In this document: positions 1-64,000 of the stretch, in pieces
How positions within the stretch are numbered: the first letter of the stretch is position 1
Layout: every line of letters begins with the position of its first letter
DNA from: Pseudonocardia alni
GTDB lineage: Bacteria > Actinomycetota > Actinomycetes > Mycobacteriales > Pseudonocardiaceae
Reading direction: 5' to 3'
DNA: 64,000 nucleotides
Assembly: GCF_002813375.1 (NCBI RefSeq)
Contig: NZ_PHUJ01000003.1
Span: forward strand, 1,860,001-1,924,000
The notes under the pieces: generated by a model
What the model saw: only the letters and a program-made list of their open reading frames with translations
What the model was told of the DNA's origin: nothing
Database searches by the model: none
Made by a program: the position numbers and the translations under genes

Positions 1-522
1 GAAGACCCGGATGCGGGACTCGGCGTCGCCGGTCTCGGCCAGGTCCTCCTGCTGCAGCGAGACCACCTTCTGCTGCAGGGTGCGGATCAGCTCCAGGCCG
101 GTCCGGTCGCCGACGTGCGCCAGCCGCGGGTAGGTGTGCCCGCCGAAGTTGCGCTGGCTGATCTTCCCGTCCTTCGTGCGGTCGAACAGCGCCCCGTAGG
201 TCTCCAGCTCCCAGACCCGGTCCGGGGCCTCCTTGGCGTGCAGCTCGGCCATCCGCCAGTTGTTGAGGAACTTTCCGCCGCGCATGGTGTCGCGGTAGTG
301 GACCTGCCAGTTGTCGTTCGGGTTGGCGTTGCCCATCGACGCCGCGCAGCCGCCCTCGGCCATCACGGTGTGCGCCTTGCCGAACAGCGACTTGGAGATG
401 ATCGCCGTCCGCTTGCCCTGCAGCCGCGCCTCGATCGCCGCCCGCAGACCGGCACCGCCGGCCCCGATGACGACGACGTCGTAGTCGTGCCGCTCGATCT
501 GTTCGTCCATCTCGGTGCTCAC
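1..522 (-). CDS. sdhA: Succinate dehydrogenase 1 flavoprotein, N-terminal part (runs off window)
   Basis: FAD subunit that oxidises succinate to fumarate. Only the first ~174 residues are inside the window. The reading begins with GTG at 522, overlapping the TGA of the upstream anchor gene as GTGA; an ATG lies four codons later. A Rossmann motif (VVIGAGGAGLRA, about residues 13-24), the covalent-FAD region with HTVMAEGGCAA, and FLNNWRMAELHAKEAPDRVW follow. From memory this closely matches mycobacterial Sdh1 SdhA (Rv0248c) rather than the second SdhA further along this window. The iron-sulfur subunit is expected beyond the left edge. Identity is secure; the remainder is not visible. Confidence 0.93.
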   Translation of the reverse strand, partial: MSTEMDEQIERHDYDVVVIGAGGAGLRAAIEARLQGKRTAIISKSLFGKAHTVMAEGGCAASMGNANPNDNWQVHYRDTMRGGKFLNNWRMAELHAKEAPDRVWELETYGALFDRTKDGKISQRNFGGHTYPRLAHVGDRTGLELIRTLQQKVVSLQQEDLAETGDAESRIRVF

Positions 523-1319
523 CCCACGATCCGCAGGTCGCTGATCCAGCCGGCGGAGACGGCCATGACGTAGAAGTCGGTGACGGCGAGGCTCACCAGC
601 GTCGCCCACGCGAACTGGTTGTGCCGCGTGTTCAGCTTCGAGACCTGGGTCCAGAGCTTGTAGCGGACCGGGTGCTTCGAGAAGTGGTTGAGCCGCCCGC
701 CGACGGCGCTGCGGCACGAGTGGCACGAGAGCGTGTAGCCGAACAGCAGCACCACGTTCACGACCAGGATGATGTTGCCCAGCCCCAGGCCGAACCCGCC
801 GCCGGGCTTGGCGAAGGCCAGCACCGCGTCGTAGGCGTTGATCAACGTGATGATCCCGGCGATGTAGAAGAAGTAGCGGTGCGCGTTCTGCAGGATCAGC
901 GGGAAGCGCGTCTCACCGGTGTAGCGGCGGTGCGGCTCGGCGACCGCGCAGGCCGGCGGAGAGAGCCAGAACGCCCGGTAGTAGGCCTTGCGGTAGTAGT
1001 AGCAGGTCAGCCGGAACAGCAGCAGGAACGGCAGGGAGACCGCCGCGTAGGGCAGCCACCAGACGTCGGGCAGGAACCGGCCGAAGTGCGACGCCTCCTC
1101 GACGCAGCCCGTCGAGACGCACGGCGAGTAGAACGGCGTCAGATAGCCGTACTCGGGGACGAAGTAGTAGTCCTGCATGAACGCCCGCACGGTCGCGTAG
1201 GCGACCCAGGCGACGAACGCCACGAAGGTGGCCAGCGGGGGAAGCCACCATCGGTCCGTGCGCAGCGTGCGCGCGGCGATGGTGGCCCGGCCGGTGGACG
1301 CGTCAGTGGTGGATGACAC
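519..1319 (-). CDS. Succinate dehydrogenase 1 membrane anchor subunit (Rv0249c-like)
   Basis: A 266-residue integral membrane protein anchoring Sdh1 and handling quinone. The GTG at 1319 is chosen because AGGAG sits about ten bases upstream and because the length fits the mycobacterial anchor (about 270 residues); the open frame extends further upstream without such support. Hydrophobic segments lie near residues 26-46, 90-106, 148-170 and 180-197. Cys/His motifs stand out: SPCVSTGC (about 65-72), a Cys at 106, PPAC with a later His (121-130) and LSCHSC (198-202). The published mycobacterial Sdh1 structure has a membrane-embedded Rieske-type FeS cluster, and these residues are plausible ligands (inference). 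It is coupled to the flavoprotein gene by a four-base overlap. Confidence 0.88.
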   Translation of the reverse strand: MSSTTDASTGRATIAARTLRTDRWWLPPLATFVAFVAWVAYATVRAFMQDYYFVPEYGYLTPFYSPCVSTGCVEEASHFGRFLPDVWWLPYAAVSLPFLLLFRLTCYYYRKAYYRAFWLSPPACAVAEPHRRYTGETRFPLILQNAHRYFFYIAGIITLINAYDAVLAFAKPGGGFGLGLGNIILVVNVVLLFGYTLSCHSCRSAVGGRLNHFSKHPVRYKLWTQVSKLNTRHNQFAWATLVSLAVTDFYVMAVSAGWISDLRIVG

Positions 1320-1360
1320 GTACGGGAGCTCCTGTCGTCTCGACGACGCCGAAGAGACCT

Positions 1361-1376
1361 GACACGACGTCGTGTC
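1361..1376. promoter_or_regulatory. Perfect 16-bp palindrome upstream of the Sdh1 operon
   Basis: GACACGACGTCGTGTC is a perfect palindrome centred about 50 bases upstream of the Sdh1 anchor start (1319, minus strand). The position suits a repressor or activator site at the Sdh1 promoter. No regulator can be named from the sequence. Confidence 0.55.
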
Positions 1377-1429
1377 CTCGTGAACACCCGCCGCACACAC
1401 GGTGCGGTGGTCGCCAGAGAGTACGACCC

Positions 1430-1445
1430 AGATCACATGTGATCT
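1430..1445. promoter_or_regulatory. Second perfect 16-bp palindrome between sdh1 and alkB
   Basis: AGATCACATGTGATCT is a perfect palindrome about 118 bases upstream of the Sdh1 anchor and 47 bases past the alkB stop. It differs from the 1361-1376 palindrome, so two different factors may act on this promoter. It is not a CRP-type site, because the TGTGA/TCACA halves face the wrong way. Confidence 0.5.
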
Positions 1446-1491
1446 ACGTCGGGACCGTGATTGGCCATCCCATCGAGACGTGGCTCACACG

Positions 1492-2148
1492 TCACGGGCC
1501 GTCGAGACCCGATTCGCGCAGCGTGACGTTCAGCCGCCCGGACCGCAGGCCGGTGCCGGGCGGTCCGGGGTCGTCGAGCAGCCGGGGCACCCCGTGGAAC
1601 GCCAGCCGGCTCGCCCCGCCGAACACGACGAGGTCACCGGAGTACAGCTCGACGTCGGTCCACGGCCGCCCGCGGTGCGCGGCGGAGCCGAGCCGGAACA
1701 GGCACGCCCGCCCGACCGACAGCGACACCACCGGGGCGGGCGAGCGTTCCTCGCGGTCCTGGTGCAGGCCCATGCGGGCGTCGCCGTCGTAGAAGTTGAT
1801 CACCGCGACGTCCGGCCGGTAGGCCTGCGCGTCCGGGTGGCCGGTCGCGGCCAGCGCGGCCCGGCCGAGGTCGGCCAGCCACGACGGGACCGGCGGGACG
1901 GGACCCCCGTCCTGGTCGTCGCGGGTGCGCGAGTAGCGGTAGGGCAGCCAGTGCCACCCCAGGCAGACGCTGCGGACCGACATCACGCCACCGCCGGGGA
2001 GGGTCACCGTGCGCAGGCCGGGACCGTCGCGGACCCACGCCCGGCAGGCGTCGGCCAGCCTGCGCTGCCCGGGGAGGTCGAGCCAGTCCGGGACGTGCAC
2101 CGCGCCGGGCCCGAGCGCACGCCGCTCCCGCCCGAACAGTCCGTCCAC
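1492..2148 (-). CDS. alkB: AlkB-type 2-oxoglutarate/Fe(II)-dependent dioxygenase
   Basis: Oxidative demethylase that removes alkyl lesions from nucleic acid bases using Fe(II), O2 and 2-oxoglutarate. About 218 residues from GTG 2148, which follows a purine-rich GGGGGAGGGG with good spacing; a GTG at 2169 is possible. Visible motifs are NFYDGDARMGLHQD with the HxD iron ligands, a distal His in RLAFHGVPR, and RLNVTLR carrying the Arg that binds 2-oxoglutarate. It stands alone between the two succinate dehydrogenase operons, just downstream of the strong hairpin ending the sdhCAB unit, so it probably has its own promoter. The exact substrate (DNA, RNA or other) is not shown. Confidence 0.88.
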   Translation of the reverse strand: MDGLFGRERRALGPGAVHVPDWLDLPGQRRLADACRAWVRDGPGLRTVTLPGGGVMSVRSVCLGWHWLPYRYSRTRDDQDGGPVPPVPSWLADLGRAALAATGHPDAQAYRPDVAVINFYDGDARMGLHQDREERSPAPVVSLSVGRACLFRLGSAAHRGRPWTDVELYSGDLVVFGGASRLAFHGVPRLLDDPGPPGTGLRSGRLNVTLRESGLDGP

Positions 2149-2168
2149 GACCCCTCCCCCGCGACGCA

Positions 2169-2211
2169 CGACGGCCCGGGCACCCCGCGGAGGGGGTGGC
2201 CCGGGCCGTCG
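2169..2211 (-). terminator. Strong hairpin downstream of sdhB
   Basis: Arms CGACGGCCCGGGC (2169-2181) and GCCCGGGCCGTCG (2199-2211) pair perfectly over 13 bp. Inside them ACCCC pairs with GGGGT after one bulged base. It starts 12 bases beyond the sdhB stop and precedes alkB. No U-tract, as is usual for actinobacterial terminators. It probably ends sdhCAB transcription. Confidence 0.8.
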
Positions 2212-2223
2212 CGACGGTGTGTC

Positions 2224-2973
2224 CTACTTCTTCCGGCCGCCCACCGTGGCCGCGAGGTAGTCGCGGTTCAGCTGGGAGATCACGTCGAGCGGGATCTCCT
2301 TCGGGCAGGCGGTGGCGCAGGCGCCGGTGTTGGTGCAGCCGCCGAACCCGGCGGCCTCGTGCTCCTCCACCATGCTGACGACGCGCTCGTAGCGCTCCGG
2401 CTGACCCTGCGGCAGCTCACCCAGGTGGGTCAGCTTCGCGCCCAGGAACAGCGACGCCGACCCGTTCGGGCAGGCCGCGACGCAGGCACCGCAGCCGATG
2501 CAGTTCGCCGCGGCGAACGAGCGGTCCGCGGCGACCTTCGGCACGGCGTTGGAGTTGGCCTCCGGCGCCGACCCGGTGTTCACCGAGACGTAGCCGCCGG
2601 CCTGGATCATCTTGTCGAACGCGGCGCGGTCGACGACGAGGTCCTTGATGACCGGGAACGAGCCCGAACGGAACGGCTCGATGACGATGGTGTCGCCGTC
2701 GGAGTAGTGCCGCATGTGCAGCTGGCAGGTGGTGGTCGCCCGCTGCGGGCCGTGCGGCCGGCCGTCGATGACCATGCTGCACGAGCCGCAGATGCCCTCG
2801 CGGCAGTCGTGGTCGAACGCGACCGGCTCGTCGCCGGAGAGGATCAGCTTCTCGTTGAGCACGTCGAGCATCTCGAGGAACGACATGTCCTCGTCGGCGT
2901 CGACGGTGTAGTTCACCAGGCGACCCTTGTCGACCGCGTCGCGCTGGCGCCAGACCTTCAGATTGAGCTTCAC
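2224..2973 (-). CDS. sdhB: Succinate dehydrogenase iron-sulfur subunit
   Basis: A 249-residue electron-transfer subunit passing electrons from FAD to quinone on the inner membrane face. All three cluster motifs are intact: the [2Fe-2S] motif CREGICGSC (Cys57, 62, 65) with Cys83, the [4Fe-4S] motif [12 protein letters not shown] (Cys158, 161, 164, 168), and the [3Fe-4S] motif CTNTGACATAC (Cys213, 219, 223). The ATG start gives the normal N-terminus. It lies 12 bases after sdhA in a sdhC-sdhA-sdhB order, the arrangement of Bacillus/Corynebacterium-like di-heme enzymes, and distinct from the Sdh1 operon next door. Confidence 0.96.
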
Positions 2974-2985
2974 GGGGTCCTCGCC

Positions 2986-4962
2986 TTACTTGTAGCTGCG
3001 CTGGGTCGGGTGCACGTACTCGAACGTGAGCTCCTCCTTGTGCAGGACCGGAGCCTGCCCGCGGCCGGTGTACTCCCAGGCCGAGGTGAAGGAGAAGTTC
3101 TCGTCGTCGCGCTGCGCCTCGCCGTCCTCGGTCTGGCTCTCCCCGCGGAAGTGACCGCCGCAGGACTCGCGACGCACGAGCGCGTCGAGACACATGAGCT
3201 CGCCGAGCTCGAGGAAGTCGGCCACCCGGCCGGCCTTCTCCAGGCTCTGGTTGAGCTCCGCGCCGGTACCCGGCACCTTGACGTTGTTCCAGAACTCGCG
3301 ACGGAGCTCGGGGATGCGGTCCAGCGCCTTGCGCAGACCCTCCTCGGTGCGCTCCATCCCGCAGTAGTCCCACATGATCTGGCCCAGCTCGCGGTGGAAC
3401 GAGTCCACCGTGCGGGTGCCGTTGATCGACAGGAACTGGTCGATCCGGTCGGTGACCGACTGCACGGCCTCGACGACCTCGGGCGCGTCGTCCGGGACGG
3501 CGTCGAGTTCGTTCTTGGCCAGGTAGTCGCCGATCGTGACCGGGAGGACGAAGTAGCCGTCGGCCAGGCCCTGCATCAGCGCGGAGGCGCCGAGCCGGTT
3601 CGCGCCGTGGTCGGAGAAGTTGGCCTCGCCCGCCACGTAGAGACCCGGGACGGTCGACTGCAGGTCGTAGTCGACCCAGAGGCCACCCATCGTGTAGTGC
3701 ACGGCGGGGAAGATCCGCATCGGGACCTCGTACGGGTTCTCACCCGTGATCCGCTCGTACATCTCGAACAGGTTGCCGTACTTGTTCTCGACGGCCTTGC
3801 GGCCGAGCCGCTGGATCGCGTCGTCGAAGTCCAGGTAGACACCCAGGCCCGACGGTCCGACGCCGCGCTTCTCGTCGCAGACCTCCTTGGCGGCCCGGGA
3901 CGCGATGTCGCGGGGCACCAGGTTGCCGAACGCCGGGTACTTGCGCTCGAGGAAGTAGTCACGCTCCTCGTGCGGGATCTCGTTCGGCCCGCGGTCGTCG
4001 CCGAGCTTCTTCGGGACCCAGACGCGGCCGTCGTTGCGCAGCGACTCCGACATCAGGGTCAGCTTCGACTGGTGGTCGCCGGAGACCGGGATGCAGGTCG
4101 GGTGGATCTGGGTGAAGCAGGGGTTCGCGAACAGCGCGCCCTTGCGGTGCGCCCGCCAGCCGGCGGTGACATTGCTGCCCTTGGCGTTCGTCGACAGGTA
4201 GAAGACGTTGCCGTAGCCACCGGAGGCGAGCACGACCGCGTCGGCGGTGTGCACCTCGATCTCGCCGGAGACCATGTCGCGCGCGACGATGCCGCGGGCG
4301 CGGCCCTCGACCACGATCAGCTCGAGCATCTCGTGCCGGGCGTACATCTCGACCGTGCCGGCCTTCACCTGGCGCTCCAGCGCCTGGTAGGCGCCGATCA
4401 GCAGCTGCTGGCCGGTCTGGCCGCGGGCGTAGAAGGTGCGGGAGACCTGCACGCCGCCGAAGGACCGGTTGTCGAGCAGACCGGCGTAGTCGCGGGCGAA
4501 CGGGACACCCTGGGCGACGCACTGGTCGATGATCTGGCGGGAGATCTCGGCGAGCCGGTGGACGTTGGACTCCCGCGCACGGAAGTCGCCGCCCTTCACG
4601 GTGTCGTAGAACAGCCGGTAGACGCTGTCGCCGTCGTTGCGGTAGTTCTTCGCCGCGTTGATGCCGCCCTGCGCGGCGATCGAGTGCGCACGCCGCGGGC
4701 TGTCCTGGTAGCAGAACGTCTTGACGTGGTAGCCGGCCTCGCCGAGCGTGGCGCTCGCGGCGCCACCGGCCAGGCCGGAACCCACGACGATGATCTTCTT
4801 GGAGCGCTTGTTCGCCGGGTTGACGAGCTTGACGCCGAAGCGGCGGCGCTCCCAGCGGGTCTCGATGGCACCCGAGGGGACCGCCTTGTCGACGACCGGC
4901 TCACCGGTCGCGTAGTCGGCGTAGGACACGTGGTGGGACGAGGCGTCAGTGCTGTCAGTCAT
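2986..4962 (-). CDS. sdhA: Succinate dehydrogenase flavoprotein subunit (second enzyme)
   Basis: A 658-residue catalytic subunit. A short N-terminal extension precedes the FAD fold [10 protein letters not shown] (61-70). The [11 protein letters not shown] segment holds the His (about 93) expected to carry covalent FAD. Later come the substrate-pocket stretch with IHPTCIP and [10 protein letters not shown], and the capping region with [13 protein letters not shown]. The gene sits four bases after sdhC and twelve before sdhB, so the three are one transcript. It is clearly divergent from the Sdh1 flavoprotein at the window start, so the strain has two separate complex II enzymes a few kilobases apart. 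Confidence 0.96.
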
Positions 4963-4966
4963 GGGA

Positions 4967-5686
4967 TCAGACCACTCCGAACGTGACGGCGAGGGGCACC
5001 GAGATGAAGCCGAGGGTCAGCACGGCGGCGAAGACCGTCGACACCACCTTGATGGTGCGCTCACGGCTGTTCGACGACCACCCGAGCGTCTGGATGCCCG
5101 AGAAGATGCCGTGCTGGACGTGGAAGCCCAGCGCGACCACCGCGAGGACGTAGAACAGGGTGACGTACCAGCGGGCGAGGGTGAAGTCGGCCGCGAGGTT
5201 GTCGGCCACCGCGAGGTGCACGCCGTTCGGGTTCAGCGTGCCCGCGGTGAGGTCGAGCAGGTGGTAGACCACGAACAGCGCGATGATCACGCCACCCCAG
5301 CGCATGGTGCGGGCCGCGTAGCTGCCCTTGACCTGGTAGGAGCCACCCGCGTACTTGATCGGGCGGGCCCTGCGCGCGCGCAGGGCGAGCATCGTCGCCG
5401 ACCAGATGTGGGCGACCACCGCGACGACCAGCACCACGCGGACGATCCAGAGCATGCCCGAGTAGGGCAGCGCCGGTTCCAGGATGGTGCGCAGCCAGGC
5501 CGCGTAGTGATCGATCGCCTCGGGGCCGAAGAAGATCTTCAGGTTCCCGATCATGTGCAGCGTGACGTAGCCGAGCAGCACGACGCCGCTCACCGCCATC
5601 ACGAACTTCAGCAGCGCACTGGGCGTGCGCGGGCGCCGGGGTGCGGCGGGCTCGGCTCCGCCGCCGGCCCGGGACTTCTCGGACAT
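4967..5686 (-). CDS. sdhC: Succinate dehydrogenase cytochrome b subunit
   Basis: A 239-residue membrane subunit with about five hydrophobic helices binding heme b and menaquinone. ATG 5686 is preferred (GGAGG eleven bases upstream); the open frame continues ten codons further without support. Candidate heme ligands are His residues in [10 protein letters not shown] (about 44), [14 protein letters not shown] and FHVQHG, as in the di-heme single-subunit anchors of Bacillus-type succinate:menaquinone oxidoreductase. It is first in the sdhCAB operon and divergent from a LysR gene across an 81-base gap, which suggests shared control. Confidence 0.92.
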
Positions 5687-5753
5687 CGTGACCACGTCCT
5701 CCAGTGGACATACCAACGGGTAAGGCAGTCCAATGCATGAAACGGTCTCCGCT

Positions 5754-5770
5754 CATAGCCGTAAGCTATG
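5754..5770. promoter_or_regulatory. LysR-type inverted repeat overlapping the regulator start codon
   Basis: CATAGC-cgtaa-GCTATG is a perfect six-base inverted repeat with T-N11-A spacing, the usual LysR-type recognition pattern. It lies in the sdhC/lysR divergent region and its right arm contains the ATG at 5768. Binding here would repress the regulator and could activate sdhCAB. Confidence 0.6.
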
Positions 5771-6733
5771 CACGTGACACTTCAGCAGCTCATGTACTTC
5801 GTCGCCGTGGCGAACGTGCGCAGCTTCACTCGGGCGGCCGACCAGGTGGGGGTCGCCCAGCCGACCCTGAGCCGCGCGCTGCGGGCGCTGGAGGACGAAC
5901 TGGGCTCCCCGCTGATCAACCGCGGGTCGGCCGTCACGCTGACCCCGGCCGGTGAGGCGGTGCTGCCACTGGCACGCAGGATGCTCGCCGATTCCGACAT
6001 GGTCCGCACGACGGTGGCCGAGATGGTCGGCCTGCGCAGCGGCCGGGTACGGGTCGGGGCGACGCCGTCGCTGTGCATCGGCGTGCTGTCCGACGTGCTG
6101 CGGGTCTTCCACGCCCGGCACCCCGAGATCGCCGTCGAGCTCGCCGAGGACGGCTCGCAGCCGCTGGAGGCGGCGCTGGTGCAGGGGGAGCTGGACGTCG
6201 CGCTGGTGATCGTGCCCCCCGACGGGGTGGACCCGACCCTGCACACCGCTCCCCTGCTGCGCGAACGGCTCTCGGTCGCCTCGCCGCGGGCGCGCAGGCC
6301 GCTGACCCCGCGCGGGTCGATGACGGTGTCCGAGCTCGCCCGGCACGATCTGGTGATGGTGCGCCAGGGCTACGACCTGCGGGAGGTGACGCTGCGGGCC
6401 TACGCCGTCGCCGGGGTCACGCCGCGGATCGCCGTCGAGGGCGGTCAGATGGACGCGGTGCTGCGCATGGTCGAGGCCGGCACCGGGGTGGCGGTGGTGC
6501 CGGACCTGACGTTCATCGGGCGGCCGCGGCTGCGGCGCACGGTGCTCAACCCGGCGATCCACCGCACGGTGGCGCTGGCGCGGCGGTCCGACATCGCCCC
6601 CACCCCGGCCGTCATCGCCTTCGCGGACACGCTGCTGGAGCACATGTCCGACACCTCGGCGTCGCTGCGGGAGGGCACGACCGACGTCCAGGTGCTGCAC
6701 CGGCACCGGACCGGCCGGGAGCTGCTCGGCTGA
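5768..6733 (+). CDS. LysR family transcriptional regulator
   Basis: A 321-residue regulator with an N-terminal winged helix-turn-helix (residues 5-62, including FTRAADQVGVAQPTLSRALRALE) and a two-lobed effector domain. It is divergent from sdhCAB with an inverted repeat at its start, so control of succinate dehydrogenase is the simplest hypothesis. The effector is unknown. Start: ATG 5768, or GTG 5774, which would give the more typical VTLQQLMYFVAVA beginning; neither has a clear ribosome binding site. Confidence 0.88.
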   Translation: MHVTLQQLMYFVAVANVRSFTRAADQVGVAQPTLSRALRALEDELGSPLINRGSAVTLTPAGEAVLPLARRMLADSDMVRTTVAEMVGLRSGRVRVGATPSLCIGVLSDVLRVFHARHPEIAVELAEDGSQPLEAALVQGELDVALVIVPPDGVDPTLHTAPLLRERLSVASPRARRPLTPRGSMTVSELARHDLVMVRQGYDLREVTLRAYAVAGVTPRIAVEGGQMDAVLRMVEAGTGVAVVPDLTFIGRPRLRRTVLNPAIHRTVALARRSDIAPTPAVIAFADTLLEHMSDTSASLREGTTDVQVLHRHRTGRELLG

Positions 6734-6742
6734 GGGCCGGGG

Positions 6743-7177
6743 TCAGTCGGGCACCGGGAACAGCGGGGCGTGGCCCCCGGGGCCCTCCGGCGGCGGGTGC
6801 GGGTCGAGCACCCGCAGGTGCTCGCACGTCCCGGTCACCTGCAGGACCCGGCGGACCTGGCGCGCCGCGCCGCAGTACAGCTCCAGCACCACCCCGGCCG
6901 CGGCGGCGTCGCGGTGGCAGTCCAGCAGCGCCGCGATCCCGGCCGAGCCGAGGAAGCCGACCGCGGACAGGTCCAGCACGATCCGCGGGGCCGCGGAGAA
7001 CCAGGCGCCCACCTGCTCGGCCAGGAACGGCGCGGTCGCGGCGTCGACGTCGCCGACGGCGTGCAGCGCCACCGGCCCCGACGGGTGCGGCACCGCCTCC
7101 AGGGCCAGACCGCCGCCCTCCGCGGTCGCGGCGGACAGGCCGGGCACTCCTCCCGGGCCGTCCGTCGGATCGGTCAT
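6743..7177 (-). CDS. STAS-domain protein (anti-sigma factor antagonist-like)
   Basis: A 144-residue cytoplasmic protein with a STAS fold: VALHAVGDVDAATAPFL, then IVLDLSAVGFLGSAGIAALLD, which contains the Ser typically phosphorylated in anti-sigma antagonists of the SpoIIAA/RsbV type, and a C-terminal ELYCGAARQVRRVL helix region. GGGAGG lies about nine bases upstream of ATG 7177. No partner kinase or sigma factor is adjacent, so the regulated pathway cannot be named. Convergent with the LysR gene. Confidence 0.8.
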   Translation of the reverse strand: MTDPTDGPGGVPGLSAATAEGGGLALEAVPHPSGPVALHAVGDVDAATAPFLAEQVGAWFSAAPRIVLDLSAVGFLGSAGIAALLDCHRDAAAAGVVLELYCGAARQVRRVLQVTGTCEHLRVLDPHPPPEGPGGHAPLFPVPD

Positions 7178-7300
7178 CACCGGCCGCCTCCCGCGGGGCG
7201 CCGCGCCACCGCCGGGGCCAGAGTGCCAGTACCGCACGCCGATCGCCCGATGACGGCGGCGTCGTCGCCCCGTCGACGCGCGGCACGCCGCCGGTCTTCC

Positions 7301-7306
7301 TACGCT
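7301..7306 (+). promoter_or_regulatory. -10 box of a leaderless mtr promoter
   Basis: TACGCT ends six bases before the GTG at 7313 and no ribosome binding site is visible, the pattern of a leaderless actinobacterial transcript starting at the initiation codon. Confidence 0.5.
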
Positions 7307-7312
7307 CGGCGG

Positions 7313-8680
7313 GTGGCCCATCACGATCTCGCAATCGTCGGCACCGGATCCGGGAACATGATCGTCGACGACCGCTTCGACGGTCTCGATGTCGCCCACG
7401 TCGAGGCGACCCGGTTCGGCGGGACCTGCCTGAACGTCGGCTGCATCCCGACCAAGATGCTCGCCTACACCGCCGAGGTCGCCGAGACCGTGCGGGCGGC
7501 GTCGTCCTACGGCGTGGACGCCCGGATCGACCGGATCCGCTGGAGCGACATCCGCGACCGGGTCTTCGCCCGGCTCGACCCGATCGGCGACGAGGGCCGC
7601 GACCACCGCCGACACGACGGCACCGTCTACGACGGCGTGGCCCGCTTCACCGGGCCGCGCGCGATGACCGTGGACCTGGGCGACGGCGGCACCGCGGAGT
7701 TCACCGCGGACCGGATCGTGCTCGCCGTCGGGGGACGGCCGGTGGTCCCGCCACCGGTCGCGGACTCGGGCGTCCCGTTCCACACCTCCGACACGATCAT
7801 GCGGATCGACGAGCTGCCCGAGCACCTGGCGATCATCGGAGGCGGCTACATCGCGGCCGAGTTCGCGCACGTGTTCGGCGGGCTGGGCTGCGCGGTCACG
7901 ATCATCGAGAGCGCCGACACACTGCTCGGCGGGATGGACGAGACCGTCGTGGAGCGGTTCACCGACGCCGCCCGCGAGCGCTTCACCGTCCACACCGGCC
8001 GGACGGTGGAGAAGGTCACCGGCGGCGAGGGCGACGTGCGGCTGCACCTCGACGACGGCACGGAGGTCCGGGCCGACCGGCTGCTCGTCGCGGCCGGGCG
8101 CCGTCCGAACTCCGACCGGCTCGGCCTGGACCACGCCGGGGTCGACACCGACGACGCCGGCCGCGTCGTCGTCGACGCCCACGGCCGCACCACCGCCGAC
8201 GGGGTGTGGGCGCTGGGCGACATCTCGACCCCGCACCCGCTCAAGCACGTCGCGAACCACGAGGCCGAGGTCGTCGGGCACAACCTCGCCCACCCCGACG
8301 ACCTGCGCGAGGTCGACCACCGGTTCGTGCCGGCCGCGGTGTTCACCACCCCGCAGATCGGCTCCGTGGGGCGCACCGAGCAGCAGTGCCGCGAGGAGGA
8401 CCTGGAGTTCCGGGTCGGGCTCCACGAGTACGCCGATGTCGCCTTCGGCTGGGCGCTGGAGGAGCAGCGCGGGTTCTGCAAGGTCCTCGTCGCCCCCGAC
8501 GGCACGCTGCTGGGGGCGCACCTGCTCGGCCCGCAGGCGTCGACGATGGTCCAGCAGCTGGTGCAGGCGATGGCGCTGGGCGTGACCGCGCAGCGGCTCG
8601 CCGACGTCCAGTACTGGATCCACCCCGCCCTGACCGAGGTGCTGGAGAACGCGCTGCGCGACGCCGTCGAGGAGGACTAG
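7313..8680 (+). CDS. mtr: Mycothione reductase
   Basis: A 455-residue NADPH-dependent flavoprotein that reduces mycothiol disulfide and so keeps the main thiol of actinobacteria reduced. It has the FAD motif IVGTGSGNMIVDD (8-20), the redox pair GGTCLNVGC (Cys39/Cys44), a second Rossmann motif IIGGGYIAAEFAHVF, the FAD motif ALGDIS, and the active-site HP in QYWIHPALTEVLENAL. The GTGSGN and HTSDT segments separate it from lipoamide dehydrogenase and match mycobacterial Mtr. Likely translated from a leaderless mRNA. Its TAG stop shares CTAG with the stop of the convergent ltrA-like gene. Confidence 0.95.
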   Translation: MAHHDLAIVGTGSGNMIVDDRFDGLDVAHVEATRFGGTCLNVGCIPTKMLAYTAEVAETVRAASSYGVDARIDRIRWSDIRDRVFARLDPIGDEGRDHRRHDGTVYDGVARFTGPRAMTVDLGDGGTAEFTADRIVLAVGGRPVVPPPVADSGVPFHTSDTIMRIDELPEHLAIIGGGYIAAEFAHVFGGLGCAVTIIESADTLLGGMDETVVERFTDAARERFTVHTGRTVEKVTGGEGDVRLHLDDGTEVRADRLLVAAGRRPNSDRLGLDHAGVDTDDAGRVVVDAHGRTTADGVWALGDISTPHPLKHVANHEAEVVGHNLAHPDDLREVDHRFVPAAVFTTPQIGSVGRTEQQCREEDLEFRVGLHEYADVAFGWALEEQRGFCKVLVAPDGTLLGAHLLGPQASTMVQQLVQAMALGVTAQRLADVQYWIHPALTEVLENALRDAVEED

Positions 8681-9849
8681 GCGCGCCGCTCGGTCAGCTC
8701 GGTGACCACGGCCAGCCCGACCACCACGGCGAGCACGACCAGGCCGATCACGATCGCGGGCAGCGCGTGCCCGGCGACGAGCGCGACCGCCGCGGCCACG
8801 ACCAGCACGGCCGCGGCGACGTAGCGCGACCGCCCGACCGTCCCGGTGCGGCCCTGCAGGTAGAGCTTGTTGCCCACGAGGTAGAGCAGCGGACCGCCGA
8901 CCGAGGTCAGCACCAGGGCCGGGGTGTTCTCCGGGTGCGTGAGGTGCAGGTCGATCGCGACCGCGAACAGCACCGCGCCGGCCACCATCAGGCCGTGTGC
9001 GTAGGCGAACGCGGCCCGCGCCGCGCGGGTCGACCCGTCGCCGGAGGCCGCCCGGGTGCCGTGTCCGGCGAGCGCGAAGTAGGACCACCACAGCGCGACC
9101 AGGCCGGCGAACCCGAGCAGGGTGATCACCACCGCGTAGGGGGTCACGACCTCCATCTCCGACAGCGTGAAACCCATGATCAGGATCGACTCGCCGAGCG
9201 CGATGATGAACACCAGCCGGTTGCGCTCGGCGAGGTGCTCCACGTCGGTCGGCCACTCCTCCATCGGGGTGCGGCCGAGCCCCGGCACCCGGAACTCGAA
9301 CCGCGGGCCCGCCATGTCGACGGCGACGGCCAGCGCCCAGACCACGAGCCGCGCCACCGGCGGGAGGAACGCGCCGAGGACCATCAGCACCGACGCGGCC
9401 GTGCTCCACACCAGCAGGTTGCGGTAGTTGCGGGCCATGACGTGCCCGCGCATGGTCACGACGAGGAACAGCGGGCGGCCGATCTGGGCGGCGGCGAAGC
9501 ACAGCGCGAACAGCAGGCCCGAGTCGCCGAACGCGCCCGGCAGCGCCAGGGCCATCCCGAGTGCCGCGAGCATCAGCCCGGCGTTGAGCACCCGGACCGA
9601 CGGCCGGGCCGGGTCCAGGTAGTTCATCGCCCAGGCCGAGTAGTTCCACAGCCACCAGACCGCGGCGAACAGGACCGCCGTCTCCAGCGCCCCGACCGGG
9701 GTCAGGTGATACAGCAGCGTGTGCGAGACCTGGACGATCGCGAACACGTAGACGAGGTCGAAGAACAGCTCGATCGGGGCGACCTCGGAGTCGCCCGCCC
9801 GGCGCAGCACCCGCGGCCGGGTGTCGGGTGTGGTGTCCGGTGTGGTCAT
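8677..9849 (-). CDS. Low temperature requirement A (LtrA) family membrane protein
   Basis: A 390-residue polytopic membrane protein (roughly ten or more hydrophobic helices) with the family signature VAPIELFFDLVYVFAIVQVSH near the N-terminus and the central AERNRLVFIIALGESILIMG block. The family is named from Listeria LtrA; the molecular function is unknown. ATG 9849 follows AAGGA. It is divergent from a second LtrA paralogue with about 53 bases between starts, and its stop overlaps that of mtr by four bases. Confidence 0.85.
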   Translation of the reverse strand: MTTPDTTPDTRPRVLRRAGDSEVAPIELFFDLVYVFAIVQVSHTLLYHLTPVGALETAVLFAAVWWLWNYSAWAMNYLDPARPSVRVLNAGLMLAALGMALALPGAFGDSGLLFALCFAAAQIGRPLFLVVTMRGHVMARNYRNLLVWSTAASVLMVLGAFLPPVARLVVWALAVAVDMAGPRFEFRVPGLGRTPMEEWPTDVEHLAERNRLVFIIALGESILIMGFTLSEMEVVTPYAVVITLLGFAGLVALWWSYFALAGHGTRAASGDGSTRAARAAFAYAHGLMVAGAVLFAVAIDLHLTHPENTPALVLTSVGGPLLYLVGNKLYLQGRTGTVGRSRYVAAAVLVVAAAVALVAGHALPAIVIGLVVLAVVVGLAVVTELTERRA

Positions 9850-9902
9850 CGGTGGGTCCTTCCCCGTGTCGGCGCAGCCGAAGGGTAGTGCGGCGCGCAA
9901 CG

Positions 9903-11057
9903 ATGCCCGGTGTGAACCTCGGTCTGCGCGCGATGCGCCCCCGCGACCCGGACGAGCCCCACCGGGCGGCCAGTCCGCTGGAGCTGTTCTTCGACCTGGT
10001 GTTCGTGGTGGCGGTGTCGCTGTCGTCGGCCGCGCTGCACCACTCCGAGTCCGGCGGGCACATCGGTGCCGGGGTCGGGTCGTACCTGCTGGTGTTCTTC
10101 GGCATCTGGTGGGCCTGGATGAACTTCACCTGGTTCGCCTCGGCCTTCGACGTCGACGACTGGCTCTACCGCGTCACCACCCTGGTGCAGATGGCGGGGG
10201 CGCTGGTACTGGCCGCGGGGACCCCGTCGGCGATGGCCGGTGAGGGCTACGGCGTGCTCGTCGCGGGCTACGTGGTGATGCGCCTGGCGATGGTCACGCA
10301 GTGGCTGCGGGCGGCCCGCTCGCACCGGGAGCTGCGGGTCACGGCGCTGCGCTACGCGGGCGGCATCGTCGTCGTCCAGCTGCTGTGGATCACCTGGGTG
10401 CTCGTGGACCCGCACCCGGTGGGGTTCGTCGTGCTGGCGCTGGCCGAGCTGGCGGTCCCGGTGGTCGCCGAGCGGGCGCGGACGACACCGTGGCACCCGC
10501 ACCACATCGCCGAGCGCTACAGCCTGTTCACCCTGATCCTGCTGGGCGAGTCGGTCCTGGCGTCGACGACGGCCGTGGTCGACGCGCTGTCCTCCGCCGA
10601 GCACCTCGGCCCGCTGCTGCTGCTCTCGGCGTGCGGGCTCGTGCTGGCGGCGGGCATGTGGTGGGTCTACTTCGCCCGCGACCAGCACGAGCACCTGCGG
10701 GCCATGCCACGGGCGCTGGTGCACGGCTACGGCCACTACCTCGTCTTCGCCGCGGCCGGGGCGTTCTCGGCGGGCATCGAGGTGGCCGTCGACGTCGACA
10801 CCACCGCGACCGGGCTGTCCGCCGCCGCGGCCGGGGCGACGCTGACCGTGCCGGTCGCGCTGTTCGTCCTCGGGGTGTGGGCGCTCGCGCTGCGCCCCAC
10901 GCTCACCGCCGGGCGCAGCGCCGCCGTCGTCGTGCTGGCGGGGCTGCTGGGACTGTCGGCGTTCGCGCCGTTCACCCCGGTCGTCGCCGCGGTGGTGATG
11001 GTGGCGGTGGTCGTGACCGTCGAGACAGCACCCGCCCGGAACACCGTCGCCGCGTGA
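9903..11057 (+). CDS. Second LtrA family membrane protein
   Basis: A 384-residue multi-helix membrane protein with the same signatures, SPLELFFDLVFVVAVSLSSAAL and AERYSLFTLILLGESVLAS, but only moderate similarity elsewhere to the divergent neighbour, so an old duplication. Start choice is uncertain: ATG 9903 is used, with GTG 9912 possible and no strong ribosome binding site for either. The AhpD-like gene follows after 16 bases and may be co-transcribed. Function unknown. Confidence 0.82.
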   Translation: MPGVNLGLRAMRPRDPDEPHRAASPLELFFDLVFVVAVSLSSAALHHSESGGHIGAGVGSYLLVFFGIWWAWMNFTWFASAFDVDDWLYRVTTLVQMAGALVLAAGTPSAMAGEGYGVLVAGYVVMRLAMVTQWLRAARSHRELRVTALRYAGGIVVVQLLWITWVLVDPHPVGFVVLALAELAVPVVAERARTTPWHPHHIAERYSLFTLILLGESVLASTTAVVDALSSAEHLGPLLLLSACGLVLAAGMWWVYFARDQHEHLRAMPRALVHGYGHYLVFAAAGAFSAGIEVAVDVDTTATGLSAAAAGATLTVPVALFVLGVWALALRPTLTAGRSAAVVVLAGLLGLSAFAPFTPVVAAVVMVAVVVTVETAPARNTVAA

Positions 11058-11073
11058 CGGGTTCGGAGGTGAC

Positions 11074-11562
11074 ATGGGCCGGGTGTGGATCGACAAGCAG
11101 ACCCCCGAGGTGTTCCGGGCGATGACCGACGTCGTCGCGGTCGTGCGCGAGCGCGCCGCCGCGGCCGGGGTGGACCGGGACCTGCTGGAGCTGGTGAACC
11201 TGCGGGTCTCCCAGATCAACGGCTGCGAGACCTGCCTGGACACGCACTGGCGGTCGGGGCTGGCGGCCGGACTGACCCCGCAGCGGATGGCGCTGCTCCC
11301 GGCCTGGCGCGACAGCGCCCTCTACGACGACCGCGAGCGCGCCGCACTCGGTCTCGCCGAGGCCGTCACCCGGACCGCCGGGACCCACCTCGACGACGAC
11401 GCCTACGCCGCCGTCCGCGGTGACCTCACCGACGACGAGGTGTCGGTGCTGGTCTGGGCTGCGATCACCATCAACGCGTTCAACCGGGTCTCGATCCTGT
11501 CGGCGCACCCCGTCCCCGAGCGCGACGCCGACGGCCGCGTGGTGCGCCGCCGGGCGTCCTGA
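11074..11562 (+). CDS. Carboxymuconolactone decarboxylase / AhpD-like protein
   Basis: A 162-residue alpha-helical protein of the CMD superfamily. The AhpD core motif CETCLDTH (Cys51, Cys54, His58) is intact, which predicts a thiol-disulfide peroxidase or reductase role rather than decarboxylation. GGAGGTGAC precedes the ATG. Neighbours are the LtrA protein, a GNAT and a pirin on the same strand with short gaps, suggesting one transcript linked to redox or stress. Confidence 0.87.
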   Translation: MGRVWIDKQTPEVFRAMTDVVAVVRERAAAAGVDRDLLELVNLRVSQINGCETCLDTHWRSGLAAGLTPQRMALLPAWRDSALYDDRERAALGLAEAVTRTAGTHLDDDAYAAVRGDLTDDEVSVLVWAAITINAFNRVSILSAHPVPERDADGRVVRRRAS

Positions 11563-11574
11563 GAGGCTGACCAC

Positions 11575-11913
11575 ATGCCCGGCGACACCGACGACACCGT
11601 GGTCACCCACGACACCGGCCACCACCGCTACGAGATCCTGATCGACGGCACCGTGGTCGGCCGGGCCGAGTACGTCGACGACCACGAGCAGCGGATCTTC
11701 CACCACACCGAGGTCGACCCGGAGCTGTCCGGGCGCGGGCTCGCGAGCACCCTGATCCGCTTCGCGCTGGACGACACCCGCGCCGCCGGGAAGCGGATCG
11801 TGCCGGTCTGCCCGTACGTACGGCGCTGGGTGTCGACCCACCAGGGCTACGCCGACATCCTCGACCCGGTGACGCCCGACGCCGTCGCCACCGTCCGGCG
11901 GAGGGCGCGGTGA
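11575..11913 (+). CDS. Small GNAT-type N-acetyltransferase (COG2388-like)
   Basis: 112 residues. A compact acetyltransferase fold with the acetyl-CoA loop LSGRGLASTLIRFALDDTRAAG (about 52-73) and the downstream VCPYVRRWVSTHQGY typical of the small YidJ-like group. The substrate is not predictable. It sits 12 bases after the AhpD-like gene, and its TGA overlaps the GTG of the pirin gene, so it is translationally coupled. Confidence 0.83.
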   Translation: MPGDTDDTVVTHDTGHHRYEILIDGTVVGRAEYVDDHEQRIFHHTEVDPELSGRGLASTLIRFALDDTRAAGKRIVPVCPYVRRWVSTHQGYADILDPVTPDAVATVRRRAR

Positions 11914-12878
11914 GCAACGTCGAGACCGTGCCGGAGGAGGTCGTCTGCGGGGGCGACACCGCCGCCGCGGAGCTGGTGACCCCGCGCGACGTGCCGTTGG
12001 GCGGGCCGCGCGCGATGACGGTGCGCCGCACGCTGCCGCGCCGCACCCGGTCGCTGATCGGGGCCTGGTGCTTCCTCGACCACTACGGCCCGGACCGGGT
12101 CGCCGACACCGGCGGGATGGCCGTGCCGGGGCATCCGCACACCGGGCTGGCGACGGTGTCGTGGCTGTTCACCGGGGAGGTCGAGCACCGCGACACCACC
12201 GGCGCGCACGCGGTCGTGCGCCCGGGCGAGCTGAACCTGATGACCGCGGGGTCCGGCATCGCACACTCGGAGTTCTCCACGCCCGGTACCGAGGTGCTGC
12301 ACGGGGTGCAGCTGTGGCTGGCGCTGCCCGCCGCGCACCGGGACACCGCACCCCGCTTCGAGCACTACGCGCCGCCCCGGGTGCGGGCCGGGGACGCCGC
12401 GCTGCGGGTGTTCCTCGGGTCGCTGGCCGGGTCGTCGTCGCCGGTGGAGACGTTCACCCCGCTGCTGGGCGCCGAGGTCGTGCTGCCCGCCGGGACGACG
12501 GTGACGCTCGACGTCGACGCCGGGTTCGAGCACGGCGTGCTGGTCGACACCGGCGCGGCGCGGGTGTGCGGGACGGCGGCCGCGTCCACCGAGCTCGTGT
12601 ACCTCCCGCCGGGCCGGACGACCCTGGACCTGCACGCCGGCGACGACGGCGCCCGCCTGGTGCTGCTCGGCGGGGAGCCGTGGGGCGAGCAGATCGTGAT
12701 GTGGTGGAACTTCGTCGGTTCCAGCCACGACGAGATCGCGGCCTTCCGGGAGCAGTGGCAGGACGAGCGTGCAACCGGAGGGCGGGACGGCGGGCGCTTC
12801 GGGGTGTTCCCGGACGCCTGGGAGTCGACGTTGCCGGCGCCGGAGCTGCCGAACGCGCGGTTGACCCCTCGGGGGTAG
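11910..12878 (+). CDS. Pirin family protein
   Basis: A 322-residue bicupin. The N-terminal cupin has the pirin metal ligands HPHTG (His75, His77) and GSGIAHSE (His119, Glu121). The C-terminal half matches the pirin C-terminal domain (EVVLPAGTTVTLDVD, LVLLGGEPWGEQIVMWWNFVG). Bacterial pirins include quercetin 2,3-dioxygenases and metabolic regulators; which applies here is unknown. The GTG start overlaps the preceding TGA. Convergent with the ACT-domain gene. Confidence 0.9.
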   Translation: MSNVETVPEEVVCGGDTAAAELVTPRDVPLGGPRAMTVRRTLPRRTRSLIGAWCFLDHYGPDRVADTGGMAVPGHPHTGLATVSWLFTGEVEHRDTTGAHAVVRPGELNLMTAGSGIAHSEFSTPGTEVLHGVQLWLALPAAHRDTAPRFEHYAPPRVRAGDAALRVFLGSLAGSSSPVETFTPLLGAEVVLPAGTTVTLDVDAGFEHGVLVDTGAARVCGTAAASTELVYLPPGRTTLDLHAGDDGARLVLLGGEPWGEQIVMWWNFVGSSHDEIAAFREQWQDERATGGRDGGRFGVFPDAWESTLPAPELPNARLTPRG

Positions 12879-12885
12879 CCCCGGA

Positions 12886-13161
12886 TCAGCACAGGTCGGC
12901 GCGCACCACCGGCACGACCCGGCGCAGCTGCTCGAGGAGCAGATCGGCGGCCCGGCCGTCGCGGGTGACGACGAGGTCGACCCGGCCGATCTCGCCGGAC
13001 ATGTCGACCCGCAGCGAGCGGACCTTCCAGCGGCGCGACCGCAGCGTGGTGAGGACCTTGTACAGGCCGTCGTCGGCGTCGGTCAGCAGCAGCGAGACGA
13101 CGTGACCGTGCTCGGCGGGATCGCTTCCGGTACGGGTGCGCTCGGTGGTGGGGGCGTTCAT
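12886..13161 (-). CDS. Orphan ACT-domain protein, IlvM-like
   Basis: 91 residues with the beta-alpha-beta pattern of an ACT domain: HVVSLLLTDADDGLYKVLTTLRSRRWKVRSLRVD, then RVDLVVTRDG and LLLEQLRRVVPVVRADLC. The layout resembles the short regulatory subunit IlvM of acetolactate synthase, but no synthase is nearby, so the partner is unknown. GGAGATCCG before the ATG gives a good ribosome binding site. A 10-bp hairpin lies in its 5' region. Function is inference from fold only. Confidence 0.6.
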   Translation of the reverse strand: MNAPTTERTRTGSDPAEHGHVVSLLLTDADDGLYKVLTTLRSRRWKVRSLRVDMSGEIGRVDLVVTRDGRAADLLLEQLRRVVPVVRADLC

Positions 13162-13211
13162 CGGATCTCCGGTGTTCGAGGGCGAACGTCAGGATCCGGC
13201 CAGGTCCGGCG

Positions 13212-13224
13212 GGCACGACGTGCC
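13212..13224. promoter_or_regulatory. 13-bp palindrome GGCACGACGTGCC
   Basis: Inverted repeat GGCAC-GAC-GTGCC in the divergent region between the ACT-domain gene and the SGNH hydrolase. A copy differing only in the central base (GGCAC-GAT-GTGCC) occurs at 44386-44398, just before the amidotransferase gene. Confidence 0.4.
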
Positions 13225-13225
13225 A

Positions 13226-13255
13226 CGCGCCGGCTCCCTGGCTTCAGCCGGCGCG
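13226..13255. promoter_or_regulatory. 10-bp hairpin in a divergent leader region
   Basis: CGCGCCGGCT (13226-13235) pairs perfectly with AGCCGGCGCG (13246-13255) across a ten-base loop. It lies 65-94 bases upstream of the ACT-domain start (minus) and about 95 before the SGNH start (plus). It cannot be an ordinary terminator of either flanking gene, as both point away from it, so an attenuator or operator role is possible. Confidence 0.45.
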
Positions 13256-13348
13256 CCGGGTAATGGTCCGACCGCGCACGGGACGAGGGTAACAGCCGTC
13301 ACCACCCCCGGGCCGAGCCGCGGCGATCGCGACGCGGATGCTGACCCC

Positions 13349-14101
13349 GTGCGGTACGTGGCGATCGGGGACAGCTTCACCGAGGGCGTGGGCGACGAGG
13401 ACGCCGCCGGCATCCCGCGCGGCTGGGCCGACCGGGTCGCCGCCGGGCTGGCCGGCGCCTCCGGCGAACCGGTGCACTACGCGAACCTGGCCGTACGGGG
13501 CCGGCTGCTGGCCGACGTCGTCGGGCCGCAGCTCGACGCCGCGCTGGCGCTGGACCCCGCACCGACGCTGATCACGCTCAACGGCGGCGGGAACGACATG
13601 CTGCGCCCCCGCACCGACGTCGCCGGGCTCGCCGCGCTGACCGCCCGCGCCGTCGACCGCTGCGCGGCGGCGGGGGTCCGGCTGGTGCTGCTCAGCGGCG
13701 CCGACCCGTCGGACCGGCTCCCGCTGGGACGGGTCGTCCACCGCCGCGGCGCCGAGCTGTCGGCGACGGTGCGCACGCTCGCCGCCGCACACGGGCTCAC
13801 CTTCGTCGACGTGTTCGGCGACGCCGAGATCCGCAGGCCCGGCTACTGGTCGGACGACCGCCTGCACCTGGGCACGCCCGGGCACCTGCGCGCCGCCGGG
13901 CTGGTGCTGGAGGCACTCGGGGTGCGCGGCGCGACGCCCGCGACGACCGTCGTCACGACCTCGCAGACGGGGCCGGCCGCGGGGCTCGCCTACTACCGCG
14001 CCCACGTCCTGCCCTGGGTCGGACGACGCCTGCGGGGCCGTTCGTCCGGGGACGGCCGCCCGGCGAAGGCCCCGGCCTGGACGGTCGTCCCGGCGCGCTG
14101 A
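13349..14101 (+). CDS. SGNH/GDSL family hydrolase
   Basis: About 250 residues. Block I VAIGDSFTEG holds the nucleophile Ser9, NLAVRG is block II, LNGGGNDML (77-85) is block III, and DRLHLGTPGH near residue 175 has the catalytic Asp-x-x-His. A typical esterase/lipase-like acyl hydrolase; no signal peptide is visible, so it is likely cytoplasmic. GTG 13349 is chosen because the family starts right before the first strand; the open frame continues upstream but has no better in-frame start. Substrate unknown. Confidence 0.86.
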   Translation: MRYVAIGDSFTEGVGDEDAAGIPRGWADRVAAGLAGASGEPVHYANLAVRGRLLADVVGPQLDAALALDPAPTLITLNGGGNDMLRPRTDVAGLAALTARAVDRCAAAGVRLVLLSGADPSDRLPLGRVVHRRGAELSATVRTLAAAHGLTFVDVFGDAEIRRPGYWSDDRLHLGTPGHLRAAGLVLEALGVRGATPATTVVTTSQTGPAAGLAYYRAHVLPWVGRRLRGRSSGDGRPAKAPAWTVVPAR

Positions 14102-14122
14102 GCCGCGGGGCGGCGCCGGGCG

Positions 14123-15556
14123 TCACAGGTCGGCCAGCGCGGACAGCGGCGACTCGACGGCGTCGGCGACGAACCGCAGGAACCCGCCCGCGGTGCCGCC
14201 GTCGCAGACCCGGTGGTCGAACACCAGTGACAGCTGGGTGATCGACCGCGGGACGACCGCGCCGTCGACGACCCACGGCCGCGGCAGCACCCGCCCGACG
14301 CCCAGCATCGCGACCTCGGGATGGTTGATGATCGCGGCGCTGCCGTCGACGCCGAGCACCCCGTAGTTGTTCAGGGTGAACGACCCGCGGGTCAGCTCGG
14401 TGGCGGTGACCGAGCCGTCCCGGGCCGCCGCGGTGAGCCGGCGGATCTCGGTGTCGAGGCCGCGCATCCCGAGGCGGTGGGCGTCGGCGACCGAGGGGAC
14501 GACCAGACCACGGTCGGTCTGCGCGGCGATGCCGAGGTGCACCCCGTCGAGGTGCACGATCTCCCCCGCCTGCGGGTCGACCCGGGCGTTGAGCTCGGGG
14601 AACCGGGCGAGACCGGCGACGACGAACCGGGCCAGGATCGCGAGCAGCCCGACCGGGCGGCCGTCGGTGCCGGTGAGCTGCGGGCGCAGGGCGAGCAGGT
14701 CGGTGGCGTCGACGTCGACCCAGGTCGTGGCCTCGGGGATCTCGGCGCGGCTGCGGGTCAGGGTCTCGGCGACGGCGCGGCGGACCCCGCGCAGCGGCAC
14801 GATCGCCCGCACCGCGAGCCCGGTGCGGGGGTCATGCTCCGGCGCGACGGCGGTCGTCGCAGCGGACGGTGCGGCGGCGGACGGTGCAACGGCGGGCGGT
14901 GCAACGGCGGGCGGTGCAACGGCGGGCGGTGCAGTGACGTGCGGCGCGGCAGCGGGCTCGGCGGCGGCCGGCGGCGCGGAGCGGGCGGCGGCGAGCGCCA
15001 CGTCGTGACGCAGCACCATCCCGCCGGGCCCGGTCCCCTCGACCGTCGCGAGGTCGATGCCGTGGTCGCGGGCCAGCCGCCGCACCACCGGCGACTGCAC
15101 CGGCCGACGCTCCCCCCGCGCGCGGTCGGCGGCGGACGTCGCCGCCGGGACCGCGGGCGCGGCCGGGCCGGCGGGCGCGGGTGAGTCGGCGGGCACGGGC
15201 GAAGGGGCGGGCGCGGGTGGGTCGGCGCGCTTCGCGGCCCGGCGACGCCGGCGGGCCCCCTCGTGCCCGCCGGACGTGCCGTACCCGATCAGGACGTTCC
15301 CCGATCCGGCGTCCCCGGCGTCCCCGACCGACACCAGCGGCTCCCCGACCCGCAGCGTCTCGCCCTCCACACCGTGCCGGGTCAGCACCGTGCCCGCGTA
15401 CGGCGACGGCACCTCGACCACGGCCTTCGCCGTCTCCACCTCGGCCACGGGCTGGTCGACGCCGACGGTGTCCCCGTCGGCCACGAGCCAGCGGACGAGC
15501 TCGGCCTCGGTCAGCCCCTCCCCCAGGTCGGGCAGGGTGAACACCTGAGCGCTCAC
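14123..15556 (-). CDS. bkdC: Dihydrolipoamide acyltransferase (E2) of a branched-chain 2-oxo-acid dehydrogenase
   Basis: A 477-residue E2 core. The N-terminal lipoyl domain carries the lipoylated Lys in VETAKAVVEV (Lys44). An Ala/Pro linker, a peripheral-subunit-binding domain (VQSPVVRRLARDHGID), a second Ala/Pro linker built from repeats, and the C-terminal catalytic domain with FDHRVCDGGTAGGF (His and Asp of HxxxDG) follow. It transfers the acyl group from E1 to CoA. GTG 15556 overlaps the E1-beta stop as GTGA. No E3 is in the window, so a shared lipoamide dehydrogenase is presumably used. Confidence 0.93.
   Translation of the reverse strand: MSAQVFTLPDLGEGLTEAELVRWLVADGDTVGVDQPVAEVETAKAVVEVPSPYAGTVLTRHGVEGETLRVGEPLVSVGDAGDAGSGNVLIGYGTSGGHEGARRRRRAAKRADPPAPAPSPVPADSPAPAGPAAPAVPAATSAADRARGERRPVQSPVVRRLARDHGIDLATVEGTGPGGMVLRHDVALAAARSAPPAAAEPAAAPHVTAPPAVAPPAVAPPAVAPSAAAPSAATTAVAPEHDPRTGLAVRAIVPLRGVRRAVAETLTRSRAEIPEATTWVDVDATDLLALRPQLTGTDGRPVGLLAILARFVVAGLARFPELNARVDPQAGEIVHLDGVHLGIAAQTDRGLVVPSVADAHRLGMRGLDTEIRRLTAAARDGSVTATELTRGSFTLNNYGVLGVDGSAAIINHPEVAMLGVGRVLPRPWVVDGAVVPRSITQLSLVFDHRVCDGGTAGGFLRFVADAVESPLSALADL
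14871..14930. repeat. Four tandem 15-bp units encoding an Ala/Pro linker
   Basis: Three identical copies of GCAACGGCGGGCGGT (14886-14930) are preceded by one variant (14871-14885), inside the E2 gene. In protein they give a repeated five-residue Ala/Pro/Val unit in the flexible linker. The unit keeps frame, so copy-number change would alter linker length without inactivating the enzyme. Confidence 0.8.
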
Positions 15557-16548
15557 GCCGCGTCCTCCCAGCCGAGCGTGTCGACGGCGTCGAGCACCCG
15601 GTCCACCCCGGGCAGGTGGTGCTGCTCCAGCTTCGGCGGCGGGTAGGGCACGTCGAATCCGGTCACCCGGCGCACCGGCGCCTCGAGGTGGTGGAAGCAC
15701 CGCTCGGAGATCCGGGCGGCGATCTCCGAGGCGACCGAGGCGAACCCCGGGGCCTCCGCGACGACGACCGCCCGCCCGGTCCGGCGGACCTGCGCGCAGA
15801 CGGTCTCGTCGTCGAACGGCACGATCGACCGCAGGTCGACCACGCCCAGGTCACGGCCCTCGCGGGCGGCCTCCTCGGCGGCGGCGAGCGCGACCGGGAC
15901 CGTCGGGCCGTAGGCGATGAGCGTCGCGTCGACCCCGGGGCGGCGGACGACGGCACGTCCGATCGGCGGCACCGGGACGGTCGTGTCCACCTCCTCGGAG
16001 GTGAAGTAGTGCTTCTTCGGTTCCAGGAAGACCACCGGATCCGGGTACTCGATCGCCGCGCGGAGCAGGCCGTGGGCGTCGGCGTTCGTGGCCGGGGCGA
16101 GCACGGTCAACCCGGCGGTGTGGGCGTAGTACGCCTCGGAGGAGTCACAGTGGTGCTCGACGCCGCCGATCCCGCCGGCATACGGCACCCGGATGACCAT
16201 CGGCAGCCGCATCCGGCCCGAGGTGCGGTTGCCGAACTTCGCGACGTGGCTGGCGATCTGCTCGAACGCCGGGTACGCGAACGCGTCGAACTGCATCTCG
16301 ACGACGGGCCGCAGCCCGTTCATCGCCATCCCCACCGCCGTGCCGACGATGCCGGACTCGGCGAGCGGGGTGTCGAAGCAGCGGTGCTCGCCGAACTCGG
16401 CGGTGAGCCCGTCGGTGACCCGGAAGACCCCGCCGAGCGGACCGACGTCCTCCCCGAACACGACGACGGTCGGGTCGGCGGCCATCGCCTCGCGCAGCGC
16501 CGTGTTGATCGACTGCGCCATGGTGAGCTTCACGGGACCGGTGTTCAC
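15553..16548 (-). CDS. bkdB: Branched-chain 2-oxo-acid dehydrogenase E1 beta subunit
   Basis: 331 residues. It completes the thiamine-diphosphate active site with E1 alpha and decarboxylates branched-chain 2-oxo acids from Val, Leu and Ile. It has TMAQSINTALREAM, VFGEDVGPLGGVFRVTDGL, the FDTPLAESGIVGTAVGMA block and the C-terminal transketolase domain ending in VTGFDVPYPPPKLEQHHLP. GTG 16548 overlaps the E1-alpha TGA and is followed shortly by in-frame alternatives. Pyruvate-type specificity cannot be fully excluded. Confidence 0.92.
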   Translation of the reverse strand: MNTGPVKLTMAQSINTALREAMAADPTVVVFGEDVGPLGGVFRVTDGLTAEFGEHRCFDTPLAESGIVGTAVGMAMNGLRPVVEMQFDAFAYPAFEQIASHVAKFGNRTSGRMRLPMVIRVPYAGGIGGVEHHCDSSEAYYAHTAGLTVLAPATNADAHGLLRAAIEYPDPVVFLEPKKHYFTSEEVDTTVPVPPIGRAVVRRPGVDATLIAYGPTVPVALAAAEEAAREGRDLGVVDLRSIVPFDDETVCAQVRRTGRAVVVAEAPGFASVASEIAARISERCFHHLEAPVRRVTGFDVPYPPPKLEQHHLPGVDRVLDAVDTLGWEDAA

Positions 16549-17603
16549 GGCGTGACCTCCAGCTCGGCGCGCAGCTGGGCGCGCTGCTCGCGCAGCTGCG
16601 GGGTGGGGTGGGCGTAGACGTGGGCGAACAGGTCCTCGGGGTCCACCGGGCACTCGGCCGCGATGCCGGCGCGCAGGGCGGCGGCCATCCGCTCGGCGTC
16701 GTCGGTGAGCGCGCGCTCGGCGTCGTCGTCGAGCAGGCCGTCGGCGCGCAGCCGGGCGCGCAGACGCACCAGCGGGTCGCGGCCTGCCCAGGAGGCGACC
16801 TCGCTCTCGTCGCGGTAGCGGCCCGCGTCGTCGGCGTTGGTGTGGGCCTCCATGCGGTAGGTGTCGGCCTCCACCAGCGTCGGGCCGCCACCGGAGCGGG
16901 CCACGGAGACGGCGTCGTCGAGCACGGTGAGCAGCGCGGGGAGGTCGTTGCCGTCGACCCGCACACCGGGCATGCCGTAGCCGACCGCCTTGTCCGCGAG
17001 GTCGGCGGCTGCGCTCTGCCGATGCAGCGGCACCGAGATCGCGTACTTGTTGTTCTGCACGAGGAACACCACCGGCGCCCGGAACACCGCGGCGAAGTTC
17101 AGCGCCTCGTGGAAGTCGCCCTCGCTGGTCGCGCCGTCGCCGCAGAGCGCCAGGACTGCGTCGGGCTCGCCCTTGAGCCGCGCGGCGTGGGCGACGCCGA
17201 CGGCGTGCAGCAGCTGTGTGGCGAGCGGGGTCGCCTGCGGGGCGACGCGGTGGCCGGCGACGTCGTAGCCGCAGTGCCGGTCCCCCCGCAGCATCGTGAG
17301 CACCTCCACCGGGTCGACACCGCGCGCGACGATCGCTGCGGTGTCGCGGTAGGTCGGGAAGAGCCAGTCGTCGTCGCCCAGCACCATCGCCGCGGCCACC
17401 TGGCAGGCCTCCTGGCCGCGCGAGGACGGGTACACGGCCAGACGCCCCTGCCGGACCAGCGCGCCGGCCTGCTCGTTGAGCCGCCGGGCGTGCACCAGGC
17501 CGCGGTAGCCGTCGAGCAGCCGGTCCGGCGGCGGGAGCTGAGCGCCGGGCACCGTGGTGCCGTCCGGTTCCAGCAGGCGGACGGTCTCGCGCCGGTCGTC
17601 CAC
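16545..17603 (-). CDS. bkdA: Branched-chain 2-oxo-acid dehydrogenase E1 alpha subunit
   Basis: 352 residues with the thiamine-diphosphate motif beginning GDGATSEGDFHEALNFAA and ending in QNN, preceded by SSRGQEACQVAAAMVLGDDDWLFPTYRD. The substrate-side features and the AsnC neighbour favour branched-chain over pyruvate dehydrogenase. GTG 17603 is chosen because GGAGGGGAG lies nine bases upstream. First gene of an E1a-E1b-E2 operon joined by GTGA overlaps. Divergent from the Lrp/AsnC gene with 171 bases between starts. Confidence 0.91.
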   Translation of the reverse strand: MDDRRETVRLLEPDGTTVPGAQLPPPDRLLDGYRGLVHARRLNEQAGALVRQGRLAVYPSSRGQEACQVAAAMVLGDDDWLFPTYRDTAAIVARGVDPVEVLTMLRGDRHCGYDVAGHRVAPQATPLATQLLHAVGVAHAARLKGEPDAVLALCGDGATSEGDFHEALNFAAVFRAPVVFLVQNNKYAISVPLHRQSAAADLADKAVGYGMPGVRVDGNDLPALLTVLDDAVSVARSGGGPTLVEADTYRMEAHTNADDAGRYRDESEVASWAGRDPLVRLRARLRADGLLDDDAERALTDDAERMAAALRAGIAAECPVDPEDLFAHVYAHPTPQLREQRAQLRAELEVTP

Positions 17604-17774
17604 GATGACTCCCCTCCGTGCGGACACAGTGCCTCGAGAATGGCGCATGATCCGTACGATCGGCTCGAGCCGCGGAGATGCCGAGACGATCGGCCCGCAG
17701 CGCGACACCGCTCCGGACGAGTGGTCCGGGTCACCGGTGCCCGGCGGGGCGCGGCGAGACGAACGGAGGGGCCG

Positions 17775-18203
17775 GTGCTCGACGACATCGACCGGCGGAT
17801 GGTCGCGGAGCTGCAGCGCGACGGCAGGCTGACCGGGCGCGCGCTGGCCGAGCGCCTGACGATCTCGCGGGCGAACGCCTACGCCCGCCTCGCCCGGCTC
17901 GTCGACGATCGCGTGGTCACCGGGTTCACCGCGCTCGTCGACCCGGACAAGGTGGGGCTGCACACCTCGGCGTACGTGACGCTGACGGTGCGCCAGAACA
18001 GCTGGCGCGAGCTGCGCGAACAGCTGCGCGCGATCCCCGAGGTCCGGCACATGGCGCTGGTCGGCGGGGACTTCGACGTACTGCTGCTGGTGCGCACCAC
18101 CGGCAACGACGCGCTGCGCAGCGTCGTGCTCGAACGCCTGCAGGCGCTGCCGACGGTCGTGTCGACGCGGACGATCCTGATCTTCGAGGACGAGTCCCGC
18201 TAG
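17775..18203 (+). CDS. Lrp/AsnC family transcriptional regulator
   Basis: 142 residues: an N-terminal helix-turn-helix (LDDIDRRMVAELQRDGRLTGRALAERLTISRANAYARLARL) and a C-terminal RAM domain for amino-acid sensing and oligomerisation. GGAGGGG precedes the GTG. The divergent position next to bkdABC matches BkdR-type regulators that activate branched-chain oxo-acid dehydrogenase genes in response to Leu, Ile or Val (inference from family). Its stop shares CTAG with the convergent DsbA-like gene. Confidence 0.88.
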   Translation: MLDDIDRRMVAELQRDGRLTGRALAERLTISRANAYARLARLVDDRVVTGFTALVDPDKVGLHTSAYVTLTVRQNSWRELREQLRAIPEVRHMALVGGDFDVLLLVRTTGNDALRSVVLERLQALPTVVSTRTILIFEDESR

Positions 18204-18859
18204 CTGCGGGCGGGTGCGCCCTCGGCCCAGGCGGTGTCCAGCACCTCGCGCAGCGCCTCGATCGGCTGGGCGCCCGCGACGCCGTAGCGGTCGTCGATCA
18301 CCAGGAACGGCACCGAGGTGATGCCCAGGCTGCGGGCCAGGTCCTCGTCGGCGCGGACGTCGTCGAGGTGGCGGTCGGAGCCGAGCACCGCGCGGACGCC
18401 GTCCTCGTCGAGCCCGGCGCCGACGGCGATCCGGACCAGCGCCTCCGGGTCACCGATCGGCTCGCCGTCGGTGAACGAGGCCCGCAGCAGCCGGCCCTTC
18501 AGCTCGTCCTGCACCGTGGCGCCGCCGGTCTCCCAGGCGTGGTGCAGCAGCCGGTGGGCGTCGGCGGTGTTGCCGTGGCGGGCCCGGTCGAAGCGGAACT
18601 CCAACCCGTCCGCGGCCGCGGTGGCGGTGACCTGGCCCTCCATCCGGCGGGCCGCCGCGACGCTCACGCCGTACTTGGCCGCCAGGTGCTCGGCCCGGTC
18701 ACCGGGCTGCTCGCGCGGCGCGGCCGGATCGAGCTCGAAGCTGCGCCACCGCAGCGTCACCGCGTCGCGGTGTGCGAAACCGGACAACGCCGCCTGCAGA
18801 CGCGCCCGCCCGATCGCGCACCACGGGCAGACGACGTCGGACCAGATCTCGAGCTTCAC
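18200..18859 (-). CDS. DsbA family oxidoreductase, FrnE-like
   Basis: 219 residues, thioredoxin fold with helical insertion. The active-site motif CPWC (Cys11-Cys14) is in VKLEIWSDVVCPWCAIGRARL, and the cis-Pro loop is GITSVPFLVIDDRYGVAGAQ. No signal peptide, so a cytoplasmic FrnE-type disulfide isomerase/oxidoreductase rather than periplasmic DsbA; 2-hydroxychromene-2-carboxylate isomerases are relatives but lack this CxxC. GTG 18859 is the start nearest the first strand. It lies 48 bases downstream of paaK on the same strand. Confidence 0.9.
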   Translation of the reverse strand: MKLEIWSDVVCPWCAIGRARLQAALSGFAHRDAVTLRWRSFELDPAAPREQPGDRAEHLAAKYGVSVAAARRMEGQVTATAAADGLEFRFDRARHGNTADAHRLLHHAWETGGATVQDELKGRLLRASFTDGEPIGDPEALVRIAVGAGLDEDGVRAVLGSDRHLDDVRADEDLARSLGITSVPFLVIDDRYGVAGAQPIEALREVLDTAWAEGAPARS

Positions 18860-18907
18860 GACCGGTCGCAACCCACGCGCGACCCACGGCATTCCCCGCC
18901 GAGGAGG

Positions 18908-20239
18908 TCAGCTCCTCGGCTCCCGGTGGTCCTTGAGCCGCTGCAGCTTCCCGACCGAGCGCTCCAGGGTGTCGGGGTCGACGACGTCGCAGGTCACGGA
19001 GATACCGACGGTCTCCTTCACCGCGCGCACGAGCTCCGCGGCGGCCGGGTCGCGGCGGTCGGCGGGCGTGTCGCCGCGGGCCTCCACGCGCACGGTCATC
19101 GCGTCGAGCCTGCCCTGGGTGGTCAGCTCCAGCTGGAAGTGCGGCGCGAGCCCGGGCGTGCGGAGCACGATCTCCTCGATCTGGGTCGGGAAGACGTTCA
19201 CCCCGCGCAGAATGATCATGTCGTCGGACCGGCCGGTGATCTTGGCCATCCGCCGCATCTGCGGCCGCGCGGTACCCGGGAGCAACGTCGTGAGGTCGCG
19301 GGTGCGGTAGCGGATGATCGGCAGCCCCTCCTTGGTGAGGCTGGTGAACAGCAACTCGCCCTCGGAGCCGTCGGGCAGCGGGGTGCCGTCGAGCGGGTCG
19401 ACGACCTCGGGCAGGAAGTGGTCCTCCCAGATGTGCAGACCGTCCTTGGTCTCCACGCACTCCTGTGACACGCCGGGTCCCATGACCTCGGACAGCCCGT
19501 AGATGTCGACGGCGTGGATGCCGGCCCGCTCCTCGATCTCGGCGCGCATCTGCTCGGTCCAGGGCTCGGCACCGAAGATCCCGACCTGCAGGCTCGTCGA
19601 CCGGGGGTCGACACCCTGGCGCTCGAACTCGTCGAGCAGGGTGAGCATGTAGCTCGGGGTCAGCATGATGACCTCGGGCTCGAAGTCGCCGATGAGCTGC
19701 ACCTGGCGCGGGGTCATCCCGCCGGAGACGGGGATGACGGTCGCGCCCAGCTTCTCCGCGCCGTAGTGCGCGCCGAGCCCGCCGGTGAACAGGCCGTACC
19801 CGTAGGCGACGTGGACGCGGTGGCCGGGGCGCCCGCCCGCGGCCCGGATCGACCGGGCGACGAGCCCGGCCCACCGGTCGAGGTCACCCGCGGTGTAGCC
19901 GACGACGGTCGGGCGCCCCGTCGTGCCCGACGACGCGTGGATCCGCGCGATCCGCTCACGCGGCACCGCGAACATGCCGAACGGGTAGGTCTCCCGCAGG
20001 TCGGCCTTGGTCGTCGTCGGGAACTTCGCGATGTCGGCGAGCTCGCGGCAGTCGGCGGGGCGCACGCCGTGCTCGTCGAACCTCGCGCGGTAGTGCGGCA
20101 CGTTGTCGTAGGCGTGCCGCAGCGACCACTGCAGACGCTCGAGCTGCAGCGCACGCAGCTCGTCGACCGACATCCGCTCGGCGGGGTCCAGCAGCTCGGC
20201 CGGGGGCGCGTCGCCGAGGCGCCTCGTCGCCGCCGTCAT
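18908..20239 (-). CDS. paaK: Phenylacetate-CoA ligase
   Basis: 443 residues. Activates phenylacetate to phenylacetyl-CoA with ATP, the entry step of the Paa route. It shows the AMP-binding loop ASSGTTGRPTVVGYT, YGLSEVMGPGVSQEC, the RYRTRDLT motif and the C-terminal ITGRSDDMIILRGVNVFPTQIEE typical of PaaK. ATG 20239 overlaps the paaZ stop (TGATG); a GTG three bases earlier is equally possible. It is the distal gene of a paaZ-paaK transcript. Confidence 0.95.
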   Translation of the reverse strand: MTAATRRLGDAPPAELLDPAERMSVDELRALQLERLQWSLRHAYDNVPHYRARFDEHGVRPADCRELADIAKFPTTTKADLRETYPFGMFAVPRERIARIHASSGTTGRPTVVGYTAGDLDRWAGLVARSIRAAGGRPGHRVHVAYGYGLFTGGLGAHYGAEKLGATVIPVSGGMTPRQVQLIGDFEPEVIMLTPSYMLTLLDEFERQGVDPRSTSLQVGIFGAEPWTEQMRAEIEERAGIHAVDIYGLSEVMGPGVSQECVETKDGLHIWEDHFLPEVVDPLDGTPLPDGSEGELLFTSLTKEGLPIIRYRTRDLTTLLPGTARPQMRRMAKITGRSDDMIILRGVNVFPTQIEEIVLRTPGLAPHFQLELTTQGRLDAMTVRVEARGDTPADRRDPAAAELVRAVKETVGISVTCDVVDPDTLERSVGKLQRLKDHREPRS

Positions 20240-22269
20240 CACGCGTCCTTCTTCGCGACGAGGGTGAGCACGTCGTAGCGGGCGACGGACTCGCCGTCCT
20301 GCCGCGTGACGTCGGCGTCCCAGCGGACCTCGCCGTAGCCGGCGGACTCGCGCGGGGTGAGCTGCTTGCAGGTCAGGGTCACGGTCAGCTCGTCGTCGAA
20401 GCGGACCGGGGTGAGGAACCGCAGCCCGTCGACGCCGAAGTTCGCGAGCACCGGGCCCGGGTCCGGGTCGACGAACAGGCCGGCGGCCAGCGAGACGACC
20501 AGGTAGCCGTGCGCGACGCGCTGCCCGAACAGCGGGTTCGCCGCGGCGGCGGCCTCGTCCATGTGCGCGTAGAACGTGTCGCCGGTGAACTCGGCGAAGT
20601 GCTCCACGTCCTCCCGGGTCACCCGGCGCGGACCGGCGACCAGGCAGTCGCCGGGGCGCAGCTCCTCGAGATGCCTGCGGAACGGGTGCACGTCGGTGGT
20701 GTGGCGCTGCGCACCGGTGACCCAGCGGCCGGTGATCGCGGCGAGCGAGTCGGGGTCGGCCTGGACCGCGGTGCGCTGCATGTGGTGGAACACCCCGCGC
20801 ACGCCGCCCATCTCCTCACCGCCGCCGGCGCGGCCCGGGCCGCCGTGGACGAGCTGCGGCAGCGGCGACCCGTGTCCGGTGGACTCGCCCGCGTCGCGGG
20901 CGTTGAGCACGTGCACGCGGCCGTGGAACGGCGCGATACCGAGCACGACCTCGCGGACGAACCCGGGGTCGGCGGAGACGACGGACCCGGCGAGCGACCC
21001 CTGGCCGCGGGCGGCGTAGTCGATCAGCTGCGCAGGAGTGTCGTAGGGCAGCACGGTCGACACCGGGCCGAACGCCTCGACCTCGTGCGGCTCGGCGCGG
21101 TCCGGGTCACCGACCAGCAGCAGCGGGGAGACGAACGCGCCACGGTCGGCGTCGGCGCCGGTCACCTCGACGTGGTCGGGGTCGCCGAACACGATCCGGC
21201 CGGCATCGCGCAGGGCCTTCACGCTGCGGCGGACCTCCTCGCGCTGGTCGAGGCTCGCGAGCGCCCCCATCCGGACGCCCTCGGCGCCGGGGGCGCCGAC
21301 CACGACCCTCGCGAGCCGCGCGGTGACGGCCTCGACGACGGCGTCGACGTGTGCGCGCGGCACGAACGCGCGCCGGATCGCGGTGCACTTCTGCCCGGCC
21401 TTGACCGTCATCTCGGTGGTCAGGGCCTTCACGAAGAGGTCGAACTCCTCGGTGCCGGGCGTCGCGTCCGGGCCGAGCGCGGCCAGGTTCAGCGAGTCGG
21501 CCTCGGCGGAGAACCGCACGGAGTTCCGGACGATCCCGGGGTGGCTGCGCAGGGTCTGAGCGGTCGACGCCGAGCCGGTGAAGCTCACCAGGTCCTGTCC
21601 GGTGAGGTGGTCGAAGCAGTCCCCCAACGACCCGGCGACGAACTGGACCGCGCCGTCGGGCAGCAGACCCGAGTCCACGATCAGCTCGACCAGCCTCGCG
21701 GTCAGGAACGCGGTCGGCGACGCCGGCTTGATCAGTGTGGGGACACCGGCGAGGAACGCCGGAGCGAGCTTCTCCAGCGGCCCCCAGACCGGGAAGTTGA
21801 ACGCGTTGACCTGCACCGCGACTCCGTGGCGCGGGGTCAGCACGTGCTGGCCGAGGAAGCTGCCGCCGCGGCCCAGCGGCTCGACCGCGCCCTCGACGAA
21901 CACGGTGTCGTTGGGCAGCTCACGCTTGGCCTTCGAGGCGTAGGCGAGCAGGACCCCGATGCCGCCGTCGATGTCGAACGTCGAGTCGCCGAGGGTCGCG
22001 CCCGTGCGCGCGGAGACGGCGTAGAGCTCCTCACGGTGCTCGCGCAGGTGCCCGCCGAGTGCCTTCAGCAGCGCGGCGCGCTGGTGGAAGGTCAGCTCGC
22101 GCAGGGCCGGGCCACCGGTGCGGCGACCGTGGGCCAGGGCCGCGCCGAGGTCCAGGCCCTCGGCGGAGACACGGGCGACCTCCTCGCCGGTCACCGCGTC
22201 GTACAGCGGGCGGCCCTCGCCGCTCCCGGTCTGCCAGGTACCGGAGAGGTGACTGCGGAGCAGGGTCAT
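20239..22269 (-). CDS. paaZ: Bifunctional oxepin-CoA hydrolase / semialdehyde dehydrogenase
   Basis: 676 residues. The N-terminal aldehyde dehydrogenase has Glu256 (FSAEADSLNLA) and the catalytic Cys295 (KAGQKCTAIRRAF). The C-terminal MaoC-like hydratase has Asp564 and His569 in TGDTFYAHMDEAAAA. Both active sites are intact, so it should open oxepin-CoA and oxidise the resulting aldehyde. GGAGG precedes ATG 22269. Divergent from paaG with two PaaR-type operators between them; the nearer one is 46 bases upstream of this start. Confidence 0.96.
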   Translation of the reverse strand: MTLLRSHLSGTWQTGSGEGRPLYDAVTGEEVARVSAEGLDLGAALAHGRRTGGPALRELTFHQRAALLKALGGHLREHREELYAVSARTGATLGDSTFDIDGGIGVLLAYASKAKRELPNDTVFVEGAVEPLGRGGSFLGQHVLTPRHGVAVQVNAFNFPVWGPLEKLAPAFLAGVPTLIKPASPTAFLTARLVELIVDSGLLPDGAVQFVAGSLGDCFDHLTGQDLVSFTGSASTAQTLRSHPGIVRNSVRFSAEADSLNLAALGPDATPGTEEFDLFVKALTTEMTVKAGQKCTAIRRAFVPRAHVDAVVEAVTARLARVVVGAPGAEGVRMGALASLDQREEVRRSVKALRDAGRIVFGDPDHVEVTGADADRGAFVSPLLLVGDPDRAEPHEVEAFGPVSTVLPYDTPAQLIDYAARGQGSLAGSVVSADPGFVREVVLGIAPFHGRVHVLNARDAGESTGHGSPLPQLVHGGPGRAGGGEEMGGVRGVFHHMQRTAVQADPDSLAAITGRWVTGAQRHTTDVHPFRRHLEELRPGDCLVAGPRRVTREDVEHFAEFTGDTFYAHMDEAAAAANPLFGQRVAHGYLVVSLAAGLFVDPDPGPVLANFGVDGLRFLTPVRFDDELTVTLTCKQLTPRESAGYGEVRWDADVTRQDGESVARYDVLTLVAKKDA

Positions 22270-22314
22270 CGGCGAGCCTCCGTCGCGCTTCGTCGTCGCG
22301 GGTCAGCAATTGAA

Positions 22315-22330
22315 CCGACCGTTCGTTCGG
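22315..22330. promoter_or_regulatory. PaaR operator 1 (paaZ side)
   Basis: CCGACCGTTCGTTCGG fits the palindrome CCGANCGNNCGNTCGG, shared with 22396-22411 and, with one mismatch, 25335-25350. TetR-family PaaR repressors of actinobacteria recognise CCG/CGG-rich palindromes of this kind, and phenylacetyl-CoA is their usual inducer. Confidence 0.75.
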
Positions 22331-22395
22331 GCGAACCTAGCACCGGTCCACGGAACCGCACCAGGGTCCGTCCGGACGCCGGCAGGACGGGGAGA

Positions 22396-22411
22396 CCGAT
22401 CGTTCGGTCGG
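22396..22411. promoter_or_regulatory. PaaR operator 2 (paaG side)
   Basis: CCGATCGTTCGGTCGG matches CCGANCGNNCGNTCGG exactly. It ends four bases before the -10 box of paaG, so a bound repressor would cover the promoter spacer and block paaG-paaR transcription, giving autoregulation. Confidence 0.75.
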
Positions 22412-22415
22412 CCGC

Positions 22416-22421
22416 TAGGCT
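22416..22421 (+). promoter_or_regulatory. -10 box of a leaderless paaG promoter
   Basis: TAGGCT ends six bases before ATG 22428, and no ribosome binding site is present, so the mRNA probably begins at the start codon. Confidence 0.5.
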
Positions 22422-22427
22422 CACCGG

Positions 22428-23246
22428 ATGTCCTCCCCCGCCACCGGCACCGATCCCGCCGTCCTCGTGACCCGCGACGAGACCGACCCGTCGGTCGCAG
22501 TGGTCACGCTGAACCGCCCCGCGAAGTACAACGCGCTCACCGTCGAGCTCAAGGAGGCGCTGCTCGCGGCGGCCGTGGAGGTCGCCGCGGACGAGACGGT
22601 GCGTGCCGTCGTGCTGACCGGGGCCGGGAAGGCGTTCTGCGTCGGCCAGGACCTGGGCGAGCACGCCGCGGCGCTCGAGGCCGACCCCGTGGACGCCCTG
22701 GGCACCGTCCGCCGGCACTACAACCCGTTGATCCGCGCGCTCAACGAAGCGCCCAAGCCGGTGATCGCCGCGATCAACGGACCGTGCGTGGGCGCCGGGC
22801 TCGGCATCGCGCTGGCCGCCGACCTGAGGATCGCTGCGGAGGGCCTGAAGTTCTCCACCGCGTTCACCGGCATCGGACTGTCCACCGACAGCGGCCTCGC
22901 GGCGTCGCTCGCGCACGCCGTCGGCGTCTCCCGGGCGACCGAACTGGTGCTGCTGAACGAGCAGTTCACCGCCGAGGACGCCCGCAACTGGGGCCTGGTG
23001 CGCGACGTCGTCCCGGCCGATGAGGTCCTCGGCACCGCACTGGAGCTCGCGCGCCGGCTGGCCGCCGGACCCACCCGCGCCTACGCCGAGGTGAAGGGCG
23101 CGCTGCGCTTCGGCGCGGTCAACGAGCTCCCCGCCGTCCTGGAGTACGAGGCCGACGCCCAGGTCCGGCTGTCGACCACGCGCGACCACCAGCAGGCCGT
23201 GAGCGACTTCCTCGCGAAGAAGAAGCCCGTCTTCGAGGGCCGATGA
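22428..23246 (+). CDS. paaG: Enoyl-CoA hydratase/isomerase, PaaG-like
   Basis: 272 residues, crotonase fold with oxyanion-hole segments AFCVGQDL (70-77) and INGPCVGAGLGIALAAD. Asp154 in GIGLSTDSGLA sits where PaaG has its catalytic acid, which favours the epoxyphenylacetyl-CoA to oxepin-CoA isomerase over a plain hydratase (PaaF). It heads a paaG-paaR-GNAT unit divergent from paaZ; its TGA overlaps the paaR ATG. The PaaF alternative is not fully excluded. Confidence 0.85.
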   Translation: MSSPATGTDPAVLVTRDETDPSVAVVTLNRPAKYNALTVELKEALLAAAVEVAADETVRAVVLTGAGKAFCVGQDLGEHAAALEADPVDALGTVRRHYNPLIRALNEAPKPVIAAINGPCVGAGLGIALAADLRIAAEGLKFSTAFTGIGLSTDSGLAASLAHAVGVSRATELVLLNEQFTAEDARNWGLVRDVVPADEVLGTALELARRLAAGPTRAYAEVKGALRFGAVNELPAVLEYEADAQVRLSTTRDHQQAVSDFLAKKKPVFEGR

Positions 23247-23839
23247 GCTCGCCGGTCAAGCGGGCCCGGCGGCCCAGCGGCGGCCGCGACGCGCTGCTCG
23301 AGACCGCGGTCGGGGAGTTCATCGACCGCGGCTACGACGCGACGTCGATGGAGGACCTCTCGCGGGCCGCCGGGATCACGAAGTCGTCGTTCTACCACCA
23401 CTTCGCGGGCAAGGAGGCGCTGCTGCGCGCGGCGCTGGAACGCGCCGTCGACGGGCTGTTCGGCGTGCTCGACCTCCCCGAGGCCCGCATCGGCTCCCCT
23501 GCCGACCGGCTGCGGGTGATCGTCGCCGCGCAGGTCGGGGTGCTGATGGCCGAGCTGCCGTACGTCACCCTGCTGCTCCGGGTGCGCGGCAACACCGAGA
23601 CCGAGCGCTGGGCGCTGGAACGCCGCCGTGCGTTCGACGCGGCCGTGCGCGCCCTGGTCCGCGACGCCGTCGACGCCGGCGAGGTCCGCTCCGACGTCGA
23701 CCCCGCCCTGGCCGCACGGCTGCTGTCCGGCACGATCAACTCGATCGTCGAGTGGTACCGCCCCGGCCGCCCCGGGACCGCCACCCTGCCCGAGGACGTC
23801 GTCCGCGCCGCCTTCTCCGGCATCGTCCCGGCGCCGTGA
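23243..23839 (+). CDS. paaR: TetR family repressor of phenylacetate genes
   Basis: 198 residues: an N-terminal TetR helix-turn-helix (YDATSMEDLSRAAGITKSSFYHHFAGKEALLRAAL, about 30-65) and a ligand-binding C-terminal domain. Location inside the paa cluster, overlap with paaG (ATGA) and three copies of a matching palindrome at paaZ, paaG and paaA identify it as PaaR. The expected effector is phenylacetyl-CoA (family knowledge). It should repress its own transcript. Confidence 0.86.
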   Translation: MSSPVKRARRPSGGRDALLETAVGEFIDRGYDATSMEDLSRAAGITKSSFYHHFAGKEALLRAALERAVDGLFGVLDLPEARIGSPADRLRVIVAAQVGVLMAELPYVTLLLRVRGNTETERWALERRRAFDAAVRALVRDAVDAGEVRSDVDPALAARLLSGTINSIVEWYRPGRPGTATLPEDVVRAAFSGIVPAP

Positions 23840-24237
23840 CCGACGTCCGGGTCCGCGTCCGCCCCGAGGTCGACGACGTCGCGCTCTCCGCGCTGCACGC
23901 CGCCGGTTTCGACGAGACCCCACGCCTGCGACGCTGGTCCACCCAGCTCGCCGCACACAGCCTGAGCTGGCTCGACGCCCGCGACGGCGACGCGCTCGCC
24001 GGGTTCGTCAACCTCGCCTGGGACGGCGACCGGCACGCGTTCCTGCTCGACCTCGTCGTCGCCGACGGGTACCGCCGCCGCGGGATCGGCCGGGCGTTGG
24101 TCGCCGGGGCCGTGGAGCAGGCCACCGCGGCGGGCTGCACCTGGCTGCACGTGGACTTCGCCCCCCACCTGATCCCCTTCTACCGCTCCTGCGCCCTCCC
24201 ACCCACCGACGCCGGCCTCCTGCGCCTGCACCGCTGA
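23836..24237 (+). CDS. GNAT family N-acetyltransferase
   Basis: 133 residues with the acetyl-CoA motif VADGYRRRGIGRALVAGAVEQA (about 75-96) and a C-terminal HVDFAPHLIPFYRSC strand-loop. GTG 23836 overlaps the paaR stop, so it is co-translated with PaaR and probably induced by phenylacetate. Substrate unknown. It may simply ride on the operon. Confidence 0.82.
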   Translation: MTDVRVRVRPEVDDVALSALHAAGFDETPRLRRWSTQLAAHSLSWLDARDGDALAGFVNLAWDGDRHAFLLDLVVADGYRRRGIGRALVAGAVEQATAAGCTWLHVDFAPHLIPFYRSCALPPTDAGLLRLHR

Positions 24238-24238
24238 G

Positions 24239-25201
24239 TCACGCCGAGCGTGACGAACCGGTGCCCGGCACCACGGCTTCGCGACGCTCGAGGTGTGCCC
24301 GGACGGAGAGGGCGAGGGACTCCGGGTACAGGAGGACGTCGACGGCGGAGGGGCGCAGGATCGTCCAGCCCGCGCGGGACAGGTACTGCTGACGCTCCAG
24401 GTCCTTGCGGGCCTGCGCCGGATCGCGGTGGTGCTCGCCGTCGTACTCGATCCCGAGTCGTACGTGTGGGTAGGAGAGGTCGATCCGGTAGGGGCCGACG
24501 GGGTGCTGCAGCACCGGTGGCGGCAGCCCGCCGTCGTGCAGCGCCAGCCGGACGCGGGTCTCCATCGGTGACCCGGCGAGCGGATCCGACAGCGCGACGA
24601 GGCCGGGGAGCCGCCGGATCCCGCGCGCGCCCGGACGCCGCCCGGCGAGGTCGAGCACCGAGGTCGGAGTGAAGCCACCGACCCGGGCCAGGGCGTCGAG
24701 AGCGATCACGGCCTCCACCCGCGGCACCCGGCGGGCCAGGTCGAAGGCGGTGCGCAGCGGCGTGGTGGCGGTGACCGTCCGGCCGGGTACGAACCTCGGT
24801 CGGCGGCCTCCGGGGACCGGGATCCGTACCCCCGGCACCAGCTCGTCCGGCGCGAGCAGGCCGCGGTGGACGAGCACGCCGCCGCGGATCCGCCGGCTGC
24901 CACCCGGCGCCACGATCTCGACCGGGACATCCTTCGGAGCGCACCGGGCGTCGTGCACCTCCGCCGCCGCCCAGCCCGCGAGCGCGACGGAACCGCCGCC
25001 GGGCACGGGGGCCCCCGTGACGGCGAGCGCTCCGACCGCCAGGGCCGCGGCCTCGCACCGCAACAGGTAGGTCACCGGCACCTCGGCGCGGACGTGCACG
25101 CCGCGCACCAGACGCCGGAAGCGCGGGCCGCGCAGCTGGTTCGGGGTGACCAGCCCGGCACGGACCGCCGTCGCACCGCAGAAGGGCCGCGAAAGATCCA
25201 T
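24239..25201 (-). CDS. DUF559-type protein with AbiEi-like N-terminal part
   Basis: 320 residues. The C-terminal part has the DUF559 endonuclease-like signature LGIEYDGEHHRDPAQARKDLERQQYL followed by GWTILR. The N-terminal half (TAVRAGLVTPNQLRG, RLVRGVHVRAEVP) resembles AbiEi-type antitoxin proteins. Such proteins are numerous in Pseudonocardia and mycobacteria and their role is unknown; no partner toxin is adjacent. It lies between the paaGR and paaABCDE units, on the opposite strand, and looks like an insertion in the pathway cluster. Confidence 0.75.
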   Translation of the reverse strand: MDLSRPFCGATAVRAGLVTPNQLRGPRFRRLVRGVHVRAEVPVTYLLRCEAAALAVGALAVTGAPVPGGGSVALAGWAAAEVHDARCAPKDVPVEIVAPGGSRRIRGGVLVHRGLLAPDELVPGVRIPVPGGRRPRFVPGRTVTATTPLRTAFDLARRVPRVEAVIALDALARVGGFTPTSVLDLAGRRPGARGIRRLPGLVALSDPLAGSPMETRVRLALHDGGLPPPVLQHPVGPYRIDLSYPHVRLGIEYDGEHHRDPAQARKDLERQQYLSRAGWTILRPSAVDVLLYPESLALSVRAHLERREAVVPGTGSSRSA

Positions 25202-25334
25202 GCGGCTTGGACGACACCGGCGGCTCAGCGGTTCCCCTCATCGCCGAGCGTCGCGTCCGCGTGGTCGCGACCACCGGAACGCGACACCCGGTGCCGGGGT
25301 TGCGGGATCCCCCGCTCATCCGCCACACTCGTAG

Positions 25335-25350
25335 CCGAACGAACATTCGG
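25335..25350. promoter_or_regulatory. PaaR operator 3 upstream of paaA
   Basis: CCGAACGAACATTCGG matches CCGANCGNNCGNTCGG at all but one fixed position. It ends 14 bases before the paaA GTG, just upstream of the GGAGGTG ribosome binding site. Confidence 0.7.
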
Positions 25351-25364
25351 TACGGAGGTGTCCA

Positions 25365-26312
25365 GTGACGAGCACCGCGCCATCCCCGGCGGAGCTGGAG
25401 GAGCGGTTCGACGCGACGATCGCGGCGGACCAGCGGATCGAGCCGCGGGACTGGATGCCCGAGGCCTACCGCAGGACGTTGATCCGCCAGATCGCCCAGC
25501 ACGCGCACTCGGAGATCATCGGGATGCAGCCCGAGGGCAACTGGCTGCTGCGGGCGCCGTCGCTGCGGCGCAGGGCGATCCTGCTGGCGAAGGTGCAGGA
25601 CGAGGCCGGTCACGGCATGTACCTGTACGCGGCGGCCGAGACCCTCGGCGTCGACCGCGAGGAGCTCACCGAGAAGCTGATCGACTCCAAGCAGAAGTAC
25701 AGCTCGATCTTCAACTACCCGACGCTGTCCTGGGCGGACATCGGCGTCATCGGGTGGCTGGTCGACGGCGCGGCGATCGCGAACCAGGTCCCGCTGTGCC
25801 GCTGCTCCTACGGGCCCTACGCCCGGGCGATGATCCGCATCTGCAAGGAGGAGTCGTTCCACCAGCGTCAGGGCTACGAGTCGCTGCTCGCGCTGACCGC
25901 GGGGGCCGAGGCGCAGAAGCGCATGGTGCAGGAGTCGGTGGACCGCTGGTGGTGGCCGTCGCTGATGATGTTCGGCCCGGCCGACGGCGACTCCCCCAAC
26001 ACGCACCAGTCGATGGCGTGGGGCATCAAGCGCCACACCAACGACGAGCTGCGCCAGCGCTTCGTCGACATGACCGTCCCGCAGGCGGCGGTGCTGGGCG
26101 TCACGCTGCCCGACCCGGACCTGCGCTGGAACGACGAGCGGCAGGCGCACGACTTCGGCGAACCGGACTGGTCGGAGTTCACCGCCGTGGTCTCCGGGGC
26201 GGGGCCGGCGAACCGGCAGCGACTGGACCACCGGCGTCGCGCGCACGAGAACGGGGCGTGGGTGCGCGAGGCGGCGCAGGCCTACGCGGAGAAGCAGGGG
26301 GCACGGGCATGA
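25365..26312 (+). CDS. paaA: Phenylacetyl-CoA epoxidase catalytic subunit
   Basis: 315 residues, ferritin-like diiron protein that epoxidises the ring of phenylacetyl-CoA. Candidate iron ligands are Glu50, Glu80 and His83 (VQDEAGH), Asp134, Glu163 and His166 (EESFHQRQG). GGAGGTG lies just before the GTG start and a PaaR-type operator precedes it. First gene of paaABCDE; its TGA overlaps the paaB ATG. Confidence 0.96.
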
Positions 26313-26710
26313 GCGAGCAGGACACGAGCACCGGGAGCAGCGCAGGCGGAACGAGCATGAACACCGAGGGCGGCCACGGCGCCGTCCCGACGACGGGTGT
26401 CGAGACCGGGCGGGGTGCGAAGCCGAGCCGTCGCGCCTGGCCGCTCTACGAGGTCTTCGTCCGCGGCAAGCGCGGGCTCAACCACGTCCACGTCGGGTCG
26501 CTGCACGCCGCGGACGACGAGATGGCCCTGCACAACGCCCGCGACGTCTACACCCGCCGCAACGAGGGTGTGAGCATCTGGGTGGTCCGCGCCGACGCGA
26601 TCACCGCGTCCAGCCCGGATGAGAAGGACCCGTTCTTCGGCCCGAGCGGGGACAAGATCTACCGGCACCCGACGTTCTACGCGATCCCGGAGGAGGTGCC
26701 GCACCTGTGA
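26309..26710 (+). CDS. paaB: Phenylacetyl-CoA epoxidase subunit B
   Basis: 133 residues. After about 38 low-complexity residues comes the PaaB domain: [61 protein letters not shown]. PaaB is non-catalytic but needed to bridge epoxidase heterodimers. The N-terminal extension is longer than in E. coli; ATG 26309 is used because of the four-base overlap with paaA, though the later ATG at residue 17 could be the true start. Confidence 0.92.
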
Positions 26711-27585
26711 GCGGCTCCGTCTACGACGGCCTCACCGAGGAGGGCGACGACCCGCGCTGGGCGTTCAGCTCGGGGTTCGAGGACAGCGAGGCGGACATCG
26801 TCGCGCCGGTTCCCGCGGGCACCGATCCGGCGGACCTCGCGGAGTACTGCCTGATGCTCGGCGACGACGCGCTGATCCTGTCCCACCGGCTGACCGAGTG
26901 GGTCTCGAACGCCCCGGAGCTGGAGGAGGAGGTCGCGCTCGCCAACACCGCGCTCGACCTGCTCGGCCAGGCCCGGGTGCTGCTGTCCCGCGCCGGGCAC
27001 CTGACCGGCCGCGACGAGGACGCGCTGGCCTACTGGCGCGAGGTGTCGGAGTTCCGCTGCGTCGGGCTCGTCGAGCCGTCCGACGACCTGGACTTCGCCC
27101 GCGCCATCGCCCGGCTGCTGGTGTTCTCCAGCTGGCGGCTCGCCCTGCTGCACCGGCTCACGGACTCCGCCGACCCGGTGGTCGCCGCCGTCGCCGCGAA
27201 GGGGGTCAAGGAGGTCACCTACCACCGTGACCACGCCGCGCGGTGGACGCTGCGCCTCGGCGACGGCACGCCGGAGTCGCACCGGCGCATGCAGGACGCG
27301 CTGGAGTGGGTGTGGCCGCACCTCGGCGAGCTGTTCCGCACCACCGACACCGAGCGACGCCTGGTCGCCGCCGGTGTCGCCGTCGACCCGGCGGACACCC
27401 GCGAGGAGGTCGACGCCGTGCTCGCGCAGGTGATCGGGCGGGCCACGCTGACCGTGCCGCAGGTGCCGCCGACCGGCACGATCGGGGGCCGCGGCGGCCG
27501 TCAGGGCGTGCACACCGAGAAGCTGGAGCCCGCGCTCGTCGTGCTGCAGAGCCTCGCGCGCCGGCACCCCGGGGCGTCCTGGTGA
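26707..27585 (+). CDS. paaC: Phenylacetyl-CoA epoxidase structural subunit C
   Basis: 292 residues. Ferritin-like partner of PaaA lacking full diiron chemistry; recognisable by YCLMLGDDALILSHRLTEWVSNAPELEEEVALANTALDLLGQAR and VKEVTYHRDHAARWTLRLGDGT. It forms the structural half of the epoxidase. GTG 26707 overlaps the paaB TGA, and its own stop overlaps paaD, so subunit ratios are set by translational coupling. Confidence 0.95.
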   Translation: MSGSVYDGLTEEGDDPRWAFSSGFEDSEADIVAPVPAGTDPADLAEYCLMLGDDALILSHRLTEWVSNAPELEEEVALANTALDLLGQARVLLSRAGHLTGRDEDALAYWREVSEFRCVGLVEPSDDLDFARAIARLLVFSSWRLALLHRLTDSADPVVAAVAAKGVKEVTYHRDHAARWTLRLGDGTPESHRRMQDALEWVWPHLGELFRTTDTERRLVAAGVAVDPADTREEVDAVLAQVIGRATLTVPQVPPTGTIGGRGGRQGVHTEKLEPALVVLQSLARRHPGASW

Positions 27586-28070
27586 CCGGGGCGGGCGCGG
27601 TCGTCGCGCAGGTCGTCGACCCCGAGATGCCGATGCTCACCCTCGACGACCTCGGCGTGATCCGCTCGGTGTCCGAACAGGACGACACGGTGAGGGTCAC
27701 GATCACCCCGACGTACTCCGGCTGCCCGGCGATCGAGGAGATGCGCGCGGACATCCGCGGCGCGCTCACCGCGGCCGGGTACGCGCGCGTCGAGGTGCGG
27801 ACGGTCTTCTCCCCCGCCTGGAGCACGGACTGGATCAGCGAGGCCGGGCGGCGCAAGCTCGCCGAGGCCGGCGTCGCGCCGCCCGGGAGCGCCCCGCGGA
27901 CGGGCGGACCGATCCCGCTGACGCTGGACGCGCCGTCGACGGTCGTGCCCTGCCCGCAGTGCGGGTCCCGGGCGACCGAGGAGCTGTCGCGCTTCGGCCC
28001 GACCGCGTGCACCGCGCTGCGGCGGTGCACCACCTGCCGTGAGCCGTTCGAGCACATGAAGGAGATCTGA
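27582..28070 (+). CDS. paaD: Phenylacetyl-CoA epoxidase assembly subunit D
   Basis: 162 residues. MIP18/DUF59-type N-terminal domain (VVDPEMPMLTLDDLGVIRSV, YSGCPAIEEMRADI) and a C-terminal zinc-ribbon with CPQC and CTTC. PaaD is thought to mature the Fe-S or metal centres of the epoxidase system. GTG 27582 overlaps paaC. An 82-base gap before paaE breaks the otherwise tight operon and holds a repeat-like sequence. Confidence 0.93.
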   Translation: MTGAGAVVAQVVDPEMPMLTLDDLGVIRSVSEQDDTVRVTITPTYSGCPAIEEMRADIRGALTAAGYARVEVRTVFSPAWSTDWISEAGRRKLAEAGVAPPGSAPRTGGPIPLTLDAPSTVVPCPQCGSRATEELSRFGPTACTALRRCTTCREPFEHMKEI

Positions 28071-28072
28071 GG

Positions 28073-28152
28073 GTGCGTGAGCATCGCAGCGAGCCCTGGC
28101 GAGCGAGGAGCGGAGCGTGCCCGGTGATCGACCGGACCGGCGAGGAGATCCG
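28073..28152. repeat. Repeat-like GC-rich spacer between paaD and paaE
   Basis: This stretch is rich in the GAGC/GCGAG word (GCATCGCAGCGAGC, GGCGAGCGAGGAGCGGAGCG). It can also be read as a short GTG-started frame ending at the paaE start. Similar GAGCG-rich words occur at 22275-22300 and 48737-48765. It may be one copy of a dispersed short element; a genome search is needed. Confidence 0.35.
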
Positions 28153-29322
28153 ATGAGCGAGCGGCGCGCGGCGGCGTGGCAGGCCCGGGCCAACCAGGCG
28201 TACGGCCGGACGACGCTCGCCCTGGACGACGAGATCGAGGCCCTGCTGGCCGAGGACGACGCGCTGCCCGCCGGCTTCCACCGGCTCGTGGTGACCGAGG
28301 TCGACCGGCTGTGCGACGACGCCGTGGCCGTCACCTTCGACGTCCCCGAGGATCTGCGCGGGCACTACGACTTCCGGCCCGGCCAGTATCTGACCCTCCG
28401 GAAGGTCACCGCCGACGGCGAGGAGCGCCGGTCGTACTCGATCTGCTCCGCCGCCGGGACCGCACCGCGGGTGGGGGTGCGCCGGGTCGACGGCGGCCTG
28501 TTCTCCGCCTGGCTGGTCGACGAGGTGAGCCCGGGCGACGTCGTCGAGGTCGGCCCGCCGGCCGGGTCGTTCACCCCGGAGCTGACCGCGGGCACGCACC
28601 ACGGACTCGTCGCCGCCGGGTCCGGGATCACCCCGGTGCTGTCGATCGCGGCGTCGCTGCTGGCCGCGCACGACGACACCCGCGTCACCCTCGTCTACGG
28701 CAACCGGCGGACCGACACGGTGATGTTCACCGAGGAGATCGCCGACCTGAAGAACCGCTACGGCCCGCGGCTGCACCTGCTCCACGTGCTCTCGCGCGAG
28801 CCCACCGAGGCCGAGATCGTCAACGGCAGGCTGGACGCCGACCGGCTGCGGCTGCTGTTCACCGCGCTGGTCGACACCGGCGACGTCGACGACTGGTGGC
28901 TGTGCGGCCCGCTCGGCATGACCGAGGCCGCGGTCGCGGTGCTCGGTGAGCGGGGCGTCGAGCGGCGCCGGGTGCACCGCGAGCTGTTCTACGTCGACGA
29001 GCCGCCGCCGGAGGTCGACCGCCACGAGCCCGAGCCGGACGGCGACGGCGCGCAGGTCACGGTCGTCCTCGACGGACGGTCGACGACGCTGGCCGTCCCG
29101 GCGGGCGAGTACGTCCTCGACGCCGCCCAGAAGGTCCGCGGCGACCTCCCGTTCGCCTGCAAGGGCGGGGTGTGCGGGACGTGCCGGGCGAAGGTGACCG
29201 GCGGCGAGGTGACCATGCGGCGCAACTACGCGCTGGAGGACGACGAGGTCGCCGCCGGGTTCGTCCTCACCTGCCAGTCCCGCCCGGTGACCGACACCGC
29301 CACGGTCGACTACGACGCCTGA
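28153..29322 (+). CDS. paaE: Phenylacetyl-CoA epoxidase reductase subunit
   Basis: 389 residues. Class IA-like ferredoxin reductase: FAD-binding domain with RRSYSIC, NAD(P)-binding domain with GSGITPVLSIAASL and CGPLGMTE, and a C-terminal plant-type [2Fe-2S] domain with CKGGVCGTCRAKV and a last Cys in LTCQSRP. It supplies electrons from NADPH to PaaAC. ATG 28153 follows GAGGAG. The N-terminus carries an extra ~35 residues before the reductase fold. Confidence 0.95.
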   Translation: MSERRAAAWQARANQAYGRTTLALDDEIEALLAEDDALPAGFHRLVVTEVDRLCDDAVAVTFDVPEDLRGHYDFRPGQYLTLRKVTADGEERRSYSICSAAGTAPRVGVRRVDGGLFSAWLVDEVSPGDVVEVGPPAGSFTPELTAGTHHGLVAAGSGITPVLSIAASLLAAHDDTRVTLVYGNRRTDTVMFTEEIADLKNRYGPRLHLLHVLSREPTEAEIVNGRLDADRLRLLFTALVDTGDVDDWWLCGPLGMTEAAVAVLGERGVERRRVHRELFYVDEPPPEVDRHEPEPDGDGAQVTVVLDGRSTTLAVPAGEYVLDAAQKVRGDLPFACKGGVCGTCRAKVTGGEVTMRRNYALEDDEVAAGFVLTCQSRPVTDTATVDYDA

Positions 29323-29333
29323 TACTGGCGGGC

Positions 29334-30110
29334 ATGACCACGTCGCGTCGCGGCCACCCGGTGGGACCGACCGGATCGGTCGTGGTGCGCGCGCTCGGTC
29401 TGCTCGACGCGTTCGGGCCCGACCGGCCCGCGCTGTCGCTCAGCGACCTCGCCCGGCACGCCGGCGTCCCGTTGTCGACCGCGCACCGGCTCGTCGCCGA
29501 CCTGGCGGCGTGGGGCGCGCTGGAACGTGACGACGAGGGCCGCTACCGGATCGGGCTGCGCGTCTGGGAGCTCGGCGCGCTCGCCCCGCGCGGGCAGGCG
29601 CTGCGCGAGACGGCGCTGCCGTTCCTGGAGGACCTGTCCCGAGTCACCCGGGAGAACGTGCAGCTCGCGGTGCGCGAGGGCGCCGAGGTGGTGTTCGTCG
29701 AGCGGCTCGCCGGCTCCGGCGCGGTCCCGGTGCAGACCCGGGTCGGGGGGCGTTTCGCGCTCACCGCGACCGGGGTCGGGCTGGTACTGCTCGCGCACTC
29801 GCCGCCGGAGCTGCAGGACGAGGTACTGGGCGCGCGGATCGAGCGCTACACCCCGTTCACGGTGACCGACCCGCAGCGGATGCGCCGCATGCTCGCCGAC
29901 GTCCGCCGCGACGGCCACTCGGTCAGCGACCGGCAGGTCACCGACGACGCGCTGTCGGTCGGCGCCCCCGTCTCCGACGCCCGTGGTCAGGTCGTCGCGG
30001 CCGCCTCACTCGTCGTGCGGCACGGCAGCGTGTCCGCCCGCGCGCTCGCCCCGCTGGTGCGCACCACCGCCGCCGGGATCAGCCGCGCGCTCAGCACCTC
30101 CACGTGCTGA
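29334..30110 (+). CDS. IclR family transcriptional regulator
   Basis: 258 residues: N-terminal winged helix (LSDLARHAGVPLSTAHRLVADLAAWGALERD) and a C-terminal effector domain (RGQALRETALPFLEDLSRVTRENVQLAVREG, ending with SLVVRHG). Placed 11 bases after paaE but immediately before the transporter-vanA-vanB unit, so it more likely controls vanillate-type catabolism. An inverted repeat lies directly after its stop at that promoter. PadR or GntR regulators control vanAB in better-known bacteria, so an IclR here would be a different solution. Confidence 0.87.
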   Translation: MTTSRRGHPVGPTGSVVVRALGLLDAFGPDRPALSLSDLARHAGVPLSTAHRLVADLAAWGALERDDEGRYRIGLRVWELGALAPRGQALRETALPFLEDLSRVTRENVQLAVREGAEVVFVERLAGSGAVPVQTRVGGRFALTATGVGLVLLAHSPPELQDEVLGARIERYTPFTVTDPQRMRRMLADVRRDGHSVSDRQVTDDALSVGAPVSDARGQVVAAASLVVRHGSVSARALAPLVRTTAAGISRALSTSTC

Positions 30111-30113
30111 AAC

Positions 30114-30132
30114 CCTTCCATTATCCGGAAGG
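30114..30132. promoter_or_regulatory. Inverted repeat upstream of the transporter-vanAB operon
   Basis: CCTTCC-attatcc-GGAAGG, a perfect six-base inverted repeat about 76 bases before the transporter ATG and just past the IclR stop. Its AT-rich centre and TTCC/GGAA arms resemble IclR-type sites. Confidence 0.5.
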
Positions 30133-30207
30133 AACGTACGGCGCGGCCCCGTCGCCCCGCATTCTCGCTGCACCACCACGACCGCGCGGAGACGACGGAG
30201 TCCCACC

Positions 30208-31551
30208 ATGCGCCCATCCCCCGCGGCGGACACCGTCCGCCGCCTGCTCGACGACGCACCGATGTCCCGGTACCAGTGGGGCGCGGTCGCGGCGTGCGTC
30301 CTGCTCAACGTCCTCGACGGCTTCGACGTGCTGGTCATGGCCTTCACGGGCCGCTCGGTCGCCACCGAGTGGGACCTGTCCGCCAGCCAGCTCGGGCTGC
30401 TCCTGTCCGCGGGCCTGGTCGGCATGGCCGCCGGTTCGGTCCTCATCGGACCGTGGGCCGACCGCGTCGGGCGGCGGCCGATCGTGCTGGGCTGCCTGGT
30501 CGTGGCGGGCCTCGCCATGCTGGGCTCGGCCGCGGCGCAGTCCCCCGGCCAGCTCGGCGCGCTGCGGCTGATCACCGGGCTCGGCGTCGGCGGCATCCTC
30601 GCCACCAGCAACGTCGTCGCCGCGGAGTACGCCTCGGCCCGCTGGCGGGGGCTCGCGGTCAGCCTGAACTCCACCGGCTACGCGATCGGGGCCGTCCTCG
30701 GCGGCGTGCTCGCGGCCACGCTGATCGGGCAGTTCGGCTGGCGGTCGGTGTTCCTCGCCGGGGGCCTGGCGACCCTGGCCGCGGTCCCGCTGGTCTGGTG
30801 GCGGCTGCCGGAGTCCCTGGACTTCCTGCTCGTGCGCCGCCCGGCCGGCGCGCTGGAGCGGGTCAACGCGCTGCTGGCGCGGATGGGGCACGCCGCGCTG
30901 CCCGCCCTCCCCGACGGCGCTCCGGTGCGGACCGGCGTCGCCGCGGGGTACGGGGCGCTGCTGCGCCCGGCGCTGCGCCGCACCACGGTGCTGCTCTGGA
31001 TCAGCTTCTTCTGCGTGATGGCCGGGTTCTACTTCGTCACCAGCTGGACCCCGACCCTGCTCGTCGAGGCCGGGCTCTCCCCGGACGCGGGCATCGCCGG
31101 CGGCACGCTGCTCAACGTCGGCGGCATCTTCGGTGCCGCCGGGCTCGGCCTGCTCGCCGCCCGGTTCGCGCTGCGGCACGTGCTCGCCGGGTACCTGCTG
31201 GCCACCGCGGTGCTGCTGGCCGTGTTCATCGCCAGCACCTCCTCGCTCGCGGTGGCGTTCGTCGTCGCCGCGCTGGTCGGGCTGTTCGTCAACGGCTGCG
31301 TCGCCGGGCTGTACGCGATGGCACCGACCTCCTACGGCGCCGACGTGCGCACCACCGGCGTCGGCACCGCGCTCGCGGTCGGCCGGTCCGGAGCGATCCT
31401 CGCGCCGACCCTGGCCGGGGCGCTGCTCGACGGTGGCGCGACCCCGCAGTCGCTCTACCTGCTCTTCGCGGCCGTGTTCGTCGGCGCGGCCGCCCTCGTC
31501 CTGCTGCTCCGCCGATCCGACACCCCCACCACCCAGGGAGTCTCCGCATGA
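30208..31551 (+). CDS. MFS transporter, aromatic acid:H+ symporter (AAHS) family
   Basis: 447 residues with 12 predicted helices. AAHS signatures are visible: LLNVLDGFDVLVMAFTGRSV in helix 1, GPWADRVGRRPIVLGC after helix 2, LRLITGLGVGGIL in helix 4, and APTSYGADVRTTGVGTALAVGR. Operon position with vanA/vanB suggests uptake of vanillate or a related methoxylated benzoate, as for VanK/PcaK. A GGAG element precedes the ATG. Its stop overlaps the vanA ATG. Confidence 0.9.
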   Translation: MRPSPAADTVRRLLDDAPMSRYQWGAVAACVLLNVLDGFDVLVMAFTGRSVATEWDLSASQLGLLLSAGLVGMAAGSVLIGPWADRVGRRPIVLGCLVVAGLAMLGSAAAQSPGQLGALRLITGLGVGGILATSNVVAAEYASARWRGLAVSLNSTGYAIGAVLGGVLAATLIGQFGWRSVFLAGGLATLAAVPLVWWRLPESLDFLLVRRPAGALERVNALLARMGHAALPALPDGAPVRTGVAAGYGALLRPALRRTTVLLWISFFCVMAGFYFVTSWTPTLLVEAGLSPDAGIAGGTLLNVGGIFGAAGLGLLAARFALRHVLAGYLLATAVLLAVFIASTSSLAVAFVVAALVGLFVNGCVAGLYAMAPTSYGADVRTTGVGTALAVGRSGAILAPTLAGALLDGGATPQSLYLLFAAVFVGAAALVLLLRRSDTPTTQGVSA

Positions 31552-32612
31552 GCTCGATCCCCCGCGACCAGTGGTACGTCGCCGCCTACTCCGCCGAGAT
31601 CGGCCGCGAGCTGTTCGGCCGCACGATCTGCGACGAGCCGATCCTGTTCTGGCGCACCGAGGCCGGCCAGGTCACCGCGCACGCCGACCGCTGCGTGCAC
31701 CGCCGGTTCCCGCTGTCCCAGGCCCCGAGCCGGCTGGTCGGCGACACCGTCGTCTGCGGCTACCACGGATTCACCTACGGCGCCGACGGGAAGTGCGTGG
31801 CGGTGCCGGGGCAGAACCGGGTGCCGCGCACGGCCCGGCTGGCGGCCTACCCCGTCGTCGAGCAGGACTCGCTGATCTGGGTCTGGATCGGGGACCCGGA
31901 GCGCGCCGACCCGCTGCGCATCCCCCGCGCGACCTACCTCGACGACGCCGCGTGGACCACGGTGCGCGGGATGGAACCGCTGGCCGCCCGGTTCTCGCTG
32001 CTGGTGGACAACCTGCTCGACCTGTCGCACGAGACCTACCTGCACGGCGGCTACATCGGCACCCCCGAGGTCGCCGCCACCCCGATCTCCACCGAGGTCG
32101 ACGAGGACGCCGGCGTCGTCTACGTCTCGCGGCACATGGCCGACGCCGAGTGCCCGCCGTTCTACGAACGCTCCACCGGCCTGTCCGGGCGGATCTCGCG
32201 CTGGCAGGACATCGAGTACACCCCGCCGTGCCTGTACAAGCTGCACTCCCGGATCGCGCCGGTCGGCTCGGTCCCGCGCGCCGACGGCTCCGACCCGGAC
32301 GCCTTCCACGTGGAGGTCGTGTACGCGATCACCCCGGAGACCGAGCACTCCACACACGACTTCTGGATGGTCGCGCGCGACTTCGCCCTCGCCGACGTCG
32401 AGGTCTCGGCGTTCCTCGCCGAGCAGAACCGCACCGTCGTGCTCCAGGACGTCGAGGCGCTCGACGTGCTGGAGAAGGTGATCGCCACCGAGCCGGCGGG
32501 CTACCAGGAGCTGTCGGTCAACATCGACACCGGCGGGCTCGCCGCGCGCCGGATGCTCGCCCGGATGGCCGGCGCGGCACCGGCGGTCCCGTCCCCGACG
32601 CCCGCCCGGTGA
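31548..32612 (+). CDS. vanA: Vanillate O-demethylase oxygenase subunit-like Rieske protein
   Basis: 354 residues. The Rieske [2Fe-2S] ligands are Cys49, His51, Cys70 and His73 (ADRCVHR, CGYHGFTY). The mononuclear iron site lies in DNLLDLSHETYLH (Asp158, His161, His166). The overall pattern fits the VanA/toluate monooxygenase group, which removes O-methyl groups as formaldehyde. With the adjacent VanB and AAHS transporter, vanillate to protocatechuate is the best guess; related substrates such as isovanillate or veratrate remain possible. Confidence 0.87.
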   Translation: MSSIPRDQWYVAAYSAEIGRELFGRTICDEPILFWRTEAGQVTAHADRCVHRRFPLSQAPSRLVGDTVVCGYHGFTYGADGKCVAVPGQNRVPRTARLAAYPVVEQDSLIWVWIGDPERADPLRIPRATYLDDAAWTTVRGMEPLAARFSLLVDNLLDLSHETYLHGGYIGTPEVAATPISTEVDEDAGVVYVSRHMADAECPPFYERSTGLSGRISRWQDIEYTPPCLYKLHSRIAPVGSVPRADGSDPDAFHVEVVYAITPETEHSTHDFWMVARDFALADVEVSAFLAEQNRTVVLQDVEALDVLEKVIATEPAGYQELSVNIDTGGLAARRMLARMAGAAPAVPSPTPAR

Positions 32613-32800
32613 GCGCGATCCCCGAGGCCCCGCCCGTCCTGCACGGGCACCGTGTCCAGCGCATCCACTGGGTGCTGGGCACCGACCTGCTGCGCGCGGT
32701 ATGCCACTGCGGCGCCGAACGCGTCTTCGACGACCCGGTGCCGCTGTGGGACTGGCTGCTGGGCTGCCCCGTGGACCACGAGACCTGGAGTACGTCGTGA
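32609..32800 (+). CDS. Small Cys-containing protein encoded between vanA and vanB
   Basis: 63 residues, not recognised. GTG 32609 overlaps the vanA TGA, and its own TGA overlaps the vanB GTG, so it is sandwiched by two four-base overlaps and must be translated for tight coupling. The sequence has VCHCGAERVF (Cys32, His33, Cys34), an aromatic stretch PLWDWLL and GCPVDHETW (Cys53, His57), which could form a metal-binding knuckle. It could be an assembly factor or a third component of the demethylase. No function is claimed. Confidence 0.72.
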   Translation: MSAIPEAPPVLHGHRVQRIHWVLGTDLLRAVCHCGAERVFDDPVPLWDWLLGCPVDHETWSTS

Positions 32801-33738
32801 CCGAACCCGAGCTGCGCCTCGAGGTGGAGAAGAAGGAGCTCCTCGCCGACGACGTCGTGCTGCTGACCCTGCGCGACCCGTCCGGTGCCGAGCTCCCGGA
32901 GTGGACGCCCGGTGCGCACCTCGACCTCGTCCTGACCGCGGACCTCGTCCGGCAGTACTCGCTGTGCGGGGACCCCGGCGAGCGCTCGGTCTACCGGGTC
33001 GCGGTGCTGCGCGAGCCTGCCGGGCGGGGCGGCTCGGCGCACGTGCACGACGTCGTCGCCGAGGGCGACACGGTGCTCGTCCGCGGGCCGCGCAACCGGT
33101 TCGCACTCGTCGACGCCCCGGGCTATGTGTTCGTCGCCGGCGGGATCGGCATCACCCCGCTGGTCCCGATGATCGCGGCGGCGCACGCCGCGGGCGCGGA
33201 CTGGCAGCTCGTCCACGGCGGGCGCAGCCGGGCGTCGATGGCGTTCACCGAGCTCGCCGGGCGTCACCCCGACCGGGTGGCCCTGGTGCCGCAGGACGAG
33301 GCGGGGCTGCTCGACGTCGCCGGGATCCTGGCCGCGGCCGCCGGGCGGCCCGTGTACTGCTGCGGGCCGGAGGGGCTGCTCGCCGCCGTCGAGGCCGAGG
33401 GGGAGCGTCTCGGCGTGCCGGTGCACGTCGAGCGGTTCTCCGCCCGGCCCGGCGCGCTCGACGGCCCGGACGAGGCGTTCGAGGTGGAACTGTCGGGGTC
33501 GGGGACGGTCGTCGCCGTCCCGGCGGGCTGCTCGATCCTCGACGCCCTGGAGGGCGCGGGGATCGCGACGCTGTCCTCGTGCCGGGAGGGGACCTGCGGG
33601 ACCTGCGAGACCGGGGTCCTCGCCGGCGAGCCGGACCACCGGGACTCGCTGCTCACCGAGGAGGAGCAGGCGTCGAACGAGGTGATGATGCTGTGCGTGT
33701 CGCGCTCCCGGTCGCCGCGGCTGGTGCTCGAGCTCTGA
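32797..33738 (+). CDS. vanB: Vanillate O-demethylase reductase subunit-like protein
   Basis: 313 residues, phthalate-dioxygenase-reductase/VanB type: FMN-binding RQYSLCGD, nucleotide-binding GGIGITPLVPMI and CCGPEGLL, and a C-terminal [2Fe-2S] domain with CREGTCGTCETGVL and a last Cys in MMLCVSRS. It passes electrons from NAD(P)H to the Rieske oxygenase VanA. GTG 32797 overlaps the stop of the small gene. A second reductase of the same type serves the dioxygenase at the right edge. Confidence 0.93.
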   Translation: MTEPELRLEVEKKELLADDVVLLTLRDPSGAELPEWTPGAHLDLVLTADLVRQYSLCGDPGERSVYRVAVLREPAGRGGSAHVHDVVAEGDTVLVRGPRNRFALVDAPGYVFVAGGIGITPLVPMIAAAHAAGADWQLVHGGRSRASMAFTELAGRHPDRVALVPQDEAGLLDVAGILAAAAGRPVYCCGPEGLLAAVEAEGERLGVPVHVERFSARPGALDGPDEAFEVELSGSGTVVAVPAGCSILDALEGAGIATLSSCREGTCGTCETGVLAGEPDHRDSLLTEEEQASNEVMMLCVSRSRSPRLVLEL

Positions 33739-33752
33739 GGCCGGGCGCCCCG

Positions 33753-33758
33753 TAGGGT
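33753..33758 (+). promoter_or_regulatory. -10 box of a leaderless trpF promoter
   Basis: TAGGGT ends seven bases before GTG 33766 with no ribosome binding site, so trpF appears to have its own leaderless promoter although it lies only 27 bases after vanB. Confidence 0.45.
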
Positions 33759-33765
33759 CGGGCGC

Positions 33766-34368
33766 GTGTTCGTCAAGGTGTGCGGGCTGCGGACCCCCGG
33801 TGACGTCGACGCGGCCGTGGCCGCCGGCGCCGACGCGGTCGGGTTCGTCGTGTATCCGCCGAGCCCCCGCCACGTCGACCCGGCCGACCTCGGTGCGCTC
33901 GTCGCCCGGGTGCCGGACGGCGTGCGGTCGGTCGTCGTCGTCGCCGACCTGCCCGCCGACCGGGCCGCGGCGGTGACCACCGACGCCGGCGCCGACGTGC
34001 TGCAGCTGCACGGCCGCTACACCCGCGACGACTTCACCGCGGCCGCCCGCGCGCCGATCACCCTGTGGCGGGCGACCTCGCTGGCCCACGACCCCGACCT
34101 CACCGTGGGCCTGTACGGCGAGGACCTGCTGCTGCTCGACTCCCCCGTCGCCGGGTCCGGCGAGCGCTGGGACGCCGAGGCGCTCGACCCGCGACCGGCC
34201 GGGAGGTGGCTGCTCGCGGGCGGGCTGGACCCGGACACCGTCGCCACCGCGGTGCGCCGCGTCCGTCCCTGGGGCGTCGACGTCTCCAGCGGCGTCGAGT
34301 CGTCCCGCGGTGTGAAGGACCACGCCCGCATCCGCGACTTCGTCGCCGCCGCCCGCGCCGTGGGCTGA
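33766..34368 (+). CDS. trpF: Phosphoribosylanthranilate isomerase
   Basis: 200 residues, TIM barrel of tryptophan biosynthesis. The catalytic Cys6 (VKVCGLR) and Asp125 (LLLLDSP), phosphate-binding ADAVGFVVYPPSPRHV, LQLHG, and the C-terminal AGGLDPDTVATAV with GVDVSSGVESSRGVKD are all present, so the enzyme looks functional. Many actinomycetes rely on the dual-function PriA instead of TrpF, and here trpF stands alone between vanB and a CoA-transferase operon. The gene may be a later acquisition. Confidence 0.92.
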   Translation: MFVKVCGLRTPGDVDAAVAAGADAVGFVVYPPSPRHVDPADLGALVARVPDGVRSVVVVADLPADRAAAVTTDAGADVLQLHGRYTRDDFTAAARAPITLWRATSLAHDPDLTVGLYGEDLLLLDSPVAGSGERWDAEALDPRPAGRWLLAGGLDPDTVATAVRRVRPWGVDVSSGVESSRGVKDHARIRDFVAAARAVG

Positions 34369-34389
34369 GGACCGCGCGGCCGATCCGAG

Positions 34390-34427
34390 CAGCACGTCTC
34401 CGCCCCACCGGGGGCCGCAACGTGCTG
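34390..34427 (+). terminator. Nested inverted repeat after trpF
   Basis: CAGCACGT (34390-34397) and ACGTGCTG (34420-34427) form an outer 8-bp stem. A CCCC/GGGG inner stem lies near 34403-34414. It starts 21 bases beyond the trpF stop and probably ends that transcript. Confidence 0.5.
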
Positions 34428-34450
34428 ATCGACGTGGCTCGACCTCGGGG

Positions 34451-34476
34451 ATGCATGATCTCGCTGGATCATGCAT
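34451..34476. promoter_or_regulatory. Large operator-like inverted repeat before the CoA-transferase operon
   Basis: ATGCATGATC-tcgctg-GATCATGCAT: two perfect 10-bp arms around six bases, 42 bases upstream of the first start codon of the operon. TGATC...GATCA half-sites suit a dimeric GntR/FCD regulator, and such a regulator is encoded at the end of this operon. Confidence 0.7.
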
Positions 34477-34518
34477 TATTCCGGCGATCAGGCACCGTCT
34501 CGACGTCGAGGAGCCGTC

Positions 34519-34605
34519 ATGGCCGCGGGCGCACTGCAGGGCAAGGTCGCGATCGTCACCGGGGGTGCGTCCGGCATCGGCCGGGACGACAGGCGGAGCA
34601 TCTGA
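34519..34605 (+). pseudogene. 28-codon remnant of a short-chain dehydrogenase gene
   Basis: ATG 34519, with GAGGAG upstream, opens a frame whose translation contains LQGKVAIVTGGASGIGR, the NAD-binding start of a classical short-chain dehydrogenase (TGGASGIG). It then runs for six unrelated codons into TGA at 34603. The rest of the enzyme is missing. The stop overlaps the ATG of the CoA-transferase (TGATG), so this remnant now acts as a translated leader. An internal deletion that fused the start of an SDR gene to the next gene is the simplest explanation. Confidence 0.75.
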
Positions 34606-35747
34606 TGGCGCTCCCCCTGGACGGGCTGCTCGTCGTGTCCTGCGAGCAGGCCGTCGCCGCACCGCTGGCGACCCGGCACCTCGCCGACCTCGGCGCCCGC
34701 GTCATCAAGATCGAACGCGAGGGCTCGGGCGACTTCGCCCGCGACTACGACGAGACCGTCCACGGCATGTCCAGCCACTTCGTGTGGCTGAACCGGTCCA
34801 AGGAGTCGGTCACCCTCGACCTCAAGTCCGACGACGGCCGCGCCACGATGCTGCGGCTGCTGGACCGGGCCGACGTGTTCGTGCAGAACTTCGCCCCGGG
34901 CGCCGCCGAGCGGCTCGGGCTCGGTGCCGCGGCGCTGCGCGAGCGGTACCCGCGGCTGGTGACCTGCTCGATCTCCGGCTACGGCTCGTCCGGCCCGTAC
35001 CGCGACGCCAAGGCCTACGACCTGCTCATCCAGTCCGAGGCCGGGCTGGTCTCGATCACCGGCACCGAGGACGCGCCCGCGAAGAGCGGCATCCCGGCCG
35101 CCGACATCGGCGCCGGCATGTACGCCTTCTCCGGCATCCTGGCCGCGCTCTACGAGCGGGAACGCACCGGGCAGGGCACCGACCTGGAGGTCAGCCTGTT
35201 CGACTCGCTGGTGGAGTGGATGGGCTACCCGCTCTACTACGCCGGCTACGGCGGCACCGCCCCGAAGCGGACCGGCACCAGCCACGCCGCGATCGCCCCG
35301 TACGGCACCTTCTCCGCCGGGGACGGCACCGACGTCGTCCTGTCGATCCAGAACGAACGGGAGTGGGCGACGTTCTGCCAGGTCGTGCTGGGACGCCCGG
35401 AGGTCGCGACCGACCCGCGGTTCGCGAGCGGCCGGGCCCGGGTGGAGAACCGACCCGACCTGCACGCCGAGATCGACACCGTGTTCACGGGCCTGACCGG
35501 CGACGAGCTCGTCGCGCGGCTGGTGGAGGCGCGGATCGCGCACGCCCGGCAGCGCGAGGTCGGTGAGGTGCTGGAGCACCCGCAGCTCGCCGCGCGCGAC
35601 CGGTGGACCGAGGTCGGCAGCCCGGTCGGGCCGCTGCGCGCGCTGCGGCCGCCGATCACCGTCGCCGGACGGACCGCGCGGATGGACCCGGTTCCGGCCG
35701 TCGGCGAGCACACCGACGCCGTCCTCGCCTGGCTCGACGAGCGGTGA
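34605..35747 (+). CDS. CaiB/BaiF family CoA-transferase
   Basis: 380 residues, family III CoA-transferase. It has VSCEQAVAAPLATRHLADLGARVIKIE, LNRSKESVTLDLKSDDGR, VFVQNFAPGAAERLG, the catalytic Asp region IPAADIGAGMYAF (Asp167) and the terminal VPAVGEHTDAVLAWL. It moves CoA between carboxylic acids; the substrate pair is unknown. Translation is probably coupled to the upstream SDR remnant. The GTG of the GntR gene overlaps its stop. Confidence 0.9.
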   Translation: MALPLDGLLVVSCEQAVAAPLATRHLADLGARVIKIEREGSGDFARDYDETVHGMSSHFVWLNRSKESVTLDLKSDDGRATMLRLLDRADVFVQNFAPGAAERLGLGAAALRERYPRLVTCSISGYGSSGPYRDAKAYDLLIQSEAGLVSITGTEDAPAKSGIPAADIGAGMYAFSGILAALYERERTGQGTDLEVSLFDSLVEWMGYPLYYAGYGGTAPKRTGTSHAAIAPYGTFSAGDGTDVVLSIQNEREWATFCQVVLGRPEVATDPRFASGRARVENRPDLHAEIDTVFTGLTGDELVARLVEARIAHARQREVGEVLEHPQLAARDRWTEVGSPVGPLRALRPPITVAGRTARMDPVPAVGEHTDAVLAWLDER

Positions 35748-36385
35748 GCACGAAACGCGACCGGATCGTCGACGAGCTGCGCCGCGACATCCTCGGCGGC
35801 GGCCTCGCCCGCGGGACGCCGCTGCGCCAGGACGAGCTGGCCCGCCGGTTCGGCGCGTCCATCACCCCGGTCCGCGAGGCGCTGAGCCTGCTGTCCGCGG
35901 AGGGGCTGGTCGTCGCCGAGCACCACCGCGGGGTGCGGGTCGCCGGCGTCGATGTGGACCGGGTGACCGCGACCTACGTGGTGCGCCGGCTCACCGAGGC
36001 CCACGCGGTCCGCCGCGCGACGCCGCGGGTCTCGCGGCACGACCTCGCCCGGGCCCGCGCCGTCCTCGACCGCCCCGCCGACGACCCGGCCGCCGCCCGC
36101 GAGCGGAACCGCGAGTTCCACTTCCTGCTCTACGACCGGTGCGGCGTGCCCGCACTGCCGGAACGGATCGCCGCGCTGTGGCAGGCGTTCCCGTGGGACC
36201 TGACCCTGCACGACGACGACCGCGCCGCCGCCTCGGCCGCCGAGCACCGGGCGATCCTCGACGCGGTGACCGACGGCGACGCCGACCGGGCCGCCGCCGC
36301 GACCGAGGCGCACGTGGCGGGCGGGTTCGCCTCGCTGCTCCGGGCGCTCGGCGGGGCGCGCGCCGGGGACCCGTTCGACGACTAG
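35744..36385 (+). CDS. GntR family regulator with FCD domain
   Basis: 213 residues: winged helix (IVDELRRDILGGGLARGTPLRQDELARRFGASITPVREALSLLSAEGLVV) and an FCD effector domain with RNREFHFLLYDRCG and AEHRAILDAVTDGDA, where His residues often bind a metal and a carboxylate ligand. Second gene of the CoA-transferase operon. The 10-bp-arm inverted repeat at 34451-34476 is its likely operator. Its TAG stop lies inside the -10 box of the next gene. Confidence 0.87.
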   Translation: MSTKRDRIVDELRRDILGGGLARGTPLRQDELARRFGASITPVREALSLLSAEGLVVAEHHRGVRVAGVDVDRVTATYVVRRLTEAHAVRRATPRVSRHDLARARAVLDRPADDPAAARERNREFHFLLYDRCGVPALPERIAALWQAFPWDLTLHDDDRAAASAAEHRAILDAVTDGDADRAAAATEAHVAGGFASLLRALGGARAGDPFDD

Positions 36386-36388
36386 GGT
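36383..36388 (+). promoter_or_regulatory. -10 box of a leaderless GH13 gene, overlapping a stop codon
   Basis: TAGGGT starts with the TAG stop of the GntR gene and ends seven bases before ATG 36396. Confidence 0.45.
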
Positions 36389-36395
36389 CGCGCGG

Positions 36396-37586
36396 ATGGA
36401 CTGGGTACGGCACGCGATCTGGTGGCACGTGTACCCGCTGGGGTTCACCGGGGCCCACCCCGACCGCGGCGACGGCGCGGACCACTCGCTGCGACGGATC
36501 GTCGGCTGGCTCGACCACGCCGTCGCGCTGGGGGCGAACGGGCTGCTGCTCGGCCCGGTGTTCGCCTCGGCCACCCACGGCTACGACACCACCGACCACC
36601 TGCGGATCGATCCGCGCCTGGGCTCGGACGCCGACTTCGACGCGCTCGTCGCCGAGGCGAAGGGACGCGGGCTGCGGATCCTCCTCGACGGCGTGTTCAA
36701 CCACGTCGGCCCCGAGCACCCGCGGCTGCTCGCCGCCCGCGCCGACCCCGGCGGGCCGGACGACGCCTGGTTCCGGCACACCGACGACGGGGAGATCGCC
36801 GTCTTCGAGGGCCACCCCGGCCTGCACACCCTCGACCACGACAACCCCGCCGTCCGCGACCACGTCGCCGACGTGCTCTGCCACTGGCTCGACCGCGGCG
36901 CCGACGGGTGGCGGCTCGACGCCGCATACACCGTCCCCGACGACTTCTGGGCCGACGTGCTCCCCCGCGTCCGCGAGCGCCACCCGGATGCCTGGTTCCT
37001 CGGCGAGGTCATCCACGGCGAGCACGACGCGGTCACCGCCGCCACCACGATCGACGCGCTCACCCAGTACGAGCTGTGGAAGGCGATCTGGTCGAGCCTC
37101 GACGACGGCAACCCGCACGAGCTGGCGTGGGCGCTGCAGCGCCACGACCGGTTCGTCGCCGCCGCGGTGCCGAACACCTTCGTCGGCAACCACGACGTCA
37201 CCCGGCTCGCGTCGCAGCTGCACGACCGCCGCCACATCGAGCTGGCCGTCGCCGTGTTGTGCACCGTCGGCGGCACCCCCTCGGTCTACGCCGGCGACGA
37301 GCTCGGCCTGACCGGGGTCAAGGAGGAGCGGGCCGGCGGCGACGACGCGGTACGCCCCGAGTTCCCCGCCGACGGGTCCCTCCCCTCCGGCGCCGACCCG
37401 CACGTCCTGGCCGTGCACCAGGAGCTGATCGGCCTGCGCAGGCGCCACCCCTGGCTGTACGACGCGCGGACCGAGGTGGCCGAGGCCACCGACGACCGGC
37501 TCGTCTACGTCAGCCACGGCGACGGCGGCGCGCTGCGGGTCACCCTCGACTACGCCGCGGGCACCTGGGACGTCCAGGACGTCTGA
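36396..37586 (+). CDS. GH13 family glycoside hydrolase (alpha-amylase-like)
   Basis: 396 residues, (beta/alpha)8 barrel of the alpha-amylase family. Conserved regions: LDGVFNHVG (98-105), DGWRLDAAY with nucleophile Asp175, FLGEVIHGE with acid/base Glu204, and FVGNHDVTR with Asp267. No signal peptide, so cytoplasmic. It is shorter than most amylases and has a minimal C-terminal domain, pointing to an oligosaccharide- or trehalose-type hydrolase or transferase, specificity unknown. Likely leaderless. Confidence 0.88.
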   Translation: MDWVRHAIWWHVYPLGFTGAHPDRGDGADHSLRRIVGWLDHAVALGANGLLLGPVFASATHGYDTTDHLRIDPRLGSDADFDALVAEAKGRGLRILLDGVFNHVGPEHPRLLAARADPGGPDDAWFRHTDDGEIAVFEGHPGLHTLDHDNPAVRDHVADVLCHWLDRGADGWRLDAAYTVPDDFWADVLPRVRERHPDAWFLGEVIHGEHDAVTAATTIDALTQYELWKAIWSSLDDGNPHELAWALQRHDRFVAAAVPNTFVGNHDVTRLASQLHDRRHIELAVAVLCTVGGTPSVYAGDELGLTGVKEERAGGDDAVRPEFPADGSLPSGADPHVLAVHQELIGLRRRHPWLYDARTEVAEATDDRLVYVSHGDGGALRVTLDYAAGTWDVQDV

Positions 37587-37605
37587 CCCGACCTCGGCAA
37601 CAGGT

Positions 37606-37680
37606 GGATCACGGTTGATCCTTCCGGCCGAGCGGCCCGCCACTCGCAGCACCGCGACGGCCGGTGGTCGCGGACCGGCC
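37606..37680. promoter_or_regulatory. Cluster of inverted repeats with two interleaved 7-bp stems
   Basis: In the 222-base gap after the GH13 gene: GGATCA-cggt-TGATCC (37606-37621); GGCCG-ag-CGGCC (37626-37637); and two interleaved perfect stems. CCGCGAC (37652-37658) pairs with GTCGCGG (37667-37673). GGCCGGT (37659-37665) pairs with ACCGGCC (37674-37680). Only one of the last two can form at a time in RNA. This could be a terminator or switch upstream of the exported protein gene at 37809. Confidence 0.5.
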
Positions 37681-37808
37681 CCACGCGGACAACCCGATCC
37701 GTACGGTCGATCACGGAACGGTCACGGTCCTGATCCCCAGCAGGACCCGCGCGCCCCGCTCCCCAGGCACCCGGGCGCAGCCGACTCCGACGAGGAAGGA
37801 CGCCCTGC

Positions 37809-38696
37809 GTGCCGAGGAACATCCCCGGCTCCGTGGCGGCCCGGCGCTCCCCGAGCCGGACCGACCCGAGCCGACCCCTGCCGTCGACGACCGTCGTCAC
37901 CCGTGACGTCGGCCCGGAGCGGGGCGGGAGGCACCGCCGCGCGGGGCGGGCCCGCACCCTGCAGGCACTCACCTCCGCGCTCGCCGGTGGCGGCCTCGTC
38001 GCCGCGCACGCCGCGACGGGCGGTGGGCTCCCCCGGGTCGACGACCTCGCGTTGCAGGCGTTCAGCGCCCCGGCCGCGGACGCCTCGCTCGCCGACGCGG
38101 TCCCGGCCACACCGACGGCGCACGCCGGCGCGGCCCGGTCGCTGGCCGAGCCGCCGCCCCCGGTCGACGTCGACGCGATCGTCGGCGCCGCGGACGGTGC
38201 GGTCGGCTCCGCGGTGAAGGCCCGCGACGAGGCGCGCGAGCGCGCCCGTGCCGCCGCGCGCGAGGCACGGGATGCGGCCGCCCGCGCCGCCGACTCCGCG
38301 CGGTCCTCGGCCGGGGCCTCCGGCGCCCCCTCGGATGACGGCCCGACCGGGTCCACCACGTGTGCCCTGGGCACCGCGGGCATGGAGGGCGTCGCCGCGA
38401 ACGTGGCGACGGCCGGGGAGAAGCTGCGCTGCCTGTTCGGCGTCGACTCCGTGCTGGGCATCGGCAGCCGCGGCAACGCCTCCGACCACCCCAGCGGCAA
38501 GGCTCTGGACTTCATGGTCGACAAGGCGACGGGCGACCGGCTCGCCGCCTACGCCCGGCAGAACCGGGACGAGCTCGGGATCTCCTACATCATCTGGCAG
38601 CAGCGCATCGACACCGGCAGCGGCTGGAAGGCCCAGGAGGACCGGGGCGGGGCGACGGCGAACCACATGGACCACGTGCACATCTCGTTCACCTGA
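37809..38696 (+). CDS. Exported protein with VanY/M15-like C-terminal domain (ARB_07466 type)
   Basis: 295 residues. GTG 37809 follows GAGGAAGG. A basic N-terminus and hydrophobic stretch (about 50-70, LQALTSALAGGGLVAAHAA) suggest export. Then comes a charged helical region rich in Ala/Arg/Glu (about 135-165), likely a coiled coil. The C-terminal domain has SDHPSGKALDFMVD and NHMDHVHISF, which place His/Asp as in the zinc site of M15 D,D-carboxypeptidase-like domains. Similar proteins are common in actinobacterial cell-wall maintenance. Enzyme activity is not established. Confidence 0.75.
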   Translation: MPRNIPGSVAARRSPSRTDPSRPLPSTTVVTRDVGPERGGRHRRAGRARTLQALTSALAGGGLVAAHAATGGGLPRVDDLALQAFSAPAADASLADAVPATPTAHAGAARSLAEPPPPVDVDAIVGAADGAVGSAVKARDEARERARAAAREARDAAARAADSARSSAGASGAPSDDGPTGSTTCALGTAGMEGVAANVATAGEKLRCLFGVDSVLGIGSRGNASDHPSGKALDFMVDKATGDRLAAYARQNRDELGISYIIWQQRIDTGSGWKAQEDRGGATANHMDHVHISFT

Positions 38697-38721
38697 CGTC
38701 TCGACGACGATCGCCGCGTCC

Positions 38722-38757
38722 GAGGGGTCCGGTGCCGTTCCCGGCGCCGGACCCCTC
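38722..38757. terminator. Strong bidirectional hairpin terminator
   Basis: GAGGGGTCCGG (38722-38732) pairs with CCGGACCCCTC (38747-38757), then T:G and GCCG/CGGC extend the stem to 16 bp around a TTCC loop. It sits between the convergent M15-like and DUF305 genes and can serve both. Confidence 0.85.
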
Positions 38758-38775
38758 AGCCGTGACGATCTCCGC

Positions 38776-39333
38776 TCAGCCCAGCAGCGTCCGCATCTCC
38801 GCGATCTCCGCCTGCTGGGCGTCGACGATCCGCTGCGCCAGCTCCCGCGCCCGCGGGTCCACCCCGGCGTCGAGCTCGGCGCGGGCCATGGTCACCGCCC
38901 CCTCGTGGTGGGCGATCATCATCTGGAGGAACGACCGGTCGAACGCGGCGCCGGACGCGCGCCCCAGAGCGGCCATCTGCTCGTCGGACATCATCCCGGC
39001 CATCCCGGCCATGTCGCCGTGACCGCCGTGGTGGTCCGCGGCGGGTGCGGCGCCCCAGTCGGCCAGGAACCCCCGGAGCCGGCCGATCTCCGGGCCCTGG
39101 GCCGCCTCGATCCGGGCGGCGAGGTCGCGCACCCGGGCTCCGGCGCGGTCGTCGGCGAGCCGCGCCATCGCGACCGCCTGCTCGTGGTGCGGGATCATGC
39201 CCTGGGCGAAGGCGACGTCGGCGCTGCTCGACGAGGCCGCGGGCGGGGCGGACGCTCCCCCGCCGGCACAGCCGGTCAGGACGAGGGCAGCGGCCAGTGC
39301 CGTGGCGGCGAGCGCCACGTTCGTGCGTGTCAT
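38776..39333 (-). CDS. DUF305 domain lipoprotein
   Basis: 185 residues. Signal peptide with lipobox LTGC (about 19-22). Two DUF305 repeats each with a HH pair: FAQGMIPHHEQAVAMA and FLQMMIAHHEGAVTMA, with a His/Met-rich loop between (HHGGHGDMAGMAGMM). His and Met clusters outside the membrane next to csoR-copZ-copA suggest copper binding or storage (inference). The ATG lies 64 bases before the end of the DUF6153 gene on the same strand. Confidence 0.88.
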   Translation of the reverse strand: MTRTNVALAATALAAALVLTGCAGGGASAPPAASSSSADVAFAQGMIPHHEQAVAMARLADDRAGARVRDLAARIEAAQGPEIGRLRGFLADWGAAPAADHHGGHGDMAGMAGMMSDEQMAALGRASGAAFDRSFLQMMIAHHEGAVTMARAELDAGVDPRARELAQRIVDAQQAEIAEMRTLLG

Positions 39334-39396
39334 GTGTCGGTACTCCCGTGTCGTGGGTGCTCGGCGGCTCCGGCGCTCTCCCGCGCCGGAGGCCGG

Positions 39397-39852
39397 TCAC
39401 GTCCGCGACACGCAGAGCAGCGCGAGCCGTCGCGGGACCGGGGGCGGACGGGCCACCGGTGCGGTCCGCGGACTCCCCGGGCCGGCCGGCCCCCGCGACG
39501 ACGGCAGCGGCGCGAACCCGGCCAGCAGCACCGCCGCAGCCAGAGCGGCCCCGGCCGCGAGCACGGCCAGGCACAGGTGCAGCAGGTGCGACGCCCCGTC
39601 GTGGGGCACGCCGCGCGGGTCGGGATGCGCGGCCCCCTGAGCCCCGGCGGGCGCGACCCCGTGCGGGCCGGGATGCGCCGGCCCCGGGGCGGCGTGGAGC
39701 GTGCCCCCGTGCGTGACGACGGGTGCGGCGGCGGGAGCGTGGTGTACACCGGAGGACACGGGCGGCGCCGCGAGCGCGTGCATCCCCAGCAGCCCGAGCA
39801 GCACCGGCAGCACGAGCACGAGCAGCCGGGTCCGGTCCGTCACACCCCGCAC
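39397..39852 (-). CDS. DUF6153-type small membrane protein
   Basis: 151 residues: N-terminal hydrophobic segment (LLVLVLPVLLGLLGMHALAAP), a His/Pro/Gly-rich linker (VHHAP, THGG, HGVAPAG), and a second helix (LLHLCLAVLAAGAALAAAVLLAGFAPL). Family function unknown; members often sit beside copper genes. It is divergent from csoR across the CsoR-type operator, so copper induction is plausible. Start at GTG 39852 or 39843 is uncertain. Confidence 0.7.
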   Translation of the reverse strand: MRGVTDRTRLLVLVLPVLLGLLGMHALAAPPVSSGVHHAPAAAPVVTHGGTLHAAPGPAHPGPHGVAPAGAQGAAHPDPRGVPHDGASHLLHLCLAVLAAGAALAAAVLLAGFAPLPSSRGPAGPGSPRTAPVARPPPVPRRLALLCVSRT

Positions 39853-39870
39853 GCTACAGGCACGGTAGAT

Positions 39871-39894
39871 ACCATTACCCCCTAGGGGTATGGT
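39871..39894. promoter_or_regulatory. CsoR operator
   Basis: A 24-base imperfect palindrome centred on CCCCTAGGGG (39879-39888), with ACCAT and ATGGT at its ends, matching known CsoR sites (C/G-run palindromes around TA). It lies between the DUF6153 gene and csoR and probably controls both directions. Confidence 0.8.
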
Positions 39895-39919
39895 GACGGT
39901 GGACCCCGAGGAGGACGCG

Positions 39920-40201
39920 ATGCCCGGCTACGCCGACACCAAGGACGCGCACGTCAAGCGGATGCGCCGGATCGAGGGCCAGGTCCGCGGCATCACGAAG
40001 ATGATCGAGTCCGACAAGTACTGCATCGACGTGCTGACCCAGGTCGCCGCGGTCAACAAGGCCCTCGAGGCCGTCGCGCTGGGCCTGCTCGACGAACACC
40101 TGAAGCACTGCGTCGCCGACGCCGCCACCGAGGGTGGCCCCGTCGCCGAGGAGAAGATCCGGGAGGCCAGCGCGGCGATCGCCCGGCTGGTCCGTTCCTG
40201 A
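39920..40201 (+). CDS. csoR: Copper-sensing repressor
   Basis: 93 residues from ATG 39920, preferred because GAGGAGG lies five bases upstream; an upstream ATG at 39890 overlaps the operator. All-helical CsoR/RcnR fold with the Cu(I) ligands Cys (KYCIDVL), His and Cys (EHLKHC). Cu(I) binding releases DNA. It heads csoR-copZ-copA. Confidence 0.93.
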
Positions 40202-40242
40202 CACCCGACGTTCTTGAAACCCCGCACCCAGGAGAGAGCACG

Positions 40243-40446
40243 ATGAGCACCGCCAGCTACACCGTCACCGGCATGACCTGCCAGCACTGCGTCGCCTCGG
40301 TCACCGAGGAGATCGGCGAGATCTCCGGCGTCACGGACGTGGCCGTCGACCTGCCGGCCGGCGCCGTCACCGTCACCAGCGACGGCGAGGTCTCCCCCGA
40401 CGCCGTCCGTGACGCCGTGCACGAGGCGGGCTACCAGCTCGCCTGA
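40243..40446 (+). CDS. copZ: Copper chaperone, heavy-metal-associated domain
   Basis: 67 residues, a single ferredoxin-like HMA domain with the Cu(I)-binding motif GMTCQHC (Cys13, Cys16). GGAGAG precedes the ATG. It should deliver copper to CopA, encoded next. A 13-bp hairpin separates the two genes. Confidence 0.94.
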
Positions 40447-40464
40447 GCACCCCCCTGACCGCCC

Positions 40465-40500
40465 ACCCGGCGCGGGTCGCCACCGCCACCCGCGCCGGGT
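40465..40500 (+). terminator. 13-bp hairpin between copZ and copA
   Basis: ACCCGGCGCGGGT (40465-40477) and ACCCGCGCCGGGT (40488-40500) pair perfectly around a ten-base loop, 18 bases after copZ and 19 before copA. As a partial terminator or RNA stabiliser it would give more chaperone than pump. Confidence 0.65.
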
Positions 40501-40519
40501 CACCCCCGGAGGACCGACC

Positions 40520-42835
40520 ATGAGCGACACGTCCCCGGCCCACGGACCCGTCACCGCGCTGCCCCGCGCAGCCGCGACCGGGACCGTCGCCGAGAGCGAT
40601 GCCGACAGCACCGTCACCGAGATCGAGCTCGCCGTCGGCGGCATGACCTGCGCGTCCTGCGCCAACCGGATCGAGCGCAAGCTCAACAAGCTCGACGGCG
40701 TCAGCGCGACCGTCAACTACGCCACCGAGAAGGCGCGGATCAGCGCCCCGGGCGGCGTCGGGCTCGAGACCCTGCTCGGGACCGTCGAGGCCGCCGGCTA
40801 CACCGCCACCCCGCCGAGCGCCGGAACCGACGAGGACCCCGAGCGCGACCTGCGCGACCTGCGGAACCGGCTCATCGGCGCCGCCGTGCTGTCGGTGCCG
40901 GTCGTCGTCCTCGCGATGACGCCCGCATGGCAGTTCGTCGGCTGGCAGTGGGTGTCGCTGCTGCTGACGCTGCCGGTCTGGGGCTGGGCGGGCGCGCCGT
41001 TCCACCGCGCCGCCTGGACGAACCTGCGCCACGGCGCCGCCACGATGGACACCCTCGTCTCGATGGGGACGACGGCGGCCCTGGCCTGGTCGCTCTACGC
41101 GTTGTTCCTCGGCACCGCCGGGATGCCCGGCATGGTGCACCCGTTCGAGCTGACGATCTCGCGCACCGACGGCAGCGGGAACATCTACCTGGAGGTCGTC
41201 GCCGCGGTCGTCACGTTCGTGCTGGCCGGGCGCTACGTCGAGCTCCGCTCCCGGCGCCGGGCCGGTGCCGCGCTGCGCGCGCTGCTGCAGATGGGCGCGA
41301 AGGACGTGACGGTGCTCCGCGACGGCGCCGAGGTGCGCGTCGCCGTCGACGAGCTCGCCGTGGGCGAGGAGTTCGTCGTGCGTCCCGGGGAGAAGGTCGC
41401 CACCGACGGCGAGGTCGTCGACGGCCGCTCGGCGGTCGACGTCTCGATGCTGACCGGTGAGTCGGTGCCGGTCGAGGTCCGGGCGGGCGACGCCGTCGTC
41501 GGCGGGTGTGTGAACTCCGGCGGGCGGCTCGTCGTGCGGGCCACCCGGGTCGGCTCGGACACCGCGCTCGCGCAGATGGCGCGACTGGTCGAGGAGGCGC
41601 AGAACGGCAAGGCCGAGGTGCAGCGCCTGGCCGACCGGATCTCCGCGGTGTTCGTGCCCGTCGTCGCCGTGATCGCCGCCGCGACACTGCTGGTCTGGAT
41701 CCTCACCGGCGCCCTCGCCTCGACGGCGTTCACCGCCGCCGTCGCCGTACTGATCATCGCCTGCCCCTGCGCGCTCGGGCTGGCCACGCCGACCGCGCTG
41801 CTGGTCGGCACCGGGCGCGGCGCCCAGACCGGCATCCTGATCAAGGGCCCGGAGATCCTGGAGTCCACCCGGCGGGTCGACACCGTCGTGCTCGACAAGA
41901 CCGGCACCGTCACCACCGGGACCATGGCACTGACCGGCGTGCACACCGCCGACGGCACCGACGAGGCGACCGTGCTGCGCCTCGCCGGGGCCCTCGAGAG
42001 CGCCTCGGAGCACCCGGTGGCCGCCGCGATCGCCGGTGCGGCGACCGAGCGGGTCGGTGACCTGCCCGCCGTCACGGACTTCACCAACCACGAGGGCCTC
42101 GGTGTGCAGGGCGTCGTCGACGGCCACGCCGTGCTCGTCGGCCGTCCGCGGCTGCTGGAGCAGTGGTCGGTCCCGCTGCCCGACGACCTCGCCGCGGTCG
42201 CCGCGGACGAGGCCGCGCGGGGCCGTACGACGGTCGCCGTCGCGTGGGACGGGGCCGCCCGTGCCGTGTTCGTCGTCGCCGACACCGTGAAGCCGACGTC
42301 GGCCGAGGCGATCGCGGAGTTCCGCAGGCTCGGGCTGCGCCCGGTGCTGCTCACCGGGGACAACCGGGCCGTCGCCGAGACCGTGGCCCGTGAGGTCGGC
42401 ATCGAGCCCGGCCCGGACACCGTCATCGCCGACGTGCTGCCCGCGGACAAGCTCGCCGTGGTGGAGCGGCTCCAGGAGCAGGGCCGGGTCGTCGCGATGG
42501 TCGGCGACGGGGTGAACGACGCGGCCGCGCTCGCCCGGGCCGACCTGGGCCTGGCCATGGGCACCGGCACCGACGTGGCGATCGAGGCGTCGGACATCAC
42601 CCTGGTCCGGGGTGACCTGCGGGCCGCGGCCGACGCCGTCCGGCTCTCCCGGCGCACCCTGGGCACGATCCGGGGCAACCTGTTCTGGGCGTTCGCCTAC
42701 AACACGGCCGCGATCCCGCTGGCCGCGTTCGGACTGCTCAACCCGATGATCGCGGGAGCGGCGATGGCGTTCAGCTCGGTGTGCGTGGTGCTCAACAGCC
42801 TGCGGCTGCGCCGGTTCCGCCCGCTGGCGGACTGA
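40520..42835 (+). CDS. copA: Cu(I)-exporting P1B-type ATPase
   Basis: 771 residues. One N-terminal HMA domain (GMTCASC, Cys44/Cys47), eight predicted helices including the CPC motif ([12 protein letters not shown]), the phosphorylation site [17 protein letters not shown], and the hinge [12 protein letters not shown]-terminal helix signatures [12 protein letters not shown] and [15 protein letters not shown] define group 1 (copper) pumps. GGAGG precedes ATG 40520. It exports cytosolic Cu(I). Confidence 0.96.
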
Positions 42836-42844
42836 CCGCTGCTC

Positions 42845-42878
42845 GGCGTCGTCGTCGGCGCGGAACTCCGACGACGCC
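42845..42878 (+). terminator. Hairpin after copA
   Basis: GGCGTCGTCG (42845-42854) pairs with CGACGACGCC (42869-42878), ten bases after the copA stop. The remaining ~190 bases up to 43066 hold no convincing gene. Confidence 0.65.
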
Positions 42879-43066
42879 CCTCCGACGGGTCGTCGGTCCA
42901 GGAGGACCGGCGTCGGGCGCTCGTCGTGCGTACGCGGTGATCGGGGTGGTGTCCGGGGCGGCCCCGCCGGCTGCAGGATCTCAACCGACAGGACCTGGGC
43001 CGGCGTACGCCCCGGGTACGAGCGCCGACATGGTCCTGACGTACCCCGTCGGCGGCCGCCCACACG

Positions 43067-44146
43067 TCACCGCTCCGCCGGATGCAGATCCGGGCTGCGG
43101 TCGGCCGGTCCGGCGTGCAGGTGGTCCAGGCAACGCCGCAGGTGCAGCACGATCCCCGACGCGGCGAGACTGTCCTCCCAGCCCGCGCGCTGGGAGTCGA
43201 GCCGGTCGGTGACCCGGTCCAGCGCGTCCCGGGCGGCGGCCAGGTGGCGGCGGTGCCCCTCGAGCCCGGCGGGTGCGGGGCCGCGGGTCAGGTGCGCGAG
43301 CTCCGCCGACCGGATCGCGGTGGCCAGGTCGCCCATCGCCTCCGCGACCGGGGTGCGCAGCTCGGGGTCGAGGACGAGCACGGTGCGCTCGGCCCACGCC
43401 GTCTGGGCCAGGACCGTGCTGATGTCGCGGACGAGCACCGCGAGCTGTTCCAGGGTCTGTGCGGCCTCGTAGAGCTGCTGGCCGCGGGCCCGGTAGGCAC
43501 GTGCCCGCAGGTTGGCCCGCCGACCGGCGTCGGCGGAACGGACCGCCTCCCGGGTCGCATCGATCAGGGGCTCGAAGTGGTGGCGGTGACGTGTCCACTC
43601 CTCGCGCTCCGGCGGCCACTGCTCGGCCAGGACCTCGGCCATCTCCTGCAGGTGGTCGGCGATGCCGTCACGCAGCCGCGCCACCACGCGGTGCGCGCGG
43701 GCGTTCTGCGGCGGGGGCGGCAGGACCAGGGTGACCGCGACCCCCACGAGCACCCCCAGCAGGGTCTGCCCCAGGTAGCCGGCCATGAACCCGGACGGGT
43801 CGGTGGCGCCGATGAGGATGGTGAACAACGCCGCGGTCGGGATCAGGTCCCGGGCGGTGGCCAGCACGGGGGCGGCACCAGCCGCGATCCCGGCCAGCAC
43901 GGCCGCGGCCACCGCCCACCACCGCGCGCCGCCCAGGTGCAGGGCGGCGGCGCCGAGGCCGACACCGAGCCCGGTGGCGAGCACGGCGTGCAGGCTCTGG
44001 CGCAGCGAGTCGAAGACGGTCGGGTAGCAGACGAGCAGGGCACCGAGCGGTGCGTAGTAGGGGTACTGGCCGAGCACACCGGGGACGAGGGTGGCGAGGT
44101 ACCAGGCCGCGCCGGCTGCGGCCCCGGCCCGCCACGCCAGTCGCAT
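43067..44146 (-). CDS. FUSC-like membrane protein
   Basis: About 359 residues. The N-terminal half has five to six hydrophobic helices (AWRAGAAAGAAWYLATLVPG, YYAPLGALLVCYPTVFDSL, HAVLATGLGVGLGAAAL, LIPTAALFTILIGA, GYLGQTLLGVLVGVAVTLVLP). The C-terminal half is soluble and helical. This resembles FUSC/aromatic-acid-exporter-type proteins. ATG 44146 is used with GAGGGG 12 bases upstream, but a start further upstream is possible. Substrate unknown. Divergent from the amidotransferase with about 250 bases between, where no gene is evident. Confidence 0.72.
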   Translation of the reverse strand: MRLAWRAGAAAGAAWYLATLVPGVLGQYPYYAPLGALLVCYPTVFDSLRQSLHAVLATGLGVGLGAAALHLGGARWWAVAAAVLAGIAAGAAPVLATARDLIPTAALFTILIGATDPSGFMAGYLGQTLLGVLVGVAVTLVLPPPPQNARAHRVVARLRDGIADHLQEMAEVLAEQWPPEREEWTRHRHHFEPLIDATREAVRSADAGRRANLRARAYRARGQQLYEAAQTLEQLAVLVRDISTVLAQTAWAERTVLVLDPELRTPVAEAMGDLATAIRSAELAHLTRGPAPAGLEGHRRHLAAARDALDRVTDRLDSQRAGWEDSLAASGIVLHLRRCLDHLHAGPADRSPDLHPAER

Positions 44147-44385
44147 GCGGTGGCGCAGCCCCTCGGTGAACGGTGAGGCCGGGGAGTTCGGGTGGTGCGG
44201 GATCAACGACGGCTCCGTCGGTCGTGCAGGTGATACGGGAAGCGGGGCCGGCTGTTCGACCGCGGAGGAGCCCTGGCCACCCGACGGCCGCGGGGAACGC
44301 GGTGGAGTCCGGGGTGGCGCCGTGCGCACACGGGCGCGGGCCGCCGGAGGACTACCCACGACCGCGCGGCACAAACCCGGGCGGT

Positions 44386-44398
44386 GGCACGATGTGCC
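44386..44398. promoter_or_regulatory. 13-bp palindrome GGCACGATGTGCC
   Basis: Inverted repeat ending one base before the amidotransferase GTG (44400); nearly identical to the palindrome at 13212-13224. Binding of a protein here would block translation or transcription initiation. Confidence 0.4.
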
Positions 44399-44399
44399 G

Positions 44400-45086
44400 G
44401 TGCGCGCCATCGTGATCGGCCACGACCACGTCGCCGGCCTCGGGGCGCTGGGACCGGCCCTGGAACGACGCGGGATCCGTCCGGAGTGGACGACGGTGGT
44501 GCCCGCGGACCGGTACGACGCCCCGGACGTCGACGCCGGGCTCCCCGTCCCGACGGGGGCCGGCCTGGTGGTCACCCTCGGCGCGCCGTGGCCGAGGGAG
44601 CGGATCGCGGGGTGGGCGGCCCGTGAGGTCGCGTTCCTGCGCCGGACGCACGACGCCGGTGTGCCGGTGCTGGCGATCTGCTTCGGCGCCCAGCTCCTCG
44701 CCGAAGCACTCGGGGGCTCCCGGACGACGCTGCCGGCCGCCCGGGTCGGATGGCACCCGGTCGACCCGGCCGGCGGCCGCCTCCCGGCCGGGCCGTGGTT
44801 CTGCTGGAACGCCGAGCAGCTCGTCGCACCACCCGGGTCGGAGCTGCTCGCCACCAGCGTGGCCGGGCACGAGGCGTTCGTGGCCGGTCGCAGCGTGGGC
44901 GTGCAGTTCCACCCCGAGATGACCGTGGACCTGCTGGAGCGCTGGTACACCCTCGGTGTGCCCGACGGCCTCGACGCGCGAGCCCTCCGGGCGGCGACGG
45001 CGGCCCAGGACCCGCAGCGGCTCGCCGAGCGGGCCGAGCGGGTCCTGGCGCTCGCGCTCAGGCTCCCAGGAAGTGCTCCAGGGTGA
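44400..45086 (+). CDS. Class I glutamine amidotransferase-like protein
   Basis: 228 residues. Catalytic triad visible: Cys94 in LAICFGAQLLAEALGG, His171 and Glu173 in VQFHPEM. It belongs to the stand-alone GATase1 group related to GMP-synthase-type and gamma-glutamyl hydrolase-like proteins; the acceptor is unknown. GTG 44400 is chosen as the start of the first strand (VRAIVIGHDH). Its 3' end overlaps the convergent molybdenum hydroxylase gene by 29 bases. Confidence 0.83.
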   Translation: MRAIVIGHDHVAGLGALGPALERRGIRPEWTTVVPADRYDAPDVDAGLPVPTGAGLVVTLGAPWPRERIAGWAAREVAFLRRTHDAGVPVLAICFGAQLLAEALGGSRTTLPAARVGWHPVDPAGGRLPAGPWFCWNAEQLVAPPGSELLATSVAGHEAFVAGRSVGVQFHPEMTVDLLERWYTLGVPDGLDARALRAATAAQDPQRLAERAERVLALALRLPGSAPG

Positions 45087-47157
45087 TCGGCAGCGACCGG
45101 ACCCGCACGCCGGTGGCGTGGTGGGCGGCGTTCGCGACGGCCGCGGCCACCCCGACGATCCCGATCTCCCCGATCCCCTTGGCGCCCACCGGGTTGACGT
45201 GCGGGTCGTCCTCGTCGACCCACTCGGCCTCGATGTCGCCGACGTCGGCGTTCGCCGCCACGTGGTAGCCGGCGAGGTCGTGGTTGACGACGTGCCCGCG
45301 GGCCGGGTCGACGACGCCCTCCTCGTGCAGCGCCATCGACAGCCCCCACACCATCCCGCCGAGGAACTGCGAGCGCGCGGTCAGCGGGTTGAGGATGCGG
45401 CCCGCGGCGAACACCCCCAGCATCCGCGGCACCCGGATCTCGCCGGTGTCGGCGTGCACCGCGACCTCGACGAAGTGCGCCCCGTGCGCACCCATCGCGT
45501 ACTCGGCCATCGCCGGGTTGTGCCCGGCGACGCCGTCGGCCTCCGCTGCGTCCTCGGGGTCGGTGCCCCACTTGTCGCGGAACCGGTCGGCGGCCTCGAC
45601 GATCGCCGTCGCCCAGGACGCGGTGCCCGCGGAGCCGCCGGCAATGGTCGCATGCGGCAGCCCGGTGTCGCCGAGGTTCAGGTCGACCTGCGCGGGCGGC
45701 ACCCCGAGCGCCTCGGCCGCGATCTGGGTGAGCACCGTGCGGGCGCCCTGCCCGATGTCGGCCGCGGCGATGTCCACCCGGTAGCGGCCCGGCGCACCGG
45801 CACCGCCGTCGGCGTACCGGATCGCGGCGGCGGACCCGGGCATCGCGAAGGTCGGGAAGAACGCGGCGGCGACGCCGGTGCCGTACCACCAGCCGTCGAC
45901 GAGCCGGGTGCGCGGGCGCGGGTCCCGGTCGGCCCAGCCGAACCGCTCGGCGCCGCGCCGCAGGCAGGCCACGAGGTTGCGACTGGAGAACGGCCTGCCG
46001 GTGTCCGGGTCGACGTCGGGCTCGTTGCGGATCCGCAGCTCGACCGGGTCGATCCCGAGCGCGACGGCGAGCTCGTCCAGCGCGGACTCCGCGCCGAAAC
46101 TGCCGGGCGCCTCGCCGGGTGCGCGCATGTACGTCGGCGTGGACAGGTCCAGCGGCACGACCCGGTGCGAGGTCCGCCGGTGCGGCGACGCGTACAGGTG
46201 CCTGCTGATCACTGCGGTCGGCTCGCCGAACTCGGCCATCCGCGCCCCGGCCTCGACGACGTCGTGGCCGAGCGAGTGCAGCCGCCCGTCGGTCCCGGCG
46301 CCGAGCCGGAGACGCTGCACGGTCGCCGGGCGGTAGCCGGTCAGGTCGGTCATCTCGCGGCGGGTCAGCGCCAGCTTCACCGACCGGCCGGGGACCGCCC
46401 TGGCCGCCAGTACGGCCAGCACCGATCCGCCGTGCAGCGTGCCCTTGGTGCCGAACCCGCCGCCGACGTGCGGTGAGACGACGGTGACGTCGTCGTCGCC
46501 GATCCCGAACATCTGCGCGAGCTCGCGCCGGGCCGACCACACCGCCTGGGAGGCCTCGAACAGCGTGAGGTGGTCGCCGTCCCAGCGGGCGACGGTGCTG
46601 TGCGGCTCCATCGGGTGGTGGTACTCGATCGGCGTCGTGTAGGTGGCGTCGACCTGCACGGGAGCCTCGTCGAACGCCGTCTCCGGGTCGCCGGTGCGCG
46701 TGTCCGGCGGGAACGCGACGACGACCTCGGGGGTGTAGGCCTCGGCCGACCCCGGGTCGAACGCGGTGGTGGCGGGCTCGGCGTCGTAGCCGACGACGAC
46801 GAGGTCGGCCGCCTCCCGGGCCGCCTCGGCGGTCTCGGCGAGCACCGCGGCCACGTACTGGCCGCGGTGGTGCACCTCGCCGGACTGCAGGACCGTCTGT
46901 TCGGGGGTGGCGCTGCCGTCGATCCGGGGCGCGGTGTCCGGGGCGAGCACCGCGACGACCCCGGCCACCGCCTCGGCGGCGGCGGTGTCGACCGCGCGGA
47001 CCCGCCCGCGGGCGACCGTGGCGCCGACACCGCACAGGTGCAGCGGTGCGACGGCGTCCTGCTCGTAGGCGTAGACGGCGTTGCCGGTGACCTTGGCCGG
47101 CCCCTCGATCCGGGTGAGCGCGGTGCCCGCCGCTCCCGGTGTGACGGTGCCGGTCAT
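45058..47157 (-). CDS. Molybdenum hydroxylase large subunit (PaoC/xanthine dehydrogenase family)
   Basis: 699 residues. Aldehyde/xanthine oxidoreductase Moco subunit: GPAKVTGNAVYAYEQ at the N-terminus, HVGGGFGTKG, YMRAPGEAPGSFGAESALDELA, DIGQGARTVLTQIAAEALGV, and the catalytic Glu in VGAKGIGEIG near the C-terminus. Together with the next two genes it forms a PaoABC-type periplasmic-aldehyde-oxidase-like enzyme, here without export signals. Substrate unknown; aromatic aldehydes would suit the region. ATG overlaps the stop of the FAD subunit. Confidence 0.92.
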   Translation of the reverse strand: MTGTVTPGAAGTALTRIEGPAKVTGNAVYAYEQDAVAPLHLCGVGATVARGRVRAVDTAAAEAVAGVVAVLAPDTAPRIDGSATPEQTVLQSGEVHHRGQYVAAVLAETAEAAREAADLVVVGYDAEPATTAFDPGSAEAYTPEVVVAFPPDTRTGDPETAFDEAPVQVDATYTTPIEYHHPMEPHSTVARWDGDHLTLFEASQAVWSARRELAQMFGIGDDDVTVVSPHVGGGFGTKGTLHGGSVLAVLAARAVPGRSVKLALTRREMTDLTGYRPATVQRLRLGAGTDGRLHSLGHDVVEAGARMAEFGEPTAVISRHLYASPHRRTSHRVVPLDLSTPTYMRAPGEAPGSFGAESALDELAVALGIDPVELRIRNEPDVDPDTGRPFSSRNLVACLRRGAERFGWADRDPRPRTRLVDGWWYGTGVAAAFFPTFAMPGSAAAIRYADGGAGAPGRYRVDIAAADIGQGARTVLTQIAAEALGVPPAQVDLNLGDTGLPHATIAGGSAGTASWATAIVEAADRFRDKWGTDPEDAAEADGVAGHNPAMAEYAMGAHGAHFVEVAVHADTGEIRVPRMLGVFAAGRILNPLTARSQFLGGMVWGLSMALHEEGVVDPARGHVVNHDLAGYHVAANADVGDIEAEWVDEDDPHVNPVGAKGIGEIGIVGVAAAVANAAHHATGVRVRSLPITLEHFLGA

Positions 47158-48170
47158 GACGCCTCCGTCCGGTACGCGGCGAGGCCGCGCAGGGTGGCGG
47201 TGACCGTGCCGGCCACCAGCGGGATCTTGAACGCGTTGCCGCCGACCTCGGTCTCGACAGTGCGGGCGTCGGCGGTCTCGGCCGCCGCGGCGGCGCGGAA
47301 CGCCTCGTCGGTGGCGGGCCCGCCGAGCAGCGCCTGCTCGGCGCGGCGCGCCCGCCACGGCCGGTGCGCGACCCCGCCGAGGGCGATCCGCACGTCGCGG
47401 ACGGTGCCGTCGTCGGCGACGTCGAGGGCCGCGGCGACCGACACCAGCGCGAACGCGTACGAGGCGCGGTCGCGGACCTTGCGGTAGGTGGAGTGCGCGG
47501 CGACCGGCAGCGCGGGCAGCTCGACCGAGGTGATCAGCTCCCCGTGCTCCAGCACGGTGTCGCGGCCCGGGTCGTCGCCGGGCAGCCGGTGCAGCTCGGT
47601 GGCGGCGACGGTGCGCTCCCCGTCCGGGCCGAGGACGTGCACCCGGGCGTCGAACGCGGCCAGCGCGACCGCCATGTCCGACGGGTGGGTCGCGATGCAG
47701 CCGCCCTCGGGTGCGCCGAGGATCGCGTGATGGCGGGCCCAGCCGTGCTGTGCGGAGCAACCCTGCCCGGGGTCACGCTTGGTGCAGGGCGCGGTGAGGT
47801 CGGCGAAGTAGGAGCAGCGGGTGCGCTGCAGCAGGTTCCCGCCGGTCGTCGCCATGTTGCGCAGCTGCCCCGAGGCCCCGGCGAGCAGCGCCGCGGACAG
47901 TGCCGGGTAGTGGCGCCGGACCCGCGGGTCCACGGCGACGTCGGTGTTGCGGGCGCCCGCGCCGATGGACAGGCCGCCGTCGGCGGTCGGGGTGATCCCG
48001 GTGGGCAGCAGGCCGGTGACGTCGACGAGCGTGCCCGGCTCGACCAGGCCCAGCTTGAGGTGGTCGACGAGGTTGGTCCCGCCGGCCAGGTAGGCGGCGG
48101 ACGGGTCGGCGGAGACGACGGCGACCGCAGCCGCGGCGTCGCCGGGACGGGTGTAGGCGAACGGCTTCAC
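47154..48170 (-). CDS. Molybdenum hydroxylase FAD subunit with extra Fe-S cluster (PaoB-like)
   Basis: 338 residues, CO-dehydrogenase flavoprotein-type fold (VKPFAYTRPGDAAAAVAVV, YLAGGTNLVDHLK, LRNMATTGGNLLQRTRC). Cys119, 129, 138 and 158 in RCSYF, APCTKR, GQGCSA and GGCIATHPSD reproduce the four-Cys pattern that binds a [4Fe-4S] cluster in E. coli PaoB. This places it in the Pao/4-hydroxybenzoyl-CoA-reductase-like branch rather than simple xanthine dehydrogenase. GTG overlaps the [2Fe-2S] subunit stop. Confidence 0.9.
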   Translation of the reverse strand: MKPFAYTRPGDAAAAVAVVSADPSAAYLAGGTNLVDHLKLGLVEPGTLVDVTGLLPTGITPTADGGLSIGAGARNTDVAVDPRVRRHYPALSAALLAGASGQLRNMATTGGNLLQRTRCSYFADLTAPCTKRDPGQGCSAQHGWARHHAILGAPEGGCIATHPSDMAVALAAFDARVHVLGPDGERTVAATELHRLPGDDPGRDTVLEHGELITSVELPALPVAAHSTYRKVRDRASYAFALVSVAAALDVADDGTVRDVRIALGGVAHRPWRARRAEQALLGGPATDEAFRAAAAAETADARTVETEVGGNAFKIPLVAGTVTATLRGLAAYRTEAS

Positions 48171-48715
48171 CGCGACGCCCCCGTCCCGGTGCCCACGGCA
48201 CCGACGGCGTCGACGATTCCGGAGTAGGCGGCGCAGCGGCACAGGTTCCCGGACAGGCGCTCGGCGATCTCGGCGCGGTCCAGCACGGCCGGCCCGTCGC
48301 CGGACAGGTCGGCGGTGACCGCGCTGGGGTGCCCGGCGCGGGCCTCGTCCAGCATCCCGACGGCCGAGCAGATCTGGCCGGGGGTGCAGTAGCCGCACTG
48401 GTAGGCGTCGTGCGCGACGAAGGCCTCGGCGAGCGGGTGCAGGTCCGCGCCGGTGCCGAGGCCGTCGGCGGTGGTGACCGCGGCGTCGTCGTGGGCGACG
48501 GCGAGCGAGAGGCAGGACAGCACGCGGCGGCCCGGCCCCTGTTCGCCGGGTGCGGCCAGCAGGACGGTGCACGCACCGCACTGGCCGTGGTCGCAACCCT
48601 TCTTGGCGCTGGTCACGCCGAGCCGGTCACGCAGCGCGTCGAGGACGGTGGTCCGGGTGTCGACCGTCAGCTCGTGGCGACGGCCGTCGACGGTGAGGGA
48701 GATCGTGGAGTCCAC
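48167..48715 (-). CDS. Molybdenum hydroxylase [2Fe-2S] subunit (PaoA-like)
   Basis: 182 residues with both cluster motifs: CDHGQCGACT (Cys41, 46, 49) with Cys68, and CGYCTPGQIC with NLCRC. E. coli PaoA has a Tat signal; this one has none, so the enzyme is probably cytoplasmic. AAGGAG lies nine bases before the GTG. First gene of the three-gene operon, with a TetR-type operator about 64 bases upstream. No XdhC/PaoD maturation gene is in the window. Confidence 0.92.
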   Translation of the reverse strand: MDSTISLTVDGRRHELTVDTRTTVLDALRDRLGVTSAKKGCDHGQCGACTVLLAAPGEQGPGRRVLSCLSLAVAHDDAAVTTADGLGTGADLHPLAEAFVAHDAYQCGYCTPGQICSAVGMLDEARAGHPSAVTADLSGDGPAVLDRAEIAERLSGNLCRCAAYSGIVDAVGAVGTGTGASR

Positions 48716-48778
48716 GATGGTGCGCTCCTTCGGGAGACGGAGTGGAGAGCTCGAAGCGGAGCCTCCTCCGGAAATATA

Positions 48779-48791
48779 GGAACGCTGTTCC
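48779..48791. promoter_or_regulatory. TetR operator copy 1 (molybdenum hydroxylase promoter)
   Basis: GGAACGCTGTTCC, perfect five-base arms, pattern GGAAC-NNT-GTTCC. It lies between the end of the tetR gene and the start of the [2Fe-2S] subunit gene, so it can only serve the hydroxylase operon. Confidence 0.75.
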
Positions 48792-48793
48792 GG

Positions 48794-49360
48794 TTACGCA
48801 ACCCGGAGGCCCGCGAGGAAGAAGCCGACGGCGCGGCGGGCGTCGTAGGCGGAGTCGGCCTCGGCGCCGAAGCAGAGATTGCCGATCCCCCGCAGCACCT
48901 CGTAGGCGGTGACGTCGGACGGCAGCTGCCCGGCCTCCCGCGCCGCCCGGACGATCTCCTCCCCCGCCGGCAGGAGCCGCTCCAGGAACAGTTCGTGCAG
49001 CGCGGCGGAACGGCCGTCGTCGTGGACGAGCATCGCGACCAGCCCGTGCTTGGTGACGAGCAGGTCGACGAACTCCCCGACCCAGGCCACGAGGGCGTCG
49101 AACGGCGTCGGACCGGCGTCCAGGCAGGTCCGTGCGGCCGCCGCACACCCCTCGACCTGGTGCCGGTAGACGGCGACGACCAGGTCCGGCCGGGTCGGGA
49201 AGTGCCGGTAGACCGTCCCCACGCCGACCCCCGCGCGGGCGGCGATCGCCCGGACCGGCGCGTCGACGCCCGCGGTCACGAACTCGGCCGCGGCGGCCTC
49301 GAGCAGAGCCGCACGACTGCGCCGGGCGTCGGACCGGACCGGTTCCCGCTGCACTCCCAC
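48794..49360 (-). CDS. TetR family regulator
   Basis: 188 residues: helix-turn-helix with APVRAIAARAGVGVGTVYRHFPTRPDLVVAVYRH and a C-terminal domain of the kind found in SbtR-like repressors. GTG 49360 follows GGGAG; GTG 49354 is possible. Three copies of GGAACNNTGTTCC flank it, two at its own promoter and one at the hydroxylase promoter. It therefore should repress itself, the hydroxylase and the divergent LLM oxidoreductase. Ligand unknown. Confidence 0.86.
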   Translation of the reverse strand: MGVQREPVRSDARRSRAALLEAAAAEFVTAGVDAPVRAIAARAGVGVGTVYRHFPTRPDLVVAVYRHQVEGCAAAARTCLDAGPTPFDALVAWVGEFVDLLVTKHGLVAMLVHDDGRSAALHELFLERLLPAGEEIVRAAREAGQLPSDVTAYEVLRGIGNLCFGAEADSAYDARRAVGFFLAGLRVA

Positions 49361-49380
49361 CGCACGCTCCCTTGCTGCCC

Positions 49381-49393
49381 GGAACACTGTTCC
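49381..49393. promoter_or_regulatory. TetR operator copy 2
   Basis: GGAACACTGTTCC, extended to CGGAACACTGTTCCG, 21 bases upstream of the tetR start in the divergent region. Confidence 0.75.
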
Positions 49394-49404
49394 GTATCGT
49401 ACCC

Positions 49405-49417
49405 GGAACATTGTTCC
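49405..49417. promoter_or_regulatory. TetR operator copy 3
   Basis: GGAACATTGTTCC, extended to CGGAACATTGTTCCG, 24 bases from copy 2 (centre to centre) and 37 bases upstream of the LLM oxidoreductase start. The spacing is a little over two helical turns. Confidence 0.75.
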
Positions 49418-49454
49418 GTTTCATCGTCCGTACTCGCCCCGCACAGGAGTTCCC

Positions 49455-50315
49455 GTGTCCCGAGCGTCCATCGGCATCATGACCGCCCAGATGCAGACCA
49501 CCTACGACGACCTGCTGCGCGTCTGGCTGGAGGCCGACGAGCTGCCCGGCATCGAGCACGCCTGGCTGTTCGACCACCTCATGCCGATCGGTGGCGACCC
49601 GCTGGGGCCGGCCCTCGACGGCTGGACCACCCTGTCCGCGCTCGCCGCACGGACCCGGCGGCTGCGTCTGGGCCTGCTGGTCACCAGCAACCGGTTCCGC
49701 CCGCCCGCGGTGCTGGCCAAGATCGCGACGACGGTCGACGTCGTCTCCGGCGGACGGCTCGACCTGGGCATCGGCGTCGGGTCCCGCCCGGACCACCCGC
49801 TCGCCCGCCGCGAGTACGAGGCGCACGGCCTGCCCTTCGCCGCCACCGCCGACGCCGTCACCGCGCTCGACGAGGCCTGCACGGTGATCCGGCGGCTGTG
49901 GACCGAGACCGAGCCGTTCGACGTCGACGGCGAGCAGGTGCGGCTCACCGGCGCGTTCGGCAGCCCGAAGCCGGTGCAGGCCCACCCGCCGATCGTGATC
50001 GGCGGACGGGCCAGGGCGACGCTGCGGATCGCGGCCCGGCACGCCGACGTCTGGAACATCCCCGGCGGCGACCTCGACGACGCCGTCGCCCGCAGCGCGC
50101 TGCTCGACGAGCTGTGCGCCGACATCGACCGGGACCCGGCGGAGATCACCCGGTCGATCCACCTGGGCGTCTCCTACGACGACCCGGCGGACGCCCGCGA
50201 GCGGGTGTCCGCCGCCGTCGGCGCGGGCTTCGGGCACGTGGTCCTGGGGCTGCCCGCCCCGTTCCCGCAGGGTGCCGCCCGCTGGGTGGCCGACGAGATC
50301 GTCGCGCAGGTTTAG
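49455..50315 (+). CDS. LLM class (luciferase-like) oxidoreductase
   Basis: 286 residues, TIM-barrel flavin/F420 enzyme: IEHAWLFDHLMPIGG, LGLLVTSNRFRPPAVLAKIATTVDVVSGGRLDLGIGVGSR, EQVRLTGAFGSPKPVQAHPPIVIGG, and RHADVWNIPGG. The pattern favours F420-dependent members, common in actinobacteria. AGGAG precedes the GTG. Probably in the same TetR regulon as the molybdenum hydroxylase. Substrate unknown. Confidence 0.87.
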   Translation: MSRASIGIMTAQMQTTYDDLLRVWLEADELPGIEHAWLFDHLMPIGGDPLGPALDGWTTLSALAARTRRLRLGLLVTSNRFRPPAVLAKIATTVDVVSGGRLDLGIGVGSRPDHPLARREYEAHGLPFAATADAVTALDEACTVIRRLWTETEPFDVDGEQVRLTGAFGSPKPVQAHPPIVIGGRARATLRIAARHADVWNIPGGDLDDAVARSALLDELCADIDRDPAEITRSIHLGVSYDDPADARERVSAAVGAGFGHVVLGLPAPFPQGAARWVADEIVAQV

Positions 50316-50324
50316 CCGACCGGA

Positions 50325-50343
50325 TAGTTCGGTCATCTAACTA
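50325..50343. promoter_or_regulatory. Inverted repeat before the FAD monooxygenase
   Basis: TAGTT-N9-AACTA ends two bases before ATG 50346. AT-rich arms in GC-rich DNA and location fit a site for the nearby MarR regulator, but the arms are only five bases. Confidence 0.4.
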
Positions 50344-50345
50344 CC

Positions 50346-51599
50346 ATGGCCTCCTCCCGGCACGCCCTCATCTCCGGCGCCGGCATCGCCGGCTCCGCGC
50401 TCGCCCTGCGCCTGGCCGCGTACGGCTGGCGGACGACCGTCCTGGAGCGCGCGCCGCGGCAGCGCGACGAGGGGCACAACATCGACGTCCGTGGCACCGC
50501 CCGTGAGGTCCTGCGCCGGATGGACCTGGAGGACGCCGTGCGGGCCGCCGGCACCCGCGAGGTCGGCTTCCGCGTGATCGGCGACGACGGGCGCCCGGTC
50601 GCCGAGATCCCGATGGACCCGACCGGGTCGACCGACGGTCCGACCGCCGAGCTGGAGATCCTGCGCGGCGAGCTGGCCCGGGTGCTGATCGGGGCCGCGC
50701 CGGGGTCCACGGCGTTCCGGTTCGGCACCCGGATCACCGGCGTCGAGGACCGGAGCGCCGGCGACGGCCCGGCCCGGGTCGCCCTCGACGACGGCACCAC
50801 GGTCACCGCCGACCTCGTCGTGGTCGCCGAGGGGCTGCGGTCGCGCACCCGCGACCTGGTGTTCGACGACGTCACCGTCCGCGAGACCGGCCTGTACGGC
50901 GCCTACCTGACGATCCCCCGCACCGCCGACGACGACGCCTGGTGGAACTGGTTCCACGAGACCGGCTCGCGCGGGGTACACCTGCGCCCGGACAACCTGG
51001 GCACCACCCGCGCCATGCTGACCTTCCTGTCCGGGGTGCGCGGCCTGGAGACCCTCGGCGACGCCGACGTCCGCACCGTCCTGCGGCGGACCTTCGCCGA
51101 CGCGGGCTGGGTCGCCCCGCGGATCCTGCGCGAGCTCGGCGACGGGCCGGACGGCGCCCCGATGTACTTCGACGCCGTCGGGCAGGTCACGGCCCCGCGC
51201 TGGAGCTCGGGACGGGTGGTACTGCTCGGCGACGCCGCGTACTGCCCGTCGCCGCTGGGCGGCGGGGGCACGAGCCTGGCCCTGATCGGTGCCTACGTAC
51301 TGGCCGGGGAGCTGGCCTCCCGCCCCGGCGACACCGCGGGTGCGCTGCACCGCTACGAGGAGCTGCTGAGGCCCGCGACCGAGCAGGCGCAGAAGCTGCC
51401 GCCGCTGACGCTGGCCAACCCGCGGACCCGGGCCGGGATCCGGACGCTGCGCACCGCGTTCCGGGCCGTCGCGAGCCCGGTCGGGAAGCGGGTGACCGGG
51501 CTGCTCGGGGCCACCCCGACCGGCGCGGTCGACGCGTTCCGGCTCCCGGACTACCCGGCGCCGAGCTCGTCGAGCGTGGCGACGACCGCGCGCAGGTAG
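50346..51599 (+). CDS. FAD-dependent aromatic monooxygenase
   Basis: 417 residues. PHBH-type flavoprotein: GAGIAGSALALRLA (11-24), the DG-like segment ADLVVVAEGLRSRTRD, and the FAD-binding LLGDAAYCPSPLGGGGTSLALIGAY. Such enzymes hydroxylate phenols, polyketides or antibiotics (tetracycline-destructase relatives); the substrate is not shown. The last 49 bases overlap the convergent marR gene, and the extreme C-terminus (PAPSSSSVATTARR) is low complexity, so the tail may vary. Confidence 0.88.
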   Translation: MASSRHALISGAGIAGSALALRLAAYGWRTTVLERAPRQRDEGHNIDVRGTAREVLRRMDLEDAVRAAGTREVGFRVIGDDGRPVAEIPMDPTGSTDGPTAELEILRGELARVLIGAAPGSTAFRFGTRITGVEDRSAGDGPARVALDDGTTVTADLVVVAEGLRSRTRDLVFDDVTVRETGLYGAYLTIPRTADDDAWWNWFHETGSRGVHLRPDNLGTTRAMLTFLSGVRGLETLGDADVRTVLRRTFADAGWVAPRILRELGDGPDGAPMYFDAVGQVTAPRWSSGRVVLLGDAAYCPSPLGGGGTSLALIGAYVLAGELASRPGDTAGALHRYEELLRPATEQAQKLPPLTLANPRTRAGIRTLRTAFRAVASPVGKRVTGLLGATPTGAVDAFRLPDYPAPSSSSVATTARR

Positions 51600-52006
51600 C
51601 GCTCGACGACCTCGCCCTCGTCGGCGGAGAGGCGGCGGGCGACGTCGTCGAGGGCCCGGACGGCCGGCTCCGACTGCGCGAGCCGCGCGCTGAAGGACTC
51701 CTCCCGCGAGCGCACGGTGACCCGGCGGCGGTCGTGCGGGTCGGGGACCCGCTCGAGGTGGCCGGCCGCCTCGAGCCGGTCGATCAGCGCGGTGGTCGAG
51801 GCCGGCCGCAGGTCCAGCCGCCGGGCCAGCTCGGTCGGCCCGAGCGAGCCGTGCACGTCGAGCAGCCGCAACGCCCACAGGTCGGTCGGGTGCAGCCCCG
51901 CCCGCCGGGCCTGCCTGCCGGTGAACTCGTGGGTCGCCCGGTTCACCGCCTCCAGCGCGACGGTCGGGCCGGCCAGCCCCTCCAGCAGGTGTCGTCGCTC
52001 GCCCAT
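51551..52006 (-). CDS. MarR family regulator
   Basis: 151 residues with winged helix DVHGSLGPTELARRLDLRPASTTALIDRLEAAGHLERVPDPHDRRRVTVR, where the DxRxxR wing is intact. GGGAGG lies before ATG 52006. Tail-to-tail with the monooxygenase (49-base overlap) and divergent from the MacB-like exporter; it may control either, sensing the substrate phenolic or drug. Confidence 0.88.
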   Translation of the reverse strand: MGERRHLLEGLAGPTVALEAVNRATHEFTGRQARRAGLHPTDLWALRLLDVHGSLGPTELARRLDLRPASTTALIDRLEAAGHLERVPDPHDRRRVTVRSREESFSARLAQSEPAVRALDDVARRLSADEGEVVERYLRAVVATLDELGAG

Positions 52007-52072
52007 GCGGCCTCCCTGCGTCGGTCCACGGCACCGTAGCCGGACGGGCCCGGCCGCAGCCGCGGCGGGACC

Positions 52073-52094
52073 GGTCACGAGCTGGTCACGAATT
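52073..52094. promoter_or_regulatory. Direct repeat with 11-bp period
   Basis: GGTCACGA occurs at 52073-52080 and again at 52084-52091, one helical turn apart. This arrangement is typical of OmpR/PhoP-type response regulator boxes. It lies in the 284-base region between marR and the ABC exporter, which otherwise holds a CGGGGA-cgcc-TCCCCG hairpin (52108-52123) and no gene. Confidence 0.4.
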
Positions 52095-52290
52095 CGCGAC
52101 GCCGTTTCGGGGACGCCTCCCCGCTCTCGGCCGCCGAATGGGGATGATTCCGCATCAACTGATCGACGACCCGCAGGTGACGGCCCTGCGCAACCATCCA
52201 CCCGATCGGGTGACGCCACATTTCTGCGCACCATTCCCGACGGCGACCCGACGATTTCCCGGAACCGCCCCGTGCGTAATCTCCGGAATC

Positions 52291-52959
52291 GTGATCGAGC
52301 TGGAGGGGGTCTCCAAGGTCTACCGGACCGGAGCCCTCGAGCTGCGCGCACTCGACGCCGTGGACCTGCACGTCGACGACGGCGACCTCGTCGCGATCAT
52401 GGGCCCCTCCGGCTCGGGCAAGTCCACGATGATGAACATCCTCGGCTGCCTCGACGTGCCGAGCTCCGGCGCCTACCGGCTCGACGGCATCGACGTCGGC
52501 CGGATGTCGGACAACCGGCTCGCCGACGTCCGGCTGCAGAAGATCGGTTTCGTCTTCCAGTCGTTCAACCTGCTGCCGCGCACCTCGGCGCTGGCCAACG
52601 TGGAGCTTCCGCTGGTCTACGCCGGCGGGCGCGACCGCCGGGGCCGGGCGCGGCGCGCGCTGGAACGGGTCGGGCTCGGCGACCGCGGCGACCACCGGCC
52701 CAACGAGCTCTCCGGCGGCCAGCAGCAGCGCGTCGCGGTGGCCCGTGCCCTGGTCACCGACCCCTCGATGATCCTGGCCGACGAGCCGACGGGGAACCTC
52801 GACACCGCCTCGACCACCGACGTCATGAACCTGTTCGTGGAGCTGAACGAGAGCGGCCGCACCGTCGTGCTGATCACCCACGAGCCCGAGGTCGCGGAGT
52901 TCGCCAAGCGCGTGGTGACCCTGCGCGACGGCCGGATCGTGGGTGACGAGCGCCGATGA
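52291..52959 (+). CDS. MacB-type ABC transporter ATP-binding protein
   Basis: 222 residues: Walker A GPSGSGKS (38-45), Q-loop FVFQSFNLLPRTSA, signature LSGGQQQR (140-147), Walker B MILADEP and His in LITHEPEVAEFAK. The LolD/MacB subgroup powers mechanotransmission by the partner permease. GTG 52291 is used because it starts the first strand; no strong ribosome binding site. Its TGA overlaps the permease ATG. Confidence 0.92.
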   Translation: MIELEGVSKVYRTGALELRALDAVDLHVDDGDLVAIMGPSGSGKSTMMNILGCLDVPSSGAYRLDGIDVGRMSDNRLADVRLQKIGFVFQSFNLLPRTSALANVELPLVYAGGRDRRGRARRALERVGLGDRGDHRPNELSGGQQQRVAVARALVTDPSMILADEPTGNLDTASTTDVMNLFVELNESGRTVVLITHEPEVAEFAKRVVTLRDGRIVGDERR

Positions 52960-54176
52960 CGATCTGGGAGTCCGCGCGGATCGCGGTACGGGGCCTGCGG
53001 GCCGGGCCGCTGCGGTCGCTGCTGACGATGCTCGGGATCATCATCGGGGTCGCCGCGGTGATCGTGCTGGTCGCGTTCGGCAACGGCCTGCAGCGCTTCG
53101 TCGCCGACGCGTTCGGCCCGCTCGCCAACCAGATCCAGATCACCCCGGACCGCGGTGGCATCAGCGGCAGCGGCACGCCGCGCGACCTCACCGACGCCGA
53201 CGTCCGCGCCCTGCGGGACCGGGCCTCCGCGCCCGCGGTCGCCTCGGTCAGCCCGACGGTGACCGGCTCGGCGCAGCTGCAGCTGGCCGGTGGCGGGAGC
53301 GTCCGCAGCGGCGTGACCGGCGCCGACGCCGACTACCTCGACATCACCAACCGGGAGCTCGTCGTCGGGTCGTTCTTCGACGACCGCCAGGCCACGACCC
53401 GGGCGAAGGTCGTCGTGCTCGGCCCCAACCCGGTGGCCACGCTGTTCGGCGGGCGCGCCGGCGACGCGCTGGGCTCGGAGATGCGGATCGGGCGCACCTC
53501 GTTCCGGGTGATCGGCGTGCTCGCCGCCAACGGCCAGCAGGACGACGTCGCCGTCATGCCGCTGGGCGCCGCACGCGCCTACCTGACCGGTGGCGGCGAC
53601 GTCGTCGACCAGATCACCGTGCGCGCGGTGTCCACCGACGCGGTGCCGCAGGCGGTCGAGCAGGTCACGACGGTCCTCGACGACCGGCACCGCATCGACG
53701 ACCCGCAGGACCGCGACTACACCGTCACCGCGCTGCAGAGCCTGCTCGACCAGTCCTCGCAGGTCCTGAGCTTCGTGACGATCTTCGTCGCGGCGGTCGC
53801 GGGCATCTCGCTGCTGGTCGGGAGCATCGGCGTCGCCAACATCATGCTGGTCACGGTGACCGAGCGGACCCGCGAGATCGGCATCCGCAAGGCCATCGGC
53901 GCGCGCCGCCGCGCGATCCTGCAGCAGTTCCTCATCGAGGCGATGGTCCTCACCGGCATCGGCGGGGTCATCGGGATCCTGGTCGGCGTCGGTGTGTCCG
54001 TGCTGGCCGGGATCGTCCTTCCCCGCCTCGTACCCGACTTCCCCGCCCCGACGGTGTCGGCCGGATCGGTGGTGCTCGCCTTCGGGGTGAGCCTGCTGAT
54101 CGGTCTGCTCGCGGGCGGTTTCCCCGCCAACCGGGCCGCGCGGATGCGGCCCATCGACGCCCTGCGGCACCAGTGA
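52956..54176 (+). CDS. MacB-type ABC transporter permease
   Basis: 406 residues. One N-terminal helix (LRSLLTMLGIIIGVAAVIVLVAFG), a large extracytoplasmic MacB_PCD domain (about 45-270), and three C-terminal helices with the FtsX-like segment IGVANIMLVTVTERTREIGIRKAIGARRRAILQQFLIEAM. Not a channel in the usual sense but a transmitter of force to the adaptor. Works with the ATPase before it and the adaptor after it. Confidence 0.92.
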   Translation: MTIWESARIAVRGLRAGPLRSLLTMLGIIIGVAAVIVLVAFGNGLQRFVADAFGPLANQIQITPDRGGISGSGTPRDLTDADVRALRDRASAPAVASVSPTVTGSAQLQLAGGGSVRSGVTGADADYLDITNRELVVGSFFDDRQATTRAKVVVLGPNPVATLFGGRAGDALGSEMRIGRTSFRVIGVLAANGQQDDVAVMPLGAARAYLTGGGDVVDQITVRAVSTDAVPQAVEQVTTVLDDRHRIDDPQDRDYTVTALQSLLDQSSQVLSFVTIFVAAVAGISLLVGSIGVANIMLVTVTERTREIGIRKAIGARRRAILQQFLIEAMVLTGIGGVIGILVGVGVSVLAGIVLPRLVPDFPAPTVSAGSVVLAFGVSLLIGLLAGGFPANRAARMRPIDALRHQ

Positions 54177-54207
54177 CAGCGCCCGCGACAGCACCGAGGA
54201 GCACTTC

Positions 54208-55854
54208 ATGACCCGACTGCGGCTCGCGGGCAGCCTGCTGCTCGCCGGACTCGTCGGCCTCACGGCCTGCACCGGAGGGGACCAGCCGCCGCCGACGGCC
54301 GTCGTCGACCGGGGTGTGGTCTCCACCGGGGTGTCGGCGTCGGGGTCGCTGGTGTCGATCACCCAGCAGAACCTCGGGTTCACCGACGGCGGCCGGGTCA
54401 CCGAGCTGCTCGTGGAGGTCGGCGAGACCGTGGCCGCCGGGCAGCCGCTCGCCCGGCTCGACGACGCCGAGGCCCTGTCCCAGGTCGCCGCCGCGCAGGC
54501 GGGGCTGGACCAGCAGCAGGCGTCGCTGGGCAAGCTGACCGGCGCGAACACCGTCGAGGCCGCGCAGGCGTCGCTGGCCTCGGCCGAGTCGGTACTGGCC
54601 GCGACCCGCGACCAGGTCGGGGCGCAGAACGCGGCGAACGACACCGCCGTCGAGCGGGCGAGGGTCCAGCTCGCCTTCGACCGCAAGCAGCTCGCCGCGG
54701 CCCAGGAGAAGCTGGAGACCGACCGGCGGGCCTGCAAGCGCTCCGGGGGCAGCACCGCGTCCGCGACCCCGGAGCCCACCGCCGACCCGTCCGGCGGCGG
54801 GCTGCTCGGCGGTCTGTCCGGCGGGTCCGGCACCTCGGGCGGGTCCGGCCTCGGCGCGGCGACGACCGACCCGGCCTGCACCGCCGTCGCCACCGACGAG
54901 CAGGCCGTGACGACGGCGAAGGGCCAGGTCATCACCTCGCAGACGGCGCTGGCGCAGGCCGAGGGCACCCGGGACACCGGCGCCGCCTCCGGCCGGGTCT
55001 CGATCGCGAACGCCGAGAGCGCGGTGTCCGACGCCCGCTCCCAGCTCACCGGGGCGAACAACGACGCACCGGCCGACGTCGCGGTGCAGGACGCCGTGGT
55101 CGCCGACGCCCGCAACACCCTCGCCGACGCCCAGCGCGCGCTCGACGACACCCTGCTGCGCGCCCCGGTCGCCGGCACCGTGTCCGCGATCAACGGCGCG
55201 GTCGGTGACGTCGTGCCCGCCGCCAGCGCCGCGACCGCGCTCGCCCCCGGCACCGACGCCCGGATCCCGCAGGCCGTCGGGTCGGCGTCGGCGGCCTCGG
55301 GCGGCGCGGGGGCCACCGGTGGCGGCGCGTCCGCAGCGGGCGGGGCGCCGTTCCTCACCCTCAACGACCTGCAGACCTACCAGCTGGTCGTCCCGTTCGA
55401 GGAGAGCGACGCCGCCCGGGTAGCGCCGAACCAGACCGTCGACGTCACCGTCGACGCGCTGCCCGGGGTGAGCCTGCCGGCGACCGTGGTCGCCGTCGCG
55501 CCGACCGCGACGCAGCTGTCGGGCGTCGTGAGCTACTACGCGACCGTCGTGCTGAACCGCACCGACCCGCAGCTGCGCGACGGCCAGACCGCGCAGGCCG
55601 ACGTGCGTACCGAGGCCCGCAACGGGGTGCTGCGGGTGCCGAACACCGCCGTCCGGCAGGAGGGCGGCCGCTCGGTCGTCGACGTGCCCGGCGACGACGG
55701 CGCCGCGGTGACCCGGCAGTTCGTCCCCGGCCTGGTGGGCGACCAGTTCACCGAGGTGCGGTCCGGCCTCGACGACGGCCAGCAGGTCCTGCTGCCGCAG
55801 GCCACCGTAGAGGCGACGCCGGGCCGTCCTGGCGGTGGCGCGGGCGGGAACTGA
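54208..55854 (+). CDS. Lipoprotein HlyD/MacA-type adaptor
   Basis: 548 residues. Lipobox LTAC with Cys21; a split biotinyl-lipoyl-like domain (GGRVTELLVEVGETVAAGQPLARLDDAE and LLRAPVAGTVSAINGAVGDVV); a long helical hairpin rich in Ala/Gln, interrupted by a Gly/Ser-rich insert (about 175-220) containing two Cys; beta-barrel and membrane-proximal domains at the C-terminus. In a Gram-positive cell the adaptor would span the wall and has no outer-membrane partner. The Gly-rich C-terminal tail is unusual. Confidence 0.88.
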   Translation: MTRLRLAGSLLLAGLVGLTACTGGDQPPPTAVVDRGVVSTGVSASGSLVSITQQNLGFTDGGRVTELLVEVGETVAAGQPLARLDDAEALSQVAAAQAGLDQQQASLGKLTGANTVEAAQASLASAESVLAATRDQVGAQNAANDTAVERARVQLAFDRKQLAAAQEKLETDRRACKRSGGSTASATPEPTADPSGGGLLGGLSGGSGTSGGSGLGAATTDPACTAVATDEQAVTTAKGQVITSQTALAQAEGTRDTGAASGRVSIANAESAVSDARSQLTGANNDAPADVAVQDAVVADARNTLADAQRALDDTLLRAPVAGTVSAINGAVGDVVPAASAATALAPGTDARIPQAVGSASAASGGAGATGGGASAAGGAPFLTLNDLQTYQLVVPFEESDAARVAPNQTVDVTVDALPGVSLPATVVAVAPTATQLSGVVSYYATVVLNRTDPQLRDGQTAQADVRTEARNGVLRVPNTAVRQEGGRSVVDVPGDDGAAVTRQFVPGLVGDQFTEVRSGLDDGQQVLLPQATVEATPGRPGGGAGGN

Positions 55855-56007
55855 CCCGCCGGTGCGCTCGTGCCGCCGGCGATCGCGAAGATCGCGGACG
55901 TGACCATCGCGCTCGCGTCCGAGACCAGGTGGAGCGCGGCCCGCGCGATCCTGCCTGTCCGGTGTCCGATGGGTGTCGTCAGCCGACCGGGATCGGCTCC
56001 TGATCTC

Positions 56008-57009
56008 CTACCGGACCGCCGGACCCGGCGTCGACCGCGGAACGGGGTATTCGGTCGTGCATGACCGATCGGGCGCCACTGCCGGGTCCGAGGACCGCAC
56101 CCGCCCCGGTGTCACTCCGTAGCGGGCGCGGAAGCTGCGGGAGAAGTGCGCGGGGTCGGCGAACCCCCAGCGGCGTCCGGTCGTCGCCACCGGCTCGCCG
56201 GCCAGCAGCGGGTCGCGCAGGTCGGCCAGGCAGCGCTGCAGCCGCCTGCCCCGCACCCAGCACGACACCGAGGTGCCCTCCGCGCGGAAGAGCTCCTGCA
56301 GCCGTCGGGTCGACATGTAGTGCTCCGCGGCGACCCGGCCGGGCGAGAGGTCGTCGTCGGCGAGGTGCTCGTCGAGCCAGGCCAGCACCGGGGCCAGCGG
56401 GCCGGCGGGGTGGGCGTCGCGGCGTCGTTCGGCGACCGCGGCGGCCAGCAGGTCGGTGAGCACCCGCCGGACCCGCGGCGCACGGGCGCCGGTGAGCAGT
56501 TCCTCGGTCTCGGCGAGCCGGCACAGCATCGGGCCGACCAGCAGGCCGAGACCGTCGCGGTCGGACAGCCGGGTGCCGCTGCCCTCACCGGGGCGGTCGT
56601 CGAGGCCGAGATCGGTGCGCGGCAGCATCAGCACCAGGCTGCGGAAGCCGGCCTCGTTGTCGACGGCGTAGGGCAGGTCGACGTCGTAGACGACCATGTC
56701 GCCGGGCCGCAGCACCGTCCGGTGCCCGCCCTGGGTGACCATCGAGCGCCCGGCGAGCTGGTAGGACACCTTGCACAGCCCGAGTCGCTCCCCGCCGGGG
56801 ATGCGCCGGACCGTGTGCGCGGTGCCGGCCGCGAGATCGCCGAGCACCAGCGGACCGGAGCGGCGAACGACGCCGTGCCCGGTGAACCGGTCCGCGGGGC
56901 CGTGCGTGGTCAGGCGCAGTGCCGGGAAGTGGTCGCCCACCGTGCGGGACCAGGCGCCCAGGTCCCGGGACGCGGGCGGGGCGGGCAGGACGGCGGTGTG
57001 TTGCGGCAT
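56008..57009 (-). CDS. AraC family regulator with cupin-like sensor domain
   Basis: 333 residues. N-terminal AraC-binding-like domain (YQLAGRSMVTQGGHRTVLRPGDMVVYDVDLPYAVDN) and a C-terminal double helix-turn-helix (LSPGRVAAEHYMSTRRLQELFRAEG, WGFADPAHFSRSFRARYGVTPGRVRSS). GGGAGA precedes ATG 57009. This type (NphR/FeaR-like) often activates aromatic or amide catabolism genes, matching the divergent permease-amidohydrolase unit. The 281-base gap before the next start holds GCGGATCCGC (57145-57154) but no clear gene. Confidence 0.88.
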   Translation of the reverse strand: MPQHTAVLPAPPASRDLGAWSRTVGDHFPALRLTTHGPADRFTGHGVVRRSGPLVLGDLAAGTAHTVRRIPGGERLGLCKVSYQLAGRSMVTQGGHRTVLRPGDMVVYDVDLPYAVDNEAGFRSLVLMLPRTDLGLDDRPGEGSGTRLSDRDGLGLLVGPMLCRLAETEELLTGARAPRVRRVLTDLLAAAVAERRRDAHPAGPLAPVLAWLDEHLADDDLSPGRVAAEHYMSTRRLQELFRAEGTSVSCWVRGRRLQRCLADLRDPLLAGEPVATTGRRWGFADPAHFSRSFRARYGVTPGRVRSSDPAVAPDRSCTTEYPVPRSTPGPAVR

Positions 57010-57290
57010 CGGGGTCTCCCGGGGTCGGTGGGCGCGGGCGGGACGGGGCGCTTGCCCCTGGGCGCGGTGCGGGTTGACCGTCGGCGCACGGGTACGCCGG
57101 GCCGCCGGGCCCGTGAGCGGGCCCCGAACCGGCCAACCGGAACGGCGGATCCGCAGGTCGGCGCGGTGGTACCGGGCCGGTGGACGGCGCCCGACGGGTG
57201 GTGGCGCGGCCGTCGGGGCGGCGGCCGGGGACCTTGTCGGGTCCGGTGCCGCGGACCAGCCTTCTCGCACCCCTGAGCGAGGAGAACCCG

Positions 57291-57362
57291 ATGACACCGC
57301 GCCCGTCCCCCACCAGACCGCGTCCCCGCAGCGCGTCCCGTCGCGGGGTGCGCCGTGGCTGA
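57291..57362 (+). CDS. Short Arg/Pro-rich leader peptide before the permease
   Basis: 23 residues, MTPRPSPTRPRPRSASRRG then VRRG. ATG 57291 follows GAGGAGAA at good spacing, better than the permease start has. The stop TGA (57360-57362) lies eight bases inside the permease gene, so a ribosome finishing the leader could restart at GTG 57355. A coupling or regulatory role is inferred; the peptide resembles no known protein. Confidence 0.45.
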   Translation: MTPRPSPTRPRPRSASRRGVRRG

Positions 57363-58797
57363 CCGGGGCGCCACCCCGGCGGAACCGGGGCACGCGCTGC
57401 GCGGCTCGATCGGCGTCGCCGGGATCGTGTTCCTGGTGGTCGCCGCCGCGGCCCCGCTGACCACGGTCGGTGGTGCGCTGCCGGTGATGCTCGCCGGGTC
57501 CAACGGGCCCGGTGTACCGCTGGCCTACGCGCTCGTCGCGGTGGTGCTGCTGCTGTTCAGCGTCGGCTACGCGGCGATGAGCCACTTCGTCGTCGACGCC
57601 GGGGCGTTCTACGCCTACGTCAGCCACGGGCTCGGCGCCCGGCTCGGGCTCGGTGCGGGCGGCCTCGCGCTGCTCGCCTACACCGCGATCCAGGCGGCCG
57701 TCTACGGTCTGGCTGCGGTGACGCTGCGCGGGATCGTCGTGCAGTTCGGCGGCCCGGAGCTGCCGTGGTGGCTGCTCGCCGCGCTGCTCGTCGCCGTCGT
57801 GGCGCTGCTCGGCTACCGGAGCATCGACGTCGGCGCGAAGGTGCTGGGCACGCTGCTGGTCGTCGAGGTCGCGGTGGTCGCGGCGCTGGTCGCCGGGATC
57901 CTGGTGACCGGCGGCCCGGAGGGCTGGTCGGCCACCTCGTTCGCCCCCTCGACGTTCCTGGCCGGGGCGCCCGGGATCGCGGTCATGTTCGCGGTCGCGT
58001 CCTTCGTCGGGTTCGAGGCGACCGCCATCTACGCCGAGGAGGCCCGCGAGCCGCGCCGCACGGTGCCGATCGCGACCTACGTGGCGGTGCTGTTCATCGG
58101 CGCGTTCTACACCGTGGCCAGCTGGGCGGTCGTCGTCGCGTTCGGGCCGAGCCGGGTCGAGGCCGCCGCGCAGGCCGACCCGACCGGGCTGGTCTTCACC
58201 GCGGCCGCGACCTACGTCGGACCGTGGTTCGCCGACGTGCTGCCGGTCCTCCTGCTGACCAGTCTGTTCGCCGCGCTGCTCGCCTTCCACAACGCCGTCG
58301 CCCGCTACCTGTTCTCTCTCGGCCGGCGTGGGGTGCTGCCCACCGCGCTCTCGCGCACCCACCCGCGCCACGGCTCGCCGCACGTCGGGTCGCTGGTCCA
58401 GACCGTGTCCGCGGTCGCGGTGCTCGCGGTCTTCGCCCTCGCCGGCGGCGACCCGGTGACCACCCTGTTCCCCTGGATGTCCGGGCTCGCCACGGTGTCG
58501 GTGCTGCTCCTGATGCTGCTCACCGCCGTCGCAGTGATCGTCTTCTTCGCCCGCACCCGGGCCGACACCCGCGCCTGGAACACCCGGCTGGCGCCCGCGC
58601 TGGGGCTGGTCGGCATCGCCGGGATCCTCGCCCTGGTGCTGGTCAACTTCACCACCCTGATCGGCGGGTCCGCTGCGCTGGCCACGGTGCTGCTGGTGCT
58701 CGTCGCGGGGGTGTTCGGCGGCGGTGTCCTGCTCGGTCGCGCCCGCCCCGCCCCCGCCGCGCCCGAGCCCGCGCGCGACGACCCCGCCCTGCACTGA
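57355..58797 (+). CDS. APC family amino acid/amine permease
   Basis: 480 residues, about 12 helices. APC-type features: GSIGVAGIVFLVVAAAAPLTTVGGALPVML in helix 1, FAVASFVGFEATAIYAEEAREPRRTVPIATY in helix 6 and FSLGRRGVLPTALSRTHPRHGSP after helix 8. It likely imports the substrate of the amidohydrolase encoded 30 bases downstream. No good ribosome binding site before GTG 57355, consistent with translation coupled to the leader peptide. Confidence 0.88.
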   Translation: MADRGATPAEPGHALRGSIGVAGIVFLVVAAAAPLTTVGGALPVMLAGSNGPGVPLAYALVAVVLLLFSVGYAAMSHFVVDAGAFYAYVSHGLGARLGLGAGGLALLAYTAIQAAVYGLAAVTLRGIVVQFGGPELPWWLLAALLVAVVALLGYRSIDVGAKVLGTLLVVEVAVVAALVAGILVTGGPEGWSATSFAPSTFLAGAPGIAVMFAVASFVGFEATAIYAEEAREPRRTVPIATYVAVLFIGAFYTVASWAVVVAFGPSRVEAAAQADPTGLVFTAAATYVGPWFADVLPVLLLTSLFAALLAFHNAVARYLFSLGRRGVLPTALSRTHPRHGSPHVGSLVQTVSAVAVLAVFALAGGDPVTTLFPWMSGLATVSVLLLMLLTAVAVIVFFARTRADTRAWNTRLAPALGLVGIAGILALVLVNFTTLIGGSAALATVLLVLVAGVFGGGVLLGRARPAPAAPEPARDDPALH

Positions 58798-58827
58798 CCC
58801 GACCCGCTCCCCCGGAGGAACCCGACC

Positions 58828-60510
58828 GTGACCGACACACCGCGAACCGCCCCGGCCCCGATCGACGCAGCGCGGGTCGACACCGTCCACCGCGCCGCCC
58901 GCGTGCACACCCCGGACGGTGCGCCCGCCACCGTGCTGGCGACGGCCGGGGAAATGATCGTCGCCGTCGGCGGCGAGGAGCTGCTCGACGCCGTCCCGGC
59001 CGGGGCCCACCGGGTCGAGCACGGCGACGCGACGCTCGTGCCCGGCCTGGTCGACGTGCACAACCACGTGCTCGTCGCCGGCCGGGCGGAGCTCGCCGAG
59101 CTGCGCCTGCCCGGTGACGCCGGGGTCGACGCCCTGCTCGACGCCGTCGCCCGGCGCGCGGCCGGACTCCCGGAGGGCGCCTGGCTGGTCGGCGGTGGCT
59201 GGGACTGCGGGCTGCTCGACGCACTCGCCGCGCCGGGGGTGCTGGCCCGCCTCGACACCGCCGCGGGACACCGGCCGGTGCTGCTGCGCGACGACAGCTG
59301 CCACAACCGCTGGGTCAGCTCCGCGGCGCTCGACCGGGCCGGGATCTCCGCGGACACCCCCGACCCGGCGGGCGGGCGGATCCTGCGCGACGCCGACGGC
59401 CGTAGCCCGGCGGGGGTGCTCGTCGAGGCCGCCGCGGTCGCCGTCGAGCGGGTCTGCGCCGCCGACGGCGACGGGGTGGACGACGCCGAGGCGGTCCGGC
59501 ACGCGGTGGGGATCCTGCACTCCCACGGCGTCACCGGGTTCCAGGACGCGGCGTCGTCGCTGCCGCTGCTGCAGGCGCTGCACCGGCTCGACGCCGAGGA
59601 CCGGCTCGACGCCTGGGCGGTCACCTCGATGCCGGTGCTCGACCCGGTGTTCGGGTCCGCACCGGTCGGCGCCGAGCTGGTCGAGCGGGCGCTGCCGCTG
59701 GCCGGGCGGCGGCACCGGCCGACGTTCGTGAAGGTCTTTCTCGACGGCATCCCGCCCTCGCGGACCGCGGCGTTCCTCGACCCCTACCTGCCCGACGACG
59801 CCCACGGTGACGACTGGCGCGGGCACACGGCGATGACCACCGAGGAGCTCACCGGGCACCTGCTGGGCTTGGCGGCGATGGGGATCGGGGCCAAGGTGCA
59901 CTGCACCGGCGACCGGTCGGTCCGGGTGTTCCTCGACGCCGTCGCCGCGGTGCGGGCCGCCGGGCACACCGGCACTCGCTTCCACCTGGCGCACGGGCAG
60001 TACGTCGCCGACGCCGACCTGGGAAGGCTCGCCGCGCTGGGTGTCGTCGCGGATCTGTCCCCGGCGCTGTGGTTCCCCTCGCCGGTGGTCGACGCGATCT
60101 GCGCCTGCGTACCGCGGGGGCGGGCGCAGCGCATCCACCCCAATCGGGACCTGCTGCGGTCGGGGGTACTGCTCGCCGTCGGCTCGGACTGGCCGGTCGT
60201 CGGGTCGCCGGACCCGTGGCCGGGCCTGCAGGGGCTCGTCACCCGGGCCGACCCGACCGGCACCGCGCCGGGCCGGCTGTGGCCCGAGCAGGCGCTGACC
60301 CCGGCCGAGGCGCTGCACGCGGCCACCCTCGGCGCGGCCCGGGCCGCCGGGATCGACGACGTCACCGGCGCGCTCACCCCGGGCCGTGCGGCCGACCTGG
60401 CCGTGCTCGACGCCGACCCGCTGACCGTGCCGCACGACGAGATCGCCGGGACCCGGGTCCTGGCGACCTGGTTCGCCGGTCGCGAGGTGTACCGCCGGGA
60501 GCACGGGTGA
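58828..60510 (+). CDS. Amidohydrolase family protein, YtcJ-like
   Basis: 560 residues. Metal-dependent hydrolase barrel with VPGLVDVHNHV (metal HxH), DDSCHNRWVSS, FVKVFLDGIPPS, KVHCTGDRSVR, FHLAHGQYV, and the final Asp in LAVGSDWPVVG; the C-terminal beta-sandwich ends in GRAADLAVLDADPL. The YtcJ/amidohydrolase-3 group cleaves N-acyl or N-formyl compounds and similar amides. GGAGG precedes the GTG. With the APC permease it suggests uptake and hydrolysis of an amide whose aromatic part is then dihydroxylated by the convergent oxygenase. Confidence 0.87.
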   Translation: MTDTPRTAPAPIDAARVDTVHRAARVHTPDGAPATVLATAGEMIVAVGGEELLDAVPAGAHRVEHGDATLVPGLVDVHNHVLVAGRAELAELRLPGDAGVDALLDAVARRAAGLPEGAWLVGGGWDCGLLDALAAPGVLARLDTAAGHRPVLLRDDSCHNRWVSSAALDRAGISADTPDPAGGRILRDADGRSPAGVLVEAAAVAVERVCAADGDGVDDAEAVRHAVGILHSHGVTGFQDAASSLPLLQALHRLDAEDRLDAWAVTSMPVLDPVFGSAPVGAELVERALPLAGRRHRPTFVKVFLDGIPPSRTAAFLDPYLPDDAHGDDWRGHTAMTTEELTGHLLGLAAMGIGAKVHCTGDRSVRVFLDAVAAVRAAGHTGTRFHLAHGQYVADADLGRLAALGVVADLSPALWFPSPVVDAICACVPRGRAQRIHPNRDLLRSGVLLAVGSDWPVVGSPDPWPGLQGLVTRADPTGTAPGRLWPEQALTPAEALHAATLGAARAAGIDDVTGALTPGRAADLAVLDADPLTVPHDEIAGTRVLATWFAGREVYRREHG

Positions 60511-60520
60511 CGCCGCCGGG

Positions 60521-61471
60521 TCAGTACAGCTCGACGACGAGCCGCGGGGTGCGGGCGCGCGACACGCACAGCGCGATCTGGTCGCCCGCGGCCCGGTCCG
60601 CGGCCGACAGGCAGCTGTCACGGTGCTCGGGCACACCCTCGACGACGCCGGACACGCAGGAGCCGCAGACGCCCTCCTCACAGGACCGGAAGACCTCGAT
60701 CCCGTTGTCGGTGAGCACCTCGAGGATCGACCGGTCCGCGGGGACCTCGAACTCCTCCCCGGTGTCGAGCGCGACGGTGAAGGCGGTGTCGCCGGTGGTG
60801 TCGACCTCGGTGGCGGTGAACCGCTCGACATGCACCCGGTCGTCGCCGACGACCGGGGCGAACACGGCGCGCACGCCGTCCATGAAGCCCTCCGGCCCGC
60901 AGGTGTAGACGGCCGCGCCGGGACCGAGCCCGGCCGCGACCGGGCCGAGGACGGCGGCGTGCCCGGTCCGCGGGACGCCCAGGTGCAGGCGTACCCGCCC
61001 GGCGAAGCCGGTCTCCAGCAGGTCGGCGAAGGCCGCCTCGGACCGGGACCGGGCGAAGTAGTGCAGGGTGAAGTCGGCGCCGGCGCGGTGCAGCGCGTGC
61101 GCCATGCCGAGCAGCGGGGTGACCCCGATGCCACCGGCGACGAGCACGTGCCGGTCGGCGTCGGGGTCGACGCCGAGCAGGTTGCGGGGCGCGCCGATGT
61201 GCAGCTCGTCGCCGGGGGCGACCTCGTGCAGCGCCGCCGACCCGCCCCGGGAGGACCGCTCGCGCTTGACCGCGATCAGCAGCGACGCGGCGTCGTCGGG
61301 CGGGCCGCACAGCGAGTACTGGCGCAGCACCCCGGTCGGGCCGACGACGTCGACGTGCGCGCCCGCCCGGTGCGGCCCGAACGGCAGCCCGTCCGGGCGC
61401 ACCAGGCGCAGGCTGCGGATGCCGTCCGCCTCGTCGACGACGTCGGCGACCCGGACCGGGATCGTGGTCAT
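60521..61471 (-). CDS. Phthalate dioxygenase reductase/VanB-type oxidoreductase
   Basis: 316 residues: flavin site RQYSLCGPP, nucleotide-binding GGIGVTPLLGMAHAL and TCGPEGFMDG, C-terminal [2Fe-2S] domain with CEEGVCGSCVSGVV and a last Cys in ALCVSRA. Last gene of the alpha-beta-dehydrogenase-reductase operon. It is the electron donor of the ring-hydroxylating oxygenase. Convergent with the amidohydrolase, ten bases apart. Confidence 0.92.
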   Translation of the reverse strand: MTTIPVRVADVVDEADGIRSLRLVRPDGLPFGPHRAGAHVDVVGPTGVLRQYSLCGPPDDAASLLIAVKRERSSRGGSAALHEVAPGDELHIGAPRNLLGVDPDADRHVLVAGGIGVTPLLGMAHALHRAGADFTLHYFARSRSEAAFADLLETGFAGRVRLHLGVPRTGHAAVLGPVAAGLGPGAAVYTCGPEGFMDGVRAVFAPVVGDDRVHVERFTATEVDTTGDTAFTVALDTGEEFEVPADRSILEVLTDNGIEVFRSCEEGVCGSCVSGVVEGVPEHRDSCLSAADRAAGDQIALCVSRARTPRLVVELY

Positions 61472-61501
61472 GGCAGGTGTCCTCTCGTTCGGTGGGCGCG
61501 C

Positions 61502-62263
61502 TCAGCGCAGGTACAGGCCCCCGTTGGCGTCCCAGCAGGCGCCGGTGACCGAGGCGGCGGCAGGGTCGGCGAGCAGCGCGACCATCCGGGCGACGAACGC
61601 CGGGTCGCCGAGCCGCCCGACCGGGACCGACGCGGTGTAGTCGGCGAGCCGGTCCTCCCCGATGATCGCCCGGACGACCGGGCCGTCCTGCGGACCGGGT
61701 GAGACCGCGTTGACCGTGACGCCGCGGGCCGCGAGGTCGCGGGCGAACACCTTGGTCAGCGACAGGACCGCGCCCTTGGACGCGGCGTAGTGCCCGCCGG
61801 TGGCGGTGCCGCCGTTCTGACCGGCCAGCGACGCCATGTTGACGATCCGGCCGTAGCCGGCCTCGGCGAGGTGACGACCGAACACCTGACAGGCCCGGAA
61901 CGTGCCGCCCACGTTCACCCCGACGACGTCGGCGAGCTCGTCCGCGGTGATCTCCAGCAGCGGGGTGGCGCGGGTGAGCGCCGCGTTGTTGACCAGCACC
62001 TGGACCGAGCCGAACGCGTCGAGCACCGCGGCGAGGAGCTCCTCCGCCGCGGCCGGGGCGGCGATGTCGGCGGTGATGCCGACGGCCGTCGCCCCGGACG
62101 GGTCGAGCCGCCCGGCCACCGCCCGGGCGGCGTCGCCGTCGAGGTCGGCGACGGCGACCCGGTGGCCGTCGACGTGCAGCCGTTCCACGACCGCCCGGCC
62201 GAGCCCGTTGGCGCCGCCGGTGACAACGGCGACCGGCGCGCTCACGGCGTGCACAGCGCTCAC
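61502..62263 (-). CDS. Short-chain dehydrogenase, probable cis-dihydrodiol dehydrogenase
   Basis: 253 residues, classical SDR: VAVVTGGANGLGRAVV (TGxxxGxG), VADLDGDAA, VLVNNAALTRA (NNA), the catalytic Ser in IVNMASLAGQNGG, and YAASKGA (YxxxK). Position directly after the oxygenase beta subunit suggests it rearomatises the cis-dihydrodiol product to a catechol. GTG 62263 overlaps the beta-subunit stop; later GTG codons (four and seven codons on) could serve instead. Confidence 0.87.
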   Translation of the reverse strand: MSAVHAVSAPVAVVTGGANGLGRAVVERLHVDGHRVAVADLDGDAARAVAGRLDPSGATAVGITADIAAPAAAEELLAAVLDAFGSVQVLVNNAALTRATPLLEITADELADVVGVNVGGTFRACQVFGRHLAEAGYGRIVNMASLAGQNGGTATGGHYAASKGAVLSLTKVFARDLAARGVTVNAVSPGPQDGPVVRAIIGEDRLADYTASVPVGRLGDPAFVARMVALLADPAAASVTGACWDANGGLYLR

Positions 62264-62796
62264 AGCAGGAACCCCGCGGCCGGGACGGCGCTCTCGCTGT
62301 TCACCAGCCGGACCACCTTCTGCACGATCCGGTCGCCCGCGGGCCCGTCGGGGGCGAGCCGGATCCGGTGGCGCAGGTCGGCGGCCCACAGGTCGTGGCG
62401 GTCGCGCTTGAACGCGACCAGCACCTGCGCGGAGCGGAGGACGACCTCGGTGCCGCCCGCCGGGCCGGTGACCGACTCGGGCACGAACCGGGACACCGTA
62501 CGCACGGTGCGGGCAGCGTCGACGGCGGCGATGGCGTAGCCCTCGGTCATCCGCACGACGCGCATCTGCCGCATCCGGGCGTCGTCGTAGACCATGTTGA
62601 GGGTGCCGTCGAAGTCCTCGGTATCGGGGTCGATCGGCACGACGTAGGTGGCGTCGTCGGTGTAGAGGCTCTCCCACCGCAGGTAGGCGGCCCGGTCGAG
62701 CAGCTCGGCCTCACGCCAGACGAGCTCGATCGCGCGGACCACGGCGGGGTCGGTCGTCGGGACCGGCGCCGGGACCCTCTCGGGTGCCTCAGTCAT
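62260..62796 (-). CDS. Ring-hydroxylating dioxygenase beta subunit
   Basis: 178 residues, SnoaL/NTF2-like fold: VVRAIELVWREAELLDRAAYLRWESLYTDDATYVVPIDPD, VYDDARMRQMRVVRMTEGYA, and VVLRSAQVLVAFKRDRHDLWAADLRHRIR. Structural partner of the alpha subunit in alpha3beta3 oxygenases of the benzoate/anthranilate type. ATG 62796 lies within the end of the alpha gene (eight-base overlap); a GTG one codon earlier is possible. Confidence 0.88.
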   Translation of the reverse strand: MTEAPERVPAPVPTTDPAVVRAIELVWREAELLDRAAYLRWESLYTDDATYVVPIDPDTEDFDGTLNMVYDDARMRQMRVVRMTEGYAIAAVDAARTVRTVSRFVPESVTGPAGGTEVVLRSAQVLVAFKRDRHDLWAADLRHRIRLAPDGPAGDRIVQKVVRLVNSESAVPAAGFLL

Positions 62797-64000
62797 CACC
62801 CATCATCTCCTTCCAGCGCCCGTAGGCGGCGCGCATGCCGGTCTCGTCCGTGACGTGCGCGGTGGGGTGCCCGTCGGCATCGGCCTTCTCCCGGGCCGAG
62901 CCGCGGTTGATCAGGATCGGCATGTCGGGGGCGGCGGCCGCGCCGCGCTGCACCCGGTCCCAGCCCTCGGCGTCGTCGGGGGTGCCGAACCCGAACGGGC
63001 CCTGGAAGTGCTCGTGGATGCGCAGCCGGGCGCGGTTGACGGCGTCGAGCTCGGGCGGGCCGTCCGGGCCGATGGCGACGTGCTCGATGACGGTCTCGTC
63101 CACCGCGACCGGGCGCAGCACCCGGAAGAACGCCGCGGACAGCGACACGTTCGGGAACAGGTTCAGGTTGAACCCGGTGCCGTGCATCGCGCGCACGACC
63201 TTGCGGACCGCAGCCGGGTCCAGGGTGGCCGACAGCTCCTCGACCAGGCCGTCGAAGCGGGCCTGCAGGGGCTCGCTGCCGTCGTCGGCGTCGAGGTCGG
63301 AGTGGGCGGGCACCATCTGCATGACGCTGTGCCCGTGGCCGAGGTCGTGGGTGACCGCCGTCGGGTCGGTCATGAACGACATCATGTCGGCGGTCTCGGC
63401 GTCGACCGAGGCCATCCACGACCGGTGCACGATCGGGAAGTGGTAGCCGTCGGTGGTGTTCTCCAGCTGGATCTTCCAGTTCCCGCGGAAGGTGAACCGG
63501 TGCCTGCCCAGCACCTTGACCGGGTAGCCGCCGCCCTGCTTCATGAAGCGGTCGATCCACAGCCGGGCGTCGCCGAGGAAGGTCTCCAGCGGCTCGGCGT
63601 CCGGGTCGAGGGTCGCGAAGACCATGCCGCCGTAGGACTCGGTGCGGAGCCGGCGCAGCGACAGGTCCCGCTTCTCCAGTACGCCCTCGTAGCCGTCGGG
63701 GTAGGGGACGCCGCGCAATGCGCCGTCCAGGCCGTAGGACCAGGCGTGGTACGGGCAGGTGAAGCCGTTGGCGCGGCCCTGCGGCTTCTCACAGACGCTG
63801 GCGCCGCGGTGCCGGCAGCGGTTGAGCAGGGTACGGATCTCGCCCTTGCGGTCCCGGGTGACGATCACCGGCTGGCGGCCGACGTGGGTGGACTTGAAAG
63901 TACCCGGCCCGGGCAGCTCGCTGGTGTGGGCGACCCACACCCAGGCCCGTTCGAAGATGCGGGTCATCTCCAGCTCGAACAGCTCCGGGTCGGTGTAGAG
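62789..64000 (-). CDS. Rieske ring-hydroxylating dioxygenase alpha subunit (start beyond window)
   Basis: At least 403 residues are visible; the frame is open at the right edge and reads LYTDPELFELEMTRIFERAWV, so the true start is a little further out. Rieske ligands: CRHRG and CPYHAW. The catalytic region shows NWKIQLENTTDGYHFPIVH with the iron-binding His pair. It adds O2 across an aromatic ring. The class is benzoate/anthranilate-like from the fused beta gene and VanB-type reductase; the substrate cannot be read from the sequence. Confidence 0.9.
   Translation of the reverse strand, partial: LYTDPELFELEMTRIFERAWVWVAHTSELPGPGTFKSTHVGRQPVIVTRDRKGEIRTLLNRCRHRGASVCEKPQGRANGFTCPYHAWSYGLDGALRGVPYPDGYEGVLEKRDLSLRRLRTESYGGMVFATLDPDAEPLETFLGDARLWIDRFMKQGGGYPVKVLGRHRFTFRGNWKIQLENTTDGYHFPIVHRSWMASVDAETADMMSFMTDPTAVTHDLGHGHSVMQMVPAHSDLDADDGSEPLQARFDGLVEELSATLDPAAVRKVVRAMHGTGFNLNLFPNVSLSAAFFRVLRPVAVDETVIEHVAIGPDGPPELDAVNRARLRIHEHFQGPFGFGTPDDAEGWDRVQRGAAAAPDMPILINRGSAREKADADGHPTAHVTDETGMRAAYGRWKEMMGDD

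Follow-up and report, generated by a model that had tools for sequence, protein, structure and literature searches.

A conserved gene without a name between vanA and vanB in actinobacterial VanAB operons, and the putative metal-binding protein that it encodes

The question raised by this locus is whether a tiny frame wedged between the genes for the oxygenase and the reductase of a VanAB-type demethylase is a gene in its own right and, if so, what its product might contribute. In the window (the whole stretch of 64,000 nucleotides of Pseudonocardia alni that was analyzed) the frame occupies positions 32609..32800 of the forward strand, with a GTG start, 63 codons and a TGA stop. As the first-pass annotation had described, it overlaps both of its neighbors by four bases: its GTG lies within the end of vanA (vanA TGA at 32610-32612), and its own TGA (32798-32800) lies within the start of vanB (GTG at 32797). 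The vanA-like gene (31548..32612, + strand, ATG start) encodes a Rieske oxygenase of 354 residues with the Pfam Rieske and VanA_C domains (PF00355 and PF19112, both above cut-offs), and the vanB-like gene (32797..33738, + strand) encodes a reductase of 313 residues with FAD_binding_6, NAD_binding_1 and Fer2 domains (PF00970, PF00175 and PF00111, all above cut-offs, the first two narrowly). A GGAG at 32787..32790 (+ strand), inside the small gene and ahead of the vanB GTG, is a possible ribosome-binding site judged from the sequence. Upstream on the same strand are a gene for an MFS transporter (30208..31551; start chosen by eye), whose stop overlaps the vanA start at 31548 and which is present in only some relatives of the locus, and an IclR-family regulator gene (29334..30110; named from the annotated relatives L167 and L168), which in other lineages is found 3' of vanB. 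The surroundings also include a PaaE-like reductase frame upstream of the IclR-family gene (28117-29322) and a TrpF-like frame downstream of vanB (33766-34368), both named by eye.

The small frame is a real, conserved, protein-coding gene that carries no name. Its GC content by codon position is 75/49/94%, the high third-position value being what a coding frame in GC-rich DNA would be expected to show. A first homologue search with the protein found 50 relatives and a profile search found 923 homologues at E values up to 0.01; among the 120 of these that were listed, the informative names are hypothetical or uncharacterized, apart from a second name, 'Lsr2 protein', in one case. In 10/10 pairs involving the window gene dN is lower than dS (ratio 0.02 to 0.58), and the same holds in 10/10 further picked pairs that do not involve it; the gene is thus under purifying selection, as dN < dS in all 20 pairs tried. 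A lack of homologues elsewhere, or of codon conservation, had been named at the outset as grounds for giving the gene up, and both homologues and conservation were found. Because the homologues are conserved, dN is below dS, and many genera retain the gene at this position between the two enzyme genes, the frame is more than a chance one.

A ribosome-binding-like motif precedes vanA in 134/148 loci and vanB in 68/148 loci, and the small gene in only 38/148. Since so few copies of the small gene have such a motif, it is likely translated by re-initiation after vanA. The same scarcity (38/148) would suit a translational spacer or read-through peptide that has no role as a protein of its own; however, dN below dS in 20/20 pairs, together with the invariant residues described below, indicates selection on the protein and already contradicts this reading, which can for practical purposes be set aside.

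With the small protein as query, no family match was returned by searches of Pfam, NCBIfam or PDB sequences, and a Foldseek search with its predicted structure gave no match either. Its residues were therefore counted directly in 144 distinct copies, leaving out L053 (start misplaced), L194 (missed by BLAST), L051 (unknown bases), L127-L129 (no vanA) and L082-L111. Cys32 and Cys34, which are predicted metal ligands and whose codons with that of His33 lie at 32702..32710 (+ strand), are invariant (144/144). Residue 53, a further predicted ligand (codon at 32765..32767, + strand), is Cys in the window and His in nearly all relatives (His in 140/144, Cys in 4/144); the four Cys variants fall in two separate genera, with the window and L002 on one side and L251 and L253, from the Rhodococcus jostii RHA1 genus, on the other. 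This residue fits a metal ligand, since exchange of His for Cys at an otherwise fixed place would be allowed for a ligand. Residue 57, the predicted fourth ligand (His57 in the window, codon at 32777..32779, + strand), is His in 119 of the 144 copies, Pro in 24 and Ala in one, and where it is not His, a His sits one residue earlier, a shift seen in some lineages; in 144/144 copies residue 53 is followed by a His at a spacing of three or four residues (134 found by script, 10 by eye). Residue 33 is His in 104/112 copies and is not invariant.

All four conserved ligand places of a Cys2His2-type pattern, Cys-X-Cys ... [His/Cys] ... His, are present, and from this pattern a metal site in the small protein is likely. 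The first-pass annotation had pointed to a CHC plus C...H motif and to metal or Fe-S binding. The motif is there, with Cys32 and Cys34 invariant, although His33 varies and Cys53 is mostly His in relatives; metal binding is likely from the ligand pattern, whereas an Fe-S cluster gains no direct support, the two invariant Cys falling short of the four of a 2Fe-2S ferredoxin. The predicted structure has strands at residues 18-21, 28-31 and 37-40 and a helix at 43-51, a beta-beta-beta-alpha core for which no match was found in the PDB. The mean pLDDT is 78, with blocks over residues 21-50 at 93, 90 and 94, and it is only 63 over residues 51-60, where two of the four predicted ligands sit. The order of strands and helix would bring the Cys-X-Cys turn to the same end of the fold as the point where the helix stops.

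Whether the gene is tied to vanA and vanB was judged from its neighborhoods. Of 192 stretches picked up by a locus search, 156 were relatives, and the best 80 were kept as named loci. Among these best 80 of 156, vanA is directly upstream of the small gene in 80/80 and vanB is downstream in 79/80, where a vanB within 700 bases was counted and in one locus it lies more than 120 bases past the small-gene stop; L051, the sole locus without vanB, shows a stretch of unknown bases at this place. (At L018 and L034 there are two vanA-small gene-vanB sets per locus, and the second small protein is the more divergent.) Genomes were also sampled at the level of the order (397 genomes) and of the class (394 genomes), with two genomes common to both. 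In the order sample 70/397 genomes have a profile match; 67 of these matches are flanked by vanA and vanB, 65 of them with the overlap, and the other three, all from one genus, show neither neighbor in the stretch seen. Identity separates the VanA matches of this sample (E 1e-60 or better) into two groups: 68 genomes reach 67% or more, with the trio present in 67/68, and the other matches stay at 47% or less. In the class sample 27/394 genomes have a profile match, 25 flanked by vanA and vanB and two (L195 and L196) weak and with neither; here the small gene is found in 25/31 genomes with a VanA at 64% identity or more. The overlap with vanA reported for the window is mostly kept among relatives, a start codon lying four bases into the vanA end in 80/80 named loci (the best 80 of 156), 65/67 loci of the order sample and 22/25 of the class sample, with the caveat that after a TGA stop any base but C yields a candidate start at that position. 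Over the combined samples, the trio occurs in 90/97 genomes with a VanA at 64% identity or more, and the small gene in 90/92 genomes with an adjacent vanB and 0/5 without one; these counts are not independent, as the arrangement is inherited among related genomes.

The seven exceptions among the 97 are of two kinds. Five genomes (G068, G609, G491, G695 and G555) lack both the small gene and an adjacent vanB; for the last four, the flank covered was only about 1.5 kb. In two genomes of a single genus (G510 and G601) vanB follows vanA immediately, with an overlap in G510, and no small gene lies between; the whole-genome profile search of the class sample listed no homologue in either. The expectation that the gene always stands between vanA-like and vanB-like genes thus holds for 90/97 genomes with a close VanA, but not for these two, nor for a distant subtype that adjoins ring-cleavage-like genes (see below). 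Loss of the gene from relatives with intact vanA and vanB, which the first-pass annotation had counted against its own proposal, is indeed seen in G510 and G601, although 90/92 genomes with an adjacent vanB keep it. In the VanA tree G510 and G601 are sister to a gene-bearing lineage (support 0.89), G068, G491 and G609 fall among gene-bearing lineages, and G695 and G555 diverge close to the base. Some four losses are thus likely, provided that the small gene was present at the base of that VanA clade. As G510 and G601 have lost the small gene and kept vanA-vanB, the vanA-vanB enzyme can probably work without it, which suggests that the gene is not always essential. A further vanA-vanB pair without a small gene, with a VanA at 54% identity, heads an NRPS cluster at L169 (7001-9008, NZ_CP109497.1), a possible biosynthetic use of this type of oxygenase.

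The absence of the small gene where an adjacent vanB is also absent hints, on five genomes only, at the reductase side. It would also be accommodated by a redox relay, in which two Cys and two His (three Cys and one His in the window) would hold a small Fe-S cluster as a stepping stone for electrons on their way from VanB to VanA, and Cys2His2 or Cys3His is the ligand make-up of Rieske or CDGSH clusters. However, VanB already carries a 2Fe-2S domain, the spacing Cys-X-Cys-X18-[His/Cys]-X2-3-His is unlike the Rieske and CDGSH motifs, and 2/92 genomes with an adjacent vanB do without the small gene, so that a relay appears quite improbable. Electrons would flow from NAD(P)H through flavin and 2Fe-2S in VanB to the Rieske cluster and mononuclear iron of VanA, and because this path looks complete without the small protein, a helper role is likelier than that of an electron carrier.

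Small helpers encoded inside oxygenase operons also occur with other oxygenases, MmoD and XylT-type ferredoxins among them; for the present protein no Pfam, PDB-sequence or Foldseek match of any kind came up. The PDB sequence nearest to the window VanA is DdmC (E 3e-42), the oxygenase of dicamba O-demethylase and by sequence its nearest solved relative; that enzyme has a separate ferredoxin and reductase, and is not known to have a small CxC protein. For the small protein itself the chances seem about even that it is an accessory subunit of type II VanAB, predicted to bind one metal through Cys32, Cys34, residue 53 and His57. Ribosomes finishing vanA would re-initiate first at the small gene and next at vanB, which would keep production of the parts in step; a metal, probably zinc, would staple the two ends of the beta-beta-beta-alpha fold; and the folded knob would bind the VanA oxygenase, where it may steady VanA or the docking of the VanB reductase. 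Distance correlations single out no partner (partial r 0.28 with VanA and 0.27 with VanB).

The assignment to type II brings in the best-known relative. VanA proteins have been sorted into types with 60% identity as cut-off, R. jostii RHA1 being placed in type II and the R. aetherivorans BCP1 genes being called RHA1-like (PMC9867520). Over 343 residues the VanA proteins of the window and RHA1 share 71% identity (VanB 58%), above the cut-off of at least 60% for the RHA1-like type. RHA1 is represented here by G754 (four contigs, in the genus of G361), taken as RHA1 from a pRHL3 stretch that matches at 100% identity and the same coordinates. Its order is vanA, small gene, vanB and IclR-family gene, the same as in the window for the first three; its small gene encodes 76 residues and does not overlap vanA, the start lying 3 bases beyond the vanA stop, and there is a single VanA match at E 1e-50 or better. 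Within the RHA1 genus, 10/28 genomes have a VanA at 93% identity or more to the query, and 10/10 of these have the small gene and vanB; no small gene accompanies the four more distant VanA-like proteins in the genus (41% or less to the query). An R. aetherivorans VanA is 77% identical to that of L125, which has the small gene. Type II VanAB is nevertheless described as two-component, and the sections consulted make no mention of a small gene (PMC9867520), in keeping with the first-pass remark that a third component is foreign to the textbook enzyme. Later work employs an RHA1 strain with vanA deleted as its mutant in vanillate O-demethylase (PMC13101465). Type I (Pseudomonas, Acinetobacter) and type III (R. 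ruber R1) VanAB have VanA/VanB architecture and reaction in common with the window system, and growth on vanillate was obtained with R. ruber R1 vanAB expressed from a PCR product that is specified by two locus tags (PMC9867520).

From the 71% identity to RHA1 VanA, the substrate is probably vanillate or a close methoxybenzoate, and gene context fits conversion of vanillate to protocatechuate and formaldehyde. On a Streptomyces plasmid (L168, NZ_CP108001.1) the module adjoins 4-hydroxybenzoate 3-monooxygenase and pca genes, the small gene lying between vanA and vanB at 7999-8175 and being absent from the gene table of the record; on a Pseudonocardia plasmid the small gene is annotated as hypothetical and a P450 gene follows vanB. 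Among the genomes without the small gene, G068 has aldehyde-dehydrogenase-like and protocatechuate-3,4-dioxygenase-beta-like frames, and G555 a formaldehyde-dehydrogenase-like frame 3' of vanA (all read by eye).

A distant version of the small protein (CWCG ... WxWL..H) is found in three genomes (L163 5739-5924; L164 5825-6031; L165 3284-3514), clustered with a VanA-like gene at 44-47% identity. Around it in L164 and L165 are hydrolase-like, muconolactone-isomerase-like and ligA/ligB-like frames, read by eye (the L163 cluster was read less fully), and in L163 and L164 its GTG start overlaps the stop of the preceding frame (also by eye). This subtype widens the link to aromatic-acid catabolism and loosens that to vanB. 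Its place next to ligA/ligB-like frames, in clusters with a VanA-like gene, would be explained by a metal-delivery or iron-loading chaperone whose Cys-X-Cys/His site would supply the mononuclear site of VanA with Fe(II), and in the distant subtype the Fe(II) site of the LigAB-type dioxygenase, while the protein would not belong to the finished enzyme as a subunit; such a role would also account for loss of the small gene. The coupling between vanA and vanB, however, suggests roughly equal amounts, above what a chaperone would need, and no known family was matched; this alternative is unlikely, if still worth weighing.

Other relatives stand apart from both enzyme genes. At L166 (about 6840-7030, minus strand) one follows a gene 70% identical to the window IclR-family regulator, with no vanA or vanB and no clear start codon, and is perhaps a remnant; weaker relatives, also without vanA and vanB, occur in two more genomes of that genus (L128 and L129). 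At L195 (1459-1635, minus strand) an orphan frame of 58 residues (CECG ... WEWVLGHP) hints at a wider family of tiny CxCG proteins. The L166 relative and the CxCG-type protein alone at L195 are what would be expected if the product had a regulatory or sensing role (the signal being, for instance, formaldehyde, oxidants or substrate) and were only co-transcribed with vanAB. Such a protein would not need the strict place between two enzyme genes, and the IclR-family gene already accompanies the trio in 69/81 loci, which makes a regulatory function improbable.

The locus thus presents a known enzyme system with a third gene that has no name, for which the accessory-subunit mechanism outlined above is plausible. 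A broader proposal, offered tentatively and with somewhat less than an even chance of holding, is that type II VanAB, including that of RHA1, is a three-component system, in which metal-binding subunits of about 50-120 residues, forming a new family and translation-coupled to their neighbors, would assemble oxygenase and reductase, and that this family has been missed because its members are recorded as hypothetical proteins or left unannotated. Vanillate O-demethylation, in which methyl groups are removed from compounds derived from lignin, is central to the use of lignin. The VanA-type Rieske oxygenases have been described as a bottleneck and as notoriously hard to engineer (PMC13288931). 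Should actinobacterial VanAB require or benefit from a third protein, constructs limited to vanA and vanB would have been incomplete, and data from purified enzyme might need repeating. If the proposal is true, a class of enzymes that textbooks give as two-component would contain a hidden small subunit.
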